A DNA stretch of 64,000 bases from Heliocybe sulcata. Lineage: Eukaryota; Basidiomycota; Agaricomycetes; Gloeophyllales; Gloeophyllaceae. This document shows positions 1-64,000 of this stretch, in pieces. Numbering within the stretch: position 1 is the stretch's first letter; every line of letters begins with the position of its first letter. The notes below the pieces were generated by a model that was given only the letters and a program-made list of their open reading frames with translations, was not told where the DNA came from and made no database searches. The DNA lies in assembly GCA_004369045.1 (NCBI GenBank), contig ML213510.1, positions 521,919-585,918 of the forward strand, written 5' to 3'. A program made the translations under genes and the position numbers.

Positions 1-1687
1 GCAGGAGGTGCACCTGTGATAGGCACTGTGAGTGGCATATACTAGATCGAAGCCTGGGGGCTGTTCAGAGGTACTTGGATGGCTGTAATGGGCTAATATA
101 CATTGAAAATGATTGTAAAAGGTGCTATACCATTATACTATTGCCTCATTGTATGTCTATCAGTAGCAGGAGGGGTACCAGACAGAAGTGATACCTGGAG
201 ATGCAGTGGACAGAATATTCTGGGATACTAAGTAAACTTAAAGGAGTATACTAGGGTAGTATAAATACCAGAGCTTAAAGGTTCTGGATACTTACAAGGC
301 TCACAAATACCCATGTACTGTACCTGCAGCTAGTGGACAAAGATAAATTCGTTCTGGAAGATATAGGATACATGTTTCAATAAAAAGCTAGGGATATACA
401 ATAGAATCTATGCTCAGTATATACCATTTTTTCTGCATTTATTGCGCTTTGTTTCGACTTTCTAGGAGCCATTGTAGCGCATTTTTCCATGTCCATATGT
501 TTTTCCCACATACCCATTTCAGGTGACGGTAGCACCGCCACTGAAGCAACAATGCACTTTATGTCGGCATCGCGGACGCGCTGGGCGGGAGCGACCGTGG
601 AGCGCATAAAGGCACCATTATAAATGTTTACAGGCATTTTCCCGTATTTTGTCTGTCCAAAGGACAGTCTACACAGTCGACGTCGTGCGCGAGGTGCGGG
701 TGGCCTAATTAGGCAACAGCGCCTGGCACCGTCGGCGACCGACGTCGATGGATAGTGTGTTATAAATATATAGTATGTCTACACTATAGTACTCTACAGC
801 TAAGGGAACCCCTGCCCCGGTACCACCGCCGGTGTCAGCCCAGAGCAATTTTGAGCCTAGCTAGGCCGCAGGGACAGTTGCAACGGTAAGCCTAATAAGG
901 CTCATAGTCTGGGACGTCTAGGTGAGCTAAGAAGCCGAGTGATCTGTTACCGAGCAGCTAGGACTAGTCGTCGCCCTTGAGAAGATGTGTTCCTGCAAGG
1001 ACTTCAGGTCGCCCGGATGTCCACCCTGAGACAGGTGCAAGAGGCAACAATGAAGGTCTTTTCGACTGGAAAGGATAATCGGGAGTGCATGGTCTGGAGT
1101 GGATAACCGAGGCACCACGCAGGGAGGAGTGGATTGACCCTCCGGTGCATTGACATAGGACGAAGTGCATGATATACTAGGTATTATGCGCCGAAATCTT
1201 GGGTATATGCGCAGTCCAAGTGAGCCTGGAGTTCTCTTGCATTGAATATGCCTGCCTCGACGGCAGAGTTGTTGAATCGCTACTGAGCGCCAGTCTCGGG
1301 TGCCGCGATGGAGTGTGACAGCTGCCTTGTTGGAGCGGTTTTGCATCCCGATATCAGATGTTCAGATGCTTACTCCTCCCCTCTCCTCCCTTCCCGGTTT
1401 GAAAAGGTTAATGGTGAACATACCTTCCAAACGATAACCGGAGCGCCCTAGACCAGCCAAAACTCAGAAGGACTCTTCTCCAATAATAACTTGTATTTTC
1501 TGGTGCTTGGAATATAAAGAGCTTGATATATAAGGAGAAGACGGGGACGCAGCAACCTGCAAGACGCGCCTGATGCGACAAGGGGACGCGTTTGCATCAC
1601 GTGGCTGTCACGTTTTGTCGCAATGTGACTAAGAAGCGCGGACTGAAGTCGCCACTCGCCAGGAGATGCCACACGTAGAAGTCCCTA
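1..1687. other. Intergenic / left edge, no recognised gene
   Basis: The first ~400 bases are AT-rich and the rest is mixed. Short open frames exist on both strands, but none reads like a known family and none has a consistent exon chain. I see no terminal repeats, tRNA or transposase motif here. The last ~100 bases should hold the promoter of the TPR-CHAT gene. Confidence 0.5.
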
Positions 1688-4639
1688 ATGGCTGGTGATC
1701 TTGAGGCTCTGCTAACGATTCCAAGTTATGATCTTAATAATTTCGAACTTTTCTTTCCAGAAAAAGACCACGGCGGCAACTACGAGCCTGTATATCTCAA
1801 GCCAAAAAATGTGAGAGGCTACACATTTCTTCTTTTTCAACTCCCGTGACGATCTATCTGTTGCATCAGGACATCAGTACCAGCACCTGCAGAGGTGGAG
1901 ATGACGGTACCATCCTCTTGAAAGCTGAAGAACATAGCCGTATTGGCCATGAGTTCTTGGGCAGGTATCGTCTGGAGGGAGACCTCCAGGTCTTGGCCAT
2001 GGCGCGCCATCACTTTCTCGAGGCTGTGTCAGGGCATCATCTAGCGGTACCATGGTGGAACTGGATTATCTATCTGAATAATATCGGAAACACCTATCAG
2101 ATGCGCCATGAGCGAAATGGTGACTTGAACGATCTGGAGGAAGCGATCAAATACTACGACTTCACTCTGAAGCACTGCCCGCCTACACACCCCGGTGTGG
2201 CTGCTTTCCATACAAATCTCGGCATTGTCTTGCTCCTTCGTTCCGAGCGGACGAGCAGTAGCGATGACATGGAAGCTGCCTTGCAGCACAAGCGGCGAGC
2301 CTTTAGTCTCTTGCGACCGGAGGATCCCCTCAGACCCAGAGCTTTGCAAGATCTAGGACATGTCCACCTCTGGCGATACCATAATACTCACAACGAGCCC
2401 GATCTGGTTGCTGCTACCTCTTACTACAAGAAGGCCCTGGAGTGCACGCCGGAGGATGACATTGATATACTTGTTAGATACAACAGTTTGGGCGTCGCTC
2501 AATGGAATCTCTATAATCGGCGCAAGCGGTCCGAAGACCTCGAAGCTGCGCTGGAAAACTGGAAGAATGCCGTAGCAAGGACGCCAGCGGAGCACCATCT
2601 ACTGCCTTATTTACAAGGAAATCTCGGTAGAGGGTACGTTACTCGTTTCAATACGGGTGGTGATGTTGAAGATATCAATAAAGCATTTGCGTACCTGAAG
2701 GACGGGATCCGATTAGTATCTGAGGACGACACACAGCTTCAACTCTACCTATACTGGGATACTTTGGCCAGCGCGTACTTCACCAAATACAAGCGGTTCG
2801 GCGACGCCGAGGACCTTAGTCAAGCTGTTCATGCCTACGAGCAGGCTATCGACACCTGCGCAGAGGGCCATTCTATCCTACCGCTGATTCTCACCCACAA
2901 GGCCGAAGCGAACCTCCATCAGCGCACTGATACTGGTCTGAACGCTGCGCTCGAGTGCTATCGCAGAGCCCTGGCGCTGGGCGTTGGCTCTCCGGACGTC
3001 CTGCTAAGAGCAGGCTACATGTTAGGCGAAAATGCCTACGCAAACAATTTGTATGAAATCGCGCTGGAAGGGTACGCAGCAGCGATGGAGCTCCTCCCGC
3101 GCACTCTATCCCTGGGCTTGGACATGCATGAACGCCGACACGTGCTAGAGCACTTCAGGTGGCTGGCAGTCGATGCTGCCGCCTGCTTTATTCAGAACGG
3201 CCGACTGCAGGGCGCGGTGGAGACCCTCGAGCACGGGAGATCTGTCATGTTTTCCCAGATGCTGAATCTCAGGACCAGCTTCGACGATCTCAAGTCGGCA
3301 CATCCGGACCTACATTCCCGGCTCGTGCACCTGTCGGAACAATTGCGAACCGTGAATGCTGAGCCTAATCTCTTTCGAGACGGCGCCGGCGTGGACGTAG
3401 GGTCAGAGGCCCTCTCTGTAGCCAGGCAATGGGAAAAGTTGATGGTCGACATACGGAGTGTACCTGAATTCTCCAATTTCCTCCAGCCGCCCTCGTTCCA
3501 GGAACTCTACCCAGAGCCAAAAGATGGCACAATCGTGATTCTTAACTGCAGCGAATGGAGATGCGATGCTTTGATTATCCCTGCTAATCGTACAGAGATA
3601 CATCTCGTTCCGCTGGACCAGATCACTCACGAGAGAGCACTACACCTCGGCGAACACGTGTCCGGCTTGGCCGCTGGCTATCGAGATGTAGTACAGGAGG
3701 GGAATATGCGTCATATTAGAAGGCAGAGACCCAAACAATCCCTTGATGACGTGCTCCAAGAGGTCTATGAGAAGGTAGTGGAACCCGTGATCGCATTAAT
3801 AGGAAGCATGCAGGTGAGCTGCTCAGATCCTATTCCGCCCACACCACCTGGTCTAATTTCCGATGGAGGTAACGTCTGATAGGATCTGGTGGTGTCCAAC
3901 GTCCGCATTCACTGGCTTACCATTTCATGCTGCTCTCCTCTATGCCGGGAGAAGAAACCAGGCCCTCGCTCGGTATATCTCTTCATATATACCAAGCTTG
4001 TCCTCCCTATTTCCTGGCCAGTCGTCGCCTACTATACCCTTCCAGCTACTATCCGTAGCCATATCCGAGACTGAAGGGCATGATTCACTTCCTGAAACCT
4101 TGACCGAGGCTCAGTATATCAAAGCGATCGTTGATGCAGACCTTCGTGCCAGTCTGGTCAACCAGGAAGTCTCTCCCGCGAGTATCGCAGAGATTCTTCC
4201 TCGATGTTCCTGGGCACATTTCTCCTGCCATGGTGTCCAAGATAACGAAGATCCGTTCAAAAGTGGGCTGGTCATGCCTGACGGGGGACGGCTGCAGCTA
4301 TCCGACCTGATGACCCTCGAGCTTCCTGCTGCGCAGTTCGTCTTCCTCTCAGCATGTCAGACCGGCACGGGCGATATCGCACTTCTCGACGAAGCTCTAC
4401 ACCTTGCGGGAGGGTTCCTGTTCGCAGGATTCAAGAGCGCCATTGCCACGCTGTGGTCTATGAACGACTTGGATGGACCTGCGGTTGCGCAGGAGGTGTA
4501 TTCCTATCTCTTTAGAGATGGGAAGCATATCCCGGACCTGTCGGAAGTCCCCCGCGCTTTGCATCGTGCTGTCTTGAAGCTCCAGGGGAGAGGTATCTCG
4601 ACTGAGCGGTGGGTGCCGTTCATACATATGGGTGTTTAG
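1688..4639 (+). CDS. TPR-repeat protein with C-terminal CHAT peptidase domain
   Basis: I read three exons: 1688-1810, 1870-3813 and 3869-4639, all joined in phase 0 by 55-59 nt GT-AG introns, giving about 945 residues. The large middle exon has no ATG near its 5' end, and the 41-codon first exon starting at 1688 supplies one. The N-terminal two thirds are repeated TPR-type helices, recognisable by recurring patterns such as LGRGY..RFN.GGDVEDI and alternating ALE/YK helices. The C-terminal ~300 residues are a CHAT (caspase HetF-associated with TPRs) domain. It shows the entry motif RIWWCPT, the catalytic His in AHFSCHG and the catalytic Cys in FLSACQTGTG, so the His-Cys dyad looks intact. Such proteins are multiplied in Agaricomycetes. 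CHAT domains are cysteine peptidases related to caspases and separase, and some act in regulated cell death or defence. The substrate here is unknown. A decayed copy of the C-terminus follows directly. Confidence 0.85.
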
Positions 4640-4658
4640 GACGCAGCTGGTGTTCACT

Positions 4659-4807
4659 TCATGGTCGATGAACGACAGTGACGGTCCTCTGCCAAGGAGG
4701 TCTATTCGTACCTTTCGAGGGATGGAAGGGACACGCCGGATTTATCTGAAGTTCCACGAGCTCTGCACCTTGCTGTGTTGAAGCTGCGGGATCCTGGTGG
4801 TATCTGA
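4659..4807 (+). pseudogene. Remnant of a second CHAT C-terminus (tandem partial copy)
   Basis: Just after the stop of the TPR-CHAT gene, the DNA translates to WSMND.DGP, then after one reading-frame change to EVYSYLSRDG..., then PDLSEVPRALH.AVLKL. These match the last ~45 residues of the upstream gene (WSMNDLDGP...EVYSYLFRDG...PDLSEVPRALHRAVLKL). The upstream part of the domain, including both catalytic residues, is absent. It ends at its own TGA at 4805. The best explanation is a tandem duplication that has mostly been deleted. Confidence 0.8.
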
Positions 4808-5146
4808 GTGGAGCATTAAACACGGGTACATTACATTACAAGGTTATCATATTTAGGGGCACATCTACGGATATAAAACGACATTGAACTTCCATACAAA
4901 GATGTATTAGTATTTATTAGGGAGCGACAACAGCGACAAAGCGTAGCATAGATACATTCTCGGATGAGATCATACGATACAAAAGCATGCAAGGGAATTT
5001 GCAAGAAGAGGTATACTATAAGCTACATTATTGATTGACAACATAAGACAGAGGTCCCAAGCGTGGACGGATCAACCGCCCTCGTCCGTAACAGTCATAA
5101 TCAGTCTTCGAATCCCGTATGAATCATAGCATCGTCGCACCCCACA
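4808..5146. other. Intergenic, convergent 3' ends
   Basis: AT-rich spacer between the CHAT remnant and the 3' end of the minus-strand gene at 5147. I see nothing specific in it apart from likely 3' untranslated sequence. Confidence 0.5.
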
Positions 5147-6262
5147 TCACTGCAGTCTCAGCGCCCTCAGCCCCTTCTGTACATCCTTGATATCCCGATT
5201 CCACTCGCCCACCCAGCTTTCGCTGGAGAAGGCGACGCTCACATCCACCGTGACGGAATAGCTGGGGCTGTCAAAGCTCCTGCTCCGCCGCCTCTGAGCG
5301 CGCTGGTCCCGCTCGGAGGGAAAGACGAGCTCGGCAGGGACGTTCTCCCCGAACTGCTTGGCGAGCTTGGCCATTTTCTTGCGTCGGCTTTGCAGGGCGC
5401 TTGGGCTCGGCGGCCGGGCGCTCGAGGGTGTCATCGGGGCGGACGGCAACTCGGCGGGTTGTTGGCTGACGGAGGGTGGCGTGTCGGGCGTGGAGATCGG
5501 GGCGAAGATGAGTGGTGATTCAGAGGTAGAGGAGGCGGTGAGAGGCGTGAAAGAGGGTCGTGAATTTGGCGTGCGGTTGTTGGGTGAGGTCGGCAAGATA
5601 GGCGTGGCCGGATGGTGGGAGGTTGTGGAAGATAGGGGAGTAGAGATTTTGATGGAGTCGCCTAGAACAGTGGCGGTGGTGGGCGTGCACGGGAGCGAGG
5701 ACACGTCCCCCTCCTGATAGGCCTCCACAGATCGCGTCTGCAGACACAGGACAAGCGGTTGAGGAGGAGGCTTGACGCGCTCCTTGGTCTTCCTCAGACT
5801 CTGAAAGCTCGACGAAGTGCTCGTGCTGGACACACTGTCCGTGGACCTTCTAGGTAGATCCACAGTCACGACTTCCACAGAGCCGAGGTCGGAGCTGACT
5901 ACTTCGAAGACGCTGCCTTGTCTCCTCTTTCTCTTCTCGCGGATCCGCTCGCGTTCATCCTCTGCTCTGGCCTGGGCGGACTGCCCAATTGAGAGCAAAG
6001 ACGTAGAGGAAGACGAACGCGAATGGGTGCATGAATAGGAAGAGTAGGGCGAGCGCAGAGGAGAGTCGGTGAAGTGGGGCGTGGTTCCAAGGAGAGCGCC
6101 GATCTTCTTCGTAGAGCGCATAAGACGGGCACGTTCAGCAAGTGTGAGTGTGTTCTTCGTAGGAGGCGGAAGCAAGTTAAGTTCGTCTCGTGAAGGAGGG
6201 AGAGTAATGAGGGTGGTAGTAGAAGTTGAGTACGAGAGAGCCGGGGCAGCGCTGCGAGACAT
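5147..6262 (-). CDS. Ser/Thr/Pro-rich protein of unknown function
   Basis: This is a single open frame of 371 residues starting at an ATG (6262). The N-terminus has a conserved-looking stretch, LTLAERARLMRSTKKIGALL, followed by a long serine-, threonine- and proline-rich, probably disordered middle. The C-terminus ends with an ordered-looking segment (SWVGEWNRDIKDVQKGLRAL). I believe the LAERARLM..TKKIG block occurs in other basidiomycete hypothetical proteins, but I know no function for it. No membrane segment or signal peptide is visible. The disordered, phosphorylatable character would suit a signalling or scaffold protein, which is only a guess. The second Ser/Pro-rich gene at 7925 has the same composition but no shared motif that I can see. 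Confidence 0.75.
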   Translation of the reverse strand: MSRSAAPALSYSTSTTTLITLPPSRDELNLLPPPTKNTLTLAERARLMRSTKKIGALLGTTPHFTDSPLRSPYSSYSCTHSRSSSSTSLLSIGQSAQARAEDERERIREKRKRRQGSVFEVVSSDLGSVEVVTVDLPRRSTDSVSSTSTSSSFQSLRKTKERVKPPPQPLVLCLQTRSVEAYQEGDVSSLPCTPTTATVLGDSIKISTPLSSTTSHHPATPILPTSPNNRTPNSRPSFTPLTASSTSESPLIFAPISTPDTPPSVSQQPAELPSAPMTPSSARPPSPSALQSRRKKMAKLAKQFGENVPAELVFPSERDQRAQRRRSRSFDSPSYSVTVDVSVAFSSESWVGEWNRDIKDVQKGLRALRLQ

Positions 6263-7924
6263 CGTAGGTATTTTATTCGGGAGCGGGAGTAGAGTAGGTT
6301 GGAATGTGAAGTCAGTGAATGATCGGAGAGGCGGGGATTAGGTGGGAGAAGCGAGTGGGCAGTGCGAGATCCTGTACAGATGACAAGAAGAACCGGAAAG
6401 AGAACAAGACCGAAGTGGTGGGCGCTTTCGAAGAGTATGTACACAGTACAGAGTCGTCGCGGACAACTCGGGGGAGATCACCTGGGGTGAAGCCATCCTT
6501 ATAGGTCTCGGGCAGACAAAAGGCGTGGCGCCAGGGAGCAGCAATGGAGGCACAGTCGCGACGGCCTTGACATGTCTCTTTTGTTATGGCGGGTACAATG
6601 AGGTCAAGGTAGAACGACTGGTTGCTATTTTCAGTACAAGGGACAATGTCGCTTCGGCAGCATTGCGGGGAGACAATAGGGATGTGACAGTCACATCACG
6701 ATCTCACCTCCATGGGTGGTCGCCTGCTCAAGGTGGTCGCCTGTACGACACCTAGGCCTGAGCTTGGAAGTCACCCTTGCGTCTCCATGATAGCTAGACG
6801 TTCTGGAAATAGAGCAGACACAGATGCTTGCCTCGCAAAGTCAGGGATCGGTATTACTACTGCGTCGACGAAGAACTACACTCACTTCATCTGCCTTGTG
6901 TCCGGGAACCCACCATGACTGGAAGCACCACTGGACCGCATCACACTGGCCTGCAATGCATTGAACCAACTAGGAATATAACTGTCCTCTCGCCTGAATT
7001 GAATAATGGAATGAAAGCCAGTGCTCGGGCTTTGCACCACACATCAGCCCCTATGGCATGGCGAAGAGCACATCTAGTCCTCTGGGCGGTGCGCTTGAAA
7101 GATCTGCGCCTTTATCAGCCAAATGGGATGATACAGATGCTCTTGTACCTACCACTCCATGCGTCGAACTGGCTCTGGCATTGGCTTGGATATAGAGTGT
7201 ACTGCCATGGGTCTCAATGGGCGATTCATTGACGTTGTATCTGGTGTGATCTGTTTCGCATATATGTCACTGCTCAGGTATCTCTGCGCGCTCGAGAGTA
7301 ACGTACGAGTGGCCACATCCTTCATTCGGATTCAGGCCTCAGGACCTTGAGAGACTGCCTCTGCAAGCCAGACGATGCGTGACCTCGTCATTCTTCGCGA
7401 CTGCGAGTACTTACTCCATGTAGGTCAGAAGAGAGTAGGACAGAAACCACGTAGCAGCTGCTAGTCGGCTGTTAGTAGCGGAGCTCATCGTACGCGAATC
7501 CCGACGACCTGCGCCTATTGGGGATCCTCATCGTTCTCACTACCCAGGATTGATAATCCTCGCACTATGGCTTGGGGCTCAGTATCCGCTTGCTTAATGC
7601 TGCGCTGGTCGCTGGTCGTGACCATAGCCATTCACTGAAAACATTCACGAAATTCTAGTCTGCCAGCTGTACTCAGGCTCACGTTGAGATGGAAAGTGGC
7701 GTCATACATGCCCGCTCTTGCAGTATAGACAAAACGCAGCATGTTTAACGCTGAGTAGGAGAAGCACGGGTCATCGGTCAGGATTAGAACGCAACCACGG
7801 TTGGTAGATCTGGTCAGCCTCCAGCTTGCTGCTCACTTGGACGTCTGACAGCGCAGTCAGCCGCATACTCCGGCTATAAGAGGGCAACTGCATCTCCTCC
7901 TGCTCTTCGTCTCCCACAACTCAG
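6263..7924. other. Intergenic, divergent promoters
   Basis: About 1.66 kb between the divergent genes at 6262 (-) and 7925 (+). Several short frames occur, but none shows family resemblance or a credible exon chain. A TATA-like CTATAAGAG lies at 7874-7882, about 43-50 bases before the downstream ATG. Confidence 0.45.
7874..7882 (+). promoter_or_regulatory. TATA-like box before the gene at 7925
   Basis: CTATAAGAG sits about 45 bases upstream of the ATG at 7925 in a pyrimidine-rich leader. The spacing fits a short 5' UTR gene. Confidence 0.45.
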
Positions 7925-10022
7925 ATGGCGCTCTCTACAGTCGCCCAGATCGAGTCTTCAAGCTCCCTCAGTCTCATGGACGCACTCAAGGCATCTGACA
8001 GCACGAACCTCCTCACTGTCTCTGTGTCCGTGTCGCTCAGCTCTAGCTGCTCTTCGCTCTGGTCTATCGGCGACACCCCTGCCTTCTCCTCTGTGTGCAA
8101 GGAGCCCTACAAGGGCCCAGCATTCCTGACCGTGGCTTTCAACGAGCTGAGACGCCCAGTGCTATCGAATGAAAGAGGAGTCTTCGTCTCCATCCCAACT
8201 GCACCACGCTTGGGAAATGTAGTAGTCGAGAGACGTTGCGTGAGCAGATGGACAGTGAGTTCTTCATTCGCAGAGGCATGCAGGCAACAGCATCATACTG
8301 AATGCGTTCGTGTAGGAAAAGATCTCGTCCGAACACCTCCCAGAACACGCTCCGTGGGACGACCCGCCAGAGACTCCCGAGCTCGACTGGACACCCGAAG
8401 GCTCCGTCATCCCCCATCGCAAGTTCAAAGAAGCTCTCTCAGAGATACACGCCAAAGCGCGCCCGTCAAGTGTCCTCATCGAACCACCCTCGCCTGTCGA
8501 CTGCAGTCCCCCGGGTTACAAGGCCCACAAGCGCTCCCTGTCAGCTTCCCGGCGTGAAGCGCGAGTTCTAGGCGACGAACTGTCGGTGCCCGGCCGGGAG
8601 TCCTCATCCCTGAACGTCCCACCTGGGTTGCTGAGCCCTCAAATGGTCAGCCAGCTGTGCGAGGTACCCGAGGTCGAAGTCAAGGTCAAGCTCGAGCGAC
8701 CGGTCAATCCACTCACGACGCCCATCCGAGATAACAAGCTCCGGCCTCCGACGCTCATGGTCTCCACATCCACAGCAATCATCCCCATCTCGCTCTCCTC
8801 ATCGCACAGCCTCGCCTCTCCCAACACACCTCCCTCCCTCCCTTCGCGCCTCCCTCCCCTCGCCATCCGACGCGGCAAGAAGCAGCTCACCCCTCTCAAC
8901 ATCGCCAAGGCCGTCGACCCCGCTCCAGCCACCGAGGACACGTACCCGGGCATACCTACTGCCTTCCTCGGCTCGCCTTCGCCGACCGCCTACGCGCACT
9001 CCCCTGGAGCACAGTTCTTCGCGCCTACCTTGAGGACAATCGATATGCAGCTGGACGAGATGCTCGCTGACCTGCGCGCCCGCGCCGCCGCTCTTCCTCC
9101 TGGGCGACACACTGGCTCGGCAGTGACAGACAAGTCTGTGGAAAGCCCTCCTTCCTCTGGGTCCTCGGGCTCATCTACCGACGGCTGGGCGACCGTGGAC
9201 GGCCTTTTAGAGACTTACCACCGGCAGTCAGTAACCTCCCCAACTGGAAGCGAGACCTCGCCCGAATCCTCTGCCGTCTGGAGCCTAATGCTCGCATCAC
9301 CCACCGACTCCGAGTCCTCGACGCCGGCTTCTGAAGACGACAGCATGCTCAGCAAGGACAAGGCGTCTGTTCCCGCTCAAGCTGCAACGCCTACACCGGC
9401 TGGGTCGCGTCTCTCCGCCACGGCAGGCCCCCGCCCCTCTCGCTTCTCTGACCCTCCCAAGCGCGGCATCCTCAAGACCACCAAGGTTGTGCGATTCACC
9501 GAGCCGCCCGAGGAACGCGTCAAGCTCGCTTCGCAGGGCACGGACAAGGCACCCAGCCCACCCTTGGGACTGCAAGCACCGACCGCGAAAGCAGCCATAA
9601 AGAAGCCTTCCCCGCTGCGCCAGAGCACGCCTGTTACGCCTGCCGCAAACCGGGACTCCGAGTCATCATGGTCAAGCGAGGCGGGCTCGCCTCCTCCTCC
9701 TGTCAAAGCCCGTCCTACGACGCCGGTGCGGCGCAGTCTCGGCTCTAACCGCCCAGCAAGGCCTCTCACCCCAGTGCTGATGAACCGCAGGCATACAGTC
9801 TCCCCGCAGCTCGTCAAGCCCCAGCAGCGGTACGCAACAATGCCTCATAGCCGCGCAAGTAATAGACCTTCGATGCACGCGGCGCTTCGGTCCACGGGCA
9901 CTGCGAAGCAGGGAGATGAGAATGCTGCAAGGAGGGCGGATGGTTCGATTGCTAAGGGGCCTGTTCAGGGGGAGAGGAAGGGCGGGAAGTTTAAGTCGTT
10001 GCTTGGGAAGTTGAAGGGCTGA
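7925..10022 (+). CDS. Ser/Pro-rich protein of unknown function with a GILK..KVVRF motif
   Basis: Two exons. Exon 1 starts at the ATG at 7925 and ends at 8254 (GTGAGT donor) or possibly 8239 (GTGAGC); both leave phase 0. Exon 2 runs from 8316 to 10022, for about 678 residues. Exon 2 begins EKISSEHLPEHAPWDDPPET. The middle and end are rich in Ser, Pro and Thr and look disordered. The most conserved-looking element is KRGILK followed by TTKVVRFTEPPEE. KVVRF fits the RVxF-type docking consensus for protein phosphatase 1, so PP1 binding is possible but unproven. The C-terminus is basic and ends FKSLLGKLKG, an amphipathic helix. No enzymatic domain is seen. It is convergent with PUS1, 226 bases away. 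Confidence 0.75.
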
Positions 10023-10248
10023 GCGTGCCGTGGGGGGCGTCGATGCTACGAGTTGTTTCTGTTCTTTCCCTCTTCTGTTTCCTTACGTTGTACAGTAAAG
10101 CGTTCCTTTGCTCGTTTCTTCAGTCGGAGCTCGGTCTGTCAGATGAAAGGCTATTAGCAACTTGCTAGAGTTAAAGACCAAGTGCTGCCACATAGGTAAG
10201 GCAAGTGATATTGCACGCATACAATGGGTTTCTTTAGTTCATCAATGA

Positions 10249-12525
10249 TCAGCCCTCCATATCAGCCAACTTTGCCTTATCCAGTGTTGCCTCCTCAGCT
10301 TCCTCCTCCTCTTCTTCTTGCACAAGCTTATCACTCCGCCCAGTGGCATCGAACCTCCTCTTCTCCCTGAAGGGATTCTCCCTCCGCTCGCCCTTCTTTA
10401 GCACCGCTGTTGGTGGGATGATGCCCTTGGGATTGAGATACGTGAGGTCGCCTCCCGCGTAGGAGTCGATGTGGCGCGTCCAGGCGTCGAACCTACAGTA
10501 TCCATCCCCACGTCTCAGCCTCATGTTCATCTCATCCTCCAAGAATAGCAAGACAGAGACTTACACCCCATCACTCTCTTCGATCTCTCGGATACCTTTA
10601 TAGATGAAATCGAGCTTAAACTTCTCAATCTCCTCCCTATAGACCTCAAAGTCGAGCGGGGGTCGATATTCAGGGTCGGCGGGTGTGTGGCCCTTGTTGA
10701 CAGCGTCAAGGCGTTTGTTGTAGCCGTCGAAGATGGGATACTCGAGGAGGAGGCCCAGTGCGGGCATTTTCGGGACGAAGACGGTGCGGGGTCCGTATAG
10801 CTAGATGATCACTGTCAGTATTAAAAGGGTGAAGGAGAGAGGGGAAGGACGGACTTCGTCTATGATTTGGGAGGGTGTGCCTGTTCGACAGGCGAGGATT
10901 AGGAGTGACATCATCTTGCGCTGTTCGAAGCCTTAGCTCACGGAACGCCTTTACGGGGAATATACGCACTATCTGTATGGAACGAGAATTCAGTTCACCA
11001 TCATGAAGATATGCACACGAGAAGAACTGACTTGATGTAACATGAAACTCTGCCCATGCCACAGTACACTTATCCACTCCGTATCTCCATGCACAACAGG
11101 ATCTAGTATCTGATATCGATCAGCTCAGACGCATCCCGCATTCTGGTTCACATCGACATACCTCAATCCCCTTAATAACCCTTTGCGTACTCCGATCCCC
11201 AAACTCCCTCCCCACCGTAAAATTATGGAAATTATGGCTCCCCTCGAACCTCTTCGCGATCTCCCTCAACCTGCCCACTGCTTCGGAGTCGACGCGCCAA
11301 TGCCTCTTCCTCCTAAGGTCCTCTTCCTTGCTCGTGGGCTCTTGGAGGGATGGTTGCCAGAACGGATGAACGGAAGGGGAGGGGGCCTCGCCTGTGGGGT
11401 TGAGATTGACCGTTTTGTGCAAGCCAGAGCCGGGTTTTGGGGGGAGGAGGGCGTAGGAGGGGAAGGTGTAGGTGTATTTGCGGCTGTCGCAGAATCTAGA
11501 AGATAAAGAATTTATAAGTGAGACGTACAGGAGACGGGGGAGGTAAGGGGACTGACGTTCGTGCACTGAATGAGTTTTGTGTTCTTACCTAAGTACATGC
11601 TTGCTGTAAGCTTCAGCGCGAAACCAAGCAAGCACCTACAATAGCCCAGAGCCGTATTTCCGGAGGCAACAGCTCATTAATTCGTGCTCTTAAATCGTCC
11701 ACGCCGGGCACATGCGGGATTATCTTCATAGACACGACATTTCCAGCGGCATGGACGCCTGCGTCTGTCCGTGCAGCGCGACCGAGGTTTACCTTTAATG
11801 AACACAGTCCTGGGTTATCTCGTGTCTTCTCTGACGATGTCCCGGCGCTGGAAATACCTTGACAGGGTCGTCCGCGTTGTCTTGCGAAACGGCGCCCGCT
11901 TTAACCAGCGCGTCGAACAGCATACCCTCAATCGTCACCACCTTCTCCCCCGGCTGACTTCAATTCCCCAAGACAAAGAGTATATTCCATAAGAACAGTC
12001 GCGAATACAGCGAAGTGTAAATACGCACAACTGCATCCCATTATACCCAGACCCACAGAACCCTATCAGCAGCGCACACTGTCTCTTAGGCAGACGAGGG
12101 CCCTTGGGCTCTGACGACTCCCCCTCGCCCTTCTCTGACCCTTCCTGACGGGTACCCCTCCGTCTGCCCTTTCCCTTGATTTTGGCAAGCGGCTTCTCTT
12201 TCTTCGACTTGCCTTTCCCCTTGCCGCTGTGCTTTCCAGGCTTCGCATCCGCTTCGGCACCTTGCTCAGCAACCTCCAGGTCCTTCACGTCGGGCATAGG
12301 CGTGTCTTCCGGTGTGGCATCTTCGACTTCTACCCGCGGCCGCTTTGAGGAACTGGGTTCGTCCTCGGGTGCCCTCTTCGAGCCAGTGGCTGCTTCGAAT
12401 TCACTCATGTAGAGTCTAGGACCGGGTACTGGACGAGTTCGTGGTAGGAAACTAGGTCTGAGGAAAGGGGAAAAAATGAAACTGCGTCGAGGTGTGAATG
12501 TCGACGCGTGCAAGGCGCGAAGCAT
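10249..12525 (-). CDS. PUS1: tRNA pseudouridine synthase, PUS1 (TruA) family
   Basis: Isomerises uridine to pseudouridine in tRNA, and in other eukaryotes also in snRNA and mRNA. Read on the minus strand, exon 1 (12525-12029) carries an Arg-rich leader, a long Lys/Glu-rich low-complexity region with KGKGKSKKEK, then LLIGFCGSGYNGMQ. The next exon (from 11957) gives QPGEKVVTIEGM and DALVKAGAVS. The following exon carries the catalytic aspartate in GRAARTDAGVHAAGN, then a 32-nt exon (11588-11557) encodes VRTQNSFSAR. Later exons give CDSRKYTYTF, FEGSHNFHNFT and a conserved C-terminus, ending with an acidic tail (EEEEEEAEEA). Two starts are in frame: 12525, and 12408 (MSEFEAATG). The residues between them are rich in Arg, Phe and Pro and lack acids, like a mitochondrial presequence. 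Human PUS1 is known to make mitochondrial and nuclear forms, so dual targeting is plausible here. Confidence 0.92.
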
Positions 12526-13068
12526 GCGACTCCACTAGGAAGGAGAAGGAGCTCCCGGACGTTGCCTCAAAATTAGACGCGTCCTCGACGCGACACAACG
12601 CGATTCTGGCCTCTTCCGCTTTATCTGTGTATATTTCGGGTACTACTATGGATTCCCCGGACGATGCTCTATGCCATCTGGGCGCTGACGACTGGCACTT
12701 ACGATGTCATTTGACTGCGACTCATTTCAGTACAAGACCTGCAATTACGTGGCCGCAATACTTACTCTCGGCGCACCGTACCAAGATGGGCTTACTTGGC
12801 AACGTTACTTACCAGAGCTCGGTCTCTCGTTGATGCGTGAGGCACCACTGAGTGGAGCAAGTGTCAGCTTGCCAGTACGGATACCATGATCAACCTCTGA
12901 CGTATCCTACATCTGATCAATGTATAACGCGGCCGGAGCCTCTGTAAGTCCCTCCCGCACAAAGCCCATTACGCATAACTGTCCTCTCACTATCTCGAGT
13001 TCGTTCAAATTGGTGCGTCTCCTTGACCTGTATTTACAGCGGGAGCTCACAGAGTACGCTAGATACCC
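12526..13068. other. Intergenic, divergent promoter region
   Basis: 543 bases between the divergent PUS1 and the small hydrophobic protein gene. I see no further coding signal or clear motif. Confidence 0.5.
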
Positions 13069-13539
13069 ATGGAATCATCACAGACTGCTCAGAACCAACA
13101 GGCGTCGAGCACGGAAGAGATTGAGTGGAGACGCGCCGTCGAAGACCTCGATGCTCAATTGAAACGATATGAAGCGACCGAGCGGACCATGGACCAGCAG
13201 GCGAAGCAGGAGGAAGCTCAGAAGCTGGTTAATGCGATGAACCGCATTGCGGACAACCACCCCGACCCCAAAGTACAGGAAGAGTGGCGACAGAAAGCGC
13301 TGACGTTCGAGTCGGGGAGCGAGGCCGAGAGGCGGGGCTTATTGGGGGACATCGGGAAGGGAGTTGGAGTTCTTCTTTCAGTGCCGTTTGCGCTCGTAGG
13401 GGCAGCTGTCTTTGCAACGGGTGCGGCCATTTACGGAGCCGGAAATCTGGTGAAGGGGGTTGGAAACATCATGACTGGAGGTGCACTCGAGCGCAAGAGG
13501 AGCAGGAAGTTGAGTTCCGCGGGCGAGAAGGTTCAGTAG
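13069..13539 (+). CDS. Small protein: charged helix plus glycine-rich hydrophobic segment, unknown
   Basis: An intronless frame of 156 residues from the ATG at 13069. Residues ~15-85 are charged and Gln/Glu/Lys-rich and likely helical (EEIEWRRAVEDLDAQLKRYE). Residues ~95-140 are hydrophobic with many Gly and Ala (GVGVLLSVPFALVGAAVFAT, then GAAIYGAGNLVKGVGNI), suggesting one or two membrane-inserted or hairpin helices. The tail is basic (ERKRSRKL). I do not recognise the family. The gene is preceded by a possible 5' leader intron and lies 424 bases before the aldo/keto reductase on the same strand. Confidence 0.7.
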   Translation: MESSQTAQNQQASSTEEIEWRRAVEDLDAQLKRYEATERTMDQQAKQEEAQKLVNAMNRIADNHPDPKVQEEWRQKALTFESGSEAERRGLLGDIGKGVGVLLSVPFALVGAAVFATGAAIYGAGNLVKGVGNIMTGGALERKRSRKLSSAGEKVQ

Positions 13540-13962
13540 GAGGGTATGTCGGGATGCTTTTGACTTGTCTTGGATTTATGATAATATAAACATGTCTAAT
13601 ATTTCTGTAGCTCTGCGTTCGTGATGTCATCTTGTTGCTTCTGTGACATATCATGAGTTGAATATGGCAAGATGTATCCCCAACAGGTAACTATCTTCAT
13701 GTTGAAATTGATAGACGTTTCTGTCACGTTGAGTGCGAGTTTCGCAGTTCCATGGCTGCTCATTACCAACCACTACAGCCGTCAGGATGCTCACGCAAGT
13801 TCCGTGGAACGTTAACATGGAAGAACTGCATATCTCTTCCCGGCATCTCGAGGCATCTCGAGGCTTAGAAAGCAAAGGTATATAAATACGGGACTTGAGA
13901 GCTGTCTTCGCTTTTGCTTGCCAACTGCTATCAGTCTCCTTCTGACTAGCTCATATCTCAGA
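13540..13962 (+). promoter_or_regulatory. Promoter region of the aldo/keto reductase
   Basis: 423 bases with no coding signal. A good TATA box (TATATAAAT, 13879-13887) lies about 76 bases before the ATG at 13963. A short direct repeat of GGCATCTCGA occurs just upstream at about 13843-13862. Confidence 0.5.
13879..13887 (+). promoter_or_regulatory. TATA box of the aldo/keto reductase
   Basis: TATATAAAT at typical fungal core-promoter distance (about 76 bases) from the ATG. Confidence 0.5.
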
Positions 13963-15816
13963 ATGTCTAATCCAACGAAGAAGATGCCCTACGGTTAGAT
14001 CTGAGTGGGTTACGGAGCCAGAAGCTGAATCTGATATTATGATGAAGTGCGTTTGGGCAAGTCGGGATTGAAGGTCTCCAAGGTCATTCTGGGATGCATG
14101 TCCTACGGAAGCCCGGACTGGCAGGGATGGGTCCTGCCCGAAGACGAGGCGATTAAGCATATTAAATACGCGTGAGTCCGACTTGTCTGAGTGTCCATTC
14201 GGACGAGAAGTGTCTCATTAGGTGTGGGGATCGTTGATGTAGGTATGACGCTGGTATCAATGCTTTTGACACAGCAAACGTGCGTATCCAATGTCTGAAT
14301 AAGTTTCCAAGCCCTCGTATTGAGAGGACAATGTAGGCGTACTCCAACGGTCTATCGGAAGTCATCCTCGGCAAGGCAATCAAACAATACAATCTCCCGC
14401 GCGACGAGATCGTCGTAATGACCAAGGCCTGTATTCCTCCATCTTCATCTCCGAGACAACTGCCACCTAACACTGGGGAAACTTGAAACGTGCAGCTCTT
14501 CTTCAGCGTCGGAAAGACCATCGGCGAAAACTCCTTCGCCAACGCGGATCCGGACACCGCTGGCTACGTCAACCAGCATGGGCTGAGCAGGAAGGCGAGT
14601 ACCGTTCGTAACCGTCTGATCCGATGTGAGGCTAAGCCACTCGGTCAGCATATCTTCGATTCTGTCAAGAAGAGTCTGGAGCGTCTGGACCTCGATTACA
14701 TCGACCTTTTACAATGTCAGTGCCTTATTGGTTCTAGCAGACTAGGAAGATGTGCTGAATGTGTTGTAGGTCACCGATTCGACCCCGAAACTCCGATCGA
14801 GGAGACGGTGAGGATATATTGCGTGCATATATGCATTCAGTCGCTCATAGGTATGACAGATGCAAGCGCTCAACGACGTCGTCAAAGCAGGCTACGTCCG
14901 GTACATTGGTATGAGCTCCTGCTGGGCCTATCAATGTGGGTCATCGATCATTGGTGCACAACAAACGCTGACAGATCTCTCAATCAGTCCACGCTATGCA
15001 GAGTGCGCGAATACCTCCATCCCACGCCGCGAATGGGAATCAATCTAACAAAACTGCTGTACAGACTACGCCATCGCAAACAACCTCACTCCTTTCATCT
15101 CCATGCAGAACCACCACAGCCTCATCTATCGCGAGGAGGAGCGCGAGATGTTCCCCACTCTCAAGGTCTGCTCCCCCCTCCTCCCCTCCTCCCTCACTTA
15201 CCTGACCACCTCGACCGTGTGTATCCCTACAGCACTTCGGCGTGGCCGCAATCCCCTGGTCGCCCCTCGCCCGCGGCCTGGTCACCCGTCCTCTGCGCGA
15301 GACTACCAAGCGTACTGAGACCGACAGGCATGTGGCATTAAGAGGCACGGGCGATTGGCTGATGTCTGACACGCTACTATAGGATGATCAGTATGTTCCC
15401 GAAGGACGGATCGACGGCGCAAATCGTTGATCGGTATGTATAGGGGATTTCTCCAGTTTACGCTCGTCAAGCTGAGTACGTCTGGAACTAGTGTCGAGGA
15501 GGTGGCCAAGAAGAAGGGTGTCTCCATGGCGCAGATAGCAATCGCATGGAGTCTGGCGAAGGATGGTGAGTATCCTATGTAGAGTGCCGTCTTTTCTCGT
15601 CTTCATTGACTACTTGCAGTCGTCGCTGCTCCCATCGTTGGTACGACCAATTTGAAGAGCCTCCAAGAAAATATCGGTATGTATGCGCGAGATGTTACGT
15701 GTGAACCATGGGCTCATTGGGCTGTTGTAGATGCCGTCCACGTCACACTCTCGGAGGAGGAGATTAAGTACCTCGAGGAGCCTTACACTCCCCTGCCAGT
15801 CTTGGGGCATAAGTAA
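13963..15816 (+). CDS. Aldo/keto reductase (NADPH-dependent oxidoreductase)
   Basis: Reduces aldehydes or ketones with NAD(P)H in a TIM barrel. The true substrate cannot be read from sequence. The gene has about ten short introns and gives roughly 350 residues. Exon 1 is 13963-13993 and exon 2 starts at 14048, joining to VRLGKSGLKVSKVILGCMSY. Next come DAGINAFDTANAYSNG (catalytic Asp and Tyr), the DEIVVMTK strand (Lys), LDLDYIDLLQCHRFD (His), VRYIGMSSCWAYQ, FISMQNHHSLIYREEEREM, AIPWSPLARG, and the cofactor-binding end AAPIVGTTNLKSLQENI. The tetrad Asp-Tyr-Lys-His therefore appears complete. It resembles the fungal group of voltage-gated K-channel beta/YakC-like reductases. A TATA box lies 76 bases upstream. 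Confidence 0.9.
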
Positions 15817-16161
15817 AGCATAGTCGAACGGGTAGTCGAACTGAACGAGCCAGGAAAGAAGGAAGAACATCTGTATTATTAGTGTAAGGGCAAATTCAGA
15901 AGCTATGTCCTTCGAGGTCTACGTTAGCCGAGGTCGAAGAACGACATTTGTCCAAGAAAATATTCTGACATTGTGCATTTACTCTAGTATTCTCGTAACA
16001 TCGTGAGCTTCATCATCTGAATACAACAGAGAATGCACATGTACGCCACAATAATACTAGTAATAGAACGAAGAACGCGAAAACGAGACAGACAAGGCGA
16101 GACAGTATGCAGTATTGACGAGTGCGTGATATGTGTCGGGTGGGTCCGTTGTGGAAAAAAG
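15817..16161. other. Intergenic, convergent 3' ends
   Basis: 345 bases between the 3' ends of the aldo/keto reductase and the R3H-SUZ gene. Nothing specific is seen. Confidence 0.5.
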
Positions 16162-19076
16162 CTATGAAGTGGGTGTAACGCCATCTGGGCGTGGGCTGTC
16201 CTCGATATCCGTGTTGGCTGCAGCGAGCGGACCATCCTTGCCATCAACCACCATTGCACCCATTTTGTCAGCCAACACTCCCTCCGCGCCTCCCCGAGCT
16301 TTGTCCTGCACCGGGGGCGAGTTGGCCTTACTTCCGCCGTTGCCCGCGTTCGCCGGCCGTCGCGCCTTAGGGTTGAACAGCTCCGCAGATCCCTTGGGAG
16401 GCGGTCGCTCGAAGGCTTGCGAATCCAGGCGTGGCGTCTGGTTCGGGTTCCCATTGGAATTCGGGTACTGCACCAATGCGCTACCGTACGTGCTGGGTTG
16501 ACCCTGCTGAGGACTAGGCATTAAAATAGACCGAGTAGACGAAGAATTCGTCCAAGCGCCAGCGGTAACGGGTGCTTTAGGCGGAGGTGAGAGAGTCAGC
16601 GGTGGAAAGTCAGCAGATTGGGGAGGTGTTGGCTGAGCTTGTTGCTGACTCGAACCGTTCCTATTGTTGAGTTCGTGACGGGACTGCGGTTTAAGCCCTA
16701 CTGCCCAGTCAGGCCGAGCCGGTAATGGATGCTTAGAAGTAGTCGAAGTAGATGTAAATGTGCGCCGTGAAGACGACGATGTGGAAGAAGACTAATGAAC
16801 GAGAAGTGTTTAGTGACTGTATACGCAAGACCGACGGTAGAAGGGGACTAGAGGACAAGGAACTTACAGCAACAGAGGAAGTCTCATCGCCCGGCGTCCT
16901 ATTACCTGTGCTCAGACTGCTGACACTAGACGCACCCGACTGCCTTCGCATCGATGAATTCAAACGGGGTCCAACAGTCCCTTCCCCTCCATAGCTGCCG
17001 ATACCGGGACCATACGTCCAAGCATGGCGCGCTTGAGGAGCACCGCGTTTTCCACCATGACTCGAGCTATTCCTGGAAGACGTCCGACTATGGTTTGTAC
17101 TTCCGTTGCCCCCACCATTACCTCTGGGAGAGCCTGGGCCATTCCCCGAAGAGAAGTCGGGGTACATTAGCTGGGATTGCATGTGAGGAGACGTAGGCAT
17201 AGGCTGTGCCAAATGTGGCGGTGGCGCTGACTGAGGAGGGAAATACGGAGGCATTGGGTATTGACCGTACATATGCGGAGGACCGTACGGCGGGCCGTAG
17301 ATCGGAGCGTTGGGTGGGGGATACTGTGGGAGGGGTTGAGACGGAGATATCGCAACTGACTGGGTAGGACTCTGTTGAGGCGGCTGTCCCTGCACGGCGC
17401 CTTGGGGCGGAGGGTGCTGCTGAGGAGGAGGAGCCCAGTACGGATTGTAGCCCATGTGCGGCGGAGAGAAAGCGCCGTACGTCTCCCCGCCTGACGGGCT
17501 GACAGGCTCGGAGTGTGTCATGGGATAAGGCTGGTGTGGATAGGGGTAGGGTGCGTAGTAGGGATACGGGGCGAGGTAGCCTTGGCCGGGCGCTTGACCA
17601 GGGGGCGGGGGATAAGGGTACATGTAGGAAACATAGCCTTGTGGAGGCGGGACACCCATCTGCGACGGGTCATAGGAGCTTCCCGCCGTCGCAGGGTCAT
17701 ATAGTGAAGCATAGGTAAACGATGGTGACGCGGCACGCGAGCCGCGGGTTGAAGACCGCATAGACCTATTCGACGATCCCTTTCCACGTCTATTGTCCCT
17801 CTTGTCGTGCGCAACAGGACCTGACCATTCGCTCTCCGTCGGAGCCGTGCTGTTGCAATCGTCAATATCGCCAACGCTGCTTGTCTCCCCTCCAGAACCA
17901 GAGACAAGACTGCGAGTGGAAGAGCTACCGCTCATGTCCTTTTCCTTCTCCTTTTCTTCGAAGCCCATGAAAATCCGAGACCGGGCCTCCTTGTAGGCCG
18001 CTTCTCTCTCCTCGATCGTCATGTGTTTTTTGCTCCTACCACCAACACTACCGGACTCGGATTGATCGACATCGGATAGGTCTGCATCGTCGCCAGCAGC
18101 TGAACCAGCCTGAGAGAAGGCTTTAGAACGTCGATCCTTGGACCCGCGCGCCATGATCTTGAATGCTGGAGCAGAAGGTGCTTCCGCGGGGACTAGGTCA
18201 CTTAACCTCCGGATGGGACTGTCCAAACGAGTTATTCATGAGTTCACACGACAGACGGGAAGTCTAGGAGAAGTCTTACATCTTACTTTCGACAGTCCGT
18301 ATGATGATTAGACCCTTGGAATTAGTATCATTCTCAGGACGAAGCTTGTAATAGCCTGCGCATCGATGGACAAGTAGCTTCTGATAGGATGTGGTGGGCA
18401 AAATATCGATTTGGGTCCTTGATGAACAAATGGTAATCAGTTAACAATATTGGACTCGTTACAAACCTCATCGAAAAGAAGCATAGCACTTAGTGCAGAG
18501 ACCAAGGCAGATACGACGGCAGCTAAGCTTGGCAAGCCATGGAACCCAGAAGCGGCAAGGGCATGGTAAGAGAAATAACGATCCTCACTTTTGTTCAGCG
18601 ATGAGACCCTCCATCTGCTCGCCCAATCGCAACACGAACAACCGATCCTTGCTCCTCAAAGCCTCAACAATCGTCGGATCGACCTCAGCTTTCGACTCCT
18701 TCGGCGCGCCATCCTCGCTTCCGTCATTCTCGGCCTCCCTCTGCGGCGGCGAAGGCGCGTCGCTGGGGGCGTCAAGCGGTGAGAACGACTCAGGGCCGTC
18801 TGGCAGCGGCGGCGGCGAAACAGGCATTGAGAATTCGCGGTTGGTGGGCGTAGGCTGAAGAGGAGAGCGAGAACGCGCAGCTGCGTTCGATGACAGCGAG
18901 TCTGCGGATGACTTTCCGATGGGTGATAAGGCCGCAGAAGCGGAGAACAGCACGGGCGTCTCTGAGAATAGATGGAAGAGCGATAGGGTAGTAGCAAGAG
19001 GTCTCAGCACGCAGTAGACAAGCAAGGACAGTTCACTTGGCTTTGCCAGGCGCCCTCCTTACTCACCGAGCGACAT
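16162..19076 (-). CDS. R3H and SUZ domain RNA-binding protein
   Basis: Predicted cytoplasmic RNA-binding protein of the R3H-SUZ class (Encore/R3HDM and yeast Rbs1 relatives), which bind single-stranded RNA and affect mRNA fate. Translation starts in a 10-nt coding exon (19076-19067) and continues at 18961, giving MSLETPVLFSASA. The R3H domain follows: DPTIVEALRSKDRLFVLRLG, then TSYQKLLVHRCAGYYKL and a final strand ending in IIRTVESK. After it comes a SUZ domain (FKIMARG...MTIEEREAAYKEARSRIF.GFEE). The middle is a long Pro/Tyr/Gln-rich low-complexity region (PYPPPPGQAPGQGY type), typical of condensate-forming RNA-binding proteins. The last exon (to 16162) holds a SUZ-C-like motif, AELFNPKARRP. 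The Pro/Tyr-rich part is encoded by one long exon, whereas the R3H half is split by several short introns. Confidence 0.87.
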
Positions 19077-19276
19077 GGGTACTCAGACGACTGCGAGTGT
19101 TTAGAGCGCGCTGAACGAAGGCCCGAAAGGCAAAAACTATGCGTAGGACGTCGCGCACAGCGGCAAGGACATCAGTTCAGAGGGCAAGGATGTGTACAGA
19201 AAGCGGTCGAGTGCCCCGATGTCTGTGTCAGGAAGGTAGCCACGCAGAGATCTATCTCCCGCGGTAAATTCCCCGC

Positions 19277-19962
19277 CGCGGAGCAGGACCCTGGATAATA
19301 CTAATAGAGGTCTAATCCGAGTCCCGGTCAAAGTGGACCTCGCCAGCGTCCATGTCGGGGTCGCGTCCCGGTCAAAACGTGACACAGCCACGGCAGGTCG
19401 GATCCTCGCGTCCCGGTCAAAGTGGCCGTCCGCCGCGAGGTTGGATCCGATCCCGGTCAAAAATTAGAAGTCCGCCCGCCTCTTCAAGCCACACAGGCAT
19501 ATGCATACTCCAGAGCGCATTTCTCCCGTGAGCAATATCAATGCAGATGGCATTCTCATTAGCTCCAGCAGCTGACATTGAGGAGAGCTACATTACGAAT
19601 GACATGGGTTTTTGATCGGGGAAAAGGCTATGACTACGATGTACACCACTAGCTGTAGACTTTTCCGCCATTTTGCTGGATATTATAGCAGATGTCACAA
19701 TTCCTCTAGTTGACAAGGGTCAGAATTACATGCTTAGCCATACAGTTGCGCTTTTGATTTTTCCAAAATTGTTCTATAATTTTCGCAAATTTGGAGGTCT
19801 GATCAGGATATCCCGGTCAAATTGGCCCTGTGGCCGAGGGTCTGTGTGCGATCCCGGTCAAAATAACCCCAAAAGGAGACTCCGGGTCCCGGTCAAAAAT
19901 GTCCCGGATGGCCAACTTCCGGATCAGACCTCCATTGGTATTATCCAGGGTCCTCGCGGAGC
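19277..19962. mobile_element. Non-autonomous DNA transposon (MITE) with 8-bp target duplication
   Basis: The element spans 19285-19954 (670 bp), flanked by an exact 8-bp direct repeat, CGCGGAGC (19277-19284 and 19955-19962). Its ends are inverted repeats of about 36 bp with three mismatches. Both begin AGGACCCTGGATAATA and continue ..AAT.GAGGTCT.ATCCG. There is no transposase frame. Inside are seven copies of TCCCGGTCAAA, at 19322, 19366, 19411, 19451, 19811, 19852 and 19887, all on the plus strand. The TIR-inner sequence GGAGGTCTGATC recurs at about 19794, beside the second motif block. The 8-bp target duplication suggests a hAT-like or another 8-bp-TSD superfamily, but the terminal bases do not clearly fix it. 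The element lies between the R3H-SUZ and transporter genes. Confidence 0.88.
19322..19897 (+). repeat. Seven same-strand TCCCGGTCAAA motifs in two blocks
   Basis: Four copies at 19322-19461 (start-to-start 44, 45 and 40) and three at 19811-19897 (41 and 35). All are exact over 11 bases and in the same orientation. They sit just inside the two ends of the element and are probably protein-binding sites for mobilisation. Confidence 0.9.
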
Positions 19963-20217
19963 CTGGCCATGGGCGCTTCAGCTGCAAACCTTGTTTGGCA
20001 CAATTGCTGTGAAGCTTACGGTAATCTCGCACAAACCAAGCATATATTGTCTTGAACAAGCACGCAGAATAAATTACATTACACACCCGAAACGGCTCGC
20101 GCGACCTAAAGCATATGTCGTAACTACCACGACGTAACGCCTGGGGTAAGGCAAGCGACGCAGCACTGGCTAGTTAGCCCGACGCGTGAGGCTTCACCAC
20201 TTGGTAGATGTTAAAGC

Positions 20218-22214
20218 TTAGACTGAGCGCAGAACGCAGTCAGTACTGGCGCCGCAGCATGGAATCCAATCCGCGTACCAGAATATGAAGATAAAGGCTC
20301 CGTACGCAGCAAGTGCGGCGGACGCCCGGGTAAGCACCTTGTTCGCAGTAGGATCATTGTGCGTTAGCTGCGGTGAAGAAGCCTCACACGTGAGTCTCGT
20401 GCCTCGCGCACCAAGGATAGAGATATTTGGCAGAAGCAGGGACTCACCTTCCAGTAGAACAATCCCGGAAGAATGAATGATATCGTGGTGGAGCCAGTAG
20501 ATCCGACAAAAGACAGCACTGCGGTAGGGCCTAATTAACCAACAAAGTTCTGCCACAGTCACGCTGGTATCACGCACCCATCTGGAGGTCGTCCACGAAG
20601 TATGCAATTGTAAAGCTGCTTGCAATGATCCCGGCTGTGAGCAGGGAGTGCTTCATGGGACTCATGTCAGAGCTTCCGTGTGCTTCATCTAGCTCTTCGA
20701 CTTCAGTATCCGTCTTTGGCACATTCCCTCCGTGGAACACCTTGTCCAGGCAATTCCGGCACGGGTGCACTTGGAGCGGATACGAGAAAAGAACAAGGAT
20801 GACAATAGCTAGTTGGCCCACTGCGATGAACAGCGATGTCGACGGATACATCGCGATGATATTAGCGCCAACCTATCACACAGGCGGTAGTTAATGCCCG
20901 AACTTGACAGATAGAAGTACACCGTCGAACCTTGTTTCCAAATGTCAGATACCCGAATACGGCGATAACTTCATATGTCAAGGTGGCTGCACCGATGGAA
21001 GAGCCGACGACAATATCCATGCGCCCTTGGGTATTACTTGATAGTTCATTGAAGATAGGGAACAGCTAGTCACAGGCGAAGAATCAGCGTCCACCACAAG
21101 ACTTTACCAAAGACCGCTGACATTCTGTGCGCAAGTAAACGCAAAAACTTGCACGGGAAATGTGGAGATAAAGCTGGGGGTGAAATGGACCCACGCAATC
21201 TCTCCTTTCTCAGGCATGCCGCTCAAGGGCCGGAAATAGCAGACGATGACAATCAAGACGAGATACGCTGCCCAAGACATAAGTCAAAATGTGTGTGTTA
21301 CGCCTCCTTCGACCCACCTACGGCAAATAAGCCAATATAACTTGTGTGTCTGAGACTATGCAGATTGCGCAGGAAACATAGGGGAATCAAGATGAGCATG
21401 AACAAAGTGATCCAATTGCGACCTGATAGAGCCCACTCAGGCGGGTTGTTCGATGACAGGTCGTGATAGAGTGACTTGACGACACCAGGCATCAAGCCCT
21501 TAATAATAATGAGATAGCTGCGCAGATTCGACTGTCAACAGAAGGCCGCCCAGTAAGGATTGCGAATGATTACCTTATAGATACACCAAAGCACTTGATG
21601 GCGATTGCAGCATCAAAGAACACTGCGGCTCTAGGGAAGGTCATCTTCGCGACAGCGAAGAACGATGCTTGCCTATGCGGTGCTCTCGCAGCCGCATGCG
21701 ACAGCAGGTACAGCCCAAAGGCTGCCACGCTTCCGGAGAACAGGCACGTTATCATACCGGGTATGATGCCCGCAGAAGCCATTGCCTAAGTTCGTATCAC
21801 ATCTTATGACTTGTCCTCAGTCCGAATTGGATATGCAGCGTACCAAAGGAAATGTGAGCATACCTGACAGAATCACATTGTCATTAATGCCATTCGTTCC
21901 CAAACTGATGATGCCAAGTATTAAAGATTGAACTCACCGCTCCCAATGATCGTATTCGCGAGGTTTCCTACACTACTCGACAGCGTTGCATGTCCGTCCC
22001 TCTTCTTCTGCACTGGCGCATCTCCCCCAAGCAGCGCGCTCTGCTCACTCTCTCCGGCTACTGCAGTATCAACCTCATCGCGGTCGGGTGCAACCCCATA
22101 CGTTCGCACCATCTCGTATGCGTCTTCGTCGGATTCAGACCAAAAGCCAGGTGAAGCAGGTCGAGTAGAGAAGCTGTGAGTTGGACCGATGGGGTCGAGC
22201 GCAGAGTTCGACAA
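20218..22214 (-). CDS. Vacuolar-type amino-acid transporter (AAAP/AVT family)
   Basis: Membrane transporter of the amino acid/auxin permease family. Fungal AVT3-AVT7 members export or import neutral amino acids across the vacuolar membrane. The N-terminal ~75 residues are hydrophilic and cytosolic. The first helix carries the family motif GNLANTIIGSGMLAFPLAMA. About ten more hydrophobic helices follow, including NWITLFMLILIPLCFLRNL, AYLVLIVIVCYF, FAFTCAQNLFPIFNEL and LSFVGSTGSTTISFILPGLF, matching the family order. Many short introns split it. The stop is at 20218. The 5' end is uncertain: the frame is open up to 22214 without an ATG, the first in-frame ATG (22112) would cut the leader, and a short upstream exon may exist. 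A hAT-like element begins ~190 bases upstream of the open frame, so it may lie in the promoter or 5' UTR. Confidence 0.85.
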
Positions 22215-22394
22215 AACTGTGGACCAGCCGGAAGCCAGACTGCGTCCTAGTTATAATGAGAGCTGGTTTCGCACAAGAGGGTATATTTGCAGTGCCGCCG
22301 AGGCGTGTGTGCGGGACGCTGACTACGACGCGCGCCTATGATCGGGGTACATGCCGCTGCGGTGTTCTGCCGCCGGCAGGGCATGCCACAATCT

Positions 22395-23490
22395 GCCACA
22401 ATTAGTGTTGCCGCAGCGCCAGCGCCAGGGCCACCCCAGCGCGATTCGAGTGCGCGCTGGGTCACCTCAGTGCCACGCTACCCTACGTAGCAGCGCCGCT
22501 GGCCTTAGCTGATCTCTATTACGGATTATGCCGAGAGGTGAACTACTCTAACGAAGTCTGCACTAAGTACTACAGTTGAATATTAGAGTCCTCGATATCT
22601 TCGTTGAGGGCCNNNNNNNNNNNNNNNNNNNNNNNNNNNNNNNNNNNNNNNNNNNNNNNNNNNNNNNNNNNNNNNNNNNNNNNNNNNNNNNNNNNNNNNN
22701 NNNNNNNNNNNNNNNNNNNNNNNNNNNNNNNNNNNNNNNNNNNNNNNNNNNNNNNNNNNNNNNNNNNNNNNNNNNNNNNNNNNNNNNNNNNNNNNNNNNN
22801 NNNNNNNNNNNNNNNNNNNNNNNNNNNNNNNNNNNNNNNNNNNNNNNNNNNNNNNNNNNNNNNNNNNNNNNNNNNNNNNNNNNNNNNNNNNNNNNNNNNN
22901 NNNNNNNNNNNNNNNNNNNNNNNNNNNNNNNNNNNNNNNNNNNNNNNNNNNNNNNNNNNNNNNNNNNNNNNNNNNNNGTCCCGCACATCCAGGTTCTTTT
23001 CCTTTTCCCGAGCATCAAGCATCCGAGAAGATAGCCGGATGATGTTAGCAAGACATTCCGGTATGCAGCTGAACAGGCTGTTGAGAATATACATATGTTA
23101 AGTTCCGAGAAGATTGCCCATGCAGCAGTGTTGCCGGCAAATCTTGAGAATATTAATATTCATAGCAGTAGTGTCGGCCTGGGGACAAGTGCAGTTTGGG
23201 CCTGCCTCGGCCGCAGCAGCACAGAATATAGATAGAAAGATGTCATTATACATTTATATTACAAAAAGACGCAGGGAAAGACTAGAGTGGAGGCCCATTA
23301 CGGCATAAAACAAAGCGACGACGCGCCAGCCACCAGTGGCGGATGAACACGTGATCGCAACCAGCGCCACTCTGGAGCCGACCAGGGTGCTGCAGGGTCA
23401 CTCTGTCAGCAGGCAGAGTTGCCACTCTGGGAGCCAGCGGCAGCGCAACTCCAAGCTCACCCTGGCGCTGCGGCAACACTAGCCACAATT
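22395..23490. mobile_element. Non-autonomous hAT-like transposon with 8-bp target duplication (contains the gap)
   Basis: The element is 22403-23482, flanked by the exact 8-bp direct repeat GCCACAAT (22395-22402 and 23483-23490). The ends are perfect inverted repeats for 20 bases, beginning TAGTGTTGCCGCAGCG, which fits the hAT terminal pattern YARNG. GC-rich subterminal sequence with many GCGCTGG/CCAGCGC motifs lies inside both ends, with an AT-rich middle. No transposase frame is seen, although 365 bases are missing in the gap, so total length (1080 bp) and coding content are provisional. It sits upstream of the transporter gene. Confidence 0.88.
22613..22977. other. Assembly gap (365 N)
   Basis: Run of N inside the hAT-like element, consistent with repeat-caused assembly failure. 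Confidence 0.99.
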
Positions 23491-24173
23491 ACCTTACTGC
23501 AATACCACTGCTATAATACCACGGCGATGCTGTTGACTCAAGCCATACATATTTGAGACAACCATCAGAATTGTCCCTTCTTGGAGTACATCGACGCATA
23601 TGTGGCCTGGCGCGTTAGCCTCTATCCACAGAACGCATTTGGGGTTGTTGTGAGCTCTGATTCCGGATTGCAGTGTACTACTAAGCTCCGAAGCACGAAC
23701 TGGAATACGTATCTTTTCTCTCTATTGCAATGCAGACTCTGTCTAAACACGAGGCATTTGTGTCTTTCAGAAGTAACGAGAGCATGGTGTCCGAGATTAC
23801 CGCTCCCTGATAATTTAAATTAGGGACCTTATGGACGGTTCCTGTGTCGCCGCGCATAGTACCACCGACGTCTTGATGGCTCTAGTAACTGGCACAAGCA
23901 CATGGTACTGAAGGTAGCGCAATAACATCGACGAGGGACAGACAGGAGCCACAGAACGACTATGGACAATGTATGCTACAAGACAGGTAAAGGACTGAAC
24001 GATGACGGATCGATGTACAACAGTGATAGCGGACGTACGATAACAAACACGACAAATCGACAGAGGACGCGACGAAACGGAATAAGACGAAATAAATAAC
24101 TTGCGGATCGGACAGAACGAGACGGAGATCTAAACGAAACTCAAAGAAAAGCGTCCTATTTCAAGTCCCATGG
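23491..24173. other. Intergenic, no feature recognised
   Basis: About 680 bases between the hAT-like element and the 3' end of the gene at 24174. AT- and GA-rich stretches near 24000-24170 look like 3' untranslated sequence. Confidence 0.45.
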
Positions 24174-26220
24174 TTAAGCTCGCAATCTGCCTCGACTGCG
24201 ACTCTTCTCCCTTTCCTTCTCCCTCGCAGCCATCCGCTTCTCGCGGACAGTAGTCATCATCTGCCTCGCAACAGGCGACAGCTCCGACGACGATACAGGA
24301 GACGGCGGCTCAACACCCTGCGCGACTCTGAGCAGAGAGTTGTTGCGTATCGGCGTCACGGGAAGGGAGTCCAGGTCTCTTGCCCTATGCGTCGAGGCCC
24401 TCAAGCGCACAGCAGACGGGGGACTGTTCTCTTTCTCCATCATGAAGGGCAGTGCCGCCATTGACTGCGAGCCATGCACTCTCGGAGCTGAGCGCGCTCT
24501 GGACGAGGAGCCTGTTCTTTGAGGTCGCAGATCTTCCGCTTTATGATTTAGCGGAAGCGCATACTTGTGCCGCCGAGACTGCGATCCGCTCTTCCGGCGA
24601 GCCCTAGGCTCGGACGACTGCAAGTGCAGGTCCATCTTGCTCGAGCTAGCAATGGTGCTTAAGCTCGCAGTCTCCTCGTCCCCCGGCTTCGGCATCGACT
24701 TTGAGCGCGACGCTGATGTGCGCGGGCCTCGGGGTATACGGCTGGCTGGCAGGGGCGTAGGCAGATCAGTCTTGCTAGCCTTGTCGGAAGTAGGACTCTC
24801 AGGTGGAGGGAGGGTTTGCATGCGCTTGGAGGATTCCTTCTTGGCGACAGTCTTGAGCGGAGGGGTATCGAATGCAGTAGGAAATGCGGTTGATTTGAGG
24901 TTTTGTACAGATTGTTTCGGGAAGATGCGTGGTTCGGTATCATTTGCTGTGGGTATAAGTGTGGAATCTGCCTTCGAAAGGGACAGACTGCTGGTAGATG
25001 CTACTGGGTAATGCGAATGCGATGGCTCAGAGGGGGAACGCGTGGGTACGGGAGGCACAACGGAACGCTTCTTGTTCTGTGCCAGGAAGCTGAAGACCTC
25101 GGATGCAGGCCGCGGTGTCCTCATGAGGTCGAGCTCGTCGTGAGCTGACCCGGTTATAGAGGTGCTGTCTGTTCCTCCGCTCACCTCGACTTCGAGGGAT
25201 GAGATGGTCGGACAGAAGCCCGATGTGTTCAGGCTGGTGGAAGGATCGTGGTGCATAAAGAGGGTAGGTTCGTCGTATTTACAGTTTGCAGGAGAGCAGT
25301 CGGCGGAGGAGCCAAAGTCCTTGGGCGTCTCGAAGCCGAACGAGTCGTCCGAGTTCAAGGAGGACGTGCTCCTGTTTCGCTCCCTGATGACGCATATTAG
25401 CATAGTATTGTAAGTGCAGTAGGAAACTTACCCAAGAAATCGCTCGGCCCAAGAGATGTCTCCTTCGGATTCCCCTTTCGCATGTGCCGGGCTGCCGAGC
25501 AATTGTCGCAGCGTCGATCCGGTCCTTCGCACTGAGTTCCGGCCCTGAGAGAGGCAGCCCGTACCTTCTCGAGGTGTATTCGAGAAGGCCTCCGATCCAA
25601 GGCACCCGTCGTCGTCATACATATTCAGTAGGCTCGCTACGGAAGGGTCCTGACGAAGCCGGAGAAGCCGATCCTGTTCCCTAGGCGTCACCGGCGCTTT
25701 CTTCTTGGAATTTAATCTACGGCGTGGCGTGGTCCTGGTATCTCGTTTGGGTGTTGTGGCTGCATCGTTGGATACAGGCGGGTTCGCATTCGGGAACTCG
25801 GTACGCGCGATGGTCTCGCGACCAATTATCCTGACACTGTAGCTAGGTGCAGTGCTCGCAGACCGGATGGACGGCGCTGCGCTGGCCGGATCAGGTGAGC
25901 TCAGCAGAGTATTGATGGGGTGCGCTGGAAGCATGTCAAATCAGTCATGCATATCAGATGAATGTATTGGAACGTTGTCACTTACGCATAGGAGGTAGGT
26001 TTGAATAATCTATCTCGTTCACGACCTCAAAATGTGCTGAACTCGAACGTAAGAGACGGCTCGCTGCCGCCTCCTGCTCGCTGTTCCGCCTCCCCGCACG
26101 GGTCTCAGAGTAAGGCACGGCATACTCTACCAGTACCGGGTCATCGTACTCAAGCGGGATCCTCTTCTTCTTGCCTCTCACAGAGTTCCTGAGAGAGAAG
26201 AGTCGCTTGAGGAGTCCCAT
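24174..26220 (-). CDS. Ser-rich disordered protein of unknown function
   Basis: Three exons: 26220-25986, 25924-25432 and 25383-24174, with introns of 61 and 48 nt and frame-consistent junctions (NLPPMPHPINTLLSSPD and ERFLGERNRSTSS). It gives about 645 residues. The N-terminus MGLLKRLFSLRNSVRGKKKR is basic and amphipathic and could associate with membrane. A patch near residues 20-50 (PLEYDDPVLVEYAVPY) looks ordered. Exon 2 holds a basic, Arg-rich helical stretch (APVTPREQDRLLRLRQDPSV). The rest is Ser/Pro-rich, ending in a charged tail, MAAREKEREKSRSRGRLRA. No catalytic domain is recognised. It shares a 251-base divergent promoter with the DUF202 gene. Confidence 0.75.
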
Positions 26221-26471
26221 GGACGCTAGGTACAGCCCGCTTGCTGTACAGGAGTCTTGGGAGGTGTCCTTGTATGTCGCTCGTATGAGGGAAAGATAGA
26301 GTTACGAGATCCGCGCCCATAACTCGAACCAGAGCCAAATAACCCCAAATACCCAAGGTAATCTGAGTGGCTGTGCAGAGCGGCTTGTGGCTGTGGCTTG
26401 GGGGCTTCGACTCGATTTGCCGCCGGTATGGACCCCTTCTGCCTCGAGCCACGACCTGCGCGACGTCGACG

Positions 26472-26918
26472 ATGCCTTTGACGATTGAGAATACCGGGAG
26501 TACCGCTCGAGATTTCTGCATGCTCGAGCGGAACCTTCTCTCTCACTACAGACTGGCCATCCTCCTTTCTCTCATCTCCTCCGCGATCCTTCTGCGCACC
26601 CGATTGTCGATGAACGATGGCCAGGAAGACGACGCGTCTCCTGGGAAAGGTGTCCTGCCTATAGGAGCTCTTGAAGCAGCTACCGCGCTCCTTGCCATTG
26701 GTGCAGGCCTCTGGGAGTACCAGAGTAGTTCCGTCGGCATGCGCAATCAGAGGGCGTTTATAGACGTGGCGAAGTGAGCATGTCCTATTACTTTGCCTCG
26801 TGTAACTCATACGAGTTGGTTCCTGCGTTGTAGGCCTCACTTTGCATTGATGACGATTGTTGCCAGTGTCGTACTGACGGCGTGCGTTGTCCTTCTGGCC
26901 GACGAGAACCTACTGTGA
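26472..26918 (+). CDS. DUF202 (YidH-like) small integral membrane protein
   Basis: Two exons, 26472-26773 and 26834-26918, separated by a 60-nt intron, encode about 128 residues. The opening NTGSTARDFCMLERNLLSHY is the conserved start of DUF202 proteins (NxGSxARDhxxxERN-type, before helix 1). Three hydrophobic helices follow: LAILLSLISSAILL, VLPIGALEAATALLAIGAGL and ALMTIVASVVLTACVVLL. In fungi such domains occur alone or fused to vacuolar transporter chaperone proteins; the function of the short form is not established. The same frame is open upstream to 26367, but the ATG at 26472 immediately before the conserved block is the better start. Divergent from the gene at 26220. Confidence 0.8.
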
Positions 26919-27085
26919 CCATTGGAGACAGGCTCGGATGCCGCACATAGAACATGTAGTATAGTCATTAGTATGGTCGTGTCATTGTTAGTGTAATATA
27001 GTAGTCCTGTACTTCTTGCAACTGGAAATATAAATCGAACAACCAAGAGGTACTGCAGTCCACATAGATCGTCCTTTCTCGCTCT

Positions 27086-28812
27086 TTAATCCTCCTCAAA
27101 GCACTTCTCCCAATCCCCGTTCCCACTCTCCCTCGCATACCCCTGACTCTCCACAAACGCCTCAAGCGTACACATCCCCTGCCCCTCCCCACAAAACTCC
27201 AGCGGTTGCATCTCATCATTCACGAACACCCTCACCCACTCCTCCTTCTCGCGCCTCATCTCATCCTCCTCCTCGCAAGCCATCTTCTCAACTACCATCC
27301 TCGCAGAAAACGGCACCATCCGATGCGCATTCCACGTCCGATGCTTCCTCCCGATATGCTTCGGATCCAGGTCCTCTGTTTGGTTAAACAGCCCCATGGC
27401 GGCGAACACCGCGACCATGAGGTTCTCGTGCGTGAAATCGGCGTAGATGGTGTGGTTCAAAGGAAATGTCTCTGGGGAATGGTCGAGCGTCGAGTTGGTG
27501 TTCGTATGGTCGTCAACTGGTGTACCCGTTAGCCGGGCGAGCAGCTCGTTGAGGTAGCCAACGCCTTGGACAGCTCCCAGGGGGTTGCCGTACCTACAAT
27601 GCCACCCTTTTCAGTACACTTCACTGCAGAAAGACGATGCAGACATACCCCGTCTTGTAATACTTCTTCACATCCTCATGCCACTCAAACTGCTTCCACT
27701 CCTTCTCCTTGAACAGTCTGCAAAACTGGCTGAACTGCCACTCCGCAGCACTTAGCGCAATGCTTTCCAGCGGGCAGAGCGCCATCAAGCTGTAAACATT
27801 GCTGTTGTTGAGATTCGCTCCCGGAGCGACTTTGTTGAGTCGGTGCTTGATGGGCGGGATGTAGATGTCCTGCCAGGCATTGGTGTAGGGGTGGTGGGAT
27901 GGGGCGGAGGGACATTGGTTGATTTGTAGGGTGCAGTTCCCCTGGAGACGTGTCAGAAGATGCAGTGCTCGGAGAGTAGCGAGAGAACTTACATCTTCAG
28001 GGATAATCACAGAGATCTGGGGCTGGTATTCGTACCGACTGGCTGTTGTGAAGCCATTGGTCCAATTCCGCGCAGTGTCAACAACGCGCTCCTGGCCCGC
28101 CGCGCGTACGAACGGCAGATCGTTCTTGCTAACGAGGTCACCGTAACGCTCGTACATCTCGCTTCCGGCTTGGAACGACCTTCACAACAAGACTGAGATA
28201 CGAGAAGCGACGCCCCGACGACAATCAGAACTCACTGCTCGGCGCCCAGGGGAATGAGATCGTCCTGTCCGAGGAAGTACGAGTGCTCGCGTATGAATTC
28301 GAGCTTTTTGTCTTTAATCTCGTCTGCTGCCTGGAGCTTGAAGATAGCTGCCTCCATTTCTACGGGGTCGTCGGACGAGGGGTAGCGGGCGCCATGGCGT
28401 TGGAGCTTCGAGAATCATGTCAAGGCGAAGCGAGAGATGGTATGTAGAATAAAAGCGCTCGTACGAGGTTAACCTACGAGACGCGACGCCGCAGTCAGCG
28501 TTCTGTACCGGTCGCACAGACAGAAGTGCGTACCTGCGTCACTTTGCAGTGCTTTGGAGGGCGTACGTACTCTCCTGCGGTCACGTAGGGGGTATACTGC
28601 GCCCAATGCTTGGTGATATCGTGCTTGCCTGCAGACTGCCTGTGCCTGTTCCAGCTATCGCAGATGTACCCTCCTACTCGAAATTCGGCGAAGAATAGCA
28701 GAGCACAAATCGCTATACCCTTCAATCTCGACTTTGTCGGCACAGCTTTTGACTGTTCACCGTCGTCGCCAACGGCGAGCGGTAGCTCGAGCTTGACGAT
28801 CTCCTTGGACAT
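27086..28812 (-). CDS. Histidine acid phosphatase, phytase-like, with N-terminal membrane anchor
   Basis: Hydrolyses phosphomonoesters through a phospho-histidine intermediate. Starts at the ATG at 28812 (MSKEIVKLELP). One hydrophobic segment near residue 35-50 (GIAICALLFFAEF) comes after ~30 hydrophilic residues, so it looks like a type II anchor rather than a standard cleaved signal peptide. The catalytic signature LQRHGARYP is complete (about 28385-28410). Other family landmarks follow: LIPLGAEQSFQAGSEMYERY, FVRAAGQERVVDTARNW, CPLESIALS and the C-terminal proton-donor motif. That motif reads YADFTHENLM instead of the usual HD pair. Paired Cys residues (CTLQINQC, CEEED, CGEGQGMCTLEAF, KCFEED) fit a disulfide-rich secreted domain. 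About six introns. It resembles fungal 3-phytase-like acid phosphatases; phytate specificity cannot be asserted. Confidence 0.87.
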
Positions 28813-29969
28813 GCTCTGGTCTTGGTCGTGCGCACCGGTGAACAAGGTGAGAGGAGTACGGCATGTTTCCCTGCAAAGGTGCTATAAGCCAACTCCGCAC
28901 TCCGTCATGCATGTAACCTCGGAATGTTCCGTGAAGCCTACTCTTCCTCTTCCTCCACCTCCACTCTTCCTCCTCGTCGATTCATGTACTCAATATGTTT
29001 TCCGGCATATGCTCACGTAGAGTCTCCTTGCGGACAACGCTTTCACATGTCTCTGTTGCAACTGCAATGAATGCTGACGACTGGATAAACCGGCTCCCAG
29101 GCTACCTTTGGCTTCTGAACACACTGTGGGCGGAAGAAGATCCTGTGCTTTCTGACACCTGCGTTTTCCGACTGCAAGAAAGGCTTCGGACCTGGAAGCT
29201 TGAGTCTTGGTGTATCCTGCGGCAAAAGGGGACTCAGCATGTATGCGCGTCTGGTTTCGCCTGCCTGGAGTGGAAGCGTGGCGTCCCTTTAACAGATTTA
29301 TTGCTGGATTGGGCTGCTCCGATTCTGAGTCGCATGCACATGATGATAATCTCTGATATCATGATTGGCCTGCTCCTGCTTCCGTGGGGTCCAGATCATA
29401 ATTTTAGCTTGGACGGCCTCATTTTTGAATTAAGGGCGGATTATGATGACCTCTTGCCAGACCAGTATGCCCTTGGTTCACCCTGTCGGCGTGTAAAATG
29501 CTTCTCCTGCCAGTTCTTCATGGAATCCTGGGACAACTGAATGACGTCGAGAACGCCCGCGTCAAGCAAGCCCTTGTCCGAGCCCTGCGGATGAGCAGGC
29601 CGTCTGGATCACAATGCCTGGCGCGGGGCGTCTATTGCGTACCAACTGAACTCAATATACGAATTTACAGTCCCGCAGAGGCACTGGGTGCCGCCCGTAG
29701 CCTGCAAAGGCCGATACGTATCGTCTCCTCTAGGCTGCGGAGCCGGCTTGCTAGTTCGCGGAACCAAGACAAAAATGAAGGTTCAATATGTTGTAATCAT
29801 CCGCTTCCCCGTTTTCTACTGTGATAAAACGCGGGCCTACTCTGCCCATATTGCTCACTCTCACATCGCTCTCATCGTTCACAAGTCAGTCCGAGTCAAG
29901 TCTTCTAGCTCTCAGCTGTGAAGTATTCAAGATCCGTCATCGTTCTATCAAGATCAACTCAAAGTCAAG
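28813..29969. other. Intergenic between divergent secreted-enzyme genes, one weak ORF
   Basis: About 1.16 kb. A plus-strand open frame of 181 codons (28995-29540, ATG at 28995 or 29067) is unbroken, but I do not recognise it and it has no family motif. It could be an orphan gene or chance. The final ~150 bases should carry the aspartic protease promoter. Confidence 0.4.
28995..29540 (+). CDS. Orphan open frame, doubtful gene
   Basis: 181 codons without a stop. It is rich in Leu and Trp and contains a hydrophobic stretch, MIISDIMIGLLLLPW. It does not resemble a family I know. It is kept only because it is the longest unexplained ATG frame between the phosphatase and protease genes. Confidence 0.18.
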   Translation: MFSGICSRRVSLRTTLSHVSVATAMNADDWINRLPGYLWLLNTLWAEEDPVLSDTCVFRLQERLRTWKLESWCILRQKGTQHVCASGFACLEWKRGVPLTDLLLDWAAPILSRMHMMIISDIMIGLLLLPWGPDHNFSLDGLIFELRADYDDLLPDQYALGSPCRRVKCFSCQFFMESWDN

Positions 29970-31509
29970 ATGTACTTCTCACTTGCTGCCATTATCGCTG
30001 CGCTTCCCTTCCTCGTCTCCGCTTCGCCTTTCCGCTCTGCTGCTTTTGACGACTCTAGACAGTCTGCTGCATCTGGTACGAAAATATCTATCTACCGTCG
30101 CGACGCCTTCATCTCCGGTGGGGATGGCGTCATCAACAAGGACGCACTGCAGGGTCAAATCCAACGTAGCATGGCGTCAGTACTCATCCTCATATGAGTT
30201 TATTGCTCACGTGAACGACAATAGAAAAATGCAACGAGGCTTCAATCTGTTTCAACGTAACACGGGTAAACGCCATCCTTTCGATATCGGCCGTCTTCTC
30301 CATGCCCGCAAAGTCGGCCATGATTCTTTGACTAGCTTCTCCAACATCCTCTGGTACGGCACCATCCAAGTCGGCACCCCTCCTCAGAATTACACGGGTG
30401 CGTGTGCTCGACAGGCTGGACGCACCCATTACTAACCGCATATATCTAGTCGATTTCGATACAGGCTCCTCTGACCTCTTCCTCCCTGGTCCAGCCTGCA
30501 TCATCAATTGTGCCGGCCATAAGCCGTACAACCCGAGCCAAAGTTCACCTCAAAGGACGTCCGCCAAACCTTCCAGCTGTCCTACGGCGACGGGTCGTCT
30601 GTCCAGGGCGCGCAATACAGCGATTCTGTCATCATCGAGGGATTGACGTCCAAGACTCAGCGATTGGGCGCCGCGACTCAGTACTCGACCGGCTTCAGCA
30701 AGAGCCGCTTCCCGCCGGACGGCCTCCTCGGGCTAGCGTTCCAGGAGATATCCGATTACAATGCGCCTCCGGTTTTTGCGAGCTTTGTGCAGCAGGCGCA
30801 GACCACCCAGGCCGTGTTCACTTTCAGGCTTACTTCCGGCCAGGGTTCGGAGTTGGAGCTGGGCTCTAGCAGCCTTGCGGGGAGTGCTGTGACATACACC
30901 CCAGTCACCCAACAGGTATATGTCTGATGCGTGCTGTGTTTATGACATAAGACGCTGATGATGGTGAACCCAGGGCTACTGGCAAGTGAACATGCAGAGC
31001 GTGCTGGTGAACGGCAAGAATGTCCTTGGACAGATATCCGTTATCGTTGATTCGGGCACTACCTATATTATCGGAGATGATGCAAACGTCAGGAAGCTGT
31101 ACGCTTCCGTTCCGGGTGCAAAGAATGCGAGCATGACCGTCGGTCAGGGCTACTATACGGGTAAGTTGCCCTTCGGAATGCATCCCTTTGTAATGTCTGA
31201 CTTCGCTGCCCAGTGCCGTGCAACGCAGTGCCAACTATCAGTCTCACCTTTGGCGGCAAATCCTTCGCCATCTCTCCCAGCATCCTGAATCTTGGACGGG
31301 TTTCCAGCGGCTCAACCGACTGTGTCGCCGCTCTAGTCTCCTCGGGGATCGCGACCGGTAAGTCTATTTCGATCAACTAATTCTGTTCGGTACTGACCAT
31401 CTTCTTTCGTGATACAGACTTCTGGATTGTCGGCGACATTTTCATGCGAAACGTGAACACGGTCTTCGACTACGGCAACAAACGGGTTGGTTTCTCTCCG
31501 CTGACCTGA
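29970..31509 (+). CDS. Pepsin-like aspartic protease (polyporopepsin type), apparent frameshift
   Basis: Secreted A1-family endopeptidase. It starts at 29970 with a clear signal peptide (MYFSLAAIIAALPFLVSASP), then a propeptide and the mature chain. Six exons: 29970-30175, 30225-30397, 30450-30915, 30974-31160, 31214-31355 and 31418-31509. The first active-site motif is VDFDTGSSDLF, the flap is QLSYGDGSS, and the second is IVDSGTTYIIG; both catalytic Asp are intact. The end DFWIVGDIFMRNVNTVFDYG is typical. Exon 3 is one base short of the phase needed: the frame moves between PYNPSQSS and SKDVRQTF near 30540-30552, where no usable intron exists. It is therefore a recent null allele, a pseudogene or an assembly error. 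The rest of the gene is otherwise well preserved, which favours error or a very recent change. Confidence 0.85.
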
Positions 31510-32987
31510 ACCCCACACAGGACGCCGCTCCCTGTCTCTAATACATTGCCAAGCTTTGTAATCTATAGCCAGAAATATATCTTGCGTTGTGGTATTCCGT
31601 CCGGCTGAATTAATGAGAAGGAGCGGCCAATCACCATCCATTGCGGAAACTATAAGCTTCGCATTCAGAGTCGCTTCATTGTCCTCTTCCCTTCCCTTCC
31701 TTAGCTGTGCTCGTGATGAACCAGCCTTTCGTGGGTCGGTGACGTCCCTTGTGACACTAAGGTGAGATTACCTTACTTCAATTATGACGCTGAACCTCAT
31801 TTATCTCATTTCGCTCACAAGGCAGCAAGTTACTGCGACGAGATATATAGATACCAAGGGAAAAGACTTGGCTGCATCAGTCTGGCCCCTGAACCTGCGC
31901 GTTCACGAGCATATGCGCTCCAAGGGGAAGATGTCAGCCATGATGCCTCTGCCACAAGTCAGGGCGGAGTCCAGCGTCTAATTTCGTCCTTGAGAAAGGA
32001 AGGCAGAATGGACACCAACAGGTGGGCAGAGTCCTTCCTATCTCGCATCTGAGGCGTGGATTGGCGGAACCACTTTCCATAATAACAGCGCCCAATGGCA
32101 CGCTGACGATGAAGTCTATCAGCGTGAGGGATCAGGACCGGTAGGCGGCACGGTGAGCTTCAAATGTACTTGATTAAGCAGTGACTCTTACGTGCTTCTG
32201 AGCAGATCCCCTCATACAAGGTGCCTCTGGAGAGCGATCTTCCCTTTCCTGAACAGCTTGCCTTGTTAACGTGCAGAAGATCGAAGAAGAGAAGAGACAG
32301 CCTTGGCAGGAGATGCTCAGCGTCCGGATCAACGCTTTGCATTTGAGGAACTCATCGTACAAATGGTCATCCTTTGGCCAGATATATCACGTAAGGACTA
32401 CCATCGTTATCGAGCATCCTTCAAGGCCCCCGACCTCCTCTGGCCCATGTACAGCTCGAAGGACCGGCTCTGGTTCGCGACACGCATAAATCGGCGAGAC
32501 ATACGTGCTCACCACCATGATCAGCTACGAATCGCATCAATCTTGAAGTCAAAGTAGATTGCTGATGACACAGTGAATATACCCCGTACGCGTCCAAGCA
32601 CCACAAAACCGCGCTCGGTCTATGAGGTGCTTGAACGCGAAAAGGGGTCGTCACCGCCCGTGTTATTCGATCGGCCATCTAGCCTGCTCAAGAAGCACGT
32701 ACTGGCGCCGTCTCGCCGGCCAGATGGTTATGCCACACAGACAGCAAACCTGAGTGACGGATAGTAGTGTTGAGACGCTCCGAGTCATAGAGGAGATGAG
32801 ATTAGACAGATCGCAGAGAACAAGCGGAAACTGGGCTGGATTAGATATGAGCAGATCTCAGTAGTATATTGCCATCCAGGCAGCACTGCTTCGCCACGGT
32901 GCAATACAATCGGACAAAGTAGGACAGATAGGCCTGTAACTGGGTTCTCGTTAGGAAGGGATAATCCTGTAGTTGTGCAGGAATCGG
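31510..32987. other. Intergenic, no recognised gene
   Basis: About 1.48 kb between the protease 3' end and the RPB4 3' end. Several frames of 60-95 codons exist on the plus strand around 31760-32760, but none is recognisable and they do not join into a convincing exon chain. Confidence 0.4.
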
Positions 32988-33613
32988 CTATGACTGGAAG
33001 CGTCGCATGGTCTGTATCTCGGAGAGGAGGGCATTGAGCCGATCGTCGTCAATTTTGACAAGGCTGCGTGTCCAATCGGATGTGGTGAGTGAAACTACTG
33101 TGATGCGGCGGCGTGAAGACAACGGACCTGGGAATGATGGATTTCGCTTCTTCGGCGTCAGCGGGGCAGAGGTTGGCAATCTGAGCGGTTTCGAATTGCG
33201 TTAGAAGTGGTTCGCGGCGGAGAGTTCTGGTACACTGCATAAGAAGGAAGGACGACAAAATTGAGAAAATTGATGGTACTCTCGAACGGCGCTCGCGGCC
33301 TCGGTCGTGTTGAACTTTGCGAATGTCTTGACATACTCTAGGGTTTTGTTGTATACACTGACGTGATTCATTATTTATGGGCGACATAAGGTCATATTCA
33401 CACATACGCGGTGTCTGGTGCGTCTTTATCACGGTTTTCGAGGAGGTACTTGACCTCGGAGATGAGGAGACAGCCGGCATTATTGAAGGCTGGACGGGTG
33501 CACTTGTCAGTGCGTCAGAAGTGAGAACATATGCCATATTTACCTGGCCCCAGCTTCAAGACGGATGCGTCTTCGTCTTCCGCCTGAGGACGGTGCCTCA
33601 GTCTTGTGGTCAT
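32988..33613 (-). CDS. RPB4: RNA polymerase II subunit RPB4
   Basis: Subunit of the RPB4-RPB7 stalk of RNA polymerase II, in the nucleus. Minus-strand exons begin at the ATG at 33613: MTTRLRHRPQAEDEDASVLK, then LGPAFNNAGCLLISEVKYLL, then VYNKTLEYVKTFAKFNTTEA, then LLTQFETAQIANLCPADAEE with AKSIIPS, and finally LVKIDDDRLNALLSEIQTMR and RRFQS. This is the full family order, with the HRDC-like C-terminal fold. Four introns split a compact protein of ~140 residues, the normal length. Splice acceptors were chosen to keep the family alignment continuous. It shares a 388-base divergent promoter with xylulokinase. Confidence 0.95.
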
Positions 33614-34001
33614 GGTCGAGTGTCGCTGCAACTGAGTTCTGCCGGCCAGCCAATCAGCCATCGCCTGATCCGGCTCGGCACGTCCCAGCCAATCACGGAG
33701 CCGCAGCTTCCTGTCTAGACTCCCCCGCATCGAACTCTCCGGGGTTACCCCGCGCAGGAACCGGCCCGGATCTACTCTGCCTGCCGAATGTTCTGAGACT
33801 GACCTGAGAGCGCGTACGGACTGGTTGGCTGGCTCTCTACCAAATATTACCAATGATCATGAGCGGTAGCTGTAAGCCCCAGGGCCGCGACACCGTTTCC
33901 GAGCATATAAATTCCCCATGCCATTCCCCTACTGCAATTTCTCTACCCCATACCCCGCACCCCAGCTAGCTTGCTAGGCGCTCTACAACACGGCTAGCAC
34001 A
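33614..34001. promoter_or_regulatory. Divergent promoter RPB4 / xylulokinase
   Basis: 388 bases separate the two ATGs. A TATA box (TATAAAT, 33906-33912) faces xylulokinase about 90 bases before its ATG. No TATA is seen on the RPB4 side, as expected for a housekeeping gene. Confidence 0.6.
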
Positions 34002-36017
<2,016 letters not shown>

Positions 36018-37538
36018 GGCGAGAAGAAGCAAGTCGAGCACAAGGGACGTTTTGCTTAGGTCTCCAAGTATCTTATGGACGCGTTGTGTAATTGTCGACT
36101 TTAGATGACATCTGCTTTTGCTTTTGATATCTGCATCCCGTATACGTATTAGTTACGATTCAAACCAACAAGATAGTTACATACGTGCTGATTTAAACAG
36201 GTGCTCCTGAACAATCAAGCGATATATTGCGTACTGTGCTAACTTCGAGCGGGCAAACTTGAACTTACCTTATCTCACATTCTCGAGTAATGGAAAGGTC
36301 TCTGAAAATGACCGGATATTCGTGAGACGTCCCCCATCCAACAGACCTCAGTTCAATATATTCCATCGTGGCGCCGGTATTAAGTGGTTGGGTTCGTCGG
36401 CAATGCAGCATTAATAGGCGCCTCTGAGATCTGAGCGGTCAAAACCATGTGATGCACTAAGTCGATGGCTCCTGGGCTCTGGCACAGACAACATTTATCG
36501 GCCCGATGTTTGATTAGGCGTGCAGATGGGCTCCCAATCTCATAGGACAGATACGGTTATGAGATTTCAGACCCAGCATCATACCGTCGAAGGCCAAGAG
36601 ATTCGCATACTGTATGCTGACACCGCCTTCTGGCCTTCAGAACTGGAGTCCAGGTTTCACATTTTCCATGAGATGAGGCCGACCTGGATGCACGTCAAGA
36701 CACTCAAGATAAGCAGACTCAAGAGGCAAACTCGGCAGGAGGGTCGAATCAGATATTTCGAAAAACGAGTGAGATAGGATATACCAGCCTCCAGATAGAT
36801 GAGCTCTGCACTTAATTCCAGACTTAGTCGCTAGTCGTGAGTCTGGAGGGTGAGAGCAACACGGACACCATTAGATTATCCCGGTGTGCCATTGTCCGGA
36901 GAAGGTGAAGATACCGAAGCAGTGGTATGCTTCGGCGAATTGTCCGCTTCCGCGGCCCAGCGAGGTTATAAGAAGGCTTGCAGGTGTGTAGCTCCTGGAG
37001 ACGGACAAGACGACAAGCCTTCTTCTGAAAGTCAAACCAAATGGGCACTAGGGTCGCTCTCGGCCCCTCGAAATCTTGGTGGGCAGACTCCGGCCGCGGC
37101 AGATAGATATCAGCATGAACATGGCCCTCGCCAGTGAGAAATCCGCGATAGAGCCGACGAACGGCGTGAGATGATGTGAGGGGTAATGTGGGCTCTCATA
37201 CAAGGTGCATGGGAAACGATTGGCATGTCCAAAAATCTGCCTTTATGTAGTGCGCCGTCTAGCTATGACTGAGGCTGGGCTCCCGGACAGAAAGCGCTAG
37301 AGAGCCTTGAATGCAACGCGGTAGAGCAGAATGCGGATGAAGAGCGGAGGTAGGAATGCAAGAGCCCACATATCATGCCGGATTCGGAGACGTTGAGTAG
37401 AGACTGGGAGGCCGGATTACCTAAAGAGGGGCCTCGAAGGTTCCGGGCCCCGGGAAGCTGGTCCACTTATACATATTGCACGACTTTGAAACTGGGGCGG
37501 TCTTGTTTCCCTCCCTGCTTGACGCTTAGACGGCCACC
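36018..37538. other. Intergenic between two plus-strand genes
   Basis: About 1.52 kb with no recognised gene. An imperfect inverted pair around GGCGCC..TATTAA lies at roughly 36370-36422. The MTHFR start has a strong initiation context (GGCCACCATGA at 37533). Confidence 0.4.
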
Positions 37539-39759
37539 ATGAAAATCAGCAAGAAAATAGAGCAGGCGCAGAAGGAAAACAAAATATGGTGGTCTTTTGA
37601 ATATTTCCCGCCTCGGACCGCCCAGGTGTGTTGTCATTAGCCTCAATGGCGCGCATAAACCTTTACTCCTTCTGGGTCTGATCATGTATGCGTTCCAAAG
37701 GGCCTGCAAAACCTGCTAGATCGCATAGAGCGCATGCGCGCATTGGGTCCCGAATTCGTAGATATTACATGGTAAGAGTGATCCGTTCTCTACTAGAGTG
37801 TTCCAGGGCTCAGACGTGGCGGCAGGAACGCTGGTGGCAGGACCTCCGATCTTACTTCTGAGCTGGTTAAGACATGTCAGAAAATAATTGGAGTAGAGAC
37901 ATGCATGCATCTCACATGTACGAATATGCCTCGGGAGAAGGTGGACATGGCTTTGCGGGTGAGCGCGTTTCCTATGGCACTATGTGTGCGCAAGCCTTCA
38001 CATCTTTACAGGAAGCGAAGCAACACGGATGCCGTAATATCCTAGCCCTCCGAGGTGATCCTCCACTGGGCAAAGATGAATGGGAAGCAGTCGAAGGTGG
38101 CTTCGTTCACGGGATCGACCTTGTTCGACATATTCGCAAGGAATACGGGGACTACTTCGGGATAGCCGTTGCAGGGTTCCCTCAGCACGTCCGCCTGCCT
38201 CCGGACGAGTTCGAGTTCGAGCTGAAATGCCTGAAGGACAAGATTGACGTCGGCGTAGACTTCATTATGACCCAGATGTTCTATGATGTCGACATCTTTA
38301 TCGACTGGGTTAAAGCTGTCCGGGCGTACGGCATCACCATTCCTATCGTGCCTGGTATCAACCCTCTTCAGACGTGGAATGGTTTTATGAAGTCGACAGC
38401 GTTGGCTAGGACGACCATACCTCAGGCTTTATTGGACATGTTAGAGCCGCACAAGAGCAACGACGAGAAGGTTAGGGAGATCGGCACAAAAGTAGTTGCA
38501 GATATGTGCCGAAAGATCATGGCGGCAGACATCGGGATCAGAGGGTTCCACTTCTACACCATGAATCTTGAGAAGGCTACAAGAATGCTTTTGGAAGAAC
38601 TTCAGCTCGTTCCTCGGGTTGAGACTATCAAACCCATGCCATGGCGGCAGGTGAGTCTCAGTTGCATCGATGTTGAATCCCCGCTGAACATGGCTTTGAC
38701 AGTCTCTCACGCCTACTCGGAGAAACGAGACGATCAGGCCTATCTTCTGGGCAAACAGGACGAAGTCCTACCTCTCTCGGACAGAGAACTGGGACGAATA
38801 TCCCAATGGTAGGTTTGGTGACTCCCGTAGTCCAGCTTATGGCGAGCTGGACGGCTATGGCATCTGGATAAACAAGACTGTAGGCGTCACTCCCTCTTTC
38901 CTCATGTCCCTACCTTCCAACCTATTTCCGTCGTGCAGAAAGAGGAAGCGTACAAACTATGGGATCACCCGACAACGTACGATGAGGTAGCAGCGCTGTT
39001 TGCGACGTTCTGCCGAGGCAAGCTGGCGGCTCTTCCGTGGTCAGACTCCCCACCGTCGCCGGAGACTACTGTGATCGCAGATAAACTTGCCAAGCTTAAT
39101 GAACTGGGTTTCTTTACGATCAACTCGCAGCCGGCCGTCAACGGTGCACGGAGTGACGACCGGCGGTTCGGGTGGGGACCCAGTAATGGCTATGTTTATC
39201 AGAAGGTAATTAAAGAGGTTATGTGGCATAAACATCCGCTCATCTCGCCATTGTCACGCAGGCATACCTCGAATTCTTCGTTTCTCCTGAACTGCTCGCC
39301 ATGCTTCTCCCGTACATAGAGCGAGACCCCAACATTACCTATCACGTTATCAACAAGACTGGCGACCTGCGAACCAACACGCACTCCGAGGGCCCTAATG
39401 CTGTCACATGGGGTGTCTTCCCGGGCAAGGAGATTGTGCAGCCGACCATCGTCGAAGCCATCAGCTTCATGGCATGGAAGGTAAGCTGTGAACCCAACCT
39501 TATCTGCTGGCAGGTGACCGATGCTGATCTCGCGCGTGTGCAGGACGAGGCCTACGAACTGGGACGCCAATGGGCTAGACTATACGAACCGGACTCTCCA
39601 ACGCGCAAACTGATTTCCGACATCATGGATTCTCACTTCCTCATGAATGTCGTGCATAACGACTTCCAGAGCGAGGACGCTATCTTTGAGCCGTTCTTTA
39701 AAGCTGGCGGACAACTAGCCGCCAGCAAGGCGACTAACTCTACGGTTAATGGACACTGA
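37539..39759 (+). CDS. Methylenetetrahydrofolate reductase
   Basis: Reduces 5,10-methylene-THF to 5-methyl-THF using FAD and NAD(P)H, supplying methyl groups for methionine synthesis. Eight exons: 37539-37625, 37701-37771, 37826-37958, 38012-38650, 38703-38879, 38939-39205, 39262-39480 and 39544-39759, for 602 residues, matching yeast Met13. The N-terminal barrel shows [48 protein letters not shown] and MTQMFYD. The C-terminal regulatory domain shows [19 protein letters not shown] and [20 protein letters not shown]. The gene is well conserved throughout. The last intron (39481-39543, 63 nt) is a multiple of three without a stop, so its retention would insert 21 residues. The start context is close to Kozak. 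Confidence 0.96.
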
Positions 39760-40201
39760 CGTTTGTAGCATAGATATTTTTGCATCGCATCTCTTGGTTT
39801 GCGCATCCTATCGGGTTCAACCCCCGTTGTTTTATTAGCACTTTCATCTCTCTTGCCGCCATCGACCCTCATTTCCTTGCACCCTGCATCAACTGCATTA
39901 TTACCCACGTGTATTTCATACCACATACCTCATTTCACTGCATCAACTGCATGTATAGTCGTAGCTCACACTCTGATGGCCCTAATAGATGGCGGCATTG
40001 CTATGCCCCACTAATCCCCACTAAATAAGCATTCCGAGATTACAACACCCAGGGTGATTAATCATAAAGATCCGAAAAGAAGAAGTCGGTGTTCGTGGGT
40101 GGAGGTCCTGCCACCAGCCCACTTGGTATATCGATTCTCTCACCCGTTAAATCTTCAAAAGTGCGCATGTCAAGGGGCCGAATTACTCTCCGGAGGTTAT
40201 G
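39760..40201. other. Intergenic, convergent 3' ends
   Basis: 442 bases between the MTHFR stop and the ELMO stop. Mostly AT-rich untranslated-type sequence; nothing else is seen. Confidence 0.5.
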
Positions 40202-43086
40202 TCACGCACCCAACAATTTTATCTTCAACCCTATGTCGGTCAAGGCTTTGACGAAACCCGCGGTCTCTTGCGACGCAACGTGACCGCCATCTCTTCGCAG
40301 CATATTTAGACCGTCAGTCCAATCGGCCCACCTCGATTGGTCGGGCGCGATCTGGTCTGCAAGAGAACTTCCATCTGCTGTCAGGAGCGAGAAAGACAGG
40401 GTGGACGGCGATGCAGGCGAAGTTGGGGGTAAATCGGTCTCGCCGCGGAGCATATTTGGGGGTGCTACGCAAGTGCCTGTGGCAACCTCGGTGATTTGGG
40501 AGAGGTCAATCCTGTCAGGAAGGTCCTCGAGGCCATTGCGCACCGGAAACTTGACGGTGCTATCGACGTAATGCAGGTATTTCTGACCGTTATCCTAATT
40601 GAGATATGTCAATGAAAGGGAATCTCCTATGCTATAGGAGTAGCTCACCAATCGCATGAAGCGCCAAGGGCGAGTGGGCCTGCGTACCGCATCCCGGGAG
40701 ACAAGCGGGGACGAGGGAATGGCGTTCACAAACCATGAGCCTTGCAAGAGGCATTGAATCCGTTGTTGGCGAACAAACTCATATGACTCCTTGTATAACT
40801 TCGCGCTCAGATTCCTACCCAGGTCATGAGACTACGATCCCGGGTCACAGATGACGGCCTCTGTAACGCACCGCATGGGAGCCTTGCTCATCAGATCGTC
40901 CTCCATCTCCAGCTCTTTCATCTGCCGGTCTCTGACAGCGCGATACTCAGACTCGTTGAAATCCTGCTCCACCTCATGCCACGCCCGCACGTTCTCTCGG
41001 CGTAAAGCCACCTTGACCCTGCAGTTTTGGCATGAGAAATATGGACTCGAGGTAAGCTTCAAATGGCTCACTGGCTTCGCGTCAGGGCGACGACCCGAGG
41101 GAAGTCGTCGGCAGCCGCTCCGCTTTCGGACCACATCCGCAGGAAGAAGTTGAGGGCCAATACATGGACCTTGGGAAAGTTGAGGAAGAAGGGCTGGAAA
41201 GTGGTCGAAGTCGAGTCTAGCCGGAGTTGTGGGCACTGACATCGATACAATGACCAAGTACTCACATCCGGGTGCAAAGATGGCCCAATGTTCCGATAGG
41301 AGTTCCACTATCTCATTTGAAGCCCGGGCAATTGGACATCGGCGCTCTACAGGCCGGCTGAGTTGTTCAAGTACCATCTATATTATGGCGATGCGGTCTA
41401 TGAATATAGATTTGATTATGAACGTGAAACCGGGTCACCTTCGAGAAGAACTCCGGGTCGCTCTGCACAAAGTGTTTCTGGGGGTCCTTAAGCTTCTGTA
41501 TCACGTCACGAATATGAAACGCACCAAACAGTCCAGACCTAGTACACCGGCATCCTGAAGCTCGTGGGTGATATCCTCGCTTGCGAAACCCAACAAGCGC
41601 CACCTCCTCGGCTGACCATCGTCATCAAAGTCTTCCTGCAGCTTGGTGGCCGACCAAATATACTTCAATGCAGCAGCATGGGAGTATTCGACTGCGGGCT
41701 CCACGAGGGTTACCTTCTTCCTGTAGGTCACCCTGATCATGTTCGCTTGGAAATCAAGAATACACGACGTCAGGTCCTCGATTGTATGCGAAGACATGAC
41801 GCGCTGGCGAAGCACCGGTAAGCATGCTGTGATAACGTGATAGTGGATAGGCATACAATTACTGCTTTCCTAACGTTAAGCCTCTCAAGTTCATTTACGA
41901 ACTCTTCCCACCGCGCGTCAGTCGCATGTGATAGCAGTGAATTGATGAGCATCATGCTATTGAGCGTCAATACCAACACAAAGCAAGGCTGAGAAACTGT
42001 ACGCACCTGTACAAGATCATCGAGGTGTCGGCGCTCCCGAGCCGATTGACGACAGTCTCCAATAATCCTTTCTCCTTGCGCATTTGTTCGAATACGACGT
42101 CGAAGCCATATCGATAGACACTCCCCGGCGGTACCGACGGCGGACTCCTGCTTGAGCTAGCCAAATGTGGCCCGGGGGCACTATGAGGATCAGCCTCTAC
42201 GAGCTTCTTCAGGATGGCTGTCGCCGGTCGGCAGACGTTGATGAGGGATTGCGGCGAGGAGAGGATCTGGACGACTCTGAAGATGAAGGAGTTGTCGAGG
42301 GTTGACCACCCGTGGTCTAGGTCCATCAAGTTCTGCATCGCTAGGAGAGCATACTATGGGCGTGGAGGTCGGTCGGACACCGAGAATGGACTATATGCGC
42401 GAGCAACTTACAGCTAGAGTATTGCCGTGGCTAACAGATATAACGTCAATCAGTTCAGACAATCCGTCGCGCTGTAGGAATTCGTTCGCAAATTGTTCTT
42501 CCTATTTTTTGGACATACATGTCAGAATATCTAAGTGTACGGAAGTAGGATGGCCATACTCGTATGAACTTCTGTAGCGAGAATAGGGTCTTCCGCAAAG
42601 TCTTTTCATCTCTCAAGCTCGACTTCTCCACTATCTCGATTGCCTCCAAGGATGGTGAGTTGACGAGCCTGTGGAGCATAAGAATGTCAGACAATAGATT
42701 ACAGAAGCACAGAGAGTTGGGGGTTTGCAATGCATGAGGGCGGCCTGCGAACGACAAAGATGACGAACATACTTCAGATGCACTCTTCCCTTGATCTTCT
42801 TGCGCAGGTTCTCATTTGTAACCAACTCATCGGTCTCATCTCTCAAAGCGAACATAGACGGAGGATCTCTGATCTGCAGGTTGATGCACAATTGCCTGAT
42901 AACATCGTCAACCGTCAGAGTGGGCTCGATGCGAGCTCGCACTGTGACTCCATCTTTTGTCGTGACACTATTTGTGGGCACAAGCAATGACTTGGGACGA
43001 GAGGTACCGTTAGCACCGCTAGTGCTTGGACCGCTTGGCCGTGTGCTGGAGCCATTAGCCATTCCGGCGGTGGCATAAGAAGTCAT
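40202..43086 (-). CDS. ELMO/CED-12 family protein (ARM, ELMO and PH domains)
   Basis: Likely partner of a DOCK-type guanine nucleotide exchange factor acting on Rac-like GTPases at the cell cortex. Starts at 43086. The N-terminal Ras-binding-like region includes KDGVTVRARIEPTLTVDDVI and FALRDETDELVTNENL. Armadillo-type helices follow (EAIEIVEKSSLRDEKTLRKT; EFLQRDGLSELIDVISVSHG; YALLAMQNLMDLDHGW; SMMLINSLLSHATDARWEEF). The ELMO domain contains RRWRLLGFASEDITHELQDA with GVLGLDCL and then FVQSDPEFFSK. The C-terminal PH domain ends with RWADWTDGLNMLRRDGG and ETAGFVKALTDIGLKIKLL. About ten introns, some not resolved exactly. This is the canonical domain order of ELMO1-3, which fungi keep with a DOCK homologue. 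It sits convergent to MTHFR. Confidence 0.88.
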
Positions 43087-44101
43087 GAGAGATCGGTCGA
43101 AGATGCACGAGGTATCAGGGAGGTGCTACAGTAAGATGGGATCAGTAACGAAGTCAACTGGCTCGTGTGAGCATGGGGACATGGAGGAAGCACGGAAGGC
43201 ATATGTCAGATAGTGCGAATTTCACATCTAGCGTACAAAATGTACTCAGACTGACGTGCAAATAAAATAACACAGTTCATCATGAAAACAAAGGGGATCA
43301 ACAAACATGGAATCGCTGCTACATACCTGGTAAATCCGACAATACTTCAGGATTCATCCACTAAGTGACCAACTCGCACGTTCGGTCGGAGGTCAGCAGA
43401 GGGTCTTGCGATACGAGAAGCCAGCTGGGACTGCTTAGTCTGGAGGTCCAGGTATTACAGTGCGAGGGATGGCTAGGGTATATTGTATGCACGACAGCCA
43501 GGACAACAGAGGAGAAGAGCAAGCGCCGGATGGACGCAACGGAGAGCGGTACGAGCACATCCCGTGGAAATTGATCCTAATGAAACAATCATGACAGCTT
43601 GCAATTGGGTGCTTTAGGGCAGTACCACTCTTGATCGAGGACGACATCATGCATCCAATGTACGCAACGCTGCAGCCTCAGTGGTTCGCGGTCGGGTTAT
43701 GTCCGAGAAATCAAGTATAACGGCGAAAAGTAGCTGCAAGGTGGACTACGTACTACCTTTACGAACGGGGGTGTCATACTAATGAGTTGTACGGGCGCAT
43801 GGCGGGAAATGCTCTGCTAACACCCGTCTGATAACAGTAATGCTTAAAGTCGGGTCATCTGCACTATCTTCTGCAGATATTTGTTGTACTAATCCTACAT
43901 GCTCGGGTTATCAGGCCTTCAGGAGGCGGTCTGTGTGTCGGTGCGCTGCAGTGCATAGGAATAGCCAAGTGACGACGGCATTTTCCGGACCGCCACATCC
44001 CCGCCCCTGTGCAGTTATTTCTCCAGAGTTGCAGTAGCAATCACGCAGGCTTTGCCGCACATCAATCATGTCAACTGCTGGTGATACTGCTGAAGCAGGG
44101 A
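43087..44101. other. Intergenic, divergent promoters of ELMO and BTB genes
   Basis: About 1.0 kb without a recognised gene. It probably contains 5' untranslated exons of the ELMO gene and the promoter of the BTB gene. Confidence 0.45.
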
Positions 44102-44891
44102 ATGAAGCTTGAAGCCTCGAACCATGAAATTCCGTTAGTCCGACGTCACGAGGAGTACTACTTTGTAGACGGAAATGTTATCCTACTAGTAAGTTCTCAT
44201 GTTGGCGCGATGTGAACCCTCGAGCGGCAGCTAATGCATCAGCACAGGCTGAGGATGTGCTGTTCAACTTGCACCGCTCCCTACTAGAGCGGTACTCCCC
44301 TGTATTCCGAGATATGTGGGCAATGCCAGGAAGTTCAGACTCGCTCGCTGAACTAGAAGGCGCATCTGACGCCAATCCGATCGTCATTCATACTAGCGCA
44401 TACGATTTTGAGCGATTTCTTTGGATATTCTATCCCGCGTGAGTCCTCACTGGCACGTTACTGGGCATCTACTGGACATGTCACGCAGTCAGTGGGGGAT
44501 TTACAGGCCTTCCAGTGAAGCTGAATGGCGTTCTGTGCTGGATCAAGGTGAGAAGTGGCAAGTATCAGGTATCAAGTACCTGGCCGGGCGCAAGTTACTG
44601 GGTCTTCCCCTTAACCCTGTTGAGAAGGTTCGTTTATGGAGGATATACGACCTTACCGAAGGTCGGCACTGGTTGTTCGAGACCTATATTGATCTCGCTC
44701 GCCGTGACAAGAAGTTCGAAGCTAAAGAAATCGAAGACATTGGTGTAGAGACCTTTGCGGCAATTGCCAAAGCTCGGGAGCTACTTTTGGAGCGACATTC
44801 CTCGTATCGTACCAACAGGGCGACTTACAGGTCATATGTCGTTTTGAAGGAAGTCTTCCCAGGACTTGAAGAGCCCGTTTTTAAGTACTAG
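44102..44891 (+). CDS. BTB/POZ domain protein (Agaricomycete type)
   Basis: Three exons: 44102-44188, 44248-44438 and 44507-44891, about 220 residues. The fold is recognisable from EYYFVDGNVILLAEDVLFNL then HRSLLERYSPVFRDMWAMPG, the classic BTB opening where a ligand or partner groove forms around HRSLL. Next come YDFERFLWIFYPAPSSEAEW and QVSGIKYLAGRKLLGLPLNP, as in the large family of short BTB proteins expanded in mushrooms. Their specific function is unknown; BTB domains mediate dimerisation and Cullin-3 binding. The ATG at 44102 directly precedes the domain. An upstream ATG near 44067 meets a stop quickly and looks like a small upstream ORF. Convergent with the F-box/RCC1 gene. Confidence 0.8.
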
Positions 44892-45048
44892 AGCTGGTAC
44901 CAGCGTGTGGCAGTCACAGCTAGTCATGCCTCATATTCCCAGCTCCGTAATCCTTTGGCTGATCAAAATGCATCCATTAGCATTCTCCAATAATATTCGA
45001 CCTGTTGCGCTTCCCAGACTGCTAGGGCATAAGATAGTGAGAAGCTCC

Positions 45049-47273
45049 TCAGACACCTCCTTCTGGTGGACCATGATGCCTAGTAGGTCCGATTCTTCTC
45101 CCCCTTCCAGCGAACCCAACTCGGAAGGGAAGAATGCCTCTACCCAGCATAGGGACTGGCTGAGATGGACCTGCGCGACTTGGCGGGGATTCGTCTGCGA
45201 TTTCCTCCACTTCGTCCTCGTCATCTTGTGGCTGACAATGACAGGGGTCCGTGAGTCGTTGCCTCTCTGTCATAGCTGCCATGCATACTTACGTCCAAGT
45301 CAACAACCAATGCACCCATGTGCCACCCAGCAGCCGCTGCTGCGAAGCAGAACATGTCCCTTTTCTTCTTCTTTCCGTAATCAAACTTGACTTCAGTCGG
45401 TACCTCTACTCGTGGCGGCGTACCGAACCGATGATCTCGCGCCCTTGATCTCTGTTGCTCCGTTGTGAAGCCTCCCGCTGTACCCGGCTCGATGGTTCTC
45501 GGGTCACCCAGGCCTAGCGCGCCCTTCGAGTAGGCACCCCAAGTGTAGAGCTTTCCTGTCGAGGTCAAGGCCCCGTAATGGTAATCACCCAGAACCACTG
45601 ATATAACATTCTTGTTTTGCAGTTGAGGGATGATTTCCGGGTTGGAGTCGGGAGTGGTAGATGCGGACCCCATGAGCACTATGGAGCTGCTCCCGGGAGA
45701 ATAAGCGGTAAATGTTTGAAAATGGGCGGATATCTGAAGCAGGTTTTATGTACCCCGAATGAGGATCATGGCGAAGGGACGTACGTGGGTGATGTGCATT
45801 ATCTCCGGAGAAGCGAGAGAAACCTCGGGCGTAGTACCTTCCGGAGGGGAGAAAGTCGGATGCTCCCGCACATGCTGCACCTCACTAAATTGTGGAAGCT
45901 AGAACACGCTGTCAGACCTACCCGAGGTTTGCCATACTCTCTACTTACATATTCCCATCTGACTTGGGGTAGCTCAGCGGGCCCATTGAGTCCACGGAGG
46001 GTCAGGACGTGACCCTTGTTCGTCAATCCAACGATCATATTATCACCGCCTGCAATCTTAATAAGTCGAATCTCTTTCCTTCGGTTCTCTTCGCTGTCTC
46101 CAGTATGCGGTAGCTCAGGTAGATGACTTGGTATAGGCGGCAGTCTATGCGGATCCGACTGCATGTCCCAGGTAACGCAAGGAATTGTACCTTCTGGAGT
46201 GGCTTCAGCGCGCTTGTCGCCAGATTGGTTCATCTGTTCACTCTTCTCGTCGAAGATGCGGGCCATCTCGTCGAGGAAAGGCCACCAGATGAGGACATCT
46301 CCAGATTGTGTGAGCACGCATGAGAAGGCCCAGCCACAGTCAATTTGAGCCGGAGTATGCTCCGGTACACTCTTGTCGAGCAAGGGCGACACCAGACGGA
46401 AGGGGCGGCCCCAGCTACGGAAATTCCATATATCCAGGTTCGCGTCTAAAGCTGCCGAGTGCAATCTTCCGCAACTATGAAACATAAACCGACGCGTCAG
46501 CGCCACCGATATTGGTGGGGGTGGAGAGATTTGTTTCAAGCAAAGTCAGCGCACCTGATACTGCGGATGGGCGCAGGCAATTGCAATCTCAAGGGCTGCT
46601 CTGCGACCTTCTCAGGGACAGAGTAGCCATCGCTACGCAGAGACATAAATGTTCCGTTCAGTGCGCCTATAAAGAGACACCATTAGGCAGGTATCCCTCT
46701 AAGATGATAGCGTAAATTGGTACCCCAAACGTGGATCTGTCCTTCGGAATCGAGGGCGTGAAACGACCTGTCGAGTGCGGACATGATGAATGATGACAAT
46801 CAGATACTATTAGTAATATGTGTTCACGCACATTCCTCCAGCCGTCAGGCTGACTATGCGAACTCCTGGAATGCGCAGTTCTGCGGGAGCAGGTACACCT
46901 TCGCCAAAGGCATACTTCGGTATTTGCGATTTGCTTAATCCAAGCCTATTATTTGACGTCTCTCTGTCAATCATGAAGAAAAGTTTTGTGAACACTCCGC
47001 GGATCTCTTGGATATGACGAGAACTCACCCCCAGACGAAGACTTTCGGGTGGCTGAGCCCTTGATAAATGAACTTCCATCCGCTCGTCCTGGCTGTCCCT
47101 TCTCCGGAGAAATTGAAGTCCTGTTTTAGCTTACGTTTCCAAAACGTATCGTCGTTGCATAGATCCGCGAAAAAGTGACTCGTGCAAGCGAGGCGGCCTA
47201 CATCAGGAGGAGATACATAGGGCAGGAGGTTGTCGAGGAGCGTCTCAACTGGTATATCAGAGAGAGACAGCAT
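45049..47273 (-). CDS. F-box and RCC1-repeat protein (SCF-associated factor, SAF1-like)
   Basis: Predicted substrate adaptor of an SCF ubiquitin ligase. Starts at the ATG at 47273 with an F-box: LSDIPVETLLDNLLPYVSPP, then VGRLACTSHFFADLCNDDTF. RCC1-type blades follow: KVFVWG; VRIVSLTAGGM; FHALDSEGQIHVWG; IRSISCGRLHSAALDANLDI; IDCGWAFSCVLTQSGDVLIW; VISVVLGDYHYGALTSTGKL then YTWGAYSKGALGLG; and GWHMGALVVDL. The domain order and spacing match yeast Saf1, which targets unprocessed vacuolar or lysosomal proenzymes and adenine deaminase; the target here is unknown. The C-terminal tail is acidic then Gly/Arg-rich (DDEDEVEEIADE, then RVGFAGRGRRIGP). It contains about seven short introns. Confidence 0.88.
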
Positions 47274-48668
47274 CGTACGCTGCAAGTTACGATGCGAGTT
47301 ACAGTACAGCAAGCTGCTACAGAGTCAATGCGCAGGTCGCGTCAGTGGCAAAGGGCGCCGCAGCCGCACCAGATTGCCAGTATGACGTCACCCAGAGTAA
47401 GCATGGGTTTGGGAAGCTGTGACAGAGTCACAGTAAGTTTGAAAATTGTGGTTTTGCGGGTCTTACCTGTTCCTCTACGTCCTCAGCGTCGGAATCCAAC
47501 TGCTCGTATGGCTGTGCCAACTTTGGCGACCGAACGACGACCGCTCTTACAGAACACCCATGCGATGGGTAAGATAGCTGCGCACCTGAGACGGGCACGC
47601 AGCTGCTCTGGCGCAGTCGGAGGATAGGGATCCATCTGACTGTTGAATGTCAAAATCTTTCGTCAGGTGCGATATTAATTTCCTCCCGCTTTATGTTTCT
47701 TGGCATTTATTTTGGGCAAGGCCTTGATGCGCGACCAATAGAGGCGGAAGCAAGACTACATATCTCAATTTTAGTGCCGCAATCATATTGCGCGCGGCAA
47801 CGATCAGCAGCTGAGCGCTGGCAGTTGCTGGTGCCTTGCGTGGACATACTGGCCGGTTCCCATCCTCGGAGAATCTCTGTGGCTTGGCTGTATTATTTGA
47901 ATAAACCCGGTGGAAGAGAACTCGTGCCAATTCCGGCGTCATCGGCCTCACCGTGTGTCAAGCACTTGGTCGACAGCAAGGTTGCCCAGTCAATCAAGAG
48001 CTCATATGACTCTGTTGCGGCGGTCTCGTCCTCGAAGGCTAAAAGGGTATGACATCATCGTCCGTGCTCTTATCCGTTTGGTAGAGGGCGGCCCGCAACA
48101 GCAGTTGATTGCACTGTATCGGGTTGTCCTGTCTCACGGGGCTCTTCGACCTGTCAAATGTATCCCTGTCTTAGGTCAATAAACTCGCCAGAAAGCTGGC
48201 ACTATCTCCCAGGCAAGCATCAAAACTGTATCTTGTTGTGATCTTCCTTTCGCACCGAGGCCGGAATCTGCTCTCCTCATGGCATCATCCGTCCATCCTC
48301 CTCTCACAGTCGTCACTCACGCTGTCGGTCCTTCATCGCATGTGTTCCTGGGTCGATCAGTCCATCTCCGAGTAGGATTGCATTCCGAACTCTGCGGTTG
48401 TGTGCACGGTGGAGCGCTCAGCTGTGTACGCATAAGACGTTCATCCGGGCAAGGTCGAGGCTCGATCCTCAGTGACATCTCCTGGCAATGTTGTGTTACT
48501 TATCGTCCATTCCTACTCGCCGCCGCCATTATACTCCAAGGGATCCGCTGTTTCCGCACTCTGTCACGTACATTGGCATCTGGCGTACCTTGGACCCTGG
48601 AGACGCCGAATAAACACAAGTGATCTGCTTTGCTCAATATAGGTGGCAACGCGACTATTGGCTAACTT

Positions 48669-48953
48669 ATTTATATTCCTACCGAAGACCATCAGGATCT
48701 CCTGGATATTGGATGCGGAACTTGAGCGCTTCTCGGTGCCTCGCTGGCCATCTCGCCGGGGCAGGCGTTTTACTTCTTGACGGACTGCCATCCATTTCTG
48801 GTAGTGGTACCGAGCATCGGCCTCACACCCTCTTTGATGAAGTCTCAGGCTGGCGGTGCACATAACACCCGACAAGTTGCTACGGTTATACTTGTAAATG
48901 TGCTGATGTTCAGGCAGCTCTTCGAGACACATGGGAAGTTCGCCAGTACTTGA
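48669..48953 (+). pseudogene. Possible decayed methyltransferase motif-I segment
   Basis: One plus-strand frame reads PTEDHQDLLDIGCGT, then a TGA codon, then ALLGASLAISPGQAFYF and LTDCHPFL. With that stop ignored, this has the shape of the SAM-binding motif (LLDIGCGTG) and following helix of class I methyltransferases, with the acidic strand end at LTD. No further motif could be found up- or downstream, and an upstream stop lies close by. It is either an old gene fragment or chance similarity. Confidence 0.25.
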
Positions 48954-51068
48954 ACAGTTGTTGGTCCAGAATTTTCTTATCCTTCAGTCCGCTGGCCGGC
49001 TACCCGTGGTACTTATGACTTGCATCTGTTATCAGGGTCATTCGTCTGCCTGAAGTACATGACTGTCCTTTTCTTGGACACGTGTCTTTCAGATCCAAGA
49101 GGGTCAAGAGAATAGACGGTCAGGTAATTCCAAGTTTCCTTGGCGCAGGTCCTCTGGTCACCTGTAAAATGGCTATTATGCAATACATGATCCCTCTCGA
49201 AAGCGCCCAATGTCCCGAACCTCCGTCGTCGGAAGTTGTGGTGGTGCGTATCGGGCCTCCGATAGTAGTGTGGCGTACTGAAGGCGAATATCGACGGAGG
49301 TATATCGTGATAAGATGATAAGCTACTGACTTAATGGAAGCCGTGCAAAGGCACCTTGTTTTGCCCAGCCGTAGCGTCAGTTTCACAAAATGGGGCTTCG
49401 TTGATTGTGGCGCTCTAGGACGACGTCGATAATAATAGCAAGACTGCGACCAATATCAAGACTCTAGGCGGCACGCTCTACGGCTGGCCGAAGATCAGAT
49501 ATCGTGAGTAGAGTAGGAATTGGTTGAGCCATGTCCTGAAGATACAGTGTTGAAATATTGACTTCCTCGCAGGCAGGCAGTCAGCAGTCTACATACCTGT
49601 CGGAACGACGCAATGTCATTTCAACTCAGCGGCGTCACTTGACTTGATACCATCACCGTGCCACTTCTGTTGTTATCTTCGCTATGTCCTCCTGACTGAC
49701 AGCGGCCTTTGTGTCTATAGATTTGACAGTGAAATCCGGGTACACCTGAATGCTGCAGTATGATACGTCAAGTGAGTCCTCTACTCTTGACATATGGATA
49801 AAAAGTTATGACCATTGTCAGGATCTGCAAATTTCCATTCGTCAAGGTCCGAATGTGCAGGTCGGCCGCTTTTCAGTTTCCGGATGCTTTCTCACAGCAT
49901 TGGCAGGGAATGTCGAAACTTGCAGATCCCATAACAATCGTTGCCCCGAGAGTGCTGGCAGGGAAGCGACTTCGAGAAGCAACAAACACTGCCTCAAGTC
50001 CCGCCTTAAGTGCGAGCTGACGTCAGTTCGATAGGCTCTGGCGGGATTCCCAGACCGCATTGAAGTGAAATTGCATTCGAAGAGACATGACGAAGGCGAG
50101 GAAGCAATAGGCGTGGACGATGTGTGTGACATCCGTCTGCTGCATCGCTGAAACGTGATAGCGGTTGCATTTGTGCACGCATCATATGCCTAGGCGTCGT
50201 ACGAAGTTCTCGTCGGTTTCTTGCTCGGTCGTATCTCGTGGCGAAGGCATCAATCGCGGAGCATGCCTCGTACAAGCTTCAGGTCGACAGAACACTCTAG
50301 AAAGGCATGCGATACGCAGTGTCGTTTGTCACCCTTGGCGAAGTCCATTGTTCTTTTCGGACCCCGTTTCCTCGCTACAACCCTCCTTGCGTTCCTTTCA
50401 AGCGGCACAGCGGCGCAGTGCGTTCTTTCCTGTTCTATTTCAAAACTTCCTTTTTTAATCCGAACATCTCGACCGTTGAACGGTCGCTCACACTGGACCA
50501 ACCGACCAGGAGGGTTCTCAAAGCCCCCGACAGCTGCGCTCCGGCGCTTCTGAATCCCACCCATCTCATCTCATTCATGTTTCCCAGACTGGCCGGGCCG
50601 CGGCCAAGCGTGAGTATGGAGAGCCTAAATCCACATTTAGGCAGGGGGCATCCCGACCGAGCAAGCCAGCCACCCAGCACGCACGCCAATCTGCAGGTAC
50701 GCTCCTCCCCACCTTGTCGAGCTGCGACCTTCTCACTGCTCTGTTCTCGATTTCCGTGCAGGCGTCTTCTCGAGCTCGAGGGGTTCGGTGCTTCTATTCG
50801 CGATGGGCAGGCCGCGACGCGTACACATACGCGTCTGCGTTGTCACGTCCGTCATCCTGTGCGAGTTTCTCCTTCCGTCTGCGCGTGCGTGTCTCGTGTT
50901 CGGGGCGGGATTCCGGAAGCGCTGGCCGTTGAGAGCCCCACGTCCGCTGCTCAGCGTGCAGGCAGGTATTCGCCGAAATTTACGTCTCGAACACATAACG
51001 CGTACGTCCGGGCCCGCATTGCATCTAGGCACCGACCCTGAGTCAGATCCGCCTTCTTCACTCTGTTG

Positions 51069-51121
51069 CATCACGAGTAATCTTACAATTATTGCATTAC
51101 GAGTAATCTCATAATTGTAAG
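51069..51121. repeat. Short direct repeat with an 11-bp inverted repeat
   Basis: CATCACGAGTAATCT (51069) recurs as CATTACGAGTAATCT (51095). CTTACAATTAT (51082-51092) and ATAATTGTAAG (51111-51121) form perfect 11-bp arms around an 18-base loop. The role is unknown; it could be a protein-binding site or a small foldback. Confidence 0.6.
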
Positions 51122-51844
51122 CACACAAATCATAACCGCTGATCGACCGACCGCGACGGCGCGCAGGAGATAAACATGCTGATGTTAGTCATGTCATGTT
51201 ACATTATGTACACAGATGAGCCTGCAAACAGCGAGTTCTACGCACTTGACGTCCCGACAAACAAATAGAACTTATGAACCAAGTATAATACGATATACAC
51301 AAGTACGGTCCGTCATTAGAAAAGTACAATAAGCACATTCGCACACCGCGAGACAGGGGGCCGGTCGAATAAACATAAGTCCTACAGTAACCCTATCCAC
51401 AAGCAGTATAACAACGATCAAACTCGAAAGGGGACATCAACGAAAGCAATAGATAGTGTGCAGCAGAGGAGAGACATGAGAGGTAGACTGGACGCATGCA
51501 GGTAAAGAATTTACAGGAAGTGTAGGAGTACATTATCAGACCATAAACCGTATGCGAGGCGTGATGTTGAAGTAGTGTAGGCTGCGGACCTTGGTACAAG
51601 CAGATAAGGCGACAGGCGAGGAAGGAGGTCCCGTTAAAGGGATCTTAAGTCGAAGTTGAGTCGAGCAGGAAACAGGGTGGTTAAGTTGCTGTACAATAAG
51701 CACTAGGAGTGAAGGGACACAACCGACGCGATGGAAGGTAGGCAGGCAGGAGCAGCGCTATTCCAGTACAGACAATAAGCACCACCGAATCAAACCCGTC
51801 GAGAAAAGCAACTCACCATATCTCGCACAAGTCTTGCGCCTCCC

Positions 51845-53849
51845 TCACCTCCGATACCCATCCTCCTCCTCCTCCTTCGGCGGCTCATACCCAGGCAGGG
51901 GCGTCAAAAGCGTGCTATCCGCCGGCAACCGCCCCCCGCCCATCCCCGCAAACCCGCCCGCAGCACCCGCCCCATACCTCGCGGGCGCCGGCACCGAATA
52001 GCTCGACCCCTGCGGCACATGCAGAGGCCGCATCGCCGGCCCCGTCAGGTCCTCCGGCATCGCGAGCGGCGGGTAGCGCAGCTCGTCGCCGAGGTACGAC
52101 GGCGCGCTGCCGTACATCATCGCGTGCGCCTGCGGGTGCGCGTAGCTGCTGCTCCCGGGCGCCCTGAACCCGCCGTGGTGCGCATGCGAGGAGACCGGCT
52201 CGTACTCTTGGTGCATCGACGGCAGGGACATCCGGTGTCGCGGCAGGGAGAACGGGGACGAGGTCGGGTGCGCGGAGGTAGGCGAGAGGTGCTGCGAGTG
52301 CGAGTGCGTGGGGTGCTGGTGTTGCGGGTGGAGGGAGGGCTGCGGGTAGCGAGAGAGGGAGGAGCTGGCGACGGCGACTGCTTGCTCTTCCTTCTTCTGC
52401 TTCCGCCATTGTTTGCGGAGCTCTTTGAATTCTACGAGTGTAGTGGGTTAATACCTGAGACGTACCACCTCTAAAAAACGCATATATGCGCTCTGAACAA
52501 ACGAAGAGCATATACTGGTCATTCGTGTCTCACGAACTCCAAGTACTGTCCCGATTCAAGCGCCAGAAATCATATTGCGCCCAGACCAACCAGCCAGGCA
52601 AACGAGTACAAAGAATAGGCAGCAAGCCGCCTAACCCAGACCAAAAAGACGGCAGACACTCACCAGCAGGCGTCCGCCTCTGTCCATGTCCCTGCATCAC
52701 CACATGCGCGTTCAAGTGGTTCAGCGTGCCATACGCCTTGCTGCACCCGGGCCAGCTGCACAAGTAATTCCGCTCAATCTCATCGTACCGTCTCCGCGGC
52801 CGCTTGCGGACCTGCCCTGGCAGCGGGATAAACGAGTACGTCTTCTTATTACTCCCCCCTGAGCCGCCCGAGGCGCCTTGCGCACCTGTGCCTGTGGAAG
52901 GCGAGACCGGCGAGCGTCTCGACGCGGTGGAGGTCGCGGGGGAGCGGTTCGGGTTCGAGAGCGGCTCGGTAAAGGGCATGTTTGGGCTCGGCCCGCCCCC
53001 GCCGCTCGTCGTGCTGGATCCCGAGAAGGTGCTCTGAAGAGGACTCAGCGGTTCCTCGTGCCCGTACCCCGCTGGCACGGCGGGAATCTGAAAGCCGCTC
53101 TCGTCTGTCGCAGACTGGGCCTCGTCATACTTTCCGTCCGACGACGGTTGGGACCACTGCTGCTGTTGCTGCCCAGACGGATACGAGTGTTGCGGCTGGG
53201 GGAGGTGCAGCGACGAAAAGTCGTGGACAGAGCCTGAGCTTTGACGCGAGAGCGCATAGCGCGATGGCGGGGAGTCGTACTGGGACTGCGAGTCTGGGTA
53301 GCGCGCGTTGTAGGACGGGGCGGGCAGCGTGTACGGGGACACGGTGGGCTCCGACATGCGCCGGGCATCGAGCATGCTGAGCGGGGAGTCGGAGTAGGTC
53401 GGCTGGCTCCGGGGAATGGCGGCGTAGCGGCTGGACGAGGCGGCGGCGGGGTTGGCGAGGAAGCGCTCGTTCGGGAAGGCGGGCTGGTTGGCGGGGGCGC
53501 TGTAGGGGTGCTCGAGGGGCGGGGAGGCGCTGGCTACAGGCGAGGGGGAGGCGTACTGTGGGTGGTGCGCGGGGTGGGCGGGAGACCCTGGGGACGCCGA
53601 GGCGGCAGAGTCGTGGTAGTAGCCTTCGTGGTCGTACATGGGGTCAGAGACATTGTACTCGTAGTTGGTGTGGGAGGTGGAGGAGCCCGAAGGCGACCCG
53701 GAGGCGGAGGCCGGGCTGTAGGGGTAGGGCGGCGGGGACGGCGGGGGCTTGTGGAGGAGGTGGTTGAAGATGCGGGGCCGGTCAGGGGCGTCGTCGGCGG
53801 GCTGGAAGGGCGGGTGTGGCTGGAAGAAGGAGGGGTGATGGAGTAACAT
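51845..53849 (-). CDS. C2H2 zinc-finger transcription factor, Con7-like
   Basis: Nuclear DNA-binding protein. Two exons, 53849-52664 and 52431-51845, joined in frame across a 232-nt intron, encode about 590 residues. The N-terminal ~330 residues are disordered, rich in Pro, Ser, Tyr and Gln. The conserved core is RKRPRRRYDEIERNYLCSWP followed by GCSKAYGTLNHLNAHVVMQG and HGQRRTPA, then EFKELRKQWRKQKKEEQ. It forms one C2H2 finger (C-x4-C...H-x5-H type) with a basic N-flank and a helical C-flank. This arrangement matches Con7 of Magnaporthe and its relatives, which control morphogenesis and cell-wall genes in ascomycetes; the role in basidiomycetes is not known to me. The C-terminus is His/Ser/Pro- then Gly/Ala-rich. 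The single intron falls exactly between the finger and its helical extension. Confidence 0.88.
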
Positions 53850-56800
53850 GAAGGGAGGGCGATGGGTGATTCATACAACGCTCGCCCGGGCACGCATTTT
53901 TGAGACAGAGCGCGGACGGTGATTGGTCCTCTTGGCAAGTATTATTTACTGACCGCGATATCTCAGCCCAAGTTCCATTCGAGATCTCACTTTGCGGATC
54001 TAATTTTCCCCGATCGATCCTCAGTCACCCTTCCCGAACGGGCCTTATTAAAATCAGCGCGTCACGTCACTCATTCCAGAACGCCGGAGTCGCGTTAAAT
54101 TGCCGGCCGTCTCCGAGGCATGTGACGGGTCACGTCTTCTGATAACCCCTGCCGGTGGTGCCGGGCCGTCAGGTGGCTTGAGTGCAGACGCCCGTATCGT
54201 CGAATGCCCCGACCATCCCGACCCAATCGGGGCCCGGGTACGGCTCAAACACTTGCTTCCCGCGCCCCCCTCCTCGGCACCGCTCCCCTTTCGGTGTATG
54301 TTTTCTGATCGCGGTCCCCGCCATCACGGTCGTCGTTCCTTGGCGCTCTACTCAACGTCGACGTTGTCATCACTCATCGCCTCCTGATCTGATTATCGTC
54401 CATCCACCGACTGCGACACGGATAGCGATTCCCGGTCGATAACACGAGGCTACGCATCTCCCCTCTGCGGAATTCACTCGCCGTACCTTTTTGTTTATGT
54501 TGTCGAACTTTCTGCATGTGTATGCCACACGGCCCAAGCATTGCATCTTCCTCAGACACGAGTCCGCCACGTAGATCCTTCTGAATATTCAAATATTCAA
54601 GTCAGAAGTCTATCAGCCCACAAACGCCCTTCCGAATCCGTCCGCTTCTTTTTCTCAGCTGCCAAGCAACATCAACGGGTTTTCTGAGAAACCCATCACC
54701 TGCTCGCTCGTCTGTCCCCACTCCACGACCAGCGCGTTTCAGATCCTGTCTTCTCCCGTTTCCCTTCGAAATTGCAATTTTATCCAGTCCATGCCCGCGT
54801 TTCAAAATTCCGCGACGGCTGCAACGGACTCTGAGAGCGCGCGAGCCTGGGGAGACGAGGGAGGGTCAGACGTCGTGTGATGTCAGGTTTAGCTGTGAGG
54901 AGGAGGACGACAGGAACGTTACGATCACGATCGAGACCGACGACAGGCTTCTCGCGAACCCACGACGGCAGCGGGTGATCTGGGTTCTTGATCCCGGGCC
55001 ACGCATACTGCCGCAGTCAGTTTTGATGCCTTTGTCTCTGTCTCTGTTGCTGTAAATCTGTTGCTTGTATTCCTGTTGCCTTGCGTCTGTCAGATACTCC
55101 GTATGGCTACGTGTCAGAATAATAATTGCAGCCGGGGATATGTGTTGATATGGGGCACAGCCCCGCGCCATTAAACTACGTCTCGACGTCAACCATCCGC
55201 AGCAGCCCGCCATCGAGCGCGTCGACGCCTGTCGCCTCGTCATAAAGGGTCGTCGGACACGGAAGCATTTCTCAGGCACGCCTCCCTTCCCCAGAAGACG
55301 AAATCGGTCTATCGTCTATCTCGCCGCGGCCGCCGCCCCAGCCCGACTAGCACTAAATCTTAATGGTGGCAGGGACGAGCGCCGGACGGAGTCAGACTCG
55401 CTTGGCGGCGTAGCGACCGACATTGTTGCTTCCATGCTTCCATGGCTGATAAATTGGGGTATCGTCATCGGCCCTTGCAGCGCTCGCAGCGGGTCTTGAT
55501 AAATTCGAGCTTTGTAGCCAGGAGTCCCGAGTCAGCGCCGCTGGACTTTGGCGCTGATGCTGATGGAGTGGCAAAACTCTATCTCGTCCAGGCGGCTACT
55601 GGTGTGGTTGGTGGACGCAAGATCCGAGAGGGCGCATCTTGTGGACGCCCCTCCTTCGACTTCATACCGGCGAATACGTACGTACGCGGGCAGAGCGCCT
55701 GCGTGCTTCCCGGTATCCCCGCACGATCTATGCGGTCGCGTTCATATATCAGTGTGTAGGCATGGAACGGACCCTACGCGCCGTGTTGGCGTATAATAGC
55801 CGGATGGGCATGAGGGCCTAGGTTCTCTGCGATGTGTGTCCTGGCGGGTCCATCAGCGCGAAGTCCTCGAGTGCGGTGGTGCAGCGATCGTGCTGCCCTG
55901 TGACTGAGAAATTAGAATACTTCCCGACTCCTGGAAACGAAACAACGAGACCGGAGGAAGGAGAGCAGACGTCGATACATTGAGTAAGCAGTGGTAGGCG
56001 AAATCTAATCTGATACTTGGACGGCAGGGGGTATATGCAAGTCATCTGTGTCTGCAGATGTCATCTTGGTTTGATGAACTCTGTGAAATCGAATATTACA
56101 TACGGTACGCGTCCGACGGTCGCACAACTGATTTAGTCAGAGACGGGCGTCGCAGAGGTGAAGACAGAATATTTTCTTGGGGACAACGTACCTGGCACGT
56201 AATAGGGTTTAGAACGCTCGCTCGCAGTGGCTGAGACATTGAAAGAGGATGTTTACTTGACGTGCGCGTGTCAGGCACCCGGGATGGCGATTGCACAGCC
56301 CGTCAGGAGACGGCGCAGTGATGCTCCTGCGCTGACAGTACTGCTCGGAATTAATGTCGCCATTCTGATGAATTTATTTCTTCAGAGTTAATCAGCTGCT
56401 GCAGGCGGGAGTGCCTTGCGGGGTTGCCAAGTTTGCGAGTGCGCGTCGATTTCGTAAACGCCTTCGTCGAATGGGGATACACCCTCTCGCCACTATGTTC
56501 GGTGTCCGCGGATCCGGACAAACCCCCGGACGCGAGTATATCTGGCAATCCGGCTTTGCGCAGAAGCGTACGCGTTCTGCAAGGGATATGCATCGGGCAG
56601 ATGTGGCGAGCTACAATCGAAGCCTATCGTACAGACCAGGGGGCTTCCTTTCGAATACAGCGTCCATGCACATGGCTGGCCTGTTTGCGGCGCCCCAAAT
56701 TGTTTAATGACAGTGGACGGACTAGCTGCCCCGGAGTCGATCAGGTCCTCGACACGCCCTACTTTCAGTGTAATCGGGACTGATACTTGGTTGTCATGAA

Positions 56801-59800
56801 AGACCGCCAGGCACGAGCGACTGTGATTGACATTGAGAACAAGGTTTCGACGTCCATCACCATCAGGATAACTTACTCGGTCACTGTCAACAAATATTCG
56901 CTGCACGCCACCCGAGGCCACAATAATGCTCCTACTAATCATAATTCGATCCAGCCACTACGAAGAGTGGCGTCCACTCAGGCTTTGCGGGAAGCAGGAA
57001 GAGAAGCCACTACTGCCACCGAAATCCGCATCAAACGAGTGATGTCGATGCGCCCTCGAGGTCGATACCGATACCCATCATTTGATGCAGGAACGACGCA
57101 TCCCATCTCAGATGCCAGAACTCTTCCTCATACTATAGTCGGAACACTTCCACCTTCCAGCGAGATCAGATAGTCCCGACTCCCTCGAGTATTCATGCAT
57201 GCATGCCCACCTATATCCCTGAAAGGCTGAAAGGCATCCATCCCGGTACGCAACAGCAATTACAACCCATGCCGACACACAATCAATATTAATCACCCAT
57301 CACACTGTTCCAAACATAACCCATGTCGTAAAAACTGCGGGACGTCCCTGAGCGAAGCCCAAGTCTATCAGGCTCGCGGACTTCAACAGCGCGCATCGTT
57401 TCACATTCCAGGCGCAACCCTTCCTAGCCCTGTCGTGGCTGTCGTGGCTGTCGTGGCTTTTCACGGGGTCTCGCTATCCACCACTCCAGCTGTAATTTAC
57501 GTTCCCCGCGACGGAAGACGAGCACCGCGAAGACAACTCAGCGGCAGCGACAGGGATATTCGTGGATCAATTGCTACCGCCGTCTAAAAGTGATATCCAG
57601 CTACACTGGAAATAGATAGCGCGTACCTTGCTAAGAGTCCAGCCAACACAGGCCAAAGTCGAAGGGTAATCATCTCTACAGACAGAAAAATGTGCGGTCG
57701 ACGGAGGCAAAATTATCCAGAGAGACGGGTACACCATCCAGTTCTGTATAGCGCCAGTATTCGAGCAGTGAGAGTTGTTAGTAGGCACAACAGAGCGAGC
57801 ACCCATCCTTTCGAGAACAGCCAGGCAGCCTACTCAGGGCAGGAGCCTCAACACACAGCTTGCGCTTGGGATATAACAATACGAGGCTCGAAATTTGGCT
57901 GCAGGCTGTGAGACGAGACGCATCCCCGTCCCTAGAGGTCTTTAAGGGGGACAAACACCCTTCCGGCCCGTGACAGGGGTTTCTCCGTGATCACTCCTCT
58001 GCTGCCCTCTTGGAGTGATCGCAAGGACGAGGCCCGGGCCAGGAACTGTAGCTGGGCCATTGTGCCTAACAGAGACGATGAGATCGAGGTCTCGTGGCCG
58101 ATAGCAAGCTAGGATTCGAGCACTCCATTCACAACAACGCGAAGGCTAATGAACAGAGACAATGAAACTGCTCATGCCACCCAGAAACCTCGAGGAAATC
58201 ACGTCTTCATCTCAGAGTGAAATTCATTGTTTGTGATCCACAGCAAGCACCACCGGAACGACGAGAATCCCATCCGTTGCAGAAGAAAGTCCGGAAACGA
58301 TAGATCCGCGGTCATATCTTCGCACTAGGAGGTGGTACACCTCCGAAGAATGCGGGTACTGGACCTCCAGAAACGAGGCCCGGTGGTTCCGCAGACACTG
58401 CCACAGCGAGCACTATCCCTCTAGGGCGATGAGCAGTAAATTCGCTCTCCGTAGGGGTGACTAGTGCCTTACGGGAGCGCCGATAGACTTGGATAGCAAG
58501 GTCCGACCGAATGCAGGGCCGCGGACGCAGATCTGAAACTCTGAAGCGGGGAGCCAGAGGTAGAAGGCAGGGGCGAGTAGACAAGGCTATGAGGTCCTTA
58601 GCAAGCTTGCGTTGATGAGAGGCCAGGGATGGAACCAACGCCTCAGGAGGAATCGACTTGCGAGCTTGGCGATGTCGCTGCGATGGTTACAGCCAACTAT
58701 CCGGTCCACCTCCTGAACCTTGTCTTGGATTACAGAGGCGCTGGCGACCTTTCCAGAACACGCTCCCAGGCTTGCTATGTCGGCTTTTCAGGATATACCT
58801 GCAACCCAGAACAATTCGTCAGGCACAAAACCAGTAGGCAAAACACGACGGCTCTGAAAAAAGTGGCCGAAGGAGATGATCATAGGGTTACATCGGGGCG
58901 TGATTCTCCGATTCGCTCAGGACAGGAGTCCGGTAGAATGATACTGGATGGTCCAGAGCTGTGCGGCGGGTAAATGAATACCTCTGGAATCAACATATGG
59001 AGACGGAGAGACAAGACATGCAGACGCACGCTCAGATGGGACGGTCATGAGGCTGCGACCTCGGGATAAGGGTATTGCAGACACGAATGACGACCTTCGC
59101 TCGCATGCCCGCAGCGTTGGTCATTGCGAATAGCATCCGCATAGTTGAACAGAAAAATTCGGCGATAGCAGTACGAAGCTCTCCCTAGGAAGTGTCCTCG
59201 AACCACCTGCGACTCACGACGAGCGAGCTTGTTGCAGGAACCAAAAGGAGAATCCAAACGTCCGCATCAGCGCCGTCAGGAAGGCGAGGCCTACGGACAA
59301 ATCAGCAGGGGTCCTGTCACAGTCACATTTACCGGTCTGTCTCTCGGACTTCATTTTTTCGAAACGCAAAGGTGCCCGGGGGAAGGACGGGTGTTCCTGC
59401 TTGCAGTCCTGGACGAACATCGCGGTCTATTTCTGACCTGATTAGATCCGGATAACTGGACGATGGGTGGGAAAGATTCGGAAAGAGAAGTTGATAGAGG
59501 AAGGGAAGCAGCGAGGAAAAGGCAATGACGATCCTGTGGCGCCCACGGAGAGCGAGTTATTGCCATGGCAGCGGGACGCGGTGCAGAGGACTGAATATTC
59601 GTCGTGCGTTCGTTGCGGGCTGCAGCGGGATGCTCTTCCGTCTCCGGCGAAGACGAAAGCCCTCGCGATGTCGCGCGATATGGCATGCGTGCTGCGTATT
59701 TCCGGAAACCTTCCTTCTCGATCTCGTGGAGAAACAATAAGCAAGACATCGGTCCGTCGAGAACCGTCCCCTCCTGAGTTTGTCTTTGGGATTCCCAAAT

Positions 59801-60073
59801 ACAGCGCGCACAGGCCGAGTACGCGTGGCGGAAGTTTGAATGTATCAGTGATGCATTCGGCAGCAGATGTCCAGACAGTCATGGAAATATCAGAAGGAAG
59901 AGAGCAAGCCGCTCGGAGCAAACTTTGTTGACGATGCAGAGCGTGGCAGCAAGGCGCCTGGGACCCGGCCCGTCGACTCCCGGGGCCGTGGCATTTTGCA
60001 CGTGCTTCATGTGGCATCCAACCGCGCCGATGCTGTGGACGTTGTCTGGCACCATGAACTGACTCTGACGGCG
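53850..60073. other. Gene-poor block of 6.2 kb
   Basis: Long intergenic stretch upstream of the zinc-finger gene and before the RING gene. Many short frames exist on both strands, including one of 155 codons at 59467-59931 without an ATG start, but none shows family motifs. I found no transposon ends, tRNA or tandem arrays other than three copies of TGTCGTGGC at 57431-57457. A pyrimidine-rich stretch near 54350-54800 may be the long 5' leader or promoter of the zinc-finger gene. Confidence 0.45.
57431..57457 (+). repeat. Three tandem copies of a 9-mer
   Basis: TGTCGTGGC is repeated three times without change. It is a minor microsatellite-like array in non-coding sequence. Confidence 0.8.
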
Positions 60074-61224
60074 ATGGCGGACTCTGTACAACCCAGAAGA
60101 CTGACGAGGAGTGTTACTCGGCCAAGACGCTCAGCGCGACTGAGTGTTGGCCAAAGTGCGTGCTCGGGACTCTGGCTAACCAGCGATATTGATTTGAGTG
60201 GAAGATGCCACCGGTCATGAAGTTGGTACGAGCAGGAGGAAGCCCAGACCGACTGTGTTCGTAGAGCTGGAGTTGCTGCCGACAAAGAGAAGGAGAGCGC
60301 TGTCCGCGCAAGCTGTCGCGTTGGCGGAAACAGGCGTGGCGGATGTGGTCGATAAAGGGCTGCGGACCAGAAGATCCACGAATCGCACCTCCTTAACTGC
60401 TCCTAGATCGACGGATGAACCTTTCAATGCTGTTAGCGAGAAGACAGAGAAGACGCTGGCTAGGAGAGAGTCCGAGTTGAAGCGCAAGATTGAGAAGCTG
60501 GACAACGAGATTGCAGCGGCATCGCAGAGGGAGAAAGAGGCGGCAGAGCTAATCAAAGGATGCAACGACAAGACTAGGCTGGCTGCCTATGAACAGCTTG
60601 AAAATAACTTCATCTGTGCCTTATGCTATGATATTATGTGAGTGCTCAACAAACGCAGGTCGACAAAGATATTGACCGATATCACTTCGGGCTGCGCAGG
60701 GCGTGCCCATGGTCTCTCAACCATCCCAAGTGCGGTCATACCTTCTGCGCGGAATGCATATTGAAGTGGTTCTTCTCCGGCATGCATCGAGCGTGTGGCA
60801 CATGGCACAACTCGCTTGACTGTCCCATCTGCCGCTCGAGCCTCGTGCATCCTCGCCCCAATCCACCGCGCCCGGATCTGTCACTACCATTCAGTCCCAA
60901 TCGTCTCGCTGACGCGGCGCTGAAAGACTTGATAGCCACAGTCGCAGGTGACGAGAAGCCGAAAGGAACGAAGAAAGTCAAGAGTTCTGGAAAGGCCAAG
61001 ACAGCTTCGCCGTGGGAGGCATGGGCATTGGGAGAATCGGCGCATACAGACTGGTTAGCACGCGAAGAGTGAGTTGATATACCTCAGGGTTCTCCGAGCA
61101 TATGCTTATGCCATTCTATTCGATGGTTAGCCGAGGAAGATATTTGGTGTCCGAGGTTGTCAGACGGTGGCAAACCATGAACTACGACCTGCTCGTCATC
61201 ACCAAGGACACGCTCGGGGTTTGA
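60074..61224 (+). CDS. RING-finger protein, probable E3 ubiquitin ligase
   Basis: Four exons: 60074-60155, 60223-60637, 60700-61068 and 61131-61224, frame-consistent, 319 residues. The start MADSVQPRRLTRSVTRPRRS is basic. A coiled coil follows (LARRESELKRKIEKLDNEIA, then AASQREKEAAELIKG). The RING is split by an intron: NNFICALCYDIM joins ACPWSLNHPKCGHTFCAECI, then CGTWHNSLDCPICRSSL, giving a C3HC4-like ligand order (C..C, C.H..C..C, C..C) with a long loop between the last pairs. A coiled coil next to a RING suggests a dimeric E3. The first intron's acceptor (CATGAAG) is the only one that keeps the frame and is somewhat weak, so the first 27 residues are less certain. The C-terminal exon adds YLVSEVVRRWQTMNYDLLVI. 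Confidence 0.8.
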
Positions 61225-61459
61225 ATGGTTTCACTGATGTTGCACTCGACAGACTCTTCCGCCCTTGTACATCTGAATGTTGTGTTTAACTTATTCCTTG
61301 TTCGTATCGGTTTTTCGAGTCCCGAGTATGTTATCTTGCATGTCGAACTTTTCTTTGGTATCCTAGTAGGTCAATTGAGACCGCGCCAATATCTTCTGTC
61401 GCGAGAGATCAAGCATCGATTGACTTGGATAAGCAACTATAGGCAAGGATCCGCGTATG

Positions 61460-64000
61460 CTAGAGATAGAAGCATCGCTCCTTCAGCCCCCTCATGCCCA
61501 GTGTATCCTGTTGCGTGCAATATGTTCAGCTCACCATCACCAGGCGGTGGTGGCGGCGATGACTTACCCAGTCTTTCGGCGTCAGCCAGAGATCAGCCAC
61601 CCCTTCCATCTTGCCCAGCACCGCGGCACCCTTCCATTGCAACACTTGGGGATCGATGTCTTTGGGCGGGGGAATTATCTGCACCTTCTCCATGTTCGGG
61701 ACAAGCGGCGTGGCAATGGCCTGCAAGCTGAACACGAGGTAAATCAGCATCAGGAGCGAGGAGCAACAGCTATCTGTCTCACCGGCTTTCGAGGGCATGT
61801 GCCATCCCGGCCATCCTTGCACCACCGCCCACAACTAAGACAGCCTGGAGATATTTACGGATCTTCTCGTCCCCACCAGCGGCACGTGCACTGTTGAAAA
61901 TAGCAACGTCCAGAGGAAGCTTCGACGCCTCGAAGCATACATCGATGGCGAATCCGCCAGGGTACAGCGGTGCGTCCGGGACCTGTTGCTGAAGGTTCGT
62001 CTGGAATGATGAAGGCGTCACCGGTCGCGGAGCGGGCGATGAAAGTGCTGCTGTCGCTGTCCCCGAGGCTGCCGGAGTGAGTCCACTGAGTACGCCAGTC
62101 TTCGACTCCTCACCCACTTCCCCGACGCCCATAGGCACGTCGCCTGAAGCTGTGCCTGGAGCTTGTTCACCTTCAGCTGCAGTCGGCGCCTTCTGTTCCG
62201 CGGTTGAAGGAGCCGCCGGCACTTCATGATGGATGTCAGGGGATTCAATTGGCCGAGTTAGCACATCCTTAGTTGGTTAAACCAATGTCTGCATACCTGT
62301 CTGCCCGTCAGCATCCATTGCCGTCGTTTCAGCACCAGGGACGCCCGCCACTTCCGAAGGGCGTGGCGCTGGCACCATCTCAGGAGCCGGAAGCAGATGC
62401 TGTGTCGAGATAAGCATTGCCTGAGTCTGGGTCAACAAAGGAACAAACCTTTAGCGCAAAGCCAAACCGTCTAAATAAATGAATAGTCCTACCACATGAT
62501 CCGTAGAGGTCTCCACGATTTCCTCGGCAACGTCAGGGTGCGAAGTTGGCCGCATACCTATCCGCTTTCTATCAAACTCAATAACCCGTGGCTCAAAGAT
62601 GCACTAGACGGAAACGATGATCAATGTAGCAAGATCTGCCGCGATGTCCATGTACCATGGTCATACCATTGGTGCTAAGATGATCTCGTCGTAAGCTCGC
62701 AGCCCATACTTTTGGGAAGGCTTGTTCGGTGGCTTGACAGCGAAGTCATATAGTTCCAGTGCAACATCCGCCTGGGTTGAGGATGTCACTGTCAGAGCGT
62801 AGTGTGCCAAGGGGTATACTTACCTCAGACAACGTACACAAGCGTTTCTTGAGGTCCTCCAGGACTTCCCAGTCATACCATCGCATAAGATTGATTTCCC
62901 GATACGGAAAATTTATTCTGTTCAATAGAACATACAGGAACTCCGTAACGTCATTGCCACCTATATTGAGGGATATCCTGGCAGCGTGTTAGATTATGAC
63001 ACCGCTTGGTACGTGCTAGACTCTGTTACCTGGTTTCAGGAATGACCATACCCTCGTCGACACATGCGACGCTTGTGGTCACGGCTCCAATGTCGACGAC
63101 GCAGGCATTCGAAATGCCTGACCCGTAGGCCGCTGCTAGCGATTCCTAGGAGCCGTCAGCAGAATATAGGCTGATAGTCAGGGCTCCAGCTTACCTGCTG
63201 GACGCACAGCTGCTTGAAGCCCATGGAAACTAGCAGTATGTTGATGAGATCTCGGACGTACGCTCTGTCGTAGAAGTCCGGAATCACAAGTACTATGGAG
63301 TAGTCCTACTGACGATGAGCAAGTACCACTGTCTTTGCAAGCGGACTCTCACCTTGTAGGACTTCGATGGGAGACTGAGGCTCTCTCGTAACACAGTCCG
63401 CAGAATGGTCTCGATGTCATCCAGAATAGCCTGCTGTGATGGATAATCTCTGGTATTGAACTGACTTCCGTATATCGGCCATCTTTGGACATAACCCATC
63501 CTAGTCGGATCAGCTAATCTCAATGCCTAAGGGTACCTTCAGTGACTTGGCTTGCCGTACGGATATGATAAATGCCGACTTTTTCTCCTACAAGATATGT
63601 ATCTTGTGGAGGATCTGTAATGAAATTTCTCTCTGAGAAAACGTCTTCCGGCACAGTTTCTGGTCTGAATTGTTCATTGAAAGTGGAGGCTATACTAGTG
63701 GCGTTGGGCGTCACTCGTAACTTGTAGAATTTCATGCGCGCCCTAAGAGATGTCGTTATTGCAGCGAGCTTCTCCTCAAACTATCATTGAGTGAGTGGCT
63801 GCAAGTCCTACAATTTCACGGGCATGACCCACCGGATCATCTGACAGTGCATGTACGGCGTACTCGTCGGTTACTTGAGATGTAGATGTCGAGCGCCTGC
63901 GCGTGGGTCTGCCTGATCTACTCTTGCGGGGGCGAGTTACGCCTTCAATAAAGACGGGCTCAGGCACCGGTGGTTTGTGCTTGTGAGCAATCACATTGGG
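61460..64000 (-). CDS. ARP8: Actin-related protein 8 (INO80 complex), 5' end outside window
   Basis: Subunit of the INO80 chromatin remodeler, binding nucleosomes and linker DNA with actin and Arp4. The window edge at 64000 cuts the N-terminus; the visible part starts ...NVIAHKHKPPVPEPVFIEG. Order seen: KFYKLRVTPNATSIASTFNE; ALRLADPTRMGYVQRWPIYG; ILDDIETILRTVLRESL; VLVIPDFYDRAYVRDLINIL; ESLAAAYGSGISNACVVDIG then AVTTSVACVDEGMVIPET; ISLNIGGNDVTEFLYVLLNR; a long low-complexity insertion rich in Ala, Thr and Pro (about 62020-62420); GGFAIDVCFEASKLPLDVAI; VLVVGGGARMAGMAHALESR; and VLQWKGAAVLGKMEGVADLW. The last exon (61507-61460) adds TLGMRGLKERCFYL, matching the usual Arp8 end. About ten introns. 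Convergent with the RING gene, 235 bases apart. Confidence 0.93.

Follow-up and report, generated by a model that had tools for sequence, protein, structure and literature searches.

The window is a 64-kb stretch of DNA. It contains a 670-bp non-coding element at 19285-19954 (Table 1). A minus-strand frame with a SUZ domain (16733-18226) has the element on its 5' side, and a mechanical minus-strand ORF follows the element at 20218-20625. A run of N, either a gap or a withheld stretch, occupies 22613-22977, and mechanical ORFs cross it.

Table 1. Coordinates of the element and its parts in the window
Feature	Position	Strand	Remark
Left target-site duplication CGCGGAGC	19277..19284	.	Directly outside the left end, exact
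Left terminal inverted repeat	19285..19319	+	Inner part is half-site A (GGTCTAATC)
Motif site 1 TCCCGGTCAAA	19322..19332	+	2 bp inside the left inverted repeat
Motif site 2	19366..19376	+	Without clear half-site A upstream
Motif site 3	19411..19421	+	Half-site A GGTCGGATC 6 bp upstream
Motif site 4	19451..19461	+	Half-site A GGTTGGATC 3 bp upstream
Variable non-coding middle	19462..19790	.	25% mismatch between copies, most indels
GGAGGTCTGATC, recurring from the inner part of the inverted repeat; half-site A for site 5	19793..19804	+	
Motif site 5	19811..19821	+	GGAGGTCTGATC ends 6 bp before site 5
Motif site 6	19852..19862	+	
Motif site 7	19887..19897	+	22 bp inside the right inverted repeat, without clear half-site A
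Right terminal inverted repeat	19920..19954	-	91% complementary to the left repeat
Right target-site duplication CGCGGAGC	19955..19962	.	Directly outside the right end, exact

The window element

The inverted ends are 35 nt each and 91% complementary. Between them the element contains seven exact copies of TCCCGGTCAAA, all on the plus strand, with four in the left block and three in the right. No further copy at up to one mismatch was found elsewhere in the 64-kb window. The same search in 100 dinucleotide shuffles gave a mean count of 1.08 and a maximum of 4. An earlier note on this DNA had described a non-coding element with inverted ends and an exact 8-bp duplication, seven one-strand 11-bp motifs in two blocks, and a recurrence of inner inverted-repeat sequence by the right block. 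These features were upheld. The middle of the element also contains an opposite-strand near-site with two mismatches (19611-19621, element position 327), so the one-way claim is limited to exact sites.

Mechanical ORF calling gives two frames, of 107 and 154 aa, that overlap the element and extend beyond its edges. Eight translated stretches were compared with Pfam, three from the window copy (these two ORFs and a further 107-aa frame) and five from other copies of both families described below. None had a match past the cut-off; one match at E 0.1 did not pass it. Rfam returned nothing at gathering score in window positions 19200-20100. The single-strand fold of the element, in which the long inverted ends pair, has a z of -5.2 over 20 shuffles; it was not read as evidence of an RNA function.

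Copies of the family and of its motif

The genome searched comprised 31.6 Mb in 51 contigs; its KDZ and Plavaka transposase matches point to a probable fungus of basidiomycete type. At least 15 two-ended copies of the window element's family (the first family) were retrieved by whole-genome DNA search. Perfect 8-bp duplications flank 12 of the 15, and all 12 differ in sequence. The copies C9 (L067, C9:36756-38197), C17 (L065) and C20b (L066) are two-ended without a target duplication; flank rearrangement or deletion is possible in these cases. C9 has a long N gap in its middle. A solo end is present at C3:446587-446628 (L062:188-229), followed by AT-rich sequence; beyond it, exact string matching over about 20 kb gave no second end. 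A decayed end at C35:124465 was added by pattern search.

Between the window copy and that of C6, 2 of 670 positions are different, which points to recent movement. Both ends start with AGGACCC in 14 of the 15 copies. C20b has one AGGATCC, and several of its sites are changed. C24b is a 387-bp deletion copy that keeps six sites. Exact TCCCGGTCAAA sites in the family run in one direction relative to the element (94/94). Eight of the 15 copies contain an opposite-strand near-site in the middle, with two mismatches in seven and one in C8b. It could be a decayed site or a chance match.

The family is short and non-coding, with inverted ends, and its multiple copies have duplications of constant length, as in MITEs. 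The earlier note had proposed a family of MITEs that make 8-bp duplications and have a polar array in both halves, and had named as contrary outcomes the absence of a second copy or flanks without such duplications. Both were looked for, and the proposal survived.

The motif is concentrated in the elements. TCCCGGTCAAA occurs 117 times genome-wide, 94 times inside elements and 23 times outside, and a reversed-pattern control occurs 6 times. Positions are known for 100 of the 117 among the matches listed; the other 17 equal the number due from the C24 and C27 copies. Fifteen of the outside copies are single. The other eight are paired within one unrelated four-copy repeat (L069-L072: twice on C4, once each on C6 and C7), which carries TCCCGGTCAAA twice per copy and comes in two variants, one stepped by 15 bp and the other by 19 bp. 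This pairing looks like local tandem duplication.

Four viral-contig matches (L100-L103) contain two TCCCGGTCAAA each. They are of two context kinds, with two contigs each: one pair are near-identical stretches, and the other pair carry a repeat that by eye appears collagen-like and coding. AGGACCC was not found on the plus strand of the four viral contigs. L101 contains three GGGTCCT. An exact search of prokaryote genomes gave no match to the first family's ends.

A sister family on the same grid

A relaxed end search retrieved a sister family with ends AGGACCCCCGATAATAG, whose nine two-ended elements are 831 to 941 bp long. Perfect 8-bp duplications flank all nine copies, and in all nine the ends begin with AGGACCC. 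Across both families, 21 of 24 copies have 8-bp duplications. By their near-identical copies, both families are apparently recently active. The sister family lacks TCCCGGTCAAA and repeats TCCGGACAAA instead. All 60 exact TCCGGACAAA sites in it run in one direction, which is read from the CAAA flank because the core TCCGGA is palindromic. Tandem TCCGGACAAA pairs number 42 genome-wide, and all lie within the nine sister copies.

A 72-aa frame lies near the right block of one sister copy (L088:613-828). It is matched in all nine copies, in some with stops or shifts. Its genome matches, at E up to 1, fall only in sister copies, and it has no Pfam match. It could be a coding remnant or a product of chance.

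The two motifs occupy nearly the same positions. Sites start at 38/82/126/168 from the left end in the sister family and at 38/82/127/167 in the window copy; they end at 56/90/130 and 57/92/133 from the right end, respectively. Site coordinates thus differ between families by 0, 0, 1, 1, 1, 2 and 3 bp. Single copies of both families vary by 1 to 3 bp, and C20b and C24b by more. No random placement in 200,000 reached this total agreement (the 200,000 include draws that were skipped because sites lay less than 11 bp apart), and 11 of 200,000 periodic arrays placed at random did.

The sequence between the sites is largely unrelated in the one representative per family that was aligned. Against shuffles, six of the seven spacer pieces show no better alignment (p 0.14-0.71); the seventh has p 0.042. 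The two ends align above shuffles (0/1000 each), and 26 positions of the left 37 bp are identical. Neither family contains the exact motif of the other. At one mismatch, the other family's motif occurs once each in C10 and C21, in both cases off the grid and on the opposite strand. Among the 24 copies, none has mixed motifs.

The inner inverted repeat also differs. It reads GGTCTRATC in the first family and TGCCTGATC in the sister family. A half-site related to it, GGTCTGATC in the first family, recurs before several sites in both the left and the right block. For sites 2-7, the 24 bp upstream of each site were searched for the family's own version, and the summed best match was compared with shuffles. 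Three first-family copies (window, C17 and C20a) and two sister copies were used. On the same strand as the sites, shuffles reached the observed sum in 0 of 5000 cases for the window copy and for both sister copies, and P was 0.0004 for C17 and C20a. On the opposite strand, none of the five copies scored above shuffles (P 0.34-0.84). The sister version did not score above shuffles in the first family (P 0.11-0.23). Clear half-site A matches lie 3 to 6 bp from their site. The repeated unit appears to be bipartite, with both halves differing between the families.

Within the first family, mismatch is lowest in the motifs. The window copy was compared with C8b, C10, C12, C17, C19, C20a, C20b and C27. 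The count omitted C6, C9, C18, C21, C24a and C24b, in most cases because they are near-duplicates; further grounds were the N gap of C9 and the deletion of C24b. Mismatch was 1.5% in motifs, 4.6-8.1% in inverted ends, 11.4% in left spacers, 18.3% in right spacers and 25% in the middle. The middle contains 54 of the 66 indel events. In the sister family, mismatch was 0.5% in motifs, 7.7% in left spacers, 0.8% in right spacers and 6.5% in the middle. Spacer indel events numbered seven in left and none in right spacers of the first family, and one and none in the sister family.

Known systems and interpretation

No autonomous element or transposase with matching ends was found in the assembly by searches with the ends, the motif and the full element. 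The autonomous partner that the earlier note had asked for was thus looked for and not retrieved. It may be lost, in an assembly gap or present in other strains. Many MITE families are orphans, so a missing partner is no bar to MITE membership. Two relaxed end patterns gave 35 and 12 matches beyond the known ends, versus 29 and 11 in their reversed controls. The full sister element as query retrieved only the nine sister copies in the genome. A third family was sought with AGGACCC plus GGNCAAA and rejected: 22 of the 43 matches were known copies, and the 21 others, versus 20 in the control, included none alike by eye.

The genome contains transposase fragments of several kinds. There are 21 KDZ matches, grouped into 11 loci, nine hAT-dimer matches and five MULE matches. 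No matching ends were found in the two KDZ loci read of the 11 (L097 and L098) or in the one hAT locus read of the nine. L098 contains a KDZ fragment (3976-4893; 27.7 bits, cut-off 26.6) and, about 4 kb away, a Plavaka-like fragment (8674-9165; 23.5 bits, below the cut-off of 26.3).

An 8-bp duplication, as in 21 of the 24 copies, fits both hAT and KDZ (Zisupton/Dileera) elements. The hAT target consensus is nTnnnnAn, and 4 of the 21 duplications match it. Ends of hAT elements begin with CAG/TAG. Neither family has this start; their ends begin with AGGACCC. The duplications are never of 9 bp. In Muta1, a MULE, duplications of 8 and 9 bp both occur (PMC5225508).

Hermes resembles both families in its 8-bp target, its inverted ends with short subterminal repeats and its asymmetric ends, and its repeats are bound by the transposase (PMC10368747). 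The orientation is antisense for LE-STR2 to 7 and sense for RE-STR1 to 5. If both ends are read tip-inward, as figure legends suggest, these repeats seem to lie on one strand of the whole element. Polarity alone therefore seems to have a precedent. The earlier note had held that classical elements carry their sites in mirrored orientation; that was too general, and polarity is less odd than it had claimed. The first left-end repeats of Hermes are bound in rigid phase, and cleavage suffers from a shift of one base. Little or no activity is left in elements that have two left ends, and these are not rescued when asymmetry is restored within the first 50 bp of one of their ends. Mutation of further putative sites inside the left end does not greatly reduce activity (PMC10368747). 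Hermes offers an earlier example of sites in rigid phase and of ends that are not alike. It differs in its 4-bp site, AAGT (AAGC), and its quasi-palindromic left-end pair; a grid of about 40 bp with an 11-bp site is not described in the part of the paper covered. Both families also differ in that no hAT transposase is linked to their ends.

Other systems share single features. The repeat polarity of Kat1, a hAT protein, is described as differing between the two ends (PMC4763223). Herves, also a hAT, has a short subterminal motif at both ends that its transposase binds. Its left and right binding differ, and the right inverted repeat is bound but not the left. The Herves motif is of 8 bp and another sequence, and its transposase is known (PMC3143072). 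The P element of Drosophila has 31-bp inverted repeats, 8-bp duplications and 10-bp transposase sites. The distance from inverted repeat to site is 9 and 21 bp there and 2 and 22 bp in the window element. The P element has inverted 11-bp subterminal repeats, and a polar array is not described in the sections covered. THAP domains are not found in fungi (PMC7776569). Zisupton and Zisupton-1_PGr, a Dileera, are reported to make 8-bp duplications, as both families do (PMC12730594). KDZ transposase genes are present in the genome. In maize, the inverted ends and some repeated subterminal transposase sites can be all that a non-autonomous element has in common with Ac; Ac/Ds differs in its 11-bp inverted ends, its AAACGG hexamers and its known autonomous Ac (PMC3260210).

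The literature search found, among the matches listed, no title on a polar array of comparable kind, and it found no description of the first family. An exact-sequence search of the literature found neither 17-bp end among the matches listed. A pair of families keeping grid and direction with a differing motif was not found either; the nearest are the soybean CACTA subfamilies Tgm1 and Tgmt*. These share one species and have different subterminal motifs and asymmetric ends, and their motif difference is proposed to parallel diversity of the binding protein. They differ in their 3-bp duplication, CACTA ends and repeats with many stem-loops (PMC2613891).

We consider the element a non-autonomous cut-and-paste MITE of one of two related, recently moved families. 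Its transposase would be supplied in trans, and its arrays would bind an element-encoded protein. We put the probability of this reading at about 0.65. The seven sites, with the upstream half-site of several, would be bound by the protein of an autonomous relative, either a transposase or a helper of the TNPA kind. The array direction is constant, so the left end would present site 1 at 2 bp and the right end site 7, reversed, at 22 bp. The one-way array makes the two ends non-equivalent. Such unlike ends may favour the pairing of one left with one right end and suppress that of two left or two right ends. The proteins of the two families would differ in DNA-binding specificity, and this change, seen as the difference in motif, would act on the inner inverted repeat as well as on all seven sites. 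Sites and inner inverted repeat differ in parallel on a near-fixed grid, as would be expected of an element-encoded reader whose specificity has changed. This suggests that the sites are read by the element's own mobilising protein and not by a host protein.

The earlier note had raised a host factor as a binder of the motifs. They would then be captured sites of, for example, a zinc-cluster regulator, giving promoter or enhancer activity. The arrays lie on one strand, and CGG-containing asymmetric motifs presumably resemble fungal regulator sites; we counted both points in its favour. The Hermes authors also consider a cellular factor, which may act on inner ends (PMC10368747). Against it, two families in one genome have different motifs on a near-identical grid, and motif and inner inverted repeat differ together, a parallel change that a host factor does not predict. 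Outside the elements the 11-mer has 23 copies, compared with 6 in all for its reversed control, and it clusters there only as the pairs of one unrelated repeat. These results disfavour the host factor, and we regard it as improbable.

The earlier note had also derived the right half from a duplicated left end, which would make the polarity a functionless historical accident. The recurrence of GGAGGTCTGATC before site 5 favours this. With motifs masked, alignments of left and right blocks in three copies do not clearly support it. Direct and inverted scores were equal in the window copy (12 and 12, p 0.078 each) and in C17 (8 and 8, p 0.72); one sister copy gave 13 for direct (p 0.018) and 11 for inverted (p 0.10), a point on its side. 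Grid and direction persist in both families, most of whose spacers have diverged beyond alignment, and this again tells against a duplicated end. We hold the proposal to be unlikely. It and the host factor explain less than an element-encoded binder. A further possibility is that the grid was kept only through few indels since the families split, with the motif swapped at seven places by recombination or conversion. Spacer indels are indeed rare within families, and site number and order are equal in both. Conversion would be expected to carry spacer along, however, whereas six of seven spacer pieces are unalignable, and a mixed-motif copy is missing among the 24. We judge this very unlikely.

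Several observations count against the element-encoded binder. The absence of a found autonomous element and the middle near-sites are among them. C24b is without one site yet has its duplication, and several sites of C20b are changed. Five first-family indel events were placed in motifs by the alignment. The palindromic core of TCCGGACAAA leaves the direction of this motif to its flank, and three TCCGGACAAA sites per sister copy also match the opposite strand with one mismatch. Sites 2 and 7 of the window copy have no clear half-site A. In the sister copies, the first family's half-site weakly exceeds shuffles (P 0.005 and 0.012), because both versions share CTGATC. Right spacers of the sister family are about as conserved as its motifs, so its right block provides no contrast. 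The Hermes results on mutated left-end sites and on restored asymmetry also weigh here, as does the cellular factor that the Hermes authors consider (PMC10368747). Polarity could also be one inherited event without function, since two related families amount to one comparison.

A bolder extension of the element-encoded reading makes both families the visible part of an undescribed transposase lineage. Its ends would be told apart by direction and defined by seven bipartite sites, arrayed obligately one way on a fixed grid of about 40 bp. Its specificity would have switched between TCCCGGTCAAA and TCCGGACAAA and between GGTCTGATC and TGCCTGATC without a change of grid. We find this extension unlikely.

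The genome contains two lately active families, and the assembly yielded no enzyme that mobilises them. Together they form a natural swap experiment, with nearly the same grid and direction and a different motif. If the binding protein is found, the pair would separate what the transposition complex needs in spacing and direction from what it needs in sequence. It would also be a clean case for end asymmetry preventing wrong end pairing.
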